Shown piece after piece: positions 1 through 41,962 of a stretch of 41,962 nt of DNA. The DNA is taken from positions 1 to 41,962 of the forward strand of contig CAIKHZ010000070.1 of assembly GCA_903827375.1 (NCBI GenBank), written 5' to 3'. How positions within the stretch are numbered: position 1 is the stretch's first letter; every line of letters begins with the position of its first letter. A program made the translations under genes and the position numbers. This DNA is from Akkermansiaceae bacterium. Lineage in GTDB: Bacteria > Verrucomicrobiota > Verrucomicrobiia > Verrucomicrobiales > Akkermansiaceae. The notes under the pieces were generated by a model that did not search any database, was not told where the DNA came from, and saw nothing but the letters and a program-made list of their open reading frames with translations.

Positions 1-20
1 GCTCACAGAGCGCCGCTACA
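1..20 (+). repeat. Dispersed 20-bp repeat, copy A (edge of window)
   Basis: This 20-base sequence (GCTCACAGAGCGCCGCTACA) recurs exactly at 4843-4862 and 38384-38403. Its core, GCTC-ACA-GAGC, is a palindrome with a three-base loop. This copy is intergenic and may start before the window. The remainder of the gene-free stretch to 354 holds one terminator-like hairpin (187-213) and no convincing gene. Confidence 0.8.
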
Positions 21-186
21 AGGCTGCTCAGTTCGGATAGTCTGAAAAGTGGGTTCTCGCCGAGCTGGGGCTGGGCGTTCCCGGGGCATGTTCCTCGGGA
101 GTTCTCAGTTTTTCATCTTCCTCTTGCCCTTTCTCTTTGGTTGAATAGCCACTAATGGATGAATTTTTGACCACTATTGGATTTAT

Positions 187-213
187 AAACCGCCTCATAA
201 GGCGGTTTTTTGG
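187..213 (+). terminator. Rho-independent terminator-like hairpin
   Basis: AAACCGCC (187-194) pairs perfectly with GGCGGTTT (201-208) around a six-base loop and runs into a T-rich tail. It probably ends a + strand transcript that begins before the window. It lies upstream of the sugar-phosphate transferase, so that gene needs its own promoter between here and 354. Confidence 0.75.
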
Positions 214-354
214 TATAAATACCCAAGCTTGGCTCTCCGTTTTTTTATGGATAGGTAGCACGGTACAACATTTCAATTATGGCTTGCAATTTTTGGGCGC
301 TTGCGGTCAATTGAAGCGCGTAAGAGCTTTAGTCCATCCCTTCGAATGCTTCAA

Positions 355-2337
355 ATGTCCCCTGGTTTAATTATTGCTATTTTGCTGGCGTTTGTGCTGT
401 CACTCGGCCTGAACTGGTTGATGATGCGCTTGGCGCCGCACTTGGGGTTGATGGATGAGCCCGGGGAGCGGCGTATCCACCAGGCGGCGGTTGCGCGCGC
501 CGGTGGGATTGCCATCTGGTTGAGTTTTTTGTTCATTCTGGGTGGTGGACTGGTGAGTGGGTGGCTCAAAGTAGGTGGTGCGCTTTCGTGGCCATGGTTT
601 CGCGCCTTTGTTGCGAGTTCGGCGGTGTTGATGATCGCTGGATTTCTTGATGATCGCAAGGGGCTGTCACCCTGGGTTAAGCTTGGAGCTCATTTTCTCG
701 CGCCTTCGATCTTTTTCCTGATGCATCCCATGCATTTGGGGCTTTTTCCCCATGGTTGGCCTCTTGCCTACGATGGTCTGGCGTTTGTGATCTGGTGTGT
801 CATCCTTATTAATGCCTTCAACCTAATCGACGGCTTGGATGGTTTGTGTGGTGGCTTGGCGACGGTTTCGATATTGGGCATGGCGGGATTGGCGATCGCT
901 AACAAGCAGAATGAGGCAGCACTGATGTTGCTTATTATGGGTGGCTCCATTCTGGGATTTTTGAATTACAATATCAATCCAGCGCGCATTTTCCTAGGCG
1001 ATGCGGGGTCGATGCTGATCGGATTTTTTCTGGCCACGGCGGCCACAGAAGCGGTTGGTCGCAAGGCGGTTGTGGGCATGGTTTTGCTACCCATTGCGGT
1101 GGCAGGCGTTCCTCTGCTAGATGTGCTGCTGGCGATTTGGCGTCGCGGCATGCGACGGCTCTTGCTGTTACTGCGTGGGGAAAAGATCGTTGGCGGGATC
1201 TTTTCAGCCGACAGTGAGCACTTGCATCACCGCCTTCTGCATCAAACTGGTTCGCAACGCAAGGTGGCCATCACCATGCAATGCATCTCCGTCGTCCTGA
1301 CAATTCTGGCGTTTTTGCCCATGCTGCTTGGTAGTCGGGTGTATGTGGGATCGGTGGTGGGATTTTTTGTGGTCGCGTTGGTAGGATTGCGTGACTTGGC
1401 GCGGGTGGAGCTGGAGAACACCGGAAGCGTCATACACATGGCAATCAAGCGGCCGGGGCGCCGCCGCTGGGTGGCAGCCGTTCTATTTTTCTATGATCTG
1501 CTGGTGCTCACTGGCGGGTCGATTGCGGCGGTTCTTATCGAGACGAATTGGCTGACCTTGCACTACAAGGTGGAGCCAATGATCCGCTTTGTGATGCTAT
1601 TTGTAGTGCCTGGCGTGGTAGCTCTGTTTGCGATGAAGATTCACCAGCGACTCTGGGTGCGGGCGACGATACGTGATATCATGTCGTTGCATTTTTGGCT
1701 GCTGGCGGCCTCCTTGGTGACTTTCACTCTCTTCTCCTTGCAGTACAAGGGCATGGAGTGGATTTCCCTGCGGCTCTCACTTTTGAGTTACCTGTTTGCC
1801 ATTGGCGGAGTGGGTCTGCCTCGAGTCGCGCTTGACGTGATTCGGGACTTCGGGACAGAGGCACGTCATCGCTGGTCAGCGGGCGCTGACGATGGTGGCT
1901 ACGGGTCTGTGGTGGTGCTGGGGGCGGGGGATATGGGTACGTTGCTTCTCCTTCACTTTAAATCCAGTGACCAAGGAGCCTATCCAGGACTGAAAATGAT
2001 TGGCTTTATTGACGAGCAGAAGAGCCTGCATGGCCGCCGACTTAGGTCGTGGAAGGTGCTAGGCGGCCTTCAATTGATTCCCTCGCTGGTTGCTAAACGC
2101 GGTCTTAAGGGCATCATCTTAGCTATTGACGAGCCCTCTGAGGATTTGCTCGAACGCCTTGCAGCTATCGCTGACGAGCACCAACTTCGAGTCTATCGTT
2201 GGCGTGCGGAGCTGGAGCCGACATTGGGGCAGGCTGACGCAAGGCAGGACTGCCAAGGCCCCGACGTTGCTATGAGGTCGGCAGGAAATGGATGCGAGTT
2301 GTCCGCAAGCGGGCTGGAGGTGCGTGCAACCGCGTAG
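355..2337 (+). CDS. WecA/MraY-family sugar-1-phosphate transferase fused to a CapD-like membrane and Rossmann region
   Basis: The N-terminal ~350 residues form a polytopic phospho-N-acetylmuramoyl-pentapeptide/GlcNAc-1-phosphate transferase domain. Family motifs (numbered from ATG 355) are NAFNLIDGLDGL at about 153-164, the Asp-rich FLGDAGSM at about 213 and the HLHHRLL histidine motif at about 289. Known WecA/TagO enzymes move a sugar-1-phosphate from a UDP-sugar to undecaprenyl phosphate at the inner membrane to start surface-glycan synthesis. The protein is 660 residues, nearly twice the family length. The extra part has further membrane segments (about 372-500) and then a nucleotide-binding-like fold with VVVLGAGDMG at about 518, resembling the N-terminal half of FlaA1/CapD-type proteins without their C-terminal dehydratase. 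The frame is open upstream to a TTG at 301 and also has an ATG at 346; ATG 355 is chosen because the hydrophobic segment starts there. The donor sugar cannot be told from sequence. Confidence 0.88.
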   Translation: MSPGLIIAILLAFVLSLGLNWLMMRLAPHLGLMDEPGERRIHQAAVARAGGIAIWLSFLFILGGGLVSGWLKVGGALSWPWFRAFVASSAVLMIAGFLDDRKGLSPWVKLGAHFLAPSIFFLMHPMHLGLFPHGWPLAYDGLAFVIWCVILINAFNLIDGLDGLCGGLATVSILGMAGLAIANKQNEAALMLLIMGGSILGFLNYNINPARIFLGDAGSMLIGFFLATAATEAVGRKAVVGMVLLPIAVAGVPLLDVLLAIWRRGMRRLLLLLRGEKIVGGIFSADSEHLHHRLLHQTGSQRKVAITMQCISVVLTILAFLPMLLGSRVYVGSVVGFFVVALVGLRDLARVELENTGSVIHMAIKRPGRRRWVAAVLFFYDLLVLTGGSIAAVLIETNWLTLHYKVEPMIRFVMLFVVPGVVALFAMKIHQRLWVRATIRDIMSLHFWLLAASLVTFTLFSLQYKGMEWISLRLSLLSYLFAIGGVGLPRVALDVIRDFGTEARHRWSAGADDGGYGSVVVLGAGDMGTLLLLHFKSSDQGAYPGLKMIGFIDEQKSLHGRRLRSWKVLGGLQLIPSLVAKRGLKGIILAIDEPSEDLLERLAAIADEHQLRVYRWRAELEPTLGQADARQDCQGPDVAMRSAGNGCELSASGLEVRATA

Positions 2338-2360
2338 CTGCGTTTCTTCGCCGCAGGCCG

Positions 2361-2385
2361 TGGAAGCCGAGTCTCGCGGCTTCCA
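2361..2385. other. Perfect stem-loop in spacer
   Basis: TGGAAGCCG (2361-2369) pairs with CGGCTTCCA (2377-2385) around a seven-base loop, just after the transferase stop. There is no T tract, so it is not a standard intrinsic terminator. It may stabilise the 3' end or be a repeat relic. Confidence 0.5.
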
Positions 2386-2507
2386 GACCCTTCGATTGCC
2401 CCGCTTCGCGGTGCGATGTCAGTGAGGGCATCGCCAAGGGGCCAGGCTCGCAAGCGCTCGGTCCGTGTTCAACACCTCCCTCCGATAGAATGAACACCAC
2501 CGGCGAA

Positions 2508-2535
2508 CATCCAACATCGAACGCCCAACGTCGAA
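2508..2535 (+). repeat. Four tandem 7-bp units upstream of the helical-repeat gene
   Basis: The units CATCCAA, CATCGAA, CGCCCAA and CGTCGAA follow one another directly and end 15 bases before the start codon at 2551. They share the pattern C-R-Y-C-S-A-A. They sit in the leader of the next gene, and no function is visible. Confidence 0.6.
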
Positions 2536-2550
2536 CCTACGAGGCGAAAG

Positions 2551-4386
2551 ATGGGCCAGAATGCCTCATCTTTTTCTCTTGACTCTCTTTCGTCCGATGT
2601 TCGCAATTTTTTCCGTTCCGTGATTCGTTCGCTCTACTTGGCATTTAGTGACCGCTGGGCCAATCTGCCTCTCTACCTGCGTCTGGTCTTGGGGAGTGCT
2701 GCGCTTGCGGGGCTGGCATTGTTGGTGACCAAGCCGGGATATCATGGGTTCAGGGCGTGGAGGATGCAGCGCAATTTGGTGGCCGCCCGCAAAGCGATCG
2801 AAGAACTGCGGATGGATGACGCCCGCAATTTGTCGCTGTCGGTGCTGCATGCCGGCGACTCGCGGCTGGAGGCCTATCAGATTTTGGAGAAAGCGACTGC
2901 GGCGCTGCGCAATCCGATGCATGGGGATATTGCGCGGGTACTGATGGCGCATCCGCAAAGCACCGATGAAGACCGCATCAACGGGTTTCGGGGAGTTGCC
3001 AACGAGGTAGCTCTGGGCTTGGTCGGGCAAACATGGCGCAGCCTGCCAATCGAGCGCCAGCATGACCGGCGTTTTGCCCAGATATTTGCCGAGCGCCTGA
3101 TTGCCGAGCGGCGGGTTGGCGAAGCGGCGTCGGTGCTGCTGGCGGTGCCGGAGGCTGAGCGCGGCAGCCCAGTGCAGCGACGGTTGATTCAGTTGCTCAT
3201 CAGCAGTGGCAAACGCGAGGGCTACGATGAGGCCCAGCGGATGATTGCCGCGCAAATGCCCGGCGACGACTCACCGGCCGACATCGACGGGTGGCTCGGC
3301 TTGCTCGAAGCCATCCCGGTGCCGAGCTTGCAGCCGAAATCGCTCGCCCCTCTGCGAAGCTTTCTGGATCAGCCCGATGCTCCCGACAAGGGCCGCCGCT
3401 CGTTGATGCTTTCCCGCATCGACTATGCCGGCAATTTTTCCCGGGCTGGGGCGATTCTTGACGAAGCGATCGGGCGTTGGCAGGTGAGTGATCCGGTGGC
3501 TCTGGCGGGATTTTTGGGTGACCTCGGGCTGTATCAGCGGCTGCTGGATGCCATTCCTTCGCAGAGTGTCCAAAGCCATCCTGAGTTGCTTCCCCGGCTC
3601 CTTGAGGCCATGGAACACTGCGATGCTTGGCAAAGCGCCGCCGATCTCCTCGACACTCAGGCCGGCCTCATCCCCAATTTCGAGGTGCTGGCCCACCGCT
3701 CACTCGCCGCTGCCAAAACCGGCGATACCAGTGCCCGCACGCTGACGTGGAGCGCCGCCATGGCCGACGCCAAAGCCAGTGCTTCCCCCGGTGCCTATCT
3801 CAGAATCCACCGACTCGCCCGTGACGCCGGGATGACCGCCGAGGCCGAGGATGCAATGGTCGCCGCGATCCAACTGGGCCGCGGCCCATTGCCCCTTTAC
3901 GATGACCTCAAACCGCTGATCCGCTCGCTGGCCCAGCAAGGCCGCGACGATACGTTGCTGGAAATTTGTGCCAGCTACATGGTCTTCGAACCCGCCAATC
4001 CAGTTCTCTTCACCCAGTTTACCTACCTCGCCTGTCTGTTCCAAGTGATCGAACCTAAAACCCTCCTCAGGGCCATGCGCTCCCTTGCCACCGCTTTCCC
4101 CAACGACTTGACGATCCAATGCGTGCTGGCCACCGCCTTCCTCTGCAACGGCCAACCCGCCGAGGCAGCCGCGACCTTCGAGAGCCAGAAATTTGATTTT
4201 GCTAAACTGGCACCGGGTTTTCGCGCCGCGTACCTAACATCCCAGGTTCTCACCGGGCAAATCCCCATAGACGATCCACGCATCACGGATTTTCCTTGGA
4301 AATCCACCCAACCCTGCGAACGTAAAAAATTCAATCAGCTGCTCCACGAAACCGAACCCCAGCACTTCGACCCTGCCGATCACTAA
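2551..4386 (+). CDS. Membrane-anchored TPR-like helical-repeat protein, function unknown
   Basis: This is a 611-residue protein with a cytoplasmic-looking N-terminus of about 42 residues, one hydrophobic segment (about 43-61) and a long all-helical remainder. The remainder is rich in Ala, Leu and Arg, with recurring pairs of amphipathic helices such as AERRVGEAASVLLAVPEAER, as in tetratricopeptide proteins. The C-terminal part (NGQPAEAAATFESQKFDF) looks like a canonical TPR. TPR proteins of this layout usually serve as scaffolds, often in envelope or exopolysaccharide machinery. Its position 213 bases after a lipid-linked sugar transferase, on the same strand, is compatible with that but does not prove it. 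The ATG at 2551 has a modest purine-rich site (GAGGCG) 4-9 bases upstream, one of few in this window. A terminator-like hairpin follows at 4455. Confidence 0.8.
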   Translation: MGQNASSFSLDSLSSDVRNFFRSVIRSLYLAFSDRWANLPLYLRLVLGSAALAGLALLVTKPGYHGFRAWRMQRNLVAARKAIEELRMDDARNLSLSVLHAGDSRLEAYQILEKATAALRNPMHGDIARVLMAHPQSTDEDRINGFRGVANEVALGLVGQTWRSLPIERQHDRRFAQIFAERLIAERRVGEAASVLLAVPEAERGSPVQRRLIQLLISSGKREGYDEAQRMIAAQMPGDDSPADIDGWLGLLEAIPVPSLQPKSLAPLRSFLDQPDAPDKGRRSLMLSRIDYAGNFSRAGAILDEAIGRWQVSDPVALAGFLGDLGLYQRLLDAIPSQSVQSHPELLPRLLEAMEHCDAWQSAADLLDTQAGLIPNFEVLAHRSLAAAKTGDTSARTLTWSAAMADAKASASPGAYLRIHRLARDAGMTAEAEDAMVAAIQLGRGPLPLYDDLKPLIRSLAQQGRDDTLLEICASYMVFEPANPVLFTQFTYLACLFQVIEPKTLLRAMRSLATAFPNDLTIQCVLATAFLCNGQPAEAAATFESQKFDFAKLAPGFRAAYLTSQVLTGQIPIDDPRITDFPWKSTQPCERKKFNQLLHETEPQHFDPADH

Positions 4387-4454
4387 TTCCGGTCTCCTAA
4401 TTCCGCTCTCCAGACCTCAGACCGTCTTTCTTTACAACTCACAGCAACCGAATC

Positions 4455-4482
4455 AAGCGGGCCACACGGCTCGCTTTTTTTT
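4455..4482 (+). terminator. Rho-independent terminator
   Basis: AAGCGGGCC pairs with GGCTCGCTT (one mismatch) around a four-base loop and is followed by a run of eight T. It lies 69 bases after the stop of the helical-repeat gene and should end its transcript. The rest of the spacer to the tRNA gene (4483-4671) shows nothing I can name. Confidence 0.8.
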
Positions 4483-4671
4483 GTGCCCAGGCATCAGGAA
4501 AAATTCGCCATTCTCACCTGACATACTCCTTGACAGCCCTCCAGTCGCTTGCTTCCCTGTGGCCGCCTGTTGCCTGATCGGCACCGTTCAATCTGGTGAC
4601 TTTTCGGCGACCAGCCAGTGGCCCGGTAATTCTCCAGCGTCTTCCCAAACCACTGAAAATCAACCTATTAA

Positions 4672-4746
4672 GCCGCTGTAGCTCAGGGGTAGAGCAGCTC
4701 ATTCGTAATGAGCAGGTCGTCGGTTCGAATCCGACCAGCGGCTCCA
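4672..4746 (+). tRNA. tRNA-Thr (anticodon CGU)
   Basis: A full cloverleaf can be drawn. The acceptor stem GCCGCTG (4672-4678) pairs with CAGCGGC (4736-4742). The D stem is GCTC/GAGC and the anticodon stem GCTCA/TGAGC encloses TTCGTAA, giving anticodon CGT (4704-4706), which reads ACG. The T stem is GTCGG/CCGAC with loop TTCGAAT. Discriminator T is followed by an encoded CCA (4744-4746). A weak hairpin (AAACCC/GGGTTT) follows at about 4749-4770 without a T run. Confidence 0.97.
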
Positions 4747-4802
4747 TAAAACCCGATGTTTCAAGGGTTTCCGCGTAGGATTCCCAGCGCTCCTCACCAC
4801 CC

Positions 4803-6305
4803 ATGACCCCTGTTAAACAAGCGCCATTCCATTCACATCGGCGCTCACAGAGCGCCGCTACAATCGATTTCAGCCGCATTGGGTTGGTCTGCCTGGTCGC
4901 ATTCCTGGTTTCGCTGAGCATTGCCGCCCACGTCGCCGCCGAGGCGTACGTACCGGTCAATGAGAAGCCGCCGGCACTGGCACGTGAGTTCCGCGGGGCA
5001 TGGCTTGCCTGCATCTACAATCTGGATTGGCCCAGCGCGAAGGGCCTGAGTGCGGCCAGCCAGCAGACGGAATTGCGCACCATTCTCGACAAACTCGTGG
5101 CCCTCAAAATGAACGCGCTCATTTTCCAGGTGCGCCCACATGGCGACGCGCTCTACGCTTCTGCCCTCGAACCATGGAGCCCTTGGCTCACTGGCATCAT
5201 GGGCCGCTCGCCCGGCTACGATCCGCTTGCCTATTGCATTCGCGAGGCACATGCCCGGGGCATCGAGGTGCATGCTTGGTTCAATCCGTTCCGCGCATTG
5301 CCTAACAACACGCTTGCTGCCTCCATCGACCACGTCACCCGTGCCGCGCCCCAGCTCACGAAACGCTACGGGACGATGACTTGGTGCGATCCCTCCTTGG
5401 CCGATACCCGTGGCCGGGCGCTGCGGGCCATCCTTGACGTGGTGCGCCGCTATGACGTTGATGGGGTTCATTTGGATGACTACTTCTATCCGTATCCGAC
5501 GGGCCATCTGGAGTTTGCCGACGGCAGAAGCCCGGCCCAGCGCCGTGCTTGCATCGATGGCTTTGTCAGCAGTCTCTACACCGCGGTGAAACAGCAAAAA
5601 CCGTGGGTCCGAGTCGGCATCAGTCCCTTTGGCATCTGGCGACCGGGGGTGCCGGCAGGCACCGAGGCGAGCCTCGACGCCTACGAGCAGCTTGCCTGTG
5701 ATTCGCGCAAGTGGTTGAAAAACGGTTGGGTTGATTACCTCGCCCCGCAACTTTACTGGCGGATCTCCCCCCAAAAGCAAAGTTTTCCGGCCCTTCTGAC
5801 ATGGTGGCGGCAGCAGGGGACTCGTCCCGTTTGGCCGGGCATTGCCACCGAACGCATCAGTTCCAGCGATGACCCTGGCCGCCCAGCTTCGGAGATTATC
5901 CGCCAGATCGAACTCACCCGAAAAATCGGCAATAACTCAAACGGCCACCTCCATTGGAGCGTCAAGAGCCTGCAGCGTAACCGCGGCGGCATCGCCACCC
6001 TCTTGGCACGCACCTACACTCAGCCCTGCGCCATTCCAGCCATGCCATGGCTCAGCACGCAAGCCCCCGCCGCACCCGGTGTGTCCGCCACCTTGCGTGG
6101 CTCTAACACCATCATCCACTGGGTCACCGATGCCTCCGCCGCAAAAATCGCCGTCCAGGCCCGCGTCGGGTCCACTTGGCGGACCGTGAAAATTGTCCCG
6201 GCTTCTGCGGACGGGCTGACGCTGGCGCGGGCCGAGGCGATCGCGGTGAGTGCCTTGGATCGCTTCGGCAATGCCAGTCCGCCCAAGACACTTGGTCTCA
6301 AATGA
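4803..6305 (+). CDS. Secreted GHL10-family (UPF0748/YngK-like) glycosyl-hydrolase-like protein
   Basis: This 500-residue protein matches the glycosyl hydrolase-like 10 (DUF187) pattern. It has EFRGAWLACIYNLDWPS near 62-78, ALIFQVRPHGDALY near 104-117, HAWFNPFRA near 155, the acidic strand YDVDGVHLDDYFYP at about 216-230 and GISPFGIWR near 270. The residues from about 415 to the end look like a small Ig/Fn3-type domain. Family members act on extracytoplasmic glycans, and exact substrates are mostly unknown. A signal-anchor-like segment (LVCLVAFLVSLSIAAHVAA) begins at residue 28, not at the N-terminus. The first ~27 residues encode dispersed repeat copy B (HRRSQSAAT). An in-frame TTG at 4884 would give a normal signal peptide, so the true start is uncertain. 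No Shine-Dalgarno sequence is visible at either site. Confidence 0.85.
   Translation: MTPVKQAPFHSHRRSQSAATIDFSRIGLVCLVAFLVSLSIAAHVAAEAYVPVNEKPPALAREFRGAWLACIYNLDWPSAKGLSAASQQTELRTILDKLVALKMNALIFQVRPHGDALYASALEPWSPWLTGIMGRSPGYDPLAYCIREAHARGIEVHAWFNPFRALPNNTLAASIDHVTRAAPQLTKRYGTMTWCDPSLADTRGRALRAILDVVRRYDVDGVHLDDYFYPYPTGHLEFADGRSPAQRRACIDGFVSSLYTAVKQQKPWVRVGISPFGIWRPGVPAGTEASLDAYEQLACDSRKWLKNGWVDYLAPQLYWRISPQKQSFPALLTWWRQQGTRPVWPGIATERISSSDDPGRPASEIIRQIELTRKIGNNSNGHLHWSVKSLQRNRGGIATLLARTYTQPCAIPAMPWLSTQAPAAPGVSATLRGSNTIIHWVTDASAAKIAVQARVGSTWRTVKIVPASADGLTLARAEAIAVSALDRFGNASPPKTLGLK
4839..4862 (+). repeat. Dispersed repeat, copy B, inside a coding N-terminus
   Basis: This is the same 20-mer as at positions 1-20. 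Here the palindrome extends to CGGCGCTC (4839-4846), loop ACA, GAGCGCCG (4850-4857). It is translated if ATG 4803 is the true start. A 24-base match (CGCTCACAG through TACAATC) is shared with copy C near 38383-38406. Confidence 0.85.
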
Positions 6306-6330
6306 TCGCCATAAGGTGCCGAGAGCGCAC

Positions 6331-6451
6331 TCAAGGAGAGGTGGCGTCCCGCCGCCATTTGCCATGCGCAGAGCAAGGGCAGCCGTCTGGCGGTGTTTTC
6401 TAGCACATCTCATGGGGGCAAGATGTGGGGAAGGGTGGCCACTCTCCTTGA
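6331..6451. repeat. Inverted-repeat-bounded structured spacer upstream of gltX
   Basis: TCAAGGAGAG-G-TGGC (6331-6345) is the reverse complement of GCCACTCTCCTTGA (6438-6451) apart from one bulged G. Inside, CACATCT (6404-6410) pairs with AGATGTG (6421-6427). The spacer between the glycosidase-like gene and gltX is therefore dominated by one ~120-base potential stem-loop. There is no T tract at its end and no T-box-like sequence. It could be a small non-autonomous repeat or a structured leader. Confidence 0.5.
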
Positions 6452-6547
6452 AGGGGGCTTCATGGGAAGATGGAGGTCGATGGCTGAGCGGGAAAATTCC
6501 CTGCATGGGAGCTAGACTCTGCAGGGGTTGGAGACTATACCACGGTC

Positions 6548-7867
6548 ATGACCGTCCGTACCCGATTTGCGCCTTCACCGACTGGCTATTTGCACGTTGG
6601 TGGGGCTCGTACCGCCTTGTTCAATTGGTTGTTTGCCCGCAGCCAGGGCGGCACTTTTGTATTGCGAGTGGAAGATACCGACGAGGCTCGCAACAGCGAC
6701 GCTGCAAGACAGGCGATTTTCGACGGCATGAATTGGCTGGGTCTCGATTGGGACGAAGGGCCGGGCGTGGGCGGTAACTGTGGTCCGTATTTTCAAAGTG
6801 AGCGTCAGGGGATTTACGACACCTGGTTTGAAAAGCTGCAGGGTACCGGGCGGGCGTATGAGGACGGTGGGGCATGGCGCTTCCGATTTGAGCGTCGTCT
6901 GGTGACGATGCTGGATTTGGTTTGTGGCGAGGTGACCATTGATTATCGGGAGGAAAGCAACACGCCGGACATGGTGATTCGGCGCTCGGATGGCTCGTAT
7001 GTGTTTCACTTTGTCAACGTGGTGGATGATTTGGAAATGGCCATCACGCATGTGATTCGTGGCGAGGACCATCTGATGAACACGCCCAAGCACCTGCAAT
7101 TGATTGAGGCGCTGGGCGGTGTGGCACCGCAGTACGCGCACATTCCGCTCATTCTCAATTCGGATGGATCCAAGATGTCGAAGCGCGATGCGGGGGCGGC
7201 GGTGGGGGATTACCCGCGGCAGGGTTTTTTGGCGGCGGCAGTGGTCAATTTCATCGCATTGCTCGGCTGGTCTCCTAAAACCGACGCGGAAATCTTCACT
7301 ATCGACGATCTCGTTGCACGCTTTTCGCTGGAGGCCGTCAACCGCGCTCCAGCCCGCTTCGACATGGAAAAATGCCGCTGGGTCAATCAGCAGCACCTGG
7401 CAAAATTGAGCGATGTCGCCTTCGCCAGCCAGGCCGAACCGTTCGTTCGGGAGGCCGGTCTGCCGTTGCCCGAGAATTTTACCGCAGTGGCTGCTGCGGT
7501 CAGGGAGAAGGTTCGCTTGCTGGGCGAGGTGCCCGACGCCGTGACCTTTCTGTTGACGGATGCCATCGAGTTGGATGCGGAGGTAATCGCCAAGGTCCGT
7601 GCCAATGCTGCCGCCGCAGGGCTGTTGGAAAAACTGGCGTTGGCGTTTGAGGGCATCGGCGAGTGGTCGGGAGAAGCTGCCAAGGCCGCCTTGAACGAGG
7701 TGGCGGCCGCTGCCGCTATCAAGCCGGGCCAGTTGATGTTTCCGATGCGTGCGGCACTCACTGGACGGGCCCATGGCCCCGATCTGGGCGATGTCCTCGG
7801 ATTGTTAGGAAAGGGCCGCAGCGTTGCCCGCATCGCCGGATTCATCCAAGTGCTGACGCGGGGCTAG
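6548..7867 (+). CDS. gltX: Glutamate--tRNA ligase
   Basis: This class I aminoacyl-tRNA synthetase charges tRNA-Glu in the cytoplasm. At 439 residues it is slightly short for the family (about 460-500). The HIGH-type motif is PSPTGYLHVGGAR (residues 9-21) and the KMSKS-type loop is SKMSKRDAG (K209-R213). LRVEDTD near 40 and HVIRGEDHL near 175 are typical GluRS strings, and the helical anticodon-binding part runs from about 330 to the end. No Cys zinc cluster is seen in the acceptor-binding region, which is common in bacterial GluRS. It is too long to be the tRNA-Asp-modifying Glu-Q-RS paralogue. Whether it is discriminating or also charges tRNA-Gln cannot be told here. The 20 bases before ATG show no good Shine-Dalgarno site. 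aroE follows 195 bases later on the same strand. Confidence 0.96.
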   Translation: MTVRTRFAPSPTGYLHVGGARTALFNWLFARSQGGTFVLRVEDTDEARNSDAARQAIFDGMNWLGLDWDEGPGVGGNCGPYFQSERQGIYDTWFEKLQGTGRAYEDGGAWRFRFERRLVTMLDLVCGEVTIDYREESNTPDMVIRRSDGSYVFHFVNVVDDLEMAITHVIRGEDHLMNTPKHLQLIEALGGVAPQYAHIPLILNSDGSKMSKRDAGAAVGDYPRQGFLAAAVVNFIALLGWSPKTDAEIFTIDDLVARFSLEAVNRAPARFDMEKCRWVNQQHLAKLSDVAFASQAEPFVREAGLPLPENFTAVAAAVREKVRLLGEVPDAVTFLLTDAIELDAEVIAKVRANAAAAGLLEKLALAFEGIGEWSGEAAKAALNEVAAAAAIKPGQLMFPMRAALTGRAHGPDLGDVLGLLGKGRSVARIAGFIQVLTRG

Positions 7868-7868
7868 T

Positions 7869-7951
7869 GGTGGCCGCTGGCGCGACCCGGTGTTTCGGTG
7901 GCCGCTGGCGCGACCCGGTGTTTCGGTGGCCGCTGCGCGGCTCAGTGTTTC
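7869..7951 (+). repeat. Three tandem 28-bp units between gltX and aroE
   Basis: Two identical 28-base units (7869-7896 and 7897-7924), starting GGTGGCCGCTGG and ending GGTGTTTC, are followed by a diverged 27-base third copy (7925-7951). The array begins two bases after the gltX stop codon. The end of each unit (GTGTTTCGGTG) is the reverse complement of the short array at 8011-8058. Confidence 0.9.
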
Positions 7952-8010
7952 GGTGAATCAGTAAGAGAGAAGCGAAAGACCCGGTGCGCAGCGACTGTTT
8001 CTTTCTCTCT

Positions 8011-8058
8011 CACCGAAACACCGAAACACCGAAACACCGAAACACCGAAACACCGACT
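8011..8058 (+). repeat. 8-bp tandem array CACCGAAA just before aroE
   Basis: Five perfect CACCGAAA units (8011-8050) and one partial unit (8051-8058) end four bases before the aroE start codon. The first units pair with GTGTTTCGGTG at 7945-7955. AGAGAGAA (7964-7971) can also pair with TTCTCTCT (8003-8010). The aroE leader could therefore fold into a long hairpin, with the extra 8-mers offering alternative pairing registers. There are no spacers of CRISPR length. Confidence 0.9.
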
Positions 8059-8062
8059 ACTC

Positions 8063-8959
8063 ATGGCTGAAGTTTACACATTGGATGATCTTGTATCGAG
8101 GGATCTGCTGGATTCCGGGGAATGCAAACCGGCACGCTTGGCAGTCCTTGGCTGGCCCATTGCTCATTCGGCCTCGCCGCGTATGCAGCAGGCGGCGCTC
8201 GATGAGGCGGGCATAGCGGCGCGGTATGTGAGGTTGGAGGTGGCACCGGGGCGGGTGGGAGAGGCGCTTGGGCGGATGCGTGAGCTTGGGTTTATAGGCT
8301 GCAATGTGACGGTGCCGCACAAGTTTGAGGTGATGGCATTCTGTGACGTGGTGGACGGTGCCGCGCAAGCTTTGGGGGCGGTTAATACGGTGAGCTTCGA
8401 GGCTGGTTTAACGCGCGGCAGCAATACCGACGGACCGGGATTTGTCAGAGCCATCTCTGACGAGTTTGGCGTTTCGCTGGAGGAACTCAAGGTGCTCATC
8501 GTCGGTGCGGGAGGGGGGGCTGGTCAGGCGCTCGCGGCGCAATGTGTGATGCAGGGAGTCAAGCGCCTGATGTTGGTCAATCGGACGTTGGAAAAGTTGT
8601 GGCCGGTAGTGGTTCGGCTGCATCGGTTGGCGACGGGTTGCGAGATCGGCGTGTTGGCGCTTGAAGAGCCCGTGCTGGCGGAAATCTCTCACGCTTATGA
8701 CTTGATCGTCAATGCATCCTCGGTGGGCCTGAGACCCGGCGAGGCGGCGGTTTTGTCGGCCGCGTGCCTGAGGCCGGGGCAATGGGTGTACGACTGCGTC
8801 TATCAGTCGAAACCGACCCCGCTGTTGGAGTTTGCGGCGGCGCGGGGTTGCCGCACGGCCGATGGGCGATCGATGCTCATTCACCAAGGGGCGCTGGCGT
8901 TTCAGCAGTGGTTCCCAGGCAGCAATCCCTTGGCAGCGATGCGTGCCGCCTTGGCCTGA
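8063..8959 (+). CDS. aroE: Shikimate dehydrogenase (NADP+)
   Basis: It reduces 3-dehydroshikimate to shikimate with NADPH in the aromatic amino acid pathway. The 298-residue protein shows the substrate-binding S36-x-S38 in HSASPRM, catalytic Lys87 in NVTVPHK and catalytic Asp123 in NTDGPGF. The Rossmann loop is VGAGGGAGQA (from 147), NRT of the NADP site follows, and the C-terminal signature is MLIHQGALAFQQW. NASSVGL replaces the more usual NATSxGM. The frame is open further upstream, but residues there would encode the CACCGAAA array. ATG 8063, immediately before MAEVYTLDDL, is therefore chosen; no Shine-Dalgarno site precedes it. The tandem repeats right before the start make the leader length potentially variable between strains. 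Confidence 0.95.
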   Translation: MAEVYTLDDLVSRDLLDSGECKPARLAVLGWPIAHSASPRMQQAALDEAGIAARYVRLEVAPGRVGEALGRMRELGFIGCNVTVPHKFEVMAFCDVVDGAAQALGAVNTVSFEAGLTRGSNTDGPGFVRAISDEFGVSLEELKVLIVGAGGGAGQALAAQCVMQGVKRLMLVNRTLEKLWPVVVRLHRLATGCEIGVLALEEPVLAEISHAYDLIVNASSVGLRPGEAAVLSAACLRPGQWVYDCVYQSKPTPLLEFAAARGCRTADGRSMLIHQGALAFQQWFPGSNPLAAMRAALA

Positions 8960-9070
8960 GAATCTCCAGACTTTGAGGGTTACACGAGTAGAGATTTCGG
9001 ACTGGGAACTCGGGGATGGAATAGCGCTACAAAGCCGTGCTGGGCTGTTGCTGCATTGCGCGTTCCGGTG

Positions 9071-10201
9071 TCAGGGCGCGGTGGATGCGGGAGGCGGTGC
9101 CACGCCTGGGTCGTCTAGGCTCATCCAGTGACAGGCGATGACCTTGGCGAGTTCGAAAGTGAATGGGGAATCGGCATCGGCTGGGGCGGGCTGGCGACGC
9201 AGAAGCACGCGGACGCGGAGCATATCGGGAGGCTCGAGGTAAGGGAGTTTGGAGGCGAACAAGAGTTCGCCTTTGGCATGTTTTTTGAAGGCCTCGGCGA
9301 GGAGTTTGCCATCGGGACTGTTGCGACTGACGAGAAACTCGGGCGAAGCCGTGGCGGTTTGGTCCGGATACCCGAAGCGGGGCTGATAGAAGACCAAGCT
9401 CATGAGGCTCGACTCGCTGCGCTGTTTGACAAGGCGTTCGCGTGCCAGCAGGCGGAATTCCAACTCGGGTTCGCCGGCACCGGTGAGAAAGAGTTGCCAT
9501 GGGTAATCGCTGTAGCGGGTGAAGTGTTCCCAATCGAGGCGCCATTCACCGTTTTGTTGGACAAACACACAGTCGAGAGTCCGACCGTCCGGCGCACTCC
9601 AGCGGGTCTCAACGGCCCGCCCCCCGGGCAATACCAGCAATGAGTTCGTGGTATTCTTGATCGTCAGCGGATCGAGCCTGATGAATGGGTTGAGGTCGTA
9701 AAAACGGGCCATGCGTGCGGCGGTGGTCACCGGATTGAGCACAAATTGGTTGCGTTCCTCAGGCGAGCCGGCACCGAGAAACCCGCTAAGTGCCTCGCAG
9801 CACGCCGGCATCGCCTTGGTGAGGGTCACAACGGCCTCGTCGCCGCTGGTGCCGACGACCGTGGCGGCGGTAGAAATGGATGACGCCCGGGTTTTATCTT
9901 CCTGCCAGAAATAGCGCACGGCGAGGACGATGAGACCGGTGGCAACGGCCCAGCCGATGAAAACCTTGATGATCAGAAAATTTTGCCGGGGGCGGCGCAG
10001 CTCCTCAGATTTTCCAGCTTGGTGGTTCTGTGACACGGTCCTGGGCGGAGGCAGAGTCGAACGCATCGACTGGGTTTCGACGCCCAGCGCGGGGTCGCGT
10101 CCGCATTTGGTGCAACGGCGCTCAACCCCATCACCCGGGGGCGACTTGAAGAGCAAGCCGCAACGACCGCAGTGATACCAAGCCATGTTTTCGTCGCTCA
10201 T
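9071..10201 (-). CDS. Zinc-ribbon single-pass membrane protein, unknown function (paralogue of upstream gene)
   Basis: This 376-residue protein is not from a family I recognise. It has an N-terminal zinc ribbon (C11-x2-C14 and C30-x2-C33), a basic linker, one membrane segment at about 74-92 (LIIKVFIGWAVATGLIVLAV) and an extracytoplasmic-looking domain of about 280 residues. The domain contains the string VFVQQNGEWRLDWEHF. Its neighbour at 10212-11429 has a comparable string (YFVREGDSLRIDWEA) in the same relative place, and both end with a Leu/Arg-rich strand plus a Trp-Ser/Met ending, so they look like diverged paralogues. The start at 10201 (MSDENMAWYHC) lies 10 bases after the neighbour's stop, suggesting one transcript. 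A longer frame to 10249 would overlap the neighbour and lacks support. Confidence 0.75.
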   Translation of the reverse strand: MSDENMAWYHCGRCGLLFKSPPGDGVERRCTKCGRDPALGVETQSMRSTLPPPRTVSQNHQAGKSEELRRPRQNFLIIKVFIGWAVATGLIVLAVRYFWQEDKTRASSISTAATVVGTSGDEAVVTLTKAMPACCEALSGFLGAGSPEERNQFVLNPVTTAARMARFYDLNPFIRLDPLTIKNTTNSLLVLPGGRAVETRWSAPDGRTLDCVFVQQNGEWRLDWEHFTRYSDYPWQLFLTGAGEPELEFRLLARERLVKQRSESSLMSLVFYQPRFGYPDQTATASPEFLVSRNSPDGKLLAEAFKKHAKGELLFASKLPYLEPPDMLRVRVLLRRQPAPADADSPFTFELAKVIACHWMSLDDPGVAPPPASTAP

Positions 10202-10211
10202 GGAGGTCAGT

Positions 10212-11429
10212 CTAGGGGGAAACCCAGTCAATGTGAAGCAACTCTCCAATGATCCACTGGTTTTTTTGAGCTCCTGTGGGTGCGGGGGCCAAGCGCAAGG
10301 TCATTGGCCGATCCGCTGGGGCGTCATCCTCGTTCTTGGCCGCCTCAAACACTTTGAGCAGCGCGGCCGCCGCTGGATTGTCCAATTTCACATAGCCCCA
10401 CACCACTTGCTCGAGATCCGCAGCCAGCAGCTTGTACGATCGAAACTGCGTCTCCGGAAACGCCAGTGAATAAAAATTTTCCGGAGTGGTGTGGCAGCGG
10501 ACGAGTCCACCGGCACCGATCCCGCGGGCGAGGGACGCGAACGTGGCGTCGCCGAGTCCCTCGGTGGCCTCCCAGTCGATGCGTAGTGAATCCCCCTCGC
10601 GGACGAAGTACGCCCGGTACGGGGCAAAGTCGGGTCTGGATCCGCTCAAGCAGCCATGGCAAACCCCGCCTTCTGCACTGACCTCCCAAGCGGCGTTGCG
10701 AGAGGGGCGCCATTCGGCTGGGGCGAGCCACGGATGCCAGTTTTGGGTGAGGCGAGGGGAAAGGCGGGCGGAGTTGCGGATGAGTGGCAGCACGGCCTCT
10801 GGAGTGGTGGCTTTGGCATAGGCCTCGAGCAGTGATCGGGCATTTTCCTCGCAGGGGCCGTCGGGCTCAAATCCCTGCATTTCTTCAACCTTCACCTCCT
10901 GAACTAATTCGAGTGGGTTGCTTTGAGTTTTGGATTTCGGGGAGAGGAGCAACTCTTGGGTCGCCAAGGCAGCCACCAACACTCCTCCAACACCCATCCC
11001 CGCAATCACCAACCAACGCAGCGGATGTTGGTGGGCTTTGCCCCAATCGTTGCTCTCACCCTGCAATTCAGACGAATCCCGCCGCGCGGCCAACGGCAGC
11101 GCCGGAATGACCATCGCTGCCTGAAACGGCCCCTCAGCCAGCGGTTGTTCTAACCTGAACACCTCGCCGCCGTATTCTTTGATAGACAAGGAGGGGGCGC
11201 TTGCAGCAGTCGGCCGTGCCACCGACTCGACATTGATCCGCAACCCGGAATTTGCGGAATTAGCGGACTCGGAACTGGTGGGAGCCTGCCTGACCTGCTG
11301 TCGTTTGCGAGGTAACATCCCAGCGCCTGTGTCGTGGCTCTGGCGGGACCACCCGGCACCGTCATCCCACACATCGGTCGCTGCCACTGGTGGGGCGTGA
11401 TTGTTCGGGTCGTGCAGGTTTGTTGCCAT
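10212..11429 (-). CDS. Single-pass membrane protein, unknown function (paralogue of downstream gene)
   Basis: This 405-residue protein has a long, low-complexity cytoplasmic N-terminus of about 135 residues and one membrane helix near 138-158 (LVIAGMGVGGVLVAALAT). An extracytoplasmic domain follows. It contains CEENARSLLEAYAKATTPEA, WEVSAEGGVCHGCLSG and YFVREGDSLRIDWEA. The domain aligns by eye with that of the next gene (9071-10201), but this copy has no zinc ribbon. The pair is probably co-transcribed from the 11430-11839 spacer. I do not recognise a named family, and no catalytic motif is evident. The domain may be a sensing or scaffold module related to SH3-like or NTF2-like folds, which is a guess. 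Confidence 0.72.
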   Translation of the reverse strand: MATNLHDPNNHAPPVAATDVWDDGAGWSRQSHDTGAGMLPRKRQQVRQAPTSSESANSANSGLRINVESVARPTAASAPSLSIKEYGGEVFRLEQPLAEGPFQAAMVIPALPLAARRDSSELQGESNDWGKAHQHPLRWLVIAGMGVGGVLVAALATQELLLSPKSKTQSNPLELVQEVKVEEMQGFEPDGPCEENARSLLEAYAKATTPEAVLPLIRNSARLSPRLTQNWHPWLAPAEWRPSRNAAWEVSAEGGVCHGCLSGSRPDFAPYRAYFVREGDSLRIDWEATEGLGDATFASLARGIGAGGLVRCHTTPENFYSLAFPETQFRSYKLLAADLEQVVWGYVKLDNPAAAALLKVFEAAKNEDDAPADRPMTLRLAPAPTGAQKNQWIIGELLHIDWVSP

Positions 11430-11625
11430 GTAAAATCCCGGGGTGGGAGCGCGGCGAAGTATGCCCTTTGGGGGGCATCTGGCAAGTCGGCAAGTTGATC
11501 AATTTCCAATTCCCACTCTCTCACTGGGCATGCTGCTACGTGGCTGCCGCGTCTCGCGTCCCGCCGCTCATTGAGGGCGCTGGCGAGTGTCAGCCTCCGG
11601 GGAGCGCCGACGTCTCGCCGGCAGG

Positions 11626-11780
11626 TTGCGGCATCCTGCCGCAATCCACAGCGCAGCTGCTGATCTGAGAAAGCCGCTCGCTCCAACGCCGCCCGTTCCG
11701 CAGTGCAAGCTTTGGCCTTTTCAGGGGCTTTGCTTACGCCCGTTCGGCAAGATGCCGAACGTTGCCGCCAGGATGGCGGC
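11626..11780. repeat. Cluster of three triloop palindromes in a 410-bp spacer
   Basis: Three perfect palindromes each carry a three-base loop. TTGCGGCA-TCC-TGCCGCAA spans 11626-11644. CGTTCGGCA-AGA-TGCCGAACG spans 11741-11761. GCCGCCA-GGA-TGGCGGC spans 11764-11780. Arms end in CA and restart with TG in all three. They sit in the spacer 11430-11839 between the - strand membrane-protein pair and the ruvA stop. No gene was found in this spacer. A 12-mer GCGTCCCGCCGC near 11560 also occurs near 6344. Confidence 0.85.
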
Positions 11781-11839
11781 GCTCGCCGTCAGACGACACT
11801 CCTTGATGGCGTGCTTCTTCGGCCTTGGGCGAAGTCTCG

Positions 11840-12436
11840 TTAGCCTTGGAGGATGCGCAAGGCACCGCGGACCAGTCCTTCGGTGGTGGCTGCGGCATCG
11901 CCATCCAACACCCGCCGCACCGCCTTTCTGGAGTCCACTTGTTTGTAGCCGAGAGCGATGAGTGCCAGTTCGGCGTCGGCGGCCGAGGCACTCATGGCCC
12001 CCTCGGCGGCGTGCTGCCAAGTATCAGCAACGCCCACTTTGTCTTTGAGTTCAAGCACGATGCGTTCCGCTGTTTTTTTGCCAAGTCCTTTGATTCGGGA
12101 TAGCTCGGCCACCTCGCCGGCGACCACGCAGGTTTTGAATCGCGCCACCGGCATGCCGCTTAGCACGGCCATGGCAATGGCCGGACCAATGCCGCTAACC
12201 CGGTCTATGAGCATCAGGAAAACATCGCGTTCCTCCTCCGTGGCAAAGCCATAGAGCGTGTGAGCCGTCTCACGAATATGCAGATGGGTGCGCAAGTCCA
12301 CCTCCACCCCTGGGCTCGCATGCAAGCGGTCAAAGGTTGATAGCGGTACTAACACTTCATAGCCCACGCCATGAACATCCACCACCAATCGATTGGGATA
12401 TGCCTCCAGAATTTTGCCCCGCAGTCGTGCGATCAT
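11840..12436 (-). CDS. ruvA: Holliday junction branch migration protein RuvA
   Basis: RuvA binds four-way DNA junctions as a tetramer and loads the RuvB motor during recombinational repair. The 198-residue protein has the N-terminal OB fold (MIARLRGKILEAYPNRLVVD, with GVGYEVLVPLSTF), then helix-hairpin-helix motifs (LIDRVSGIGPAIAMAVLSG and LSRIKGLGKKTAERIVLELK). The C-terminal three-helix domain (about 150-198, AELALIALGYKQVDSRKAVR) contacts RuvB. Length and domain order are normal. ruvB and ruvC are not adjacent in this window. The leader before ATG is pyrimidine-rich (GCGCCTCTG), without a Shine-Dalgarno sequence. Confidence 0.97.
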   Translation of the reverse strand: MIARLRGKILEAYPNRLVVDVHGVGYEVLVPLSTFDRLHASPGVEVDLRTHLHIRETAHTLYGFATEEERDVFLMLIDRVSGIGPAIAMAVLSGMPVARFKTCVVAGEVAELSRIKGLGKKTAERIVLELKDKVGVADTWQHAAEGAMSASAADAELALIALGYKQVDSRKAVRRVLDGDAAATTEGLVRGALRILQG

Positions 12437-12563
12437 CAGAGGCGCAGTGTGGGCGGCGAACCCGGCACGTCAAGTCCGATCCCCATCCCTGTGAATCTTG
12501 TTGTTTGACTGAAAATTCCGCCCCTGAAATTTCGGATTCGACAACTGTGAATGGACCCCTGTT

Positions 12564-13520
12564 TCACGGCGCTGGTGCGACGGCGGGCGGATGGGCCTGG
12601 CGCTTCCACTGCATGAGCACGTTGGCCGCCACGATCAACGATCCGCCGACGAGCAGGGTCGGGGTGATGGTTTCATTCTGATAGGTATGATGGATGCAGG
12701 CACCGAGCAGACCCGGCAGAAACAAGACATAAATCGCGGTGAAAACCGGCTCGGTGGTATAAATGAGGCCGGCCTCTGTTGCAGGGACGCGCGGCTGCCA
12801 TGTGTTCATCAGCAGATAGGCGCAAACCGAGCAGAATAGCGCAAGCACCAGAATCAAGCTGCCAGCTGCCAGCGACGCCCCGGCCCTCAGACAATCCAGC
12901 GGCTGGTTCGCCAAGAGCAGGGTGATGGGCACGAACATGACCGTGATCGAGACAAACATGACGAAAGTCACCGGCATGCCTCGGGTGGACGCATACTTCG
13001 GATCCTCCAAGATCAGTATCTGAAAAGTGAACAGAAACGCCGCGATGACCGTCTCCAATTCCCCCCGGCCAAGCCGCAAATGGTCCAACCGGATGCCCGA
13101 TAGAATGGCTCCACCTGCTATGACAAGCAGGGTGGCTACCAGCACCCGTCGTCCGGGAACTTCGCGGTGTTTCAGGCAGGCCCATAGCGGCAGGAAAATG
13201 CAATAGGCCTGGGTCAGAAAGGCCGAAGTTGAGGCGTCGGTGTGAGCAAGGCCATCGGCTTGGATGCCCATGCCCAAGCCGCCCCAGAAGGCGATCCAGA
13301 GTCCTTGGCGGAGTTCCAAACGGGTCGGACGGGCACCGCATGCGACGAAGGGCAATAAGATAAGCGCCGCTGAACCAAACCGCGCAATCTGCATCCACGC
13401 CGATAAAAAAAGCGTGCCTGCCTGGGGCAGCCGTGCAGCCTGCTCGACATGCAATGCTTTCATCACCGGAAAGCTCAGTCCCCAGAATGCACAAGTGATC
13501 ACAAGAAAAATAACGGGCAT
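12564..13520 (-). CDS. EamA/DMT-superfamily transporter
   Basis: This is a 318-residue polytopic membrane protein with about ten hydrophobic helices in two repeats, typical of drug/metabolite exporters of the EamA type. The first repeat begins MPVIFLVITCAFWGLSFPVM. The mid-protein repeat start AGASLAAGSLILVLALFCSV and the late strings PATEAGLIYTTEPVFTAIYV are characteristic of the family. Family members export amino acids, metabolites or purines, and the substrate cannot be read from sequence. The frame is open to a TTG at 13538, but ATG 13520 directly precedes the first helix and is preferred. The C-terminus is a short Pro/Ala tail. The gene stands alone between ruvA (127 bases from its stop) and a gene-poor stretch. 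Confidence 0.88.
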   Translation of the reverse strand: MPVIFLVITCAFWGLSFPVMKALHVEQAARLPQAGTLFLSAWMQIARFGSAALILLPFVACGARPTRLELRQGLWIAFWGGLGMGIQADGLAHTDASTSAFLTQAYCIFLPLWACLKHREVPGRRVLVATLLVIAGGAILSGIRLDHLRLGRGELETVIAAFLFTFQILILEDPKYASTRGMPVTFVMFVSITVMFVPITLLLANQPLDCLRAGASLAAGSLILVLALFCSVCAYLLMNTWQPRVPATEAGLIYTTEPVFTAIYVLFLPGLLGACIHHTYQNETITPTLLVGGSLIVAANVLMQWKRQAHPPAVAPAP

Positions 13521-13948
13521 AAAAAAGCGGCCGCACAACGGCTCGCGACGGTCTCACGTGGAGCCCGCCGACAAAAGCCCAAAGTGCCGGGCCATGGGGC
13601 GGGTATTCTTGCGCGGCACTTTGCCACATTTGAGGTCGAACACGGAGTTCTGAGAATACCAGAAGTTTGGTTTCATTCCCTTCAAAGGGTTTCCGCGGAA
13701 ACTCTTTCTTCCGATGCGGACGATTGCAGCAACAGAAAAGTACGCCGGCAGGCGTGAGCAACCTCCAGGCATTCAACGCAGCAGATGAATTCAGCTATTT
13801 ACATAAGGGCCGGATGTCTCATCACACAGCAGCGGGTTGCACCATTGTTGCAATTGTGCAGGAGAATTCGTTATTCACGCATCAAGTCAAAACATGGGCT
13901 CATAGATTATCGACTGGGAATGAAGAGAAACGCGCTGCGGTCGGTACG

Positions 13949-14011
13949 TGGTGTGAGATCAACAAAGACGCCCTGCTCCGCAATGACTACGCCGCGCCCG
14001 GTCAACTCAGC
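13949..14011 (+). pseudogene. Possible alanine-racemase N-terminal remnant
   Basis: Reading + strand codons from 13949 gives WCEINKDALLRN, then a one-residue insertion, then YAAPGQLS. It resembles the well-conserved start of alanine racemase (W-x-EI-(N/D)-x-x-AL-x-x-N, with Y-x-A-x-x-QL). No start codon is present upstream in the right place, and the similarity ends where the lacI-type gene's 3' end begins on the other strand. At about 21 residues this may be chance. The rest of the 13521-13948 spacer shows no gene. Confidence 0.25.
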
Positions 14012-15056
14012 CGAGACTTGCTGAGCGGACGGTGCTACCGTCCACCCACTGGCTGGTGATCAGAGTGGCTCGCGGGCAGGCCGGCGGCCCTTTCTCGCCG
14101 TGCTGAACCATCGAGACTAACATGTCCACTGCCGCCGCTCCCACCAAATCGTTGCGCTGATCCATCCCCGCCCAATGCGCGTGGTCAGCTCGCCATTCGT
14201 ACTGGATCAGGCCAATGTCACGGCCCGCCTGCAGCCCAATCTGACTCAGCCAGCGCTCAACCTCGTGATAAAGCGTGAAGATCACGTCCGGCCGCGCCTT
14301 GGCCAGCCACTTGCGAAATCCCTCCACATCCCGCCGCGCCTCACGGATCGCAGTGAATGGTGCCAAACGCGCCTCTTTGCCCAATAATTTCAATTGACCG
14401 GTCATGTAGCCCGCCGTGAAGCGGCCCTCAATCAATTCATCAATCACCGGGTCGAGCACCAGTCCAGGTCGCTGGTAGCCGGCTGCCAGTGCCCGCTCGA
14501 AGGCCGTCAGGGCGAGTCCGTGGTGGTCGGCACAGGCGAATGACAAGGCGGGCTTGCGGGTGCGCACTCCGGTGACCACCACTGGAAACTCGTCCCACAC
14601 AGCAGCCATCGGTTCGGGCAAGTGTTTGGCCTTCATCAGGCCGACAATTAACAAGCCTCGGATTCCGCGGGTTCGCAAAATTGAAAGCCAGCGTTTGACT
14701 GATAATTCCTTGTCGTGCAGCCAGAACTCGTCCAGCGCATACCCGAGTTGGCCCGCCCGGTGGCGGCAACCAGCCACATAATGCGGGATCGTCGGATGGC
14801 GGGTTAGCGCCTCGCGGTCCTCATTGCCATTGATCAGCGCCAAGGTCGCCTGAAAACGCGGCGAGCGACTCTGGCGTAACTCCGCCATCAGGCAGGCCAC
14901 CGTTGGGTTGAGCCGGTAGCCCATTCGCTCGGCGAGACTCACAATCCGCTCGCGGGTCGCCACAGAAATCCTCGCGCTGTCGCGCAACGCCAAACTCACC
15001 GTGTTTTTTGATACCCCGGCCGCGCGGGCCACTTCACTCATCGTCGGATTGGGCAT
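14007..15056 (-). CDS. LacI-family transcriptional regulator
   Basis: This 349-residue regulator begins with a classic LacI helix-turn-helix (MSEVARAAGVSKNTVSLALR, residues 6-25). A hinge region with YRLNPTVACLMAELR follows, then a periplasmic-binding-protein-like effector domain (IRGLLIVGLMKAKHLPEPM, ending near FSLASRVTSG in reverse of the stop region). Such proteins bind palindromic operators as dimers and respond to a sugar or related ligand. ATG 15056 (MPNPTMSEV) is chosen; the frame is open to 15074. It is divergent from the SOUL-type lipoprotein gene at 15160 with only 103 bases between, so the two could share an operator region, but I could not identify one. Its last codons contain the palindrome GGACGGT-GCT-ACCGTCC (14027-14043). 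The effector is unknown. Confidence 0.9.
   Translation of the reverse strand: MPNPTMSEVARAAGVSKNTVSLALRDSARISVATRERIVSLAERMGYRLNPTVACLMAELRQSRSPRFQATLALINGNEDREALTRHPTIPHYVAGCRHRAGQLGYALDEFWLHDKELSVKRWLSILRTRGIRGLLIVGLMKAKHLPEPMAAVWDEFPVVVTGVRTRKPALSFACADHHGLALTAFERALAAGYQRPGLVLDPVIDELIEGRFTAGYMTGQLKLLGKEARLAPFTAIREARRDVEGFRKWLAKARPDVIFTLYHEVERWLSQIGLQAGRDIGLIQYEWRADHAHWAGMDQRNDLVGAAAVDMLVSMVQHGEKGPPACPRATLITSQWVDGSTVRSASLG
14027..14043. repeat. Triloop palindrome at the 3' end of the LacI-type gene
   Basis: GGACGGT (14027-14033), loop GCT, ACCGTCC (14037-14043) is perfect and has the same seven-base-arm, three-base-loop form as the palindromes at 11764 and 4839. It is coding on the - strand (the VDGSTVRS part of the C-terminus). 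A second inverted pair CTCAGC/GCTGAG brackets 14006-14025. Confidence 0.7.
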
Positions 15057-15159
15057 GGCCCAACCTAGCCTCACCGATCTGCCCTGTCGAGCCTCAGGAT
15101 GACGGTCCTACAAAACCTCTTCGCTTGCAATTTAGCTCTCCCGTGCTTTTGTCGGATCG

Positions 15160-15747
15160 ATGAAACTTCCCCTATTGCCATTGCTTGCCCTGTTGCCTGG
15201 CTGCGCCATGAATGCGGTTGAGGCACCCGTTGTGCCTGCCTATGTGAACGAGGCTCCACTGCCTGCGGGTTGGCCGCAACCGGGGCCCTATGACCAGGTG
15301 AGTGTCAAATCCTATCCGGCCTACCGGGCGGCGTTCACCCGCAACAGTTGGCAGAGTTTCGGGTTTTGGACGCTCTTTGCTCATATCCAGCGCCAGCATA
15401 TTCCGATGACCGCCCCAGTCGAGTTGAGCATGAAAAAGTCCGGCGACCAGATGGAAATGTCGGCAATGGCCTTCCTCTACCGCGACGGCAAGGTCGGGGC
15501 GCTTGGCGCAGATGGCAAACGCGTTGATGTGCGCGACGTGCCTGCCAGCAAGGCACTCAGCTATACTTGGCAGGGGCCGGATAGCAAAGCCAACGTGGCA
15601 AAGGCCCGGACTGCGGTTGATGCGGCGCTGGCGGAACGCAAACTCAGCGCCAAAGCCTTTCGTTTGCTAGGATACAACGGACCCGGGACGCCGCGTGCCA
15701 AACGCACATGGGAACTCCAAGCATTGCTCGAGGACAAAAAGGGATGA
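15160..15747 (+). CDS. SOUL/HBP-family heme-binding-like lipoprotein
   Basis: This 195-residue protein has a lipoprotein signal peptide with lipobox LLPGC (Cys15), so it is expected to be lipid-anchored in the envelope. The mature part follows the SOUL heme-binding pattern: YDQVSVKSYPAYRAAFT near 45-61, FGFWTLFAHIQRQHIPMTAPVELSMKK with the conserved MTAPV string, MAFLYRDGKV, and the C-terminal LLGYNGPGTPRAKRTWELQ. SOUL proteins bind heme or porphyrin in animals and plants. The role of bacterial members is poorly defined. It is divergent from the LacI-type regulator (103-base gap). No other heme-related gene is nearby, so heme binding here is a family inference only. Confidence 0.9.
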   Translation: MKLPLLPLLALLPGCAMNAVEAPVVPAYVNEAPLPAGWPQPGPYDQVSVKSYPAYRAAFTRNSWQSFGFWTLFAHIQRQHIPMTAPVELSMKKSGDQMEMSAMAFLYRDGKVGALGADGKRVDVRDVPASKALSYTWQGPDSKANVAKARTAVDAALAERKLSAKAFRLLGYNGPGTPRAKRTWELQALLEDKKG

Positions 15748-15772
15748 CAAACTCAGCCATGCCGACTCGCCT

Positions 15773-16222
15773 TCACGCCGGGTATTGGCCGCTGAGGTAG
15801 CCGGTGAGCTGTTGGATTGCGTGTCGTTGGGCATGCATGATCCAATTGACGACGTCGCCGATGGATACGAGCCCGATGAGAACGTCAGCTTCGAGGACAG
15901 GCAAATGGCGGATGCGGTTGAGGGTCATGCGGGCCATGCATTCTTCGATGCTGTCATCTGGACCAATGCTGATGGCCGGACGCGAGAGGATTTCTCCGAC
16001 GCGGGTGGAGCGCGAGGTTTTTCCTTGGAGGATAACCTTGCGGCTGTAATCGCGCTCGGAAAAAACGCCGACGACGGTGGCACCTTCCATGACGACGAGA
16101 GCTCCGATATTTTTTTCGCCCATCAGGGTGAGAGCGTCAAAGACCAGGGTTTCTGGGGTGGTGGTGGAGACGTCGGAGCCTTTGTTGGCGAGGATTTGAC
16201 GGATAGAGCCGGAGATTTCCAT
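15773..16222 (-). CDS. CBS-domain-pair protein
   Basis: This is a small 149-residue protein made almost entirely of two CBS motifs (about 15-70 and 78-135). Typical strings are DALTLMGEKNIGALVVMEG, VVGVFSERDYSRKVILQG, VGEILSRPAISIGPDDSIEE and RIRHLPVLEADVLIGLVSIGDVV. CBS pairs bind adenosine nucleotides and act as energy sensors or regulatory subunits. Stand-alone ones of this type are widespread with unknown partners. ATG 16222 (MEISGSIRQIL) is chosen, because the open frame further upstream has a composition unlike the protein. It is convergent with the SOUL gene, whose stop lies 25 bases away. Confidence 0.92.
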   Translation of the reverse strand: MEISGSIRQILANKGSDVSTTTPETLVFDALTLMGEKNIGALVVMEGATVVGVFSERDYSRKVILQGKTSRSTRVGEILSRPAISIGPDDSIEECMARMTLNRIRHLPVLEADVLIGLVSIGDVVNWIMHAQRHAIQQLTGYLSGQYPA

Positions 16223-16395
16223 GAGTTGTAGGGTTGGATAACGGTTCGATTCTAATGGATATCCCCAGTGACGCAAGGAATCTCCGCGGAATTTGGCGGC
16301 TAGGGGAATTGGGACATTTCGGCCTGAGTCGCGTTGGCTTGGTCGGCACGGGCTTTGGGGTTGTCTGAGGGCGGGACGGCGGCTAGGATTGCTGC

Positions 16396-17118
16396 GTGAA
16401 TGCATTGATCCTATCGACGCGAAAGTTGGCCGAGGCGCTGCGGGGCTTGGAGTTTTTGCCGCCGGTGGCGCAGGTGTATCGGCCTCTGGATTATGCATGG
16501 CAACCCCATCAACTCTACCTCCAACGCTTTGGCAACGGACTCAAGCGGGTGCTCTTTCTGGGCATGAACCCGGGCCCCTTCGGCATGGCTCAATCCGGCG
16601 TGCCCTTTGGCGAAATCGCCGCCGTGCGCGATTGGATGGGCATCCAAGCCGCTGTGGCCAAGCCCCCCAGCGAGCACCCCAAGCGGCCCATCGATGGCTT
16701 TGCCTGCCAGCGCTCAGAAGTGAGCGGCCAGCGCCTGTGGGGCTTGTTTGCTGCCCGCTATCCGAAGGCTGAGGACTTTTTCGCCGGACACTTTGTGCAG
16801 AATTATTGCCCGTTGGTGTGGATGAGCGCAAGCGGTGCTAATCTAACGCCTGACAAACTGGCCGCCGCTGACATGCAACCCGTCGAGCTCGCCTGCCTGA
16901 CGCATCTAACGGAGGTGATCGAACTACTGCGCCCCTCGTACTTGATCGGGGTGGGTGGCTTTGCTGAAGCCCGGCTGCGTCTAGCGGCGGCAGCGTGTGG
17001 CAGTGCGGCGCTTATCGGGCGGGTGCTGCACCCGTCGCCGGCATCCCCTGCGGCCAACCGTGGTTGGGCCGGGGCCGCCACCCGCCAACTTCAAGCCCTC
17101 GGTGTGTGGCCGGATTGA
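16396..17118 (+). CDS. SMUG-type single-strand-selective uracil-DNA glycosylase
   Basis: This 240-residue protein has both SMUG1 signatures: GMNPGPFGMAQSGVPFG (residues 56-72), holding the catalytic Asn58 position, and HPSPASPAANRGW (His212 onward), the DNA-intercalating motif. It would excise uracil and oxidised pyrimidines to begin base excision repair. SMUG-like enzymes are patchily distributed in bacteria, including Verrucomicrobia and Planctomycetes. The start is GTG 16396 (MNALILSTRK), 13 bases after a weak AGGAT. No Fe-S cysteine cluster is present, arguing against UDG families 4 and 5. It is divergent from the CBS gene (173-base gap) and convergent with the M24 peptidase gene, whose stop lies 8 bases beyond. 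Confidence 0.92.
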   Translation: MNALILSTRKLAEALRGLEFLPPVAQVYRPLDYAWQPHQLYLQRFGNGLKRVLFLGMNPGPFGMAQSGVPFGEIAAVRDWMGIQAAVAKPPSEHPKRPIDGFACQRSEVSGQRLWGLFAARYPKAEDFFAGHFVQNYCPLVWMSASGANLTPDKLAAADMQPVELACLTHLTEVIELLRPSYLIGVGGFAEARLRLAAAACGSAALIGRVLHPSPASPAANRGWAGAATRQLQALGVWPD

Positions 17119-17126
17119 GCCCAGCA

Positions 17127-18338
17127 CTAGCCAAGGATCATGGTTTCCAGAGCGGTGGGCAGTTCGCCGAGGCACTCGTTGCCGCCCTGGCTAACCCGAT
17201 AGACGTTTTCAATGCGAATGCCGCCAATCGAGGGCAGATAGATGCCGGGCTCGATTGTCGTTAGCATGTCCACCTGGCAGCAATCGTCAGCGTCGGCACG
17301 CAGCCACGGTGCCTCGTGAATAGCTAGACCCAAACCATGGCCCACTCCGTAATGAAATTCAGGATAGCCGGCGTCGATAATGGTATCGCGGGCGGCGCGG
17401 TCCACGTCGCCCATGAGTGCGCCTGGGCGGAGCTGGGCGGCGGCGCGCAGCAAGGCTTGCTCGACGATCGGATAGGCCTGGCGAGCGAATTCGGGAACAC
17501 TGCCGGGGAAAACTGTGCGGGTGATGTCGCTGCGGTATCCAGCGAATTCGGCCCCCCAGTCAAACAGCAGGGATTCCCCGGCGGCCACCCGGCGGGGGCC
17601 GGGCGAGTGGTGGGGACAAGCGCTGTTAGGCCCGCTTGCGACAATGATGCCGGTTTCCGGGAACCCCTGGCGGTCGGCACCCAGCGCCCACATGCGAGCC
17701 TCCAATTCTTCGGACAAGTCGCGCTCTGAGCGGCCGAGCAGGGCGGAGGCCCCTTGTCCGATGAGTTCGCTGAATGCCTGTTCAGCAATTTGCACACAAC
17801 GCCGGGTGAGGGCGATTTCACTGGGATCCTTCACGGCACGCAGGCTCGCCAGGCAATCCGGAAAGTCGCGTAGATGGATGCCTGCCGAGCGGCTGCGCTC
17901 GGTGAGCCGCAAGTAGGACTGGGCGCTGAGCTTGGCGGTATCCACCACCACATGGGTCAGCCCGCGTTTGACCACCTCGGCAATGACGAACTGCTCGAGC
18001 TCAGGCCGTTCGGTCGAGCGGGCGGAGGCTAGCAGAACCTCGCAACTGACGGCTTCTGCCCGCACTTCGCTGACCAGCATGTGGCGTGAGATGGCAAAGG
18101 CGGCACCTTCCAGCAGGACCAGCCAGGAAATGCCGTGGCGTGTTCCTGATAGATAGTGGATATCCAAGGGGTCGCACAGGATCAAGGCGTCCACCGGGCC
18201 ATGGATGGCGCGTGCCAGAGCGATGGCCCGCTGTCTGCGCAGGCGGAGGTCCGGGGTGGGCAAGGCACCGAGATCAAGGGCATCCGCAGGGGATTGGCGA
18301 TCCGCTAGGTGTCGAGGGCTGGATGAGAGGATGGGCAT
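17127..18338 (-). CDS. M24-family metallopeptidase (Xaa-Pro aminopeptidase-like)
   Basis: This cytosolic creatinase/aminopeptidase-fold protein of 403 residues has all five metal ligands: Asp260 and Asp271 in FDWGAEFAGYRSDITRT, His334 in GVGHGLGLAIHE, Glu363 in TIEPGIYLP and Glu377 in GGIRIENV. The N-terminal ~140 residues form the creatinase-N domain (ALILCDPLDIHYLSGTRHGI). The pita-bread domain follows from VKDPSEIALTRR. CPHHSPG before the first ligands is typical of proline peptidases. It should remove N-terminal residues preceding proline. ATG 18338 is used; an ATG at 18410 would add 24 residues without recognisable homology. Confidence 0.9.
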   Translation of the reverse strand: MPILSSSPRHLADRQSPADALDLGALPTPDLRLRRQRAIALARAIHGPVDALILCDPLDIHYLSGTRHGISWLVLLEGAAFAISRHMLVSEVRAEAVSCEVLLASARSTERPELEQFVIAEVVKRGLTHVVVDTAKLSAQSYLRLTERSRSAGIHLRDFPDCLASLRAVKDPSEIALTRRCVQIAEQAFSELIGQGASALLGRSERDLSEELEARMWALGADRQGFPETGIIVASGPNSACPHHSPGPRRVAAGESLLFDWGAEFAGYRSDITRTVFPGSVPEFARQAYPIVEQALLRAAAQLRPGALMGDVDRAARDTIIDAGYPEFHYGVGHGLGLAIHEAPWLRADADDCCQVDMLTTIEPGIYLPSIGGIRIENVYRVSQGGNECLGELPTALETMILG

Positions 18339-18503
18339 GGTGAGTTGCGCAAATGCAGCGGCATGTACCGAGGGTCCGATTTCAATTTGGCAGGGGGCAG
18401 ACGCAAACATCTATGGCGTGGCTCGAACCGCTTGATTGAAAAATGAAATTTCGGCCCGCATGAATGGCGATCTATACCCGTCTCATGCAATTCAAAATTT
18501 CAG

Positions 18504-18533
18504 GTTTCGCAACAAGACCAATGCGTTTCGCAA
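18504..18533. promoter_or_regulatory. Direct repeat GTTTCGCAA spaced by 21 bp (possible operator)
   Basis: GTTTCGCAA occurs at 18504-18512 and again at 18525-18533, a 21-base period equal to two helical turns. The site lies in the 406-base gap 18339-18744, upstream of the M24 peptidase gene. A hairpin CTTCGGC/GCCGAAG with a nine-base loop follows at 18545-18567. No gene was found in the gap. A regulator-binding role is inference from spacing only. Confidence 0.3.
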
Positions 18534-18744
18534 AATGAACAATCCTTCGGCTGAGCTCGTGCCGAAGAGGATCCGGATGCGAAAATCCTGTTCTGACTGC
18601 ACGACTTTGAGACCTACAAGGACTCGATGCACAACTCAGTTGTGGGATTGTAGCGGCGTGTCGATGACCGCCGATGCCGATGGATCGCCAATGAACCCGC
18701 TGATTCGACAAGGACGCCAGATCGGCGGACAAGCGGGAGCGACC

Positions 18745-19803
18745 TCAAGCGATTCCTGAGGGGACCGTCCAAGTGGCATTGCCGTGGAGCAGTTCCTGCC
18801 AGGTGCCGGTTCCGCGTTTGGCTTGGGCTTGGTCGATTTGCTCGTGGACGAGGTTTTCGTAAGTGGGTCTTTCGATTTGGCGGATGACCCCCATGGGCGT
18901 GGGAAACTCCGGTTCACCCATCGTGGCGAGTAGATGGGAATAGAGCGGGCTGGCTTGCTCGGGCTGATGGATGAGGATTTCCCCGGGAGCGGCGCTGGCG
19001 GCATCGACCACTTCGGGCGTCAGGCCATTGAGGCGGATGCCTTTGCTCTTATTTTTTCCAAAGAGCAGGGGTTTGCCAGTTTCGAGGAAGAGCATTTGCT
19101 CGTCGCGACTTTCCTTGCCGTAGATGCCATCCCAGGTGGCATCGTTGAAGATGACGCAATTTTGGAAGATTTCGACGAAGGAGATTCCCTTGTGATGATG
19201 GGCAGCCTTGAACGTCTCCACCATATGTTTGGGGTTATTGTCCACCGTGCGGGCGACAAATGTGGCTTCGGCACCCAAGGCGAAAAGCACGGGATTGAGA
19301 GGGTTTTCGAGTGAGCCGGTGGGTGACGTTTTGGTCTTGGTTCCAACCGGAGAGGTTGGGCTATACTGGCCCTTGGTGAGGCCGTAGATGCGGTTATTGA
19401 AGAGCAGGACGTTGATATTGATGTTGCGCCGCAGCAAGTGAAGAAGGTGGTTGCCGCCGATGCTCAGGCCGTCGCCATCGCCGGTGATGACCCACACGGA
19501 GAGGTCTGGGTTGGCGACTTTCACGCCGGTGGCGACGCTTGGGGCGCGGCCATGGATCGTGTGGAAGCCATAGGTGTTCATGTAGAATGGGAAGCGGCTG
19601 GAGCAACCGATGCCGCTGATCATGACGAAATTTTCGCGAGGCACACCGAGTTCGGGGAAGGTACGCTGGAGCGAGTTGAGGATGGCGTAATCGCCGCAGC
19701 CCGGGCACCAGCGCACTTCGTTAGGTGGAACGAAGTCCTTGCGGCTCAATTCCGGGATAGCGGGGATGTTTTGAGCGAGGGGTTGTTGGATAGCAGTGTC
19801 CAT
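18745..19803 (-). CDS. korB: 2-oxoacid:ferredoxin oxidoreductase, beta subunit
   Basis: This 352-residue subunit carries thiamine diphosphate and part of the Fe-S chemistry for oxidative decarboxylation of a 2-oxoacid, probably 2-oxoglutarate, to acyl-CoA with reduced ferredoxin. The Fe-S cysteines are C33 and C36 in WCPGCGD and C67 in GIGCSSR. The ThDP/Mg signature is GDGDGLSIGGNH (108-119), with NNRIYGLTKGQ (136-146). Its start lies six bases after the korA stop, so the two are co-translated. No separate delta (ferredoxin) or gamma gene is present; the gamma domain is fused in KorA. The substrate is inferred from similarity to the two-subunit Kor type and could be another 2-oxoacid. Confidence 0.93.
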   Translation of the reverse strand: MDTAIQQPLAQNIPAIPELSRKDFVPPNEVRWCPGCGDYAILNSLQRTFPELGVPRENFVMISGIGCSSRFPFYMNTYGFHTIHGRAPSVATGVKVANPDLSVWVITGDGDGLSIGGNHLLHLLRRNININVLLFNNRIYGLTKGQYSPTSPVGTKTKTSPTGSLENPLNPVLFALGAEATFVARTVDNNPKHMVETFKAAHHHKGISFVEIFQNCVIFNDATWDGIYGKESRDEQMLFLETGKPLLFGKNKSKGIRLNGLTPEVVDAASAAPGEILIHQPEQASPLYSHLLATMGEPEFPTPMGVIRQIERPTYENLVHEQIDQAQAKRGTGTWQELLHGNATWTVPSGIA

Positions 19804-19809
19804 GGGGGA

Positions 19810-21654
19810 TTAGGCGTTAAGGAGTTCTAGGATGCGGGCGCGGATTTCACTGATCTTGAAGGGCTGGCCTTTGACCTTGGACATCGCGAGGGTATCAACC
19901 AAATAATTGGCACGGATGAGGGTGCCAAGCTGGCCGTTGTTGAGCTCGGGAATAAGCACTTGATCAAAGCCAGCGAGCAGATCACCAAGATCGGCCGGCA
20001 GAGGATTGAGGTGGCGCAAGGTGCTGCTGCTCACTGGGTGACCTTCGCTGCGCAGAGTGGCTACCGCGGAGGTGATTGCGCCGTGAGTGCCACCCCAGCC
20101 GAGGACCAGAAGTTTGCCCTGCTTGGGGCCGTTGACCTCCATGGGCGGCAAGTCCTTGGCAATGCCGGCAACCTTGGCGGCACGGAGCTCGGTCATCAGA
20201 CTGTGAATCTCCGGATCGTAACTGATGGCACCTTTTTCATTTTTCTCGAGGCCGCCGATGCGGTGTTCGAGGCCGGGTTGGCCTGGGATGGCGTGGGTGC
20301 GTGCAAGGGTATGTGGATCGCGGGCAAAGGCGACGTACGGTTTGGTTTCGTCTGCAAAAGGCTTGGAAATGTCCGGCAGCGACGCCTCGTCGGGCACCAG
20401 CCATGGCTCGGAACCGTTGGCAAGGTAGCCATCGGTAAGCAGAATCACAGGAGTCGAATATCGGATGGCAATGCGCGCGGCCTCGAAAGCTGCGCTGAAG
20501 CAGTCGGATGGGGAATTGGCGGCGACGACCGGCAGCGGGCTTTCGCCATGGCGCCCGTAGAGAGCCTGAAACAGGTCGGATTGCTCGGTTTTGGTCGGCA
20601 GGCCGGTGCTTGGGCCCCCACGTTGGACGTTGATAATGACGAGTGGTAGTTCGGTGGTGACGGCCAAGCCGATGAACTCGCTCTTCAGACACATGCCGGG
20701 ACCACTGGTGGCGGTGGCACCGAGTTTGCCGGCGTAACTGCCGCCAATCGCCACGCCAATGGCGGCAATTTCATCCTCGGCCTGCACGGTGGTGACGCCG
20801 AAGTGTTTGTAACCCGCCAGGGTTTCGAGGACGGATGTGGCCGGAGTGATCGGGTAACCAGAAAAAAGCAAGTCCCGCCCACTCCGCCGCGAGGCGGCAA
20901 TCAGGCCAAGAGCGGTGGCTTCGTTGCCGGAAATTTTCCGATAAATTCCGGGGGTGACCTCGGCGCGAGCCACCCTGTAGCGCTCAATCGTGAGCTCGGA
21001 TGTCTCGCCGAGGAAATAGCCGGCTTTGACCACGGCCGCGTTGGCGTCCGCGAGGTCAGGCAGCTTTTTCCCCCATTTGGCATGGATGTAATCGAGGGTT
21101 GGTTCGATTGGGCGGCTATACACCCAGAACATGAATCCGAGGGCCAGGAAGTTTTTGCAGCGGAGTTTTTCGCGGTTCGTCAGCGAGCTCTCTTTGAGGG
21201 CTGCGAGCGCCAAGCCAGTGATGTCGAGCGCCACCAGAATGTAGTTCTCCGCTAGACTCGGGTCGTCCAGCGGGTTGCTGGTGAATCCGGCCATTTTGAG
21301 GTTGTCTTCGGTGAAGGCGGCGGTGTTGACGACGAGCAGTCCCCCTTTGACGAGGTCCTGCAGATGCACGGCGAGGGCGGCCGGGTTCATTGCCACCAAG
21401 GCGTCGGGTGCATCACCGGACGTCAGCACCTTGCTGCTGCCGAAGTGGACTTGGAAGGCGGAAACACCGCCGATGGTGCCGACTGGGGCGCGGATCTCTG
21501 CCGGATAGTCTGGAAAGGTAGCTATCGAGTTGGGGATGGTCACGCTGGTGTCGGTGAAGCGTTCACCAACAATTTGCATGCCATCACCGGAATCTCCGGC
21601 GAATCGGATAACCACTGATTTCATCTCGCGAAAGCCGGGGGAAGAGTCGGACAT
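19810..21654 (-). CDS. korA: 2-oxoacid:ferredoxin oxidoreductase, fused gamma-alpha subunit
   Basis: This 614-residue partner of KorB begins with a gamma (POR_N-like) domain (VVIRFAGDSGDGMQIVGERF, residues ~14-33, to about 195). The alpha domain follows, with GNEATALGLIAASRRSGRDL, SGYPITPATSVLE, QAEDEIAAIGVAIGGSYAG and ATSGPGMCLKSEFIG. This gamma-alpha fusion is the standard two-subunit Kor architecture. ATG 21654 (MSDSSPGFREMKSV) is preferred; ATG 21624 is also possible. Reduced ferredoxin from this enzyme would serve reductive or low-potential pathways. The gene is 154 bases downstream of the degenerate HtrA-like gene on the same strand, and the spacer holds no obvious terminator. Confidence 0.93.
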   Translation of the reverse strand: MSDSSPGFREMKSVVIRFAGDSGDGMQIVGERFTDTSVTIPNSIATFPDYPAEIRAPVGTIGGVSAFQVHFGSSKVLTSGDAPDALVAMNPAALAVHLQDLVKGGLLVVNTAAFTEDNLKMAGFTSNPLDDPSLAENYILVALDITGLALAALKESSLTNREKLRCKNFLALGFMFWVYSRPIEPTLDYIHAKWGKKLPDLADANAAVVKAGYFLGETSELTIERYRVARAEVTPGIYRKISGNEATALGLIAASRRSGRDLLFSGYPITPATSVLETLAGYKHFGVTTVQAEDEIAAIGVAIGGSYAGKLGATATSGPGMCLKSEFIGLAVTTELPLVIINVQRGGPSTGLPTKTEQSDLFQALYGRHGESPLPVVAANSPSDCFSAAFEAARIAIRYSTPVILLTDGYLANGSEPWLVPDEASLPDISKPFADETKPYVAFARDPHTLARTHAIPGQPGLEHRIGGLEKNEKGAISYDPEIHSLMTELRAAKVAGIAKDLPPMEVNGPKQGKLLVLGWGGTHGAITSAVATLRSEGHPVSSSTLRHLNPLPADLGDLLAGFDQVLIPELNNGQLGTLIRANYLVDTLAMSKVKGQPFKISEIRARILELLNA

Positions 21655-21808
21655 ATGAGTGTGTATTGCTTGCTCGGGCCAGAAAGTGGGGGGATCTCGC
21701 CGCGATGTCAATCATGGCCGTGGCTTTGATCAGAAAAATTTTCTCTAACCCCGGGCAGGTGTGTGTGGGCTGCGTGAGGCTGCAGATCTGGTGGGTGGGC
21801 ACCAGGGG

Positions 21809-22801
21809 TTAGGGAGTCTTGAGGAGGCGTTCGGCAAGGGCCTTGAGGTCTTCGACGGGAATGGCAAAACTCTCGGCGCGGTTGGCGCGGGCGATGTTCA
21901 TGCCGATGCAGCGGCCTTCAAGATCTAACAGCGGTCCGCCGACAATGGATCTTGCACCGAGGATGTCGTGCTGGAGGATCCGTGGAAAGCCACTCCGTCG
22001 TTCGGAAAACGCGCCACTCATGGCATCGTTGCGGTTCAATTCCTCGCTCATTTCGTTGCGGGCCATGAGCCGCACGTCAGCGGATTTCTCCTCTTGGTTA
22101 CGCCGGAAAGTGAGCTTGGCGATCGTCCCGGCCTTGCGGTCTTTGAGCACGGCACCCACCTCATCGAGTTTGGTAACTGGCTTGCCGTCAATGGCTAGAA
22201 TCACGTCACCTTTTTGCAGGCCGGCCTCTTTGGCACCGCTCTTTTCCTGGACGTCATCGATTTCCAGTTCCTTCGCATCGAGCTTGAGTTTCACGCCGAG
22301 GGCAGCGCCGCCAGATGTGGGGATTTCGCGGATCTTCGCGCTGATGATCCCGGCGAGCACCCGCCGATGGGTGCGGGTGGTGGTGCCGTTGGCCACCACC
22401 CAGGTGCCTTGGCTCACGGCACTGGTTGGAGCGTAGGCCACCGGGGTCAGGTCGCTGGCATCGATCTTGATTAGGGCCACGTCCCACTGATCGTCGATGG
22501 CGAGAATCTTGGCTTCAGGATATTTTTTCTCATCGACGGTCACACCGAGTTTTTTGATGGTTTTGAGCTCGCTCGCTTTAGTTAGGATATGACCGGTGGG
22601 GGAAATGACAACTCCGCAGATAGCCTCGGCTCGGCCGTCGTAGATGATAGCGCTGCATTTTTGGATGACCTGGCGTTGGGCGTCGAAGGCGGCCAGGACG
22701 GTGGGGCCTGTGGTGCGGAAGGCGGTTTCGAGGCTTTGGTCGGCAGGGGCGTGGGCCACGATGGCGAGGATGATGGCGGGGATGATGAGTTTAGCGTGCA
22801 C
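21809..22801 (-). CDS. Catalytically degenerate HtrA-like protein with PDZ inserted inside the protease fold
   Basis: This secreted protein (330 residues from GTG 22801, signal peptide LIIPAIILAIVAHAPA) resembles trypsin-like S1C proteases. In the segment ILTKASEL, Ser77 stands where TAAH normally supplies His. DDQWDVALIKI keeps the Asp (D107). Near the C-terminus SIVGGPLLDLEGRCIGMNIA matches the GNSGGPL region, but the nucleophile Ser is Val287. A PDZ domain (about 165-245, SGAKEAGLQKGDVILAIDGK) lies between the Asp and pseudo-Ser segments, not at the C-terminus. The protein is therefore probably a non-proteolytic binding partner. GTG 22801 overlaps the upstream protease stop by 11 bases; an ATG at 22846 would overlap more and bury the signal peptide. 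Coupling to the active protease gene suggests joint function. Confidence 0.8.
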   Translation of the reverse strand: MHAKLIIPAIILAIVAHAPADQSLETAFRTTGPTVLAAFDAQRQVIQKCSAIIYDGRAEAICGVVISPTGHILTKASELKTIKKLGVTVDEKKYPEAKILAIDDQWDVALIKIDASDLTPVAYAPTSAVSQGTWVVANGTTTRTHRRVLAGIISAKIREIPTSGGAALGVKLKLDAKELEIDDVQEKSGAKEAGLQKGDVILAIDGKPVTKLDEVGAVLKDRKAGTIAKLTFRRNQEEKSADVRLMARNEMSEELNRNDAMSGAFSERRSGFPRILQHDILGARSIVGGPLLDLEGRCIGMNIARANRAESFAIPVEDLKALAERLLKTP

Positions 22802-23771
22802 CGAGTTTAAGTTTGATGGTGAGGGGTTTGCCGGCACGCAGGACATCGAATTCCAAGGGATCCCCTTCGGCCATTTCCTTGAGCGTCTCTTGCAGCTGCT
22901 CGCGGGTCTTCAGTTCGCTGCCATTGAGCTTGAGCAGTACGTCGTCTTCCTTGAAATCCGCCTTCGCCGCCGGAGTGTCCTTGCCCACCTTGGTCACTTT
23001 CAGGCCACCTTCACTGCGGGCTTCGGTGGCTAAACCGAGGAAGCCCTTGCCCTTTTCGGCCTTCTTCACAAACGGCCCCTCACCGATGAACTCAGCCTTG
23101 AGCAGGCCATCCCAATTTTTAATAAACACTTGGATGGGCACGTGCATGTCAATCCCCATCCAAACCCCGACGCGTGAGTGGATGCCGATCAACTGGCCTT
23201 GCAAGTTAAATAGGGGACCTCCGGAATCGCCGCCAATGAGGGTGCAGTCCGATTGAATGGTGCTTTCTGCCATGCGCACCAGCCGACCCAACCGCACGAC
23301 CGAGCCGCGCTCTTTGTCGAATCCACCGGAATGCCCGAGCGCAAATACCCAGTCGCCCAGCCGCGTCGTATCCTTGCGATCCAGATCTACAAAGGGAAAT
23401 TTTTCCTTTTCGGTGATGCGCACCATGGCGGCATCGGTATCTGCGACGACCCCGAGGGACACGGCCTTGAGCTTGCGGCCGTCTTCCAACACCACGGTGA
23501 GGTCCTTATTGACGCCGCTGGCGACGTGGGCGGCGGTGAGGACTAGGCCGTCCTCTGAGACGATGACTCCGCTGCCGCTGCCTTCGCCGAGTTCGATGCA
23601 CACGGTGGCATTGCGGGCGGCTGGCAAGACCTGGGTGAGGGCGTGCTGGATGGCATCAAGGTCTTGGCGGTTTTCAGGCGCTTTCTTGTCATTCACATAG
23701 GGCCTGGCTGGTTCCGCGGAGGCGGCCCAAGGCAACAGGGCGGTGAGCAAGCAGGGGAGCAAATGTTTCAT
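22791..23771 (-). CDS. HtrA/DegP-like serine protease with C-terminal PDZ domain
   Basis: This 326-residue exported protease has a signal peptide ending near AASAEP and a trypsin-like domain with an intact triad. His82 lies in LTAAHVAS, Asp113 in DTDAAMVRI and Ser183 in GGDSGGPLF. A single PDZ domain follows (about 240-326, TPAAKADFKEDDVLLKLNGS). HtrA-family proteins degrade or chaperone misfolded envelope proteins, with the PDZ reading exposed C-termini. It is shorter than two-PDZ DegP, closer to DegS/HtrA-like forms, but soluble after signal cleavage. ATG 23771 (MKHLLPCLLTALLPW) is chosen; the longer open frame to 24020 would overlap the preceding TPM-like gene. It is followed, with overlap, by the degenerate paralogue. 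Confidence 0.9.
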   Translation of the reverse strand: MKHLLPCLLTALLPWAASAEPARPYVNDKKAPENRQDLDAIQHALTQVLPAARNATVCIELGEGSGSGVIVSEDGLVLTAAHVASGVNKDLTVVLEDGRKLKAVSLGVVADTDAAMVRITEKEKFPFVDLDRKDTTRLGDWVFALGHSGGFDKERGSVVRLGRLVRMAESTIQSDCTLIGGDSGGPLFNLQGQLIGIHSRVGVWMGIDMHVPIQVFIKNWDGLLKAEFIGEGPFVKKAEKGKGFLGLATEARSEGGLKVTKVGKDTPAAKADFKEDDVLLKLNGSELKTREQLQETLKEMAEGDPLEFDVLRAGKPLTIKLKLGAR

Positions 23772-23850
23772 CTCGTGGAAAGAGCGGCACACTACCAGCG
23801 TCCCGTCTCTGTGGCAACCCCGCATGCCGGGATTTTGCACGTGCGGTCGA

Positions 23851-24900
23851 TCAGGTCCGGCGCAAATAGCCTGCCACCTGCCGACGCTGCGATGCCGGTG
23901 GCAGGTCGGCACTGGCAAAGGCAATGACAGCTCCCAGGCCTGCCGCGTGTTGACCACCGAGGCGCGGTTCAACAAAGAGTTCAGGAAAGCGATAGGTCGC
24001 ACGCCGACGCCGCCAGCCAATGATGCCTACACTCGCGGCGAGCACGCTGGCAATCAACAGGCCGGGTATCGCCAGATCCAGCGCCATCGGGCGCCAGCGG
24101 GCCCAGCGCTCGGCCAACGAAGAAGAACTTTTTGCGAGTTTGGCAGCTCGTGCCCGTGAGAGCTTGGGTCCATCGGCCTCGTCGCTGATGCCGTGGAGCA
24201 TTTGTTCCATCCGATAGATCCGCTTCGTCAGCTGGATCGTGAAAGCCTCCAACTGCGCTGGCGGGCTGGCTTTTTGGCTGGCCTGGTAGATCGCGCTTTG
24301 GAGAGCTTGGCGCTGCTCTGTGGCCGGGATGGCCTCTGGCATTGACGGGCTTGGGTAGAGCACAGTTTGTTGCGGGGCACCGAGAAAATAGAATACCAAG
24401 AGGGTTGGGCGCTCTGTGCCGAAGCAGCGCTCGCATAATTCTTCGCCACGAACGTCGCCAGGAATCTCCTGATCCTTGGCAAATATATAAATGTAAAGGT
24501 CGATGGGCGAATCGGCCGCATGGGCCTTGAGCAAGGCGAGTTGCTCGTGCGTCGCCCCTTCATCAAGCAATCCCTGCGGGTCTATCAGAAAACCCTCCGG
24601 CTTGGCATCAAAATAGGCCGTTAAAAATTTTTCGGGAACCGGCACAACGGGTGACTGTGGCGCAGTGAGACCTGCTGTGGGCACGCCTCCACCAAGGTCT
24701 GGAGGACTCACTGCAGCGCCCGGTTGCGACTCGCCATCTGCCGCAGCGCCTAATATCCGCTCGCCAGCCAGCCAGCCGTTGGCTTCCATGGCCTTGCGTT
24801 GCGCCTCGCTCCAGTTTGGCAGCGGAGCGCTATTGCGGGCAGTGGCCCAGGGTGCGGCCAGCCACGCTCCAACCACCAACCCCTGCCATGCCTTCATCAT
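23851..24900 (-). CDS. Membrane protein with divergent TPM-like extracytoplasmic domain
   Basis: This 349-residue protein has a probable signal peptide (first ~22 residues), a Pro/Gly-rich linker and a domain at about 105-215. The domain (FLIDPQGLLDEGATHEQLAL, then DLYIYIFAKDQEIP and PTLLVFYFLGAPQQTVLYPS) follows the order of strands in TPM domains but is diverged. A helical stretch, one membrane helix near 275-297 (LAIPGLLIASVLAASVGIIG) and a basic cytoplasmic tail complete it. TPM proteins include photosystem-repair phosphatases in plants and poorly known bacterial envelope proteins. The TPM call is my inference from pattern and from the adjacent TPM gene. Its ATG overlaps that gene's stop as ATGA (24897-24900), indicating translational coupling. 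Confidence 0.7.
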   Translation of the reverse strand: MMKAWQGLVVGAWLAAPWATARNSAPLPNWSEAQRKAMEANGWLAGERILGAAADGESQPGAAVSPPDLGGGVPTAGLTAPQSPVVPVPEKFLTAYFDAKPEGFLIDPQGLLDEGATHEQLALLKAHAADSPIDLYIYIFAKDQEIPGDVRGEELCERCFGTERPTLLVFYFLGAPQQTVLYPSPSMPEAIPATEQRQALQSAIYQASQKASPPAQLEAFTIQLTKRIYRMEQMLHGISDEADGPKLSRARAAKLAKSSSSLAERWARWRPMALDLAIPGLLIASVLAASVGIIGWRRRRATYRFPELFVEPRLGGQHAAGLGAVIAFASADLPPASQRRQVAGYLRRT

Positions 24901-25535
24901 CGCTCAACCTCCTCTGGGCCGGATGGGCGTCGGCGGGTTGCTGCGGATCGGCTGGCCGACGGCAATAGCTTGCGGGCGAAATGCTGCGGATTGCGGCCGG
25001 CCTGATTGCTGCGTTTGCGCAGGATCCAGGATAATTGTTCGAGTGCCTTGATCATGCCGTCGCCATAACGCCCTTCCAGCCAGTGGGAATGGGCACGTGC
25101 CAAGCAATCAAAGGTATCTTCCTCTTCCAGAAATGGCTCCAGCAGGTAACCAACGCTCAGGCCCGCTGCCTTGGTTTCCGGATCAATCGTCAGTAAAATG
25201 CCCGCAGCGTTGGACGTTCCGGGCGGCAAATCTGCAAACTTTGCACGGTTAAGCAGCCAAAAGCCAAAGCGCCGCAAGTGAGCTGCCTCCCCCAGCGACC
25301 CAGTGTATATCGCCACAAATACCTGCGGGAAGCGCTTCGTGATTTGCCTCATTGCCACCTCCACTGGCTCGCGCTCATCGTGGCGCAGCAAGCCCGCCGT
25401 GTCCGCCAGGCACCGCATCCGCATGTCCCGCCCTCCAAATTGCACGTCGGCATCTCCAATCGTGAAGCCACAATGCGGGCAGTCCTCCGCTGCACGGTGG
25501 ATATTTTGCACGCATCGAGGACATTTCATTACCAT
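24897..25535 (-). CDS. TPM-domain protein with N-terminal zinc ribbon
   Basis: This 212-residue protein begins with a zinc ribbon (C5-x2-C8 and C19-x2-C22). A TPM-type domain follows at about 55-180, with RFPQVFVAIYTGSL, FGFWLLNRAKF, GILLTIDPETKAAGLSVGYL and ARAHSHWLEGRYGDGMIKAL. The GxxxxGYxLE-like centre and the terminal RYxDGM helix are typical of the family. There is no signal peptide or membrane helix, so it is probably cytoplasmic. It is the first gene of a - strand run: this gene, TPM-like membrane protein, HtrA-like protease, degenerate HtrA. The second ATG at 25529 (MKCPRC) is an equally good start. The spacer 25536-25909 to the divergent sulfatase shows no further gene. Confidence 0.8.
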   Translation of the reverse strand: MVMKCPRCVQNIHRAAEDCPHCGFTIGDADVQFGGRDMRMRCLADTAGLLRHDEREPVEVAMRQITKRFPQVFVAIYTGSLGEAAHLRRFGFWLLNRAKFADLPPGTSNAAGILLTIDPETKAAGLSVGYLLEPFLEEEDTFDCLARAHSHWLEGRYGDGMIKALEQLSWILRKRSNQAGRNPQHFARKLLPSASRSAATRRRPSGPEEVER

Positions 25536-25909
25536 CGGCCACCGCTATCCTGCAAAATCCAAGGTAATCCGTCAAAGCGAAAATTCAGCCAATGTGAAAT
25601 GCCGCCAGGGGCACCTCGTCAATAAAAATTCTGACAGTTGGAGACTCCTCAGGGGGAGGTAACTCTGGAAACTTGGCTCGTCCGCTATGCCTCTGGCTCA
25701 GACCCTCAGCCATCTGGAAATTAGCCGGATCCCTGCCTGCATCACCCCGAGCAAATGTTACCATGCGCGGACTGACCCCATGTGGTAATGTGGATCATCT
25801 GCAAACACGAACGAGAACAGAGGTGCAAAAATTTGTCATGAAAACCATCATCAGACTCCTTGAAATAAAAATGATGCTGTCGTTAGGCCAGGATTCCCCG
25901 TGCGTCTTG

Positions 25910-27370
25910 ATGTCTTGGGTCTCGGGTCTGAGGGGAACCCTCGCTAGGGCGTGCCGCCGCCGCGCCACCGTGTGGCTGTGCGTCACGCTCGGCTGCGCCG
26001 CTACCTCGCACGCCGCGGAACGCAAACCAAATTTCCTCTTTATCTACACCGACGACCAGCGCTGGGACGCGATGGGCGTCGTCCAGCGCGAGCAGGCCGG
26101 GCATGCTCGCTTTCCGTGGTTCAAGTCGCCCAACATGGACCGCTTGGCTGGCAGCGGTGTGCGCTTCCGCAATGCCTTCGCCACCTGCTCGTTGTGTGCT
26201 CCGAGTCGAGCCGCTTTCCTAACGGGTTGTTACAACCACCTAAATGGGATTACTAACAATCATACCGAGTTTCCGGTGGATACGGTCACTCATGCCTCGC
26301 TGCTGCGTGCTGCTGGCTACACGACCGCTTACATTGGCAAGTGGCATATGGGTGAACAGCGTGGACAGCGCCCCGGTTTCGATTACTCTGCGAGCTTCAT
26401 TGGTCATGGTCGGTACAACGACTGTCCGGTCGAAGTCAACGGTGTTTCCACGCCTACCAAAGGGTGGATTGACGACGTCAGCACTGACTTTGCGATTGGA
26501 TGGATGAAGCAGAATCGCGAGCGGCCGTTTTCGTTGGTTGTGGGTTTCAAGAGTCCTCACAGCCCGCGCGGCGGCAAAAATCTCCCCGAGCGCTTGCGCA
26601 ACCTCTATGCCGGAGAAACCAGCAGGCCAGCACCAAATTTCGGCGTGTCAGCCATCTTCCACCCGCCCGACCCCGCCACAGGCAAGCAGCCTCAAGGGCT
26701 CTCTGACAATGCGATCCATCTCGACTACCTCCGCCACGTCACAGGTGCCGATGAAAATCTTGGTAGATTGCTAGATTCTCTCGATGAGCTCGGTCTGGCA
26801 GAAGACACAGTGGTCGTTTACACCAGCGATAACGGCTACTATCTAGGTGAACATTGCCTCGGCGATAAGCGCTCGATCTATGAAGAGTCACTGCGCATCC
26901 CAATGCTGGTGCGTTACCCACGCCTCTTCGGCAAGGGCCAGGTCATCGACGAGATGGTTCTCAACATCGACCTCGCCCCGACGCTTCTCGATTTGGCTGG
27001 CGTGGCCGTGCCCGAAGCCATGCAGGGTGTGAGTTGGAAAGCTCTTGCCACCGGGCAGAAGCTGGCGAATTGGCGCCAGTCGTTTCTGGCAGAGTATTTT
27101 TATGAAAACGGCGGTGGAGACACTCCTACATTGATAGGCGTCCGCAGCGCCAACGCTAAACTCGTGACCTACCCCGGCCATCCCGAGTGGACTGAAGTTT
27201 TTGATCTAGCAGTTGATCCATACGAGTTGAAAAACTTGGCAGCGGATCCCGCGGTCACCGCGAAACTCAGTGCCGAGCTCGACACCCAAATGAAGGCCGT
27301 CAACTATGCCGTGCCTCCCAACGTTGACAAACCACCGCTACCCAAACCTGCAGCTAGAACGCCGAAATAG
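25910..27370 (+). CDS. Secreted sulfatase (Cys-type, formylglycine-dependent)
   Basis: This 486-residue type I sulfatase should hydrolyse sulfate esters, probably on polysaccharides, after oxidation of Cys96 to formylglycine. The signature is C96-A-P-S-R100 in CSLCAPSRAAFLTG. Metal ligands include D48-D49 in YTDDQ and the later YTSDNGYYLGEH. GKWHMG is also present. The signal peptide has an unusually Arg-rich n-region (RACRRRATVWLCVTLGCAA, cut near SHA). The frame is open to 25673, with other ATGs at 25766, 25838 and 25871. ATG 25910 is chosen as nearest to the signal peptide, without a Shine-Dalgarno site, so the start is uncertain. No sulfatase-maturing enzyme lies in this window. Substrate is unknown; sulfatases are abundant in Verrucomicrobia and Planctomycetes that feed on sulfated glycans. 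Confidence 0.92.
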   Translation: MSWVSGLRGTLARACRRRATVWLCVTLGCAATSHAAERKPNFLFIYTDDQRWDAMGVVQREQAGHARFPWFKSPNMDRLAGSGVRFRNAFATCSLCAPSRAAFLTGCYNHLNGITNNHTEFPVDTVTHASLLRAAGYTTAYIGKWHMGEQRGQRPGFDYSASFIGHGRYNDCPVEVNGVSTPTKGWIDDVSTDFAIGWMKQNRERPFSLVVGFKSPHSPRGGKNLPERLRNLYAGETSRPAPNFGVSAIFHPPDPATGKQPQGLSDNAIHLDYLRHVTGADENLGRLLDSLDELGLAEDTVVVYTSDNGYYLGEHCLGDKRSIYEESLRIPMLVRYPRLFGKGQVIDEMVLNIDLAPTLLDLAGVAVPEAMQGVSWKALATGQKLANWRQSFLAEYFYENGGGDTPTLIGVRSANAKLVTYPGHPEWTEVFDLAVDPYELKNLAADPAVTAKLSAELDTQMKAVNYAVPPNVDKPPLPKPAARTPK

Positions 27371-27392
27371 CGCAATACCGTGGGTCTTAAGG

Positions 27393-28277
27393 TCAGTGTG
27401 TCAAGGATTCGAGCAGCGCCGCCGCGTGAAAGATAGCCGCGAAGACCAGCAATAAAACCCCGCCAAGTGCCAGCAGGCGGTTATACGCAGGGCCGGGCGC
27501 CTGGGTCCGCACACCGTGGAAAATCAGCCAGCCCAATAACACGATAGGAACACCGGCAACCGCCAGCGGACTGTGGCCCAAAACGATCCAAGCGCCACCG
27601 ACCCCTGCCGCCAGCGCCAGTTCGAGGGCGATGACGGCCACGGCCGCCCGATGGCCGAAACGCACGGCCAGAGTGCACTTGCCGGTGGTGGCATCCTCGG
27701 CCCGGTCCCGCAGGTTATTGATAGAAATGAGCACCGCAGAGAGCAGGCCGGTCTGTAAACCCAGCAGCAAGGCAGCAACCGGCCATCCGCCAGTTTGGAT
27801 AAAGACGGTGCCCGCCACCGCGATCAATCCGAAGAAGAGGACGACAAATACCTCGCCCAAGCCCCGGTATGCCAACGGAAACGGCCCGCCGGTGTAGCCG
27901 TACGCGAGAAATAGCGAGGGACAGCCAATAACCAATACCGGCCAGCCTCGCGCCTGATAGAGCATGCTCCCGAACATCACCGCCAACCCTAGAAAGCCGA
28001 TTGCCCACACAAAAACCGTGCGGGCCGATAGCAGGCCCGAGGCCGTCGCCCGCGTCGGTCCGAGGCGGCGGGAGGTATCCGCCCCCTTGCGCGAATCGAT
28101 GGCATCGTTGAAGAAATTTGTCGCGATCTGGATGGCGATGGCACCGCCCAAGGTGCAGGCAGCCAGCCGCAGGTCACAGGCACCGGTGAGGATCCAAGCC
28201 AGCACGCAAGCGACCCATACCGGAACCACGGCGGCGGGAAGCGTCTTGGGACGCGCGGCGAGTAAACAGGCATGCAT
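27393..28277 (-). CDS. menA: UbiA-family prenyltransferase, probably 1,4-dihydroxy-2-naphthoate polyprenyltransferase
   Basis: This 294-residue polytopic membrane enzyme of the UbiA superfamily has the opening ARPKTLPAAVVPV, which is characteristic of MenA. The first Asp-rich site is NFFNDAIDSRKGAD (54-67) with the RLGPTR string after it, and the second is NNLRDRAEDATTGKCTLAVRFG. MenA joins a polyprenyl chain to dihydroxynaphthoate in menaquinone synthesis at the inner membrane. No other men gene is nearby, so the assignment rests on the protein. ATG 28277 (MHACLLAARPKT) is chosen over an open frame to 28430. Immediately upstream of it, with no gap, is a run of eight C on the coding strand, preceded by TGA, and no Shine-Dalgarno sequence. 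Confidence 0.88.
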   Translation of the reverse strand: MHACLLAARPKTLPAAVVPVWVACVLAWILTGACDLRLAACTLGGAIAIQIATNFFNDAIDSRKGADTSRRLGPTRATASGLLSARTVFVWAIGFLGLAVMFGSMLYQARGWPVLVIGCPSLFLAYGYTGGPFPLAYRGLGEVFVVLFFGLIAVAGTVFIQTGGWPVAALLLGLQTGLLSAVLISINNLRDRAEDATTGKCTLAVRFGHRAAVAVIALELALAAGVGGAWIVLGHSPLAVAGVPIVLLGWLIFHGVRTQAPGPAYNRLLALGGVLLLVFAAIFHAAALLESLTH

Positions 28278-28285
28278 GGGGGGGG
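28278..28285 (-). repeat. C8 homopolymer abutting the menA start codon
   Basis: Eight consecutive C on the - strand sit directly before ATG 28277, in the context TGA-C8-ATG. A similar TGA-C12-G-ATG occurs at the sensor kinase start (32672-32687), and a C9 run is at 28764. Homopolymers this long are prone to slippage. Confidence 0.9.
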
Positions 28286-28955
28286 TCACTGCCGGAAGTA
28301 AAACGGTTGTGGTTGAAGTGATGGAGTCACGCCGGTCGGGTGGCGGCGTCTTGTTGGGTGGTTCTTGGCTCCAACACTGCCTGAGTGGAGAAAGGACTGA
28401 AGGCGGATGCACGGTTCGTGCTGATGTCAAGGATGTGCTTCAACAGATTGATCCCACAATAGATTGAAATAACTGGCATCTTTGATCTCTCCTCGCAAGA
28501 CCGTGATTGAAATATGGCCCGAGCGCAATTCCAAATACAGTTGAAAACTCAACAAAGCCAAGGTGGATTTCATCGGCGGCAGACCAACGTGCATGAACGT
28601 GGAGGTGATGGCAAGACACCGGTGCGTTGGGAGCCCAGTCGCAGATGTGGACCGACAAGCATCCATCCGAAGACCGGATCGGGGCCCGCGTCCATTCACG
28701 CGCCTCGGCTCCGGCCGAGGTCGTGTGGCCGCAGGTCGCCCGTTTGTCCTCATCAAAGAGCAGCCCCCCCCCGGGCAGTGCGAAACTCGGCTTGTCTTCT
28801 CTTGGGGGCTTGCACCTTCTGCTGCAAGAATTGTGGATTGACACGCTGGACTGGTCTGGACAACTTTCGAGCGCGTTGGCGGAGGAATGCGATTTTCGTG
28901 GCTGCGAGGGCGGTTGGCGGAATGACCTCGTGCGGCGGTACTTCATCCTTGATCC
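28286..28955. other. 670-bp gene-free divergent spacer
   Basis: This gap lies between the divergent menA and arylsulfotransferase-like genes. I see no supportable gene. Open frames on both strands here give Arg/Pro-rich translations without familiar motifs. It holds a C9 tract (28764-28772) and a perfect hairpin CCTCGGC-TCCG-GCCGAGG (28703-28720). It probably carries both promoters and possibly decayed sequence. Confidence 0.5.
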
Positions 28956-31900
28956 ATGAACCGTGCCTATCAAATCCTTGTCGCTGCGGTCGCCCTTTTG
29001 CTGGCGGCGACTGGCATCCGGGCAGACACCGGTGCCTATCGCAATCTCGGATATATGTACCTTTCGCCACTGCCAGGCGCTGAGTACTCCCCGACGCAAA
29101 CGAAGTTTGTGCTGGTTCGTTTTACGAATGTGGATCCGACGCTGGTCACCAATCTGGCCCAGTTCATTCAGGTGAGCGGTGCCAGTAGCGGCATTCACTC
29201 GGGCACGACCAAGATTGCCAGCGACAAGCGAACCGTCATCTTTGAAATGACTAACACGTTCCAGTCTAACGAATTGGTCACCGTCTCTCTGGCTCCGCAG
29301 ACGTCAGCCGGAACTGTCCAACCCTATCAATACACGTTTATGATCTCCGGCCACATGCCGGATAACCCTGTCATCACTGCCCGTGGTGACAACCCGCCTA
29401 ATGAAGCCAAAGAGAAGGCGTTTGACGGCGATGTGTCCACGAAATGGTATGATGGAGTGGCACCCAACGGAAGCACCATTTCCAGCTGGATCCAGTATAT
29501 GTATCCCGGAACTGATACCCACTATGTCACCAGTTACTCGATCACTTCGGCCAACGACGTTCCGGCACGCGATCCCATGGACTGGCGTTTCTACGGGGTG
29601 AATTCAGCCGGTAATCTGACATTGCTGGATAGCCGGACCGGCCAAACGTTCGCCAGTCGCGGCCTCAAAAATACGTACTCCTTCACAAATCTAACTGCCT
29701 ACAGTGGCTACCGCTTGTGGATCACCAAAGTCGCCGATCCCACCACTGCCGGCGCGGTGCAATTGGCGGAACTCGGCTTCATTGAACCCACCGGCACGAT
29801 TCTCCGCGAGTACTGGACCGGTATTGCCGGCACTGCTGTGAGTGATCTGACGTCAAACGCCAATTATCCAAGCACTCCCACCGCTCGCGATTACCTCTTC
29901 AGCTTTGAGGCGCCGACGGATTGGGCGGATAGCTACGGCACCCGGGTTCGAGGCTACCTCACAGCACCCAGCTCCGGCACTTATGTGTTTTGGATCGCCA
30001 GCGATGATAACAGCGAACTGTGGCTGAGCACCAATGCCGATCCTGCTAACAAAACTAAGATTGCCTATGTGCCCGGATGGACGAATTCACGACAATGGTC
30101 CAATTATGCCGAACAAAAATCCGTGGCGATCAATTTGGTCGCCGGACAAAAATATTATGTTGAGGCATTGCAGAAGGAGGGCGGTGGCGGCGACAACCTC
30201 GCCGTCGGCTGGGCCAAACCCGGCCAAGCCACCAGTGCCCCTTCTGAAGTGGTTCCCGGTTGGGTGCTCTCGCCGTGGGTCATCACCGCTAGCGTCGCGG
30301 CACAGCCCCCATTGGCAGCGCCGGCGCCACCGCTTGGCAATTCGCCGGCGTCGCCCGGCAAGGCTGGCATCATGCCCAACGGGGTGTCGGTCCCTAGCAA
30401 CTTCCCATTCATCAGCATCACCACCAACAACAATCCGTGCGCTGATCCCATCTTCATTGACAACCGTGGTGGCGGCGGCCAGTGCTACAACGTGATCTTT
30501 GATAACTCCGGCTCGCCCATCTGGTACCAGCGGATGCCCGACGAACGGCGCGACATGAAAGTCCAGCCTAACGGTGTGCTCACCCTGTTGGCCAGGGACA
30601 AGGGCCAGTACTTCTACGGGATGAACACCCACTACGAGAAGATTGCGGAATACTGGACCAAAAATGGCTATAGCGTGGATGAGCACGAACTGCAAATGCT
30701 CGCGGATGGAACGTATTTCCTCATCGGCTTGAACGGCCAGACCGTGGACCTGAGTCGTTATGTTTCCGGGGCCGGCACCAGTGTCGGCATCACCGAGGAT
30801 TGCATCCAGCAATTCACCCCGTCCGGCGAACTCATCTTCCAGTGGCGGGCTTGGGACCACCTCGATCCCGCTGGCCAGAATACCGTCGTGGACCCGCTAA
30901 ATCCAGGGGATTTCACCCACATGAACGCCATTTCAGTGGATAGTGACGGCCACATCCTGCTCTCTAGCCGCAATACCAGTGAGGTCACTAAGATCAATCG
31001 CGACACAGGTGAGATTATCTGGCGCCTCGGCGGCACCCACAACCAGTTCACCTATCTCAATGATCCACTCAACGGCCAACGCAATCAGCATGCCGTGCGT
31101 GCTCTGGGCAACAACCACTACACGCTCTTTGACAATGGCAACGGCCACAGTCCCCAGGTGTCCCGCGGCGTCGAATACGTGGTGGACCCCGTCGCCATGA
31201 CTGCCACCCTCGTCTGGCAATATTTGGAGGCCCCGACGAACCTGTTCACCTACTACATGGGCGATGTTCAGCGTCTGCCTAACGGAAATACCCTGATCAA
31301 CTGGGTGATAGGGGGCTATCCCAAGCTCACCGAGGTTCGCCCCGATGGAACCAAGGCCTTCGAGATGAACTGGGTGAGTCAATATGAGGCCTATCGGGTC
31401 TGGCGTTGCCCGTGGCAGGGGGTTGCCCTCAAGCCTTATCTGATATTGGAAGCCTATCCCGACAACGTGACGCTGCTGTTCAATCAGTTCGGCGACAGCA
31501 GCGTGGTGACCTATCGCATCTACGGCGGCACCTCGCCACAGCCCACCACCCTGCTGGGCACCTCGGGCACAACCATGAAATGCCTGAGCAATCTGACGAG
31601 TGGCCAGACGTATTACTTCCGCGTCACCGCCGTCAACAAGAACGGCGTGGAAGGTCCTTATTCTAACGAGGAGAACGTTGCCGTTAATATCATCAAACCC
31701 GGCCAAAATATGGTTGCCAACGGCGATTTCTCCGGCGGCACGGCGTCGTGGTCGTCATCGGTCACAAGTCCGGCTGTTGCGGCTTGGTCCACTACCAGCG
31801 GTTACAGCAGTTATGTAATCACCAATGGCGGCAGCAGCACCGCAAGCATCCAGTTGAAGCAAACCGGTCTTCCCATGGTCTTGGGGAATGCCTACGTCTT

Positions 31901-32309
31901 TGAGTTTGACGCATGGACGAGCAGCGGCACACGCACCATTGAAGCCAAGGTGATGCAGAACGGCTCTTCCAACACCAACTACAGCAGCACCAGGATCCCG
32001 AGTCTCACGGCTACCAAGCAGCACTTTCGCTACGTCTTCACCATGACAGCCGCCACGGATTTGAGTTCCATGATGGTTTTCAATGCGGGGGGCTCAACCA
32101 AATCCGTCTATCTTGACAACATCTCACTGTTCAACCCGCCGCCGGGCGACCTCAACATGGATGGCAAGGTGGACCTGCTTGACCTCAAACTCATGGGCAC
32201 CGATTGGCGAAAACAGCAGTCCGGACTCACCTCGGACATCGACGGCAACGGGAAAGTGGATTTTGCGGATTTTGGAATTCTTGGCGATAACTGGTCGGCT
32301 TCCCCCTGA
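28956..32309 (+). CDS. Secreted multidomain protein: discoidin-like, PA14, arylsulfotransferase-like, Fn3, carbohydrate-binding and dockerin modules
   Basis: This 1117-residue exported protein has a signal peptide (about 1-23). An SbsA/Ig-like segment comes first, then an F5/8-C-like domain (about 137-275, AFDGDVSTKWYD). A PA14 domain follows (about 280-445, YVFWIASDDNSELWLS) and an ASST/PF14269-type beta-propeller (about 460-835). The propeller strings include EHELQMLADGTYFLIG, HMNAISVDSDGHILLSSRNT, INRDTGEIIWRLGG and NQHAVRALGNNHYTLFDNG. An Fn3 domain, a CBM4/9-like domain and a type I dockerin-like end (two Ca-binding loops, DLNMDGKVDLLDLK and DIDGNGKVDFADFG) complete it. Arylsulfotransferases move sulfate between phenolic compounds, but many secreted ASST-like propellers have no tested activity. 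The dockerin may be a cohesin ligand or a terminal repeat; no cohesin gene is in the window. It lies 1.6 kb from the sulfatase. Confidence 0.88.
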   Translation: MNRAYQILVAAVALLLAATGIRADTGAYRNLGYMYLSPLPGAEYSPTQTKFVLVRFTNVDPTLVTNLAQFIQVSGASSGIHSGTTKIASDKRTVIFEMTNTFQSNELVTVSLAPQTSAGTVQPYQYTFMISGHMPDNPVITARGDNPPNEAKEKAFDGDVSTKWYDGVAPNGSTISSWIQYMYPGTDTHYVTSYSITSANDVPARDPMDWRFYGVNSAGNLTLLDSRTGQTFASRGLKNTYSFTNLTAYSGYRLWITKVADPTTAGAVQLAELGFIEPTGTILREYWTGIAGTAVSDLTSNANYPSTPTARDYLFSFEAPTDWADSYGTRVRGYLTAPSSGTYVFWIASDDNSELWLSTNADPANKTKIAYVPGWTNSRQWSNYAEQKSVAINLVAGQKYYVEALQKEGGGGDNLAVGWAKPGQATSAPSEVVPGWVLSPWVITASVAAQPPLAAPAPPLGNSPASPGKAGIMPNGVSVPSNFPFISITTNNNPCADPIFIDNRGGGGQCYNVIFDNSGSPIWYQRMPDERRDMKVQPNGVLTLLARDKGQYFYGMNTHYEKIAEYWTKNGYSVDEHELQMLADGTYFLIGLNGQTVDLSRYVSGAGTSVGITEDCIQQFTPSGELIFQWRAWDHLDPAGQNTVVDPLNPGDFTHMNAISVDSDGHILLSSRNTSEVTKINRDTGEIIWRLGGTHNQFTYLNDPLNGQRNQHAVRALGNNHYTLFDNGNGHSPQVSRGVEYVVDPVAMTATLVWQYLEAPTNLFTYYMGDVQRLPNGNTLINWVIGGYPKLTEVRPDGTKAFEMNWVSQYEAYRVWRCPWQGVALKPYLILEAYPDNVTLLFNQFGDSSVVTYRIYGGTSPQPTTLLGTSGTTMKCLSNLTSGQTYYFRVTAVNKNGVEGPYSNEENVAVNIIKPGQNMVANGDFSGGTASWSSSVTSPAVAAWSTTSGYSSYVITNGGSSTASIQLKQTGLPMVLGNAYVFEFDAWTSSGTRTIEAKVMQNGSSNTNYSSTRIPSLTATKQHFRYVFTMTAATDLSSMMVFNAGGSTKSVYLDNISLFNPPPGDLNMDGKVDLLDLKLMGTDWRKQQSGLTSDIDGNGKVDFADFGILGDNWSASP

Positions 32310-32346
32310 TTGGTTAGGCCCTGAGAAGCATAGAATGAGCCACTGA

Positions 32347-32520
32347 AATCCATATGTTGAACCTGAAAAATGTGAGTTTGTTTTGCTAGGCATTGGCACC
32401 AATCAAGCGATGTGCGCCTGCACTGAGGTGGATGCGAGTGGCAACGTGGTTGTCACAATGTTAACATCAACAGCCCCAAATACCGGTGCCTACCTCTACA
32501 GGGAAATGCGGAGACGGTGA
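32347..32520 (+). pseudogene. Decayed C-terminal fragment of an arylsulfotransferase-like protein
   Basis: Just after the previous gene, an open stretch of 57 codons without a usable start reads through VLLGIGTNQAMCACTEVD, ASGNVVVTML and GAYLYREMRR to a TGA at 32518. The order (short Leu/Gly strand, TEVD-x-x-G-x-V, then YxxYR near the end) parallels the last propeller strand of the intact neighbour (KLTEVRPDGTKAFEM, then YEAYRVWR). It looks like the tail of a second, deleted copy or relative. The rest of the spacer 32521-32671 shows no gene. Confidence 0.5.
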
Positions 32521-32671
32521 CGGAGTGCCTCTGCAATTTCTTGGGGGGCATCCGTAAAAGTTCTGCTTGACCTAAGTAGTGCGATGGCGTATGAGTCCCG
32601 TCTGAGTGCTTGGTTTCGGTTTGCTGTTGTGGAGGCTCAGGATGCGAACCAAAGGTGAATGTCCGACTTGA

Positions 32672-32683
32672 CCCCCCCCCCCC
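32672..32683 (+). repeat. C12 homopolymer one base before a start codon
   Basis: Twelve C run from 32672 to 32683, followed by G and the ATG at 32685 of the sensor N-terminal segment. The tract occupies the position where a ribosome binding site would lie. Length changes would alter leader spacing but not the reading frame. Confidence 0.95.
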
Positions 32684-32967
32684 GATGAAGCTATTACACC
32701 AGCGGTTGACGCGAGCGTCGGGGATGGGAGGCGTGCTGGTCGTGGGCTTGGTTCTGACTTGGTGGACGGTACAGCGGCGGGGAAGCGAGATGCGGGCCGA
32801 TCTGCTGCGGCAGGCGCAGTTGGTGGCGCAGGCGCTCGATGTTGAGTGCTTGCAGACGTTCACAGGGACGCCATCGGACCTGCAACGATCCGAGTATTTG
32901 GTGGTCAAGGGGCAGCTAGCCCTGACCCGTGAGGCCATCCCGCGATGCCGGGGGATTCATTTGATTG

Positions 32968-32983
32968 GCCGCGCTAGCGCGGC
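32968..32983. repeat. 16-bp perfect palindrome
   Basis: GCCGCGCTAGCGCGGC is its own reverse complement and abuts the 17-bp tandem repeats. It may mark the junction of a deletion or a repeat insertion in the sensor domain. Confidence 0.9.
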
Positions 32984-33031
32984 AGCAGGAGACGCCCGGC
33001 AGCAGGAGACGCCCGGCAGCGGGAGCGTCTG
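32981..33031 (+). repeat. 17-bp tandem duplication causing a frameshift
   Basis: Two identical units GGCAGCAGGAGACGCCC (32981-32997 and 32998-33014) are followed by a related third unit, GGCAGCGGGAGCGTCTG (33015-33031). Because 17 is not a multiple of three, each gain or loss of a unit shifts the frame. With one unit fewer, the upstream sensor frame and downstream kinase frame become continuous. Confidence 0.95.
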
Positions 33032-33040
33032 GAAACTGCG

Positions 33041-34837
33041 GTGCTGTATTTGATGGCCTTTGGCAAAACCTTTCTCGTGACCGCTAAGGCCGGCCCGGAA
33101 TTCGTTGCTTTACACCCGGCATCTGCTTGGCTGACGGCCTTGTTTGGACTGCTGCTCAGCGCTGCTGCCGCATCCCTCGTCAGTGTGTTGCATCGTCGGC
33201 GCGAAAAACTCGAGCAACTGGTGATGAAGCGCAGTTCGGAATTGCAGGAAAGAAGTGCCGACCTGAAGGCGATTACCGATTCCGCCTTTGACGCCATCGT
33301 CATGATGGATGCACTTGGCCATGTCTCATATTGGAATCCTGCTGCCGAACGCATTTTGGGCTACACCAGCAGCGAGGTCATCGGCCAGGACCTTCACGGG
33401 TTGATTGTCCCCGCACGCTATCGCGACGGCTTCAATGCTGGCTTTCTGCGGTTTCAGCAAACGGGACAAGGCGCGGCTCTGGGCAAGACGCATGATCTGG
33501 AGGCCATTCACAAGGACGGCCAGGAAATCCCTGTACAGATATCCCTTTCAGCGATCGAGACAAACGGCGCTTGGCATGCCGTCGGGATTTTGCGCGACAC
33601 CACCGAGCGCAAATTCGCTGACGAAGCCCTGCGCCAGGCCACTGCCCGCGCATCCGAACAGGCAGCCAAAGCCGAGTTGGCGAATCAAGCCAAGAGCGAG
33701 TTTCTGGCTAACATGAGCCACGAGATTCGCACCCCCATGAACGGCGTCATCGGGATGACCGAACAATTGCTAGATAGCGCACTCACCAGCCAGCAACGCC
33801 ATTGTGCCGAAGTCATTCGTGATAGCAGTGAAGCCCTCCTCAACCTGATCAATGGAATCCTCGATCTTTCCAAGGTCGAGGCCGGTAAGCTCGATCTAGA
33901 AGTCCTTGATTTCGATATCTCCGCCGTATTCAACCACCTCACACGCATCTTCGCCCAGCAAGCCCGTAACAAAGGGCTTGAGTTCATCACAACCATCGAT
34001 CCGGACGTCCCGCGTGCCCTTCGCGGCGATCCCGGTCGCTTGCGCCAGGTCCTCGTCAATCTGGCCGGCAACGCTGTGAAGTTTACAGCGACGGGCGTGG
34101 TGACGGTGCGGGTTGGGCTGGCAGATGCCGCGCTGGGTGCTATCGGGCTGCGCTTCGTGGTGAGTGATACGGGTATCGGCATCGCGGCGGATAAGCAGGC
34201 GCTGCTGTTTGAGAAGTTTAGTCAGGCGGATGTTTCCACGACTCGGCATTACGGAGGGTCCGGGCTTGGCTTGGCTATCTCAAAACAATTGGTCCAGCTC
34301 ATGGGCGGCGACATCGGCGTCGAAAGCACCGAAGGCCACGGCACGTCCTTCTGGTTCACGCTGCCCCTTGCCCAATCACTCTCCCTAACGCAATTAAATC
34401 CAAACCCACTTCAGCCCACCGCGCCCGCTATCGGCAAACTGCCAACTTGGCAGGGCCTGCGCGCCCTGCTCGCAGAAGATAACATCATCAATCAAAAGGT
34501 GGCAGTCGGCTTCTTGCAAAAATTGGGATTGCGTGTGGATGTGGTCGGCAACGGGTCGGACGCTTGTCAGGCCCTGACAAGTGAGGTCTATGATGTGGTC
34601 TTCATGGATCTGCAAATGCCTGTGATGGATGGGCTTGATGCCACTCGTTTGCTGCGTTCGTCGCAGGCGACCATCAATCCGGGGTTGCCGGTCATTGCGA
34701 TGACAGCCAATGCGATGGTGGGAGCCCGGCAACAGTGCTTGGAGGCAGGCATGAATGATTACATTACCAAGCCAGTGACGACGCGGAGTTTGGCCCATGT
34801 GCTTGAAAAGTGGATGCCTCGGGTGCCGAGTCATTGA
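33041..34837 (+). CDS. Hybrid sensor histidine kinase (PAS, HisKA, HATPase, receiver), N-terminus out of frame
   Basis: From GTG 33041 (598 residues) the protein has a membrane helix (about 29-50, TALFGLLLSAAAASLVSVL), a short coiled coil and a PAS domain (about 72-190, DAIVMMDALGHVSYWNPAAE). The HisKA domain has phospho-acceptor His227 in FLANMSHEIRTPMNG. The ATPase domain has N, G1 and G2 boxes (LVNLAGNAVKF, VVSDTGIGIAADK, HYGGSGLGLAISK). The C-terminal receiver has Asp523 in VVFMDLQMPVMDG and Lys in MNDYITKPV. All catalytic residues are intact. The missing part is the first membrane helix and sensor, encoded upstream in another frame, so GTG 33041 may not be a natural start. If expressed alone, it would lack its input domain. 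No partner response regulator gene is adjacent. Confidence 0.85.
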   Translation: MLYLMAFGKTFLVTAKAGPEFVALHPASAWLTALFGLLLSAAAASLVSVLHRRREKLEQLVMKRSSELQERSADLKAITDSAFDAIVMMDALGHVSYWNPAAERILGYTSSEVIGQDLHGLIVPARYRDGFNAGFLRFQQTGQGAALGKTHDLEAIHKDGQEIPVQISLSAIETNGAWHAVGILRDTTERKFADEALRQATARASEQAAKAELANQAKSEFLANMSHEIRTPMNGVIGMTEQLLDSALTSQQRHCAEVIRDSSEALLNLINGILDLSKVEAGKLDLEVLDFDISAVFNHLTRIFAQQARNKGLEFITTIDPDVPRALRGDPGRLRQVLVNLAGNAVKFTATGVVTVRVGLADAALGAIGLRFVVSDTGIGIAADKQALLFEKFSQADVSTTRHYGGSGLGLAISKQLVQLMGGDIGVESTEGHGTSFWFTLPLAQSLSLTQLNPNPLQPTAPAIGKLPTWQGLRALLAEDNIINQKVAVGFLQKLGLRVDVVGNGSDACQALTSEVYDVVFMDLQMPVMDGLDATRLLRSSQATINPGLPVIAMTANAMVGARQQCLEAGMNDYITKPVTTRSLAHVLEKWMPRVPSH

Positions 34838-34940
34838 TGCATGATCTAGCGAGGCTGCGCCTCAAACCCAAGATATCTTGAGGCCAAACCCTGAGTTCTG
34901 AACTTTGGCTTTTCAAGGACTCTGGGCCTTGTTTGCAGGC

Positions 34941-34978
34941 AAGAAAAATCCCGGCAGGGGGTTGACCCGTGCCGGGAT
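34941..34978 (-). terminator. Rho-independent terminator
   Basis: On the - strand ATCCCGGCA pairs perfectly with TGCCGGGAT around a 13-base loop and runs into TTTTTCTT. It lies 20 bases past the stop of the TIGR04073-type gene and should end the serA-side transcript. Confidence 0.88.
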
Positions 34979-34997
34979 AGAAAAAGGTGAGGGAATC

Positions 34998-35429
34998 TTA
35001 GTTTGGCTGCTGGCGGCCGTAACGATAGTACGTTTGGAAGCCAAGTTCCGGTGGAAATTCGGACAGGCCGTCGGCGACGTTCATCTGGATGCGGTTGTCT
35101 TCGCCGCAACGCTCATAAGGTTGCTTGTAGGTGCCGCGATACGTCGGGCAGGTGAAGGTGATCAACTCGTAGAATCCATAACCCAAGCGGCGCAATGCAC
35201 GGTTGGTGCCTTCAATGGCACCGTATGACCAAGCCGCCTTGCGGCCGAGTTCGTCGTCCTTGATGGCCATTTGAGATGGAATCTCCATGAATCCGTAGAG
35301 GATGTTACTGACGGCGCGACCGAGCTTGCGTGACGATGTATACTGCGAGCCTGGAGGTGCCTGAATGTCTGCAGCTGCAAAGCCGGAGAATGCGATTAGG
35401 GAAGTAGCTATGACTACGAGTTTTTTCAT
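34998..35429 (-). CDS. Exosortase-system-associated protein, TIGR04073 family
   Basis: This small exported protein of 143 residues has a signal peptide (KKLVVIATSLIAFSGFAAA). The mature part matches the TIGR04073 pattern: RKLGRAVSNILYGFMEIPSQ near 34-53, then GYGFYELITFTCPTYRGTYK with two cysteines and a Tyr-rich C-terminus (GFQTYYRYGRQQPN). The family was named from co-occurrence with exosortase/PEP-CTERM systems; its molecular role is unknown. ATG 35429 is chosen, because the open frame to 35468 adds residues before the signal peptide. It lies 65 bases after the serA stop on the same strand and ends at a strong terminator. No exosortase gene or PEP-CTERM protein is in the window. Confidence 0.85.
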   Translation of the reverse strand: MKKLVVIATSLIAFSGFAAADIQAPPGSQYTSSRKLGRAVSNILYGFMEIPSQMAIKDDELGRKAAWSYGAIEGTNRALRRLGYGFYELITFTCPTYRGTYKQPYERCGEDNRIQMNVADGLSEFPPELGFQTYYRYGRQQPN

Positions 35430-35494
35430 GCCGGGGAGAAGGTAAGAGCGGGGTGGGGGACTTGGCAACGCAAATTTACGGTTTTTTTTCGGGT

Positions 35495-37090
35495 TTAAAG
35501 TTCGAAGCTTAAGACCCGCAGGATTCCTGGGGTGTTGCGAAGGTTTTCCAGCAGAATTGAGGGCGGTTCGGTGTCCACTTCGATGACGGTCACCGCACGG
35601 ATGCGGTCGCTGGTGCGGCTGAGGGCCATGTTGGCAATGTTCACTGCGGCATTGCCGAGGGAGGTGCCGAGGGTGCCGACGATGCCGGGGCGGTCGTCAT
35701 TTTCGACGAAGAGGAAGCGGCCGCGTGGGTTGGTTTCGACGTAATGGCCGGCGATGTGGACGATGCGAGCGGAGCTACCGAAGAAGGTACCGGCGACGGT
35801 GCAGGCTTCGTTGCCCTTGATGGCGGAGACTTCGATGAGCTCGGTGCAGTTAGTGGCAAGGGCGGTGGTGGCTTCACCGACGTCGATTCCATGGGCCTTG
35901 GCGATGGCAGGGGCGTTGACGAGATTGACCTGGGCCTGGTTATGAGCGCTGGCGAGGTAGCCGGTGAGGACGGTGCGGGTGATGAGTTCGGTGTCGAGTT
36001 CGGAGACGGGACCGAGGTATGAGACGCGGATGGAATCGCACTGTTCCGGGGCGATTTTGGAGAGCAATTTCCCCAGCGAGTTGGCCAGGTTCAGGTATGG
36101 GCCGACGCTTTCAAGCGTGTGGCTGTCGAGGTTGGGCATGTTCACCGCGTTGCGCACTTCACCGGTGACCAGGAAGTCGCGGATTTGATAAGCCACCTCG
36201 GTGCCGACGTTTTCTTGGGCCTCTGCGGTGGATGCTCCAAGGTGTGGGGTGAAGACGCATTTTTTCGCCCCCAGCAGTGGAAAATCAGCCGTTGGTGGTT
36301 CAGTTTCGTAAACATCCAAGGCGATACCGCCGAGGTGACCGGCTTCGAGATGGGCCATGGCGGCGGCTTCATCGACGAGGCCGCCACGGGCGCAATTGAT
36401 GATGAGGGCACCGGGGTTCATGAGGCCGATGCGTTCGGCGTTGAGGAGGTGCTGGGTTTCCGGGGTGAGGGGAATATGCAGGGTGACCACATCGGCGCCG
36501 TGGAGGGCGTCGTTGGCGGATTCGGCGAGTTCGACTTTGAGGGACTGGGCGCGAGCGGCGGTGAGGAAGGGGTCGTAGGCGACGACGTTCATGCCAAATG
36601 CTTGGGCACGTTTGGCGAATTCGGTGCCGATGCGGCCCATGCCGATGATGGCGAGGCGTTTGCCGTGCAATTCGACGCCCTCGAAGGATTTTCGATCCCA
36701 TTTTCCGGCGATCATTGAGGCGTGGGCCTGTGGGATATTGCGGGCCAGCGAGAGCATCAGTGTGAAGGCGTGTTCTGCCGTGGAAATCGTGTTGCCGCTG
36801 GGCGTGTTCATCACCACCACGCCGTGCTCGGTAGCGCTGGCGCGGTCGATATTGTCCACTCCGACACCGGCTCGGCCGATGGCTTTGAGGTTTTTTGCAG
36901 CAGCGAACACCGCTGCCGTCACCTTCGTTTGAGAGCGGATCACCAGGCCGTGGTAGTCACCAATGATGGCAAGCAGTTCCTCCGGTTTGAGTCCGGTTTT
37001 CACGTCCACCGCCAACTCCGGGGTGGCTCGCAGCGCCTCCACGCCTTTTTCCGAGATGGGATCCGACACAAGTACTCGATAGGTTGCCAT
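35495..37090 (-). CDS. serA: D-3-phosphoglycerate dehydrogenase
   Basis: It oxidises 3-phosphoglycerate to 3-phosphohydroxypyruvate with NAD+, the first step of serine synthesis. The 531-residue length and domain order are those of the long, bacterial type 1 enzyme. A catalytic 2-hydroxyacid dehydrogenase core comes first, with Rossmann loop G150-M-G152-x-x-G155, Asp173 and catalytic Arg235 (CARGGL), Glu264 (YETEPP) and His283 (PHLGAST). An intervening ASB domain follows (about 315-450) and then a C-terminal ACT domain (about 455-531, FLFVENDDRPGIVGTLGTSL). Serine feedback through ACT is possible but not certain for this type. The leader before ATG 37090 is pyrimidine-rich (AACTCCTCGGCCT). 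Confidence 0.96.
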   Translation of the reverse strand: MATYRVLVSDPISEKGVEALRATPELAVDVKTGLKPEELLAIIGDYHGLVIRSQTKVTAAVFAAAKNLKAIGRAGVGVDNIDRASATEHGVVVMNTPSGNTISTAEHAFTLMLSLARNIPQAHASMIAGKWDRKSFEGVELHGKRLAIIGMGRIGTEFAKRAQAFGMNVVAYDPFLTAARAQSLKVELAESANDALHGADVVTLHIPLTPETQHLLNAERIGLMNPGALIINCARGGLVDEAAAMAHLEAGHLGGIALDVYETEPPTADFPLLGAKKCVFTPHLGASTAEAQENVGTEVAYQIRDFLVTGEVRNAVNMPNLDSHTLESVGPYLNLANSLGKLLSKIAPEQCDSIRVSYLGPVSELDTELITRTVLTGYLASAHNQAQVNLVNAPAIAKAHGIDVGEATTALATNCTELIEVSAIKGNEACTVAGTFFGSSARIVHIAGHYVETNPRGRFLFVENDDRPGIVGTLGTSLGNAAVNIANMALSRTSDRIRAVTVIEVDTEPPSILLENLRNTPGILRVLSFEL

Positions 37091-37304
37091 AGGCCGAGGA
37101 GTTTAGACCACCCCTCCGACAGTGACAAGAGATTGCAGGAAAATTTGCCAACGACGGGGGATGACGATCCACAGTCCGGGGCTGGCCTCGGATTGACGGG
37201 CGGGCAGGGGAGGCGCACGCTTGGGAGGATTCCCCTCAGAGCCCCCGTCCTGGGCCCGGGCAGCCACCCTGGAAGCCATGACGGGCAATGCGCAATTTTG
37301 CTAT

Positions 37305-38477
37305 TTACCGTTGATAGATGGGGAGAAAGTGGTTTTTGACGGCGAGAGCGAGCACAGCCATGGAGGTGCAATAGGTTTTGCCGGGGCCGCTTTCCTCGCC
37401 GCCGAGGCTTTGCCACCAGCCCTCGCGGGACTGCAGGGGCAGGAGCATGGCGGGCACGGTGCGCTGGGCGGTATCGGCGAATTTTCCGCCGCGCTGGTAC
37501 ATGCCCTGGGCATAGTAATAGGTGGTGTAGAAGAACCATTGCTTGTCCTTTTGGAGGTCGATTGTGAGCAATAATTCACTGGCGCTGAGGGTTTCCTCGG
37601 CTTGGTACTGGCCGCAAACCTGCATCGCCAGCAGGCCTTCGGCGGTGGTCGAGGTGGTGGTGGCCGGAGCCGAGTAGCCAAAGCCGCCGGGGAGGTTAGG
37701 GCCGCGCTTATCGCCGAGGGGTTTGTAGAGGTGCTTCATGTAATCGACGACCTTGTCGATGGCCTCTCGGGGCACATCGAGGCCGGCGTTCTGCGAGGCG
37801 CGCAGGGCCATGGTTTGCCAACAAGTGACGGAGAGGTCGGAGGCTCGGCTATCGGGATCGTATTGCCAGCCGCCGGTATTTTGGGTGTCTTTGCGCATGC
37901 TTTGGGCACGGAGGATCAATTCGACGGCGAGCTTGCATTTTTGGCGGATCAGGGAGTCCTGTTTGTCGTCGAGGCCCATGCCTAACATTTCGGCAAGCAT
38001 CAGTGTGGTGATGCCGTGGCCGTACATGCGGGAGTTATCGGATTTGCCGAAATAGCCGTCGCTGGTTTGGTTTTCCGGCAACAGGATGTAGTCGATGGCC
38101 TTGCGCATGGTCAGTCCCTCGGGTGAGGGGTCGGCGGGCTGGTGGCCGCAGGCGGCGAGGGCGAGGACCGCCAGCGAGGTGTTCGGCATGGGGAAGGTAT
38201 CGCCGATCATGCCTTGGGGTTTTTGCTGGGAAACCAAGTAGGAGGCAGCCAATTTCAGGGACTCGTCGATTTTCGGGTCGGCGCGGGCAAGGGCGGCGGA
38301 AAGGATGAGGATGGTGGTGCAAAGCCAGTGCAGTGGCCGTCGCTGCGCGAGAGGAGTCTCGAGAGGTGCCTTTGCGCAACGACGCTCACAGAGCGCCGCT
38401 ACAATCTTGGCGTCGGACTGGGCGGGGCGGAAGAGAATGGCAAGCGGCCGAAACCACGGATGGAAGGGATGGCTCAT
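37305..38477 (-). CDS. Secreted terpene-cyclase-repeat (squalene oxidase/prenyltransferase repeat) protein
   Basis: This 390-residue protein contains alpha/alpha-toroid repeats of the prenyltransferase/squalene-oxidase type: LKLAASYLVSQQKPQGMIGD, TSLAVLALAACGHQP, YFGKSDNSRMYGHGITTLML, GGWQYDP, DLSVTCWQTMALRASQNAGL and the final GEESGPGKTYCTSMAVLAL. No Asp-rich cyclase catalytic motif is clear, so it is likely a scaffold-type toroid and not an enzyme. A signal sequence (LCTTILILSAALARA, ending near residue 66) lies after about 50 residues, of which part (KIVAALCERRC) encodes dispersed repeat copy C. The ATG at 38477 overlaps the upstream gene's stop as ATGA. This toroid gene following a large coiled-coil gene recurs, in my recollection, near Bat-type aerotolerance operons of Planctomycetes and Verrucomicrobia. 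Confidence 0.8.
   Translation of the reverse strand: MSHPFHPWFRPLAILFRPAQSDAKIVAALCERRCAKAPLETPLAQRRPLHWLCTTILILSAALARADPKIDESLKLAASYLVSQQKPQGMIGDTFPMPNTSLAVLALAACGHQPADPSPEGLTMRKAIDYILLPENQTSDGYFGKSDNSRMYGHGITTLMLAEMLGMGLDDKQDSLIRQKCKLAVELILRAQSMRKDTQNTGGWQYDPDSRASDLSVTCWQTMALRASQNAGLDVPREAIDKVVDYMKHLYKPLGDKRGPNLPGGFGYSAPATTTSTTAEGLLAMQVCGQYQAEETLSASELLLTIDLQKDKQWFFYTTYYYAQGMYQRGGKFADTAQRTVPAMLLPLQSREGWWQSLGGEESGPGKTYCTSMAVLALAVKNHFLPIYQR
38384..38403 (+). repeat. Dispersed 20-bp repeat, copy C, inside a coding N-terminus
   Basis: This is an exact match to the 20-mer at 1-20 and 4843-4862. It lies within the terpene-cyclase-repeat gene but in the opposite orientation to that gene, so it is translated as IVAALCERR in place of the RRSQSAAT seen in copy B. 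Confidence 0.9.
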
Positions 38478-41400
38478 GGCTTTTTGGATTTTTCGGCGAC
38501 GACGCGATAGTAGGTGGCGACGGCTTCGCGGTATTCGGCGGGGATGGTTTCGGATTGGCCCTTGGTGAGTTGGTCGGCGAGTTTTTTGGGTAATTTCCCC
38601 CAATCGCCTTTTTGCAATGCCTGCAACTCTGGGGGCTGACCCTGGGATGGGGGGGCTGCCTGCAGGGCCGCACCACCGAGGGATTTTTCCATGGGCGGAC
38701 CGGGCGGACCGGGCAGGCCCGGCAGCGGCGAAGGCATCCCAGAACGCCCTTGCCGCAGCGATGCCATGGCAGCTTGAGCCATCCCACCGGGAGGGCCTGA
38801 GCCGGGCATCGGCGGGCCTGAGCCGGGCATCGGCGGGCCTTGGCCGGGCATCGGCGGGCCTTGGCCGGGCATTGGTGGGCCTTGGCCTGCGGCAGCGGCG
38901 GCGGCGGCTTCATTGACTTGCTGATCGAGGGCGTCGAGGGTTCGGGCCATGGCTTGTTGCTCGGCGGGTGTTGCGGTGGAAGCCGGGGTGCCGGGAGGGG
39001 CATTCATCGGGGAGGACGGCAGGGGCATATCGGTGGCTCTTTTCAAGGCTTCGACGAGTCTGGCGAGTTCCGTGCTGGCGGCGCGGGCTGGGGCTTGGGC
39101 GGCAGCAGCCTGTGGAGAATCGCGGAGGGCTGTCTCGGCGGCGGCGACTTCGGTTTTGACGGCATGATCGATTCTTGTAGCGATGTTGGCGAGTGTTTGG
39201 GCGGAGTCGGGTTTGTTCAGGCGCAGCTCGTGGCGGGAGGCTCGCTCGAGGTTGACGGCGGCGTCGGAGGCATCGGGTTTCACAGGCACTTGCAGGGATG
39301 CGGCGATGGCTAGCTTGATATTTTGCGGCTGGCCTTGGGGGATTTGTGCCATTGCTTGTGCACGCTCGGCAGCCAGGCGGGCTGCGGCTTCGGCGAGGCG
39401 AGCCGCCTCGATCGCCTGTTCGGATTTTTGCGAGCAGAGGGTCGCCAGGGGTTCTGCCTGTTGAAAGGCCGCCTGTTGGGGGCCGGGTTTTTGGGCTTCG
39501 GTCTTGGCGAGTTGGGCCGCCGGATTGGCGTGGCCGCGGGCTTGATCGCAGTGGGGAATGAGCTGGCCCACTTTTTCGGCCACTGCGGTGGCTTCCTTGA
39601 GCACCTCATCGGCGCTGTGGCCATTCTCGAGGCGCTGGGCGGCCTCGACCAAGGCATCGGCGGCTGGCACGGCGGCGGCGGCTTGTTCGCTAGCCAATTT
39701 TGCCTGTTCCAAGCCGGGGGGGAAGGCGGCTTGTTCCATGAGTTGGCGGGTGGCATCGGCGGCTGTCTGAGCCTCCCTGGCGAGGGCAGCGGTGAGTTTG
39801 GCAGCTTCGAGGGTGGTAAGTTTGGCCTTGGGGTCTTGATCGCGGGTGTTTTGGTCTTCGACGGTTTTGGCGACGTTGGCCTCTTGCTTGGCGGCGCGCT
39901 CGAGGAGGTCTTTGGCGAGTGCCAGATCGATGTTAGCGATCTGTTCAAGTTCGTGTTGCATGTCGGCGTTGGCGGGCAACCTGGCCTCCATCTCCTTGAG
40001 CATGGCTTCCGGGCTTAGCTCGGCCATTTGTGCAATCATTTCGGCCTTGGCGTATTGCTCATCCAAGGTTGCCTTGAGACCGGCGGCCTCCTCTTCTTGG
40101 CGCAACGCTAGGCGCGTCTCTTCGGCTGGCTTGCCCTTTTCGAGGGCATCGTAGTGGCGGCCGATGCGGATGAGAGCATCGACGACGAGTTGCTGCTGGG
40201 TTACTGCCTGTTGGAGGTCGGAGGATTGACGCGGGGCCAATTCGTCGGTGGTGGCCAGTGCTAACGCCTGGGCAGCGGCGGGTGGCGGGTCTTTGAGGGA
40301 GGCGAGCGCGTCATCGGCGTCGCGCATTCGATCGCGTTCGTCCTTTTTGAGGATACTTTGTTCGTTAGCGTCGGCGCGGATCAGGTCTTTGAGGGCGTCG
40401 ATTTTGAGATTGAGTTGTTGTTGGCGGGCGAGTTGCGGTTTGGCACGGGTGCTGTTAGCCGCAGGCTCGGCTGTGGCAGCGGTGGTGGCATGCAGAGCCG
40501 AATCCTGTTCAATGGCCGCCTCCTCCTTGGCAAGGGCGAGGGCCAGATCGCTGATTTTAGGGGCGAGTTTGGCGAGGGCTTGGCGGGCGGTTTCCATCGC
40601 CGGTAGCAGCGGGGTGAGAGCGCCCCTGAGTTTAGCGGCTACTTGCTCCAAATCGCTGCGGACGCTCATTGAGTAGCGCAGGTTGCGGCGTTTCCCCATT
40701 TCCACGTTCACCGCGAGAAACGCCGGAGTCGCCGGAATCCCGTTGAGCTGGGCCACCGCCGCCGCCACCGCTTGGCGTGCCGCCTCGTCCTTCAACTCCA
40801 ATCGCTGGAGCTGGCCCGGCGCAAGTTGCAGGCAGGTGGCGAGCCATGCCCAGTCGCGGCGCTCCACGGTGCGGCCCTGAGGCATGCGGAATTCCCAGCG
40901 CTCGGTGGTGGCCAGTGCCGCGCAACCTTCCGCCAATTCGTGCAAATTGTGGCCGGTTTCTAACACTCGCAGGCATTGATCCAGCACGTCAAGGCGGGCT
41001 GCTGTCGCCTCTGCACCATCGCCGGGGGCGAGCGCTTGCAGTGCCTGGACGGCCACGGTGGCCCGGCGCAGGTCGCCGACAAACCCGTTATCCGCTAGGC
41101 TGCGGGTTTCCTCGAGATCGGCATGAGTTTTGAGGTTGGCGGCGAGGGCGCTCCAGCGGGCGTCGGTCAAAGCGGCGCGGTCTTGTGGCATGAGGGACTC
41201 GATGGCGGCGACGGCCGATTGCTGGTGGCGCAACTGCTCGACACATGTCCACGTCGGCGCGAGCTCCTGCATGACGTGTTGATGCATGCTGGCCACCAGC
41301 GCGGCCGGGGTGTCCGGGCCTCCAGGTAAAATTTTCCCGTGATCGATGGCAAACTGCCTTGCCTGATTTGCCAGATTCTCCCTCATCCCGCCGAACCGAT

Positions 41401-41962
41401 CCTCCAGCTTGCCGAGGCGGCGGTTCAGATTGAACACCTTCTCCGTCAGTTGGACATCCGTCTGACCGGCGGCCATGTCCCGTTCCAGCCATTCCCGCTC
41501 ATCTTGGAAAACCGAACCATTGAGCGTCCCGTCGGCATCTGCGGCGAGCGGGCCGCCGCCGGTTTTGAGCAAGCCCAACGCCACATCTAGGTTTTTGCTG
41601 ACGCTGAGCAAAGCCCGCAGGCGGGAGGCCACTTGCAGCCAATCCTCCGGGGTTTTGCTGGCGGCGGCGAGGCTGCGTATGCGGGCCGTCTGGGCACCTA
41701 GGACTAGGCAGATTTCTCCGGTCACGTCAATTTGCACGGCGGACAGGTTGAATTGATAGGCATCGCGCGCCATCGATGTCAGGGATTTCAGCGGGCCGCA
41801 GCCGGTGTGAATGCCGCGCACCAGTTCGCGTGCGGCGGGCATTGCGGGGTTGGCATCGAGGAGACCGAGCGCCTGGCCGGACGGGCTCAGGGCGTCGTTT
41901 TGGAGGCGGCCGAGCATCCGTCCTAGCAGAATTAGGTCGGCGCTTTCATAGTTAGAAGCGCC
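38474..41962 (-). CDS. Giant Ala/Gln-rich coiled-coil protein, 5' end outside window
   Basis: At least 1162 residues are visible. The frame has no stop up to the window edge (YESADLILLGRMLGRLQND crosses the ATG at 41917), so the true start lies beyond. The protein is dominated by long helices rich in Ala, Gln, Glu and Leu, as in AAERAQAMAQIPQGQPQNIK, predicting coiled coils. A Pro/Gly spacer with heptapeptide repeats (GQGPPMP) lies about 145 residues from the end. A short conserved-looking C-terminus follows (GDWGKLPKKLADQLTKGQ, then PAEYREAVATYYR). I do not recognise a catalytic domain. Comparable proteins, with the same kind of C-terminal tail, occur upstream of terpene-cyclase-repeat genes in Planctomycetes and Verrucomicrobia (recollection, not checked). 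It overlaps that gene by ATGA here. Confidence 0.8.
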   Translation of the reverse strand, partial: GASNYESADLILLGRMLGRLQNDALSPSGQALGLLDANPAMPAARELVRGIHTGCGPLKSLTSMARDAYQFNLSAVQIDVTGEICLVLGAQTARIRSLAAASKTPEDWLQVASRLRALLSVSKNLDVALGLLKTGGGPLAADADGTLNGSVFQDEREWLERDMAAGQTDVQLTEKVFNLNRRLGKLEDRFGGMRENLANQARQFAIDHGKILPGGPDTPAALVASMHQHVMQELAPTWTCVEQLRHQQSAVAAIESLMPQDRAALTDARWSALAANLKTHADLEETRSLADNGFVGDLRRATVAVQALQALAPGDGAEATAARLDVLDQCLRVLETGHNLHELAEGCAALATTERWEFRMPQGRTVERRDWAWLATCLQLAPGQLQRLELKDEAARQAVAAAVAQLNGIPATPAFLAVNVEMGKRRNLRYSMSVRSDLEQVAAKLRGALTPLLPAMETARQALAKLAPKISDLALALAKEEAAIEQDSALHATTAATAEPAANSTRAKPQLARQQQLNLKIDALKDLIRADANEQSILKKDERDRMRDADDALASLKDPPPAAAQALALATTDELAPRQSSDLQQAVTQQQLVVDALIRIGRHYDALEKGKPAEETRLALRQEEEAAGLKATLDEQYAKAEMIAQMAELSPEAMLKEMEARLPANADMQHELEQIANIDLALAKDLLERAAKQEANVAKTVEDQNTRDQDPKAKLTTLEAAKLTAALAREAQTAADATRQLMEQAAFPPGLEQAKLASEQAAAAVPAADALVEAAQRLENGHSADEVLKEATAVAEKVGQLIPHCDQARGHANPAAQLAKTEAQKPGPQQAAFQQAEPLATLCSQKSEQAIEAARLAEAAARLAAERAQAMAQIPQGQPQNIKLAIAASLQVPVKPDASDAAVNLERASRHELRLNKPDSAQTLANIATRIDHAVKTEVAAAETALRDSPQAAAAQAPARAASTELARLVEALKRATDMPLPSSPMNAPPGTPASTATPAEQQAMARTLDALDQQVNEAAAAAAAGQGPPMPGQGPPMPGQGPPMPGSGPPMPGSGPPGGMAQAAMASLRQGRSGMPSPLPGLPGPPGPPMEKSLGGAALQAAPPSQGQPPELQALQKGDWGKLPKKLADQLTKGQSETIPAEYREAVATYYRVVAEKSKKP
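38793..38876 (-). repeat. Four 21-bp tandem units encoding GQGPPMP/GSGPPMP
   Basis: Four 21-base units (38793-38813, 38814-38834, 38835-38855 and 38856-38876) encode heptapeptide repeats in the giant coiled-coil protein. The first two units are identical and the others differ by a few bases. Being a multiple of three, copy-number change would alter spacer length without breaking the frame. Confidence 0.9.

Follow-up and report, generated by a model that had tools for sequence, protein, structure and literature searches.

Introduction

Allostery in HtrA proteases, which passes from the PDZ domain through loop L3 to the LD loop of a neighbouring subunit, is known mainly from homotrimers. PDZ domains embedded in a protease occur in the S41 C-terminal processing proteases (Prc, CtpB), where the embedded PDZ controls access to the active site; these have a different protease fold and are still catalytic. 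The pseudo-HtrA MamO keeps the catalytic His and Asp, and the PDZ of the plant HtrA Deg8 is not inside the protease fold. A review (PMC11642142) places L3 of DegS at residues 176-189 and describes the PDZ as acting through this loop, with L3 Arg178 contacting Pro161, Tyr162 and Leu164 in the LD loop of the next subunit (LD') and the same cluster including Thr167, Gln191, Phe220 and Ile232. According to PMC4794232, MamO has Thr in place of the catalytic Ser and is needed non-catalytically for MamE-dependent proteolysis, physical interaction having gone undetected there; the word PDZ is absent from the main text of that paper. The canonical S1C order, as given in PMC3640471, is a protease domain followed by zero to three C-terminal PDZ domains, and the plant proteins Deg5 and Deg8 are described there as two HtrAs, one without a PDZ and one with, which act synergistically.

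Here we describe an HtrA-like pseudoprotease encoded beside an active HtrA on an Akkermansiaceae contig (CAIKHZ010000070.1; "the window" refers to the whole stretch of 41,962 nucleotides analysed). It resembles DegS, AlgW and DegQ in its chymotrypsin fold (Z 22-25 in the top structural matches), its Trypsin_2 homology, its PDZ type, the Arg of L3 and the Gln that precedes the nucleophile position by ten residues, but unlike them it lacks the triad, carries its PDZ inside L3 and has a separate active partner. It shares with MamO and MamE the pairing of a pseudo-HtrA with an active HtrA, although MamO, unlike the protein described here, has a TauE transporter domain and binds metal. Some active partners found here resemble the PDZ-less member of Deg5/Deg8, although both plant proteins keep the catalytic Ser. 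Prc and CtpB have an embedded PDZ in common with it, but are catalytic and of another fold.

A gene under purifying constraint

The pseudoprotease gene lies on the minus strand at 21809..22801, with a GTG start at 22801, 330 residues and a stop codon at 21809-21811. Residue numbers refer to P0001, the translation of the minus-strand frame 22846-21809, which ends at residue 345 and exceeds the numbering of the original prediction by 15 (its Ser77 is S92 and its Val287 is V302). The GTG overlaps the stop of the upstream HtrA gene by 11 nt, and a start codon at that same 11-nt overlap is present in 52 of 76 named relatives (GTG in 50, ATG in 2); GTG 22801 is the likely translation start, in which case the coordinates first proposed, 21809-22801, are exact. 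A probable signal peptide (22742..22801, minus strand; residues 16-35) was recognised by eye from a hydrophobic core and an A-P-A motif before D36, and the protein is probably exported.

Relatives were collected in two ways. A scan of named contigs with patterns taken from the window's genus confirmed 105 stretches, of which the best 80 were kept, and alignment A3 (n = 78) excludes three partial loci of these 80 (L119, L123, L134). Searches of whole genomes spanning the window's own phylum gave a second, more divergent set of 74 members, which shares some species with A3 and excludes nine duplicate loci. Against five close relatives the pseudoprotease has dN/dS values of 0.11-0.16 (0.07-0.16 for its active partner), low enough to indicate a functional protein and not a decaying copy. 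A sequencing or frameshift artefact was rejected, both on these values and because the architecture recurs in the 78 and 74 aligned sequences of the two overlapping sets.

A PDZ domain inside the predicted protease fold

The original prediction described an HtrA-like fold with a full PDZ domain placed before the pseudo-nucleophile segment, and profile, alignment and structural evidence all agree with it. Pfam Trypsin_2 matches P0001 in two stretches (54.4 bits, cut-off 27.6), the better of which sets profile positions 3-108 on residues 78-173, and PDZ_2 matches residues 182-260 (54.5 bits, cut-off 27). Residues 78-171 align to residues 67-162 of the DegQ structure 4a8a and, beyond the PDZ, residues 285-342 align to DegQ 170-232, the latter being weak alone at 7.8 bits; the phmmer output also held unrelated WD40 chains, which were taken as chance. 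The first part of the fold, defined by the Trypsin_2 match and the AlphaFold2 model, thus occupies 22322..22741 (residues 36-175), the PDZ 22067..22303 (residues 182-260) and the second part 21812..22006 (residues 281-345), all on the minus strand; this second part contains Q292, the GGP motif and an IARxxR motif and is supported by the DegQ alignment, AlphaFold2 and structure comparison.

The AlphaFold2 model of the pseudoprotease alone (78 sequences) has a mean pLDDT of 85.4 and a pTM of 0.75; its last 60 residues, which contain the last strands of the second barrel, have pLDDT values of 81-96 in blocks of ten. In VIA-align 2 the model matched AlgW (7co5_B, 53-275) across 187 residues over 17-310 (Z 24.6, rmsd 2.3) and DegS (2rce_I) across 187 residues over 1-309 (Z 23.8, rmsd 4.4), 2rce_I being a 198-residue DegS chain from which the PDZ is deleted. 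These matches, to AlgW and to a PDZ-less DegS, indicate that the segment after the PDZ completes the protease barrel, as the original prediction requires of the C-terminal segment. All 50 Foldseek matches listed for the model were HtrA structures; their whole-chain TM-scores were low (0.32-0.42) with large rmsd, which is expected if the PDZ sits elsewhere than in those structures. In the predicted structure, the chymotrypsin fold is split in two by an entire PDZ domain. The alternative that two genes or a circular permutation had been mistaken for an insertion was discarded, since the fold is continuous in both the AlphaFold2 model and the structure comparison.

Homologues have the same domain order: no pseudoprotease among the 78 of A3 has a gap in the PDZ columns, and these columns are at least 93% filled in all 74 of the whole-genome set. 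The protein therefore has the chymotrypsin fold and HtrA-type sequence of the S1C family (Trypsin_2 above cut-off, AlgW Z 24.6, DegS Z 23.8), while its PDZ, at residues 182-260 within the fold, is not C-terminal to the protease domain; the contrast first drawn with the canonical order, a PDZ after the protease domain, holds against PMC3640471. Among the matches listed, no NCBIfam or Pfam model was specific to the family, and the Do family HtrA profile TIGR02037 scored 119.1 bits in three stretches, below its cut-off of 416.2.

Loss of the catalytic triad

In A3 the catalytic His position, S92 in the window (22571..22573, minus strand), is Ser in 77 sequences and Thr in one and forms part of a conserved K-x-[S/T]-E motif, the Asp position, D122 (22481..22483, minus strand), is Asp in 78 of 78, and the nucleophile position, V302 (21941..21943, minus strand), is Val in 35, Met in 21, Thr in seven, Ile in six, Gln in four, Glu in three, Ala in one and Cys in one, never Ser; the following glycine is kept in all 78. 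The second set (n = 74) gives a similar picture, with Ser in 71, Thr in two and Glu in one at the His position, Asp in 72 and Asn in two at the Asp position, and Met (27), Val (18), Ile (10), Cys (8), Thr (5), Ala (2), Leu (2), Gln (1) and Asn (1) at the nucleophile position, again never Ser. No homologue with an intact triad turned up: the 78 and 74 rows have no His at the His site and no Ser at the nucleophile site. The His-Asp-Ser triad of S1C is thus absent, and from its residues the protein is a predicted pseudoprotease, bearing out the earlier claim that His and nucleophile were lost and Asp kept. Of the two positions singled out for conservation, Ser77 (S92) is indeed kept (77 of 78), but Val287 (V302) itself is not; only its non-Ser state is. 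Cys occupies the former nucleophile position in eight of the 74, several of them distant or fused members (e.g. L034, L044, L040, L051), and the His position of Cys-bearing members is Ser (Glu in L168).

Several other residues are conserved at the level of structural residues: around the former His, Lys90 is present in 78 of 78 and Glu93 in 76, alongside Ser or Thr at position 92 in all 78, and Gln292 and Arg323 are each invariant. This conservation (D122 also 78 of 78) could reflect a new catalytic site, in which K90-x-S92-E93 and D122 replace the triad, but S92 is replaceable by Thr or Glu, and we know of no enzyme with such a K-x-S-E plus Asp layout; we give this reading very little credence. 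It is also improbable, if somewhat less so, that the protein has been repurposed, in the manner of MamO, to bind a ligand or metal and has only a loose connection with proteolysis. Near-invariant charged residues (K90, E93, D122, R323) at or near the former active site are compatible with such a role, for which MamO (PMC4794232) offers a precedent, but the conserved pairing and fusion with HtrA described below speak against a loose tie, and the MamO profile NF040961 reaches only 28.3 bits against P0001, below the NCBIfam cut-off of 800. No TauE domain was found in P0001 among eight Pfam families up to E 1, and the chain ends at residue 345, after the barrel.

Pairing and fusion with an active HtrA

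The active HtrA partner, P0002 (22791..23771, minus strand), has a probable signal peptide, an intact His-Asp-Ser triad and one C-terminal PDZ (Trypsin_2 93.4 bits, PDZ_2 54.6 bits in Pfam), and its AlphaFold2 model has a pLDDT of 93.6 and a pTM of 0.86. In 76 of the 80 named loci (best 80 of 105), the gene directly upstream encodes an HtrA with GDSGGP, and the remaining four (L102, L119, L123, L134) begin at a contig end. The whole-genome set of 74 has a linked active HtrA in 71: upstream on the same strand in 63, fused in six, downstream in one (L050, with separate genes in reversed order) and, by BLAST, upstream in L166. Two more (L020, L028) lie at contig ends, and one is a true orphan (L156, reread as L183, in genome G268), as the 14 kb read contain no active HtrA; its pseudoprotease may use an HtrA encoded elsewhere. 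A GDSGG-type motif served to select the active partners, which fixes their Ser by construction; the His of the 76 named partners is likewise fixed, since an AAHV or ASHV motif was also required of them. The independent results are the His in the other 70 and the Asp in all 146. Alignment A4 comprises 54 of the 76 named partners plus that of the window.

In eight genomes the two proteins are joined in a single ORF, with nine such fusions in all. Seven run from active to pseudo, namely L040 (805 aa), L044 (880), L049 (896), L164 (603), L167 (824 read), L168 (819) and L180 (806), and two run from pseudo to active, L181 (519) and L182 (637), both from family f38; fusions in both orders indicate independent fusion events. 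In an unrooted tree built from 149 protease domains by a quick method (with long-branch warnings, and lacking L180-L182), one branch has the 74 pseudo sequences on one side and the 70 active ones on the other (SH-aLRT 99 for both), and given this split the copies and fusions appear to go back to a single ancient pair. The genetic link with an active paralogue (76/80, 71/74 and nine fusions), together with lineages whose active partners have no PDZ, strongly supports the connection, first suggested in the original prediction, between the pseudoprotease and the active protease just upstream. Adjacency and fusion point to a functional linkage, not to a mechanism.

The pair does not belong to a larger conserved operon, a possibility that was rejected because the other neighbours are not constant. 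Among the named loci (best 80 of 105, with about 4 kb on both sides available in 55 of the 80), the genes downstream in the window (2-oxoacid:ferredoxin oxidoreductase) were found in one of 80, the upstream gene for a protein without a Pfam match (window 23851-24900, minus strand) in 28 and the upstream TPM-domain gene (window 24897-25535, minus strand) in 26. Further along, the window encodes a sulfatase (25673-27370) near a 1117-aa protein (28956-32309, plus strand) with arylsulfotransferase, PA14, carbohydrate-binding and dockerin-like matches.

The PDZ is distributed unevenly between the partners. With the profile used here, a C-terminal PDZ is present in 54 of 70 active ORFs and absent from 16, of which 11 are separate partners from one genus, in frames of 249-273 residues. 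Pfam found no PDZ in the four tested of these 11 (L153, L155, L160, L162), in the active partners L027 and L111, or in the active halves of the fusions L164, L049 and L167, where the only PDZ is that of the pseudo half; in L050, also among the 16, PDZ_2 scores just under its cut-off. As the PDZ columns of the pseudoproteases are filled throughout, the member lacking a PDZ in these sets is always the active one. The active partner in the window carries its own PDZ.

Distribution

Alignment A1 matches 175 of 240 genomes of the window's order at 1e-50, spread over 36 of 41 genera. A search with P0001 gave some match at 0.001 in 38 of 39 genomes, its own included, and an orthologue (48-75% identity) is present in 21 of 24 other genomes of the same genus. 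Outside the order, matches occur in three of six genomes searched from family f38. In a phylum sample of 288 genomes, 181 have some match at 1e-12 and 31 at 1e-60 or better, the latter all within the order or family f38; the weaker matches listed mostly come from other HtrA or PDZ proteins that align over a single domain. Named members come from Akkermansiaceae and other Verrucomicrobiota, including Luteolibacter, Haloferula, Rubritalea, Roseibacillus and many metagenome bins. In the genus with PDZ-less partners, 14 genomes match and at least 20 do not.

The window's own genome holds three copies: that of the window, a separate pair (contig C285) and a fusion (C65). What seems, from its sequence, to be a second, different HtrA/pseudo-HtrA pair (L185) lies on contig C92 of this genome, where the gene for a 697-aa HtrA with GNSGGP (2193-4283, plus strand) is separated by 3 nt from the next, whose 273-aa trypsin-like product (4287-5105, plus strand) seemingly lacks the triad, when judged by eye, and shows no PDZ insert.

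Communication residues and proposed role

The position of the insertion can be read against DegS, whose catalytic Ser we take to be residue 201. With the catalytic Ser of DegQ at 187, counting back sets DegS Arg178 at DegQ 164 and, as DegQ 162 pairs with P0001 171, R173 (22328..22330, minus strand) is the Arg178 equivalent. The PDZ begins a few residues beyond R173, inside L3, and Q292, which precedes the nucleophile position by ten residues, corresponds to Gln191. In A3 the donor Arg is kept in 77 of 78 and the Gln in 78 of 78, and the receiver positions are changed: Tyr162 to Ser or Thr in 76, Phe220 to Ala in 71 and Ile232 to Glu in 74, in a less certain register hand-counted through the DegS sequence. 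In the active partners the Ile232 equivalent falls in a poorly aligned column from which nothing was drawn, L3 is apparently about six residues shorter by hand count, and an Arg at an L3-like place occurs in 57 of the 76 named partners and 28 of the other 70. These counts (57/76 and 28/70) do not support a strict complementarity with no L3 Arg in the active partner. With a PDZ in the window's partner and in 54 of 70 active ORFs, and an L3-like Arg in many partners, a strict division into donor and receiver fails in places.

These parts fit a subunit that no longer catalyses but has retained the sending half of HtrA allostery, with a sensor placed in the sending loop. Our preferred reading, to which we assign a probability of roughly 0.6, is that the pseudoprotease is a subunit dedicated to the active HtrA: it bears a PDZ, is itself not catalytic, acts in sensing or recruitment and regulates the active protease, probably within a joint assembly. 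An ancestral HtrA protease would have lost its His and Ser and taken a PDZ domain into L3, with the active HtrA encoded immediately upstream as its dedicated partner. The pseudosubunit would probably co-assemble with the active subunit, and its PDZ would bind peptides from the C-termini of misfolded proteins or of signal proteins. With the PDZ located in L3, ligand binding would move this loop and push Arg173 into the LD loop of the active neighbour, which would thereby be switched on; in addition or instead, the pseudosubunit may hold substrate for the active one. We infer the physical complex, the PDZ ligand and the direction of regulation alike, and the protein may serve as a substrate adaptor, as an allosteric subunit or as both. 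A narrower form of this proposal, which we put forward tentatively, is a single mixed trimer in which the pseudosubunit is the allosteric donor, its L3-grafted PDZ driving the Arg into the LD loop, and is the sole sensor where the partner has no PDZ; were this true, the fusions in both orders would fix the stoichiometry.

The same features can be set against two other roles. The changed receiver positions would suit an inhibitory or poison subunit, one that joins the trimer and holds the active HtrA inactive as long as its own PDZ has no ligand, and the start/stop overlap (52/76) may reflect coupled translation and matched amounts, but PDZ-less partners would then have no obvious activating input, and we regard this as rather improbable. 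A free-standing substrate adaptor, acting outside the HtrA trimer with a PDZ and an inert cleft that bind substrates for transient handover, is unlikely, yet the strongest of the rival readings: the carboxylate-loop signature of the PDZ is kept (L, I or M and then G, in 73 of 74 rows each), the inert cleft is kept and the pairing is conserved. Fusions in both orders and the conservation of R173 and Q292, equivalents of DegS residues used in communication within the trimer, favour a stable joint assembly instead.

Discussion

Paired pseudoproteases are already known, and it is the PDZ-in-L3 architecture and the family that appear to be new; the open-access literature, searched with a few terms, yielded no description of a pseudo-HtrA with a PDZ in L3 and an active partner, though one may exist. 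That nearly every pseudoprotease gene lies next to an active HtrA gene or is fused with it suggests a split of sensing and cutting between two partner proteins. Sender and receiver are seemingly separated into two genes, with the sensor domain placed in the very loop that transmits the signal, and this would offer a natural test of subunit roles without engineered mixed trimers, in a common but little-studied order.
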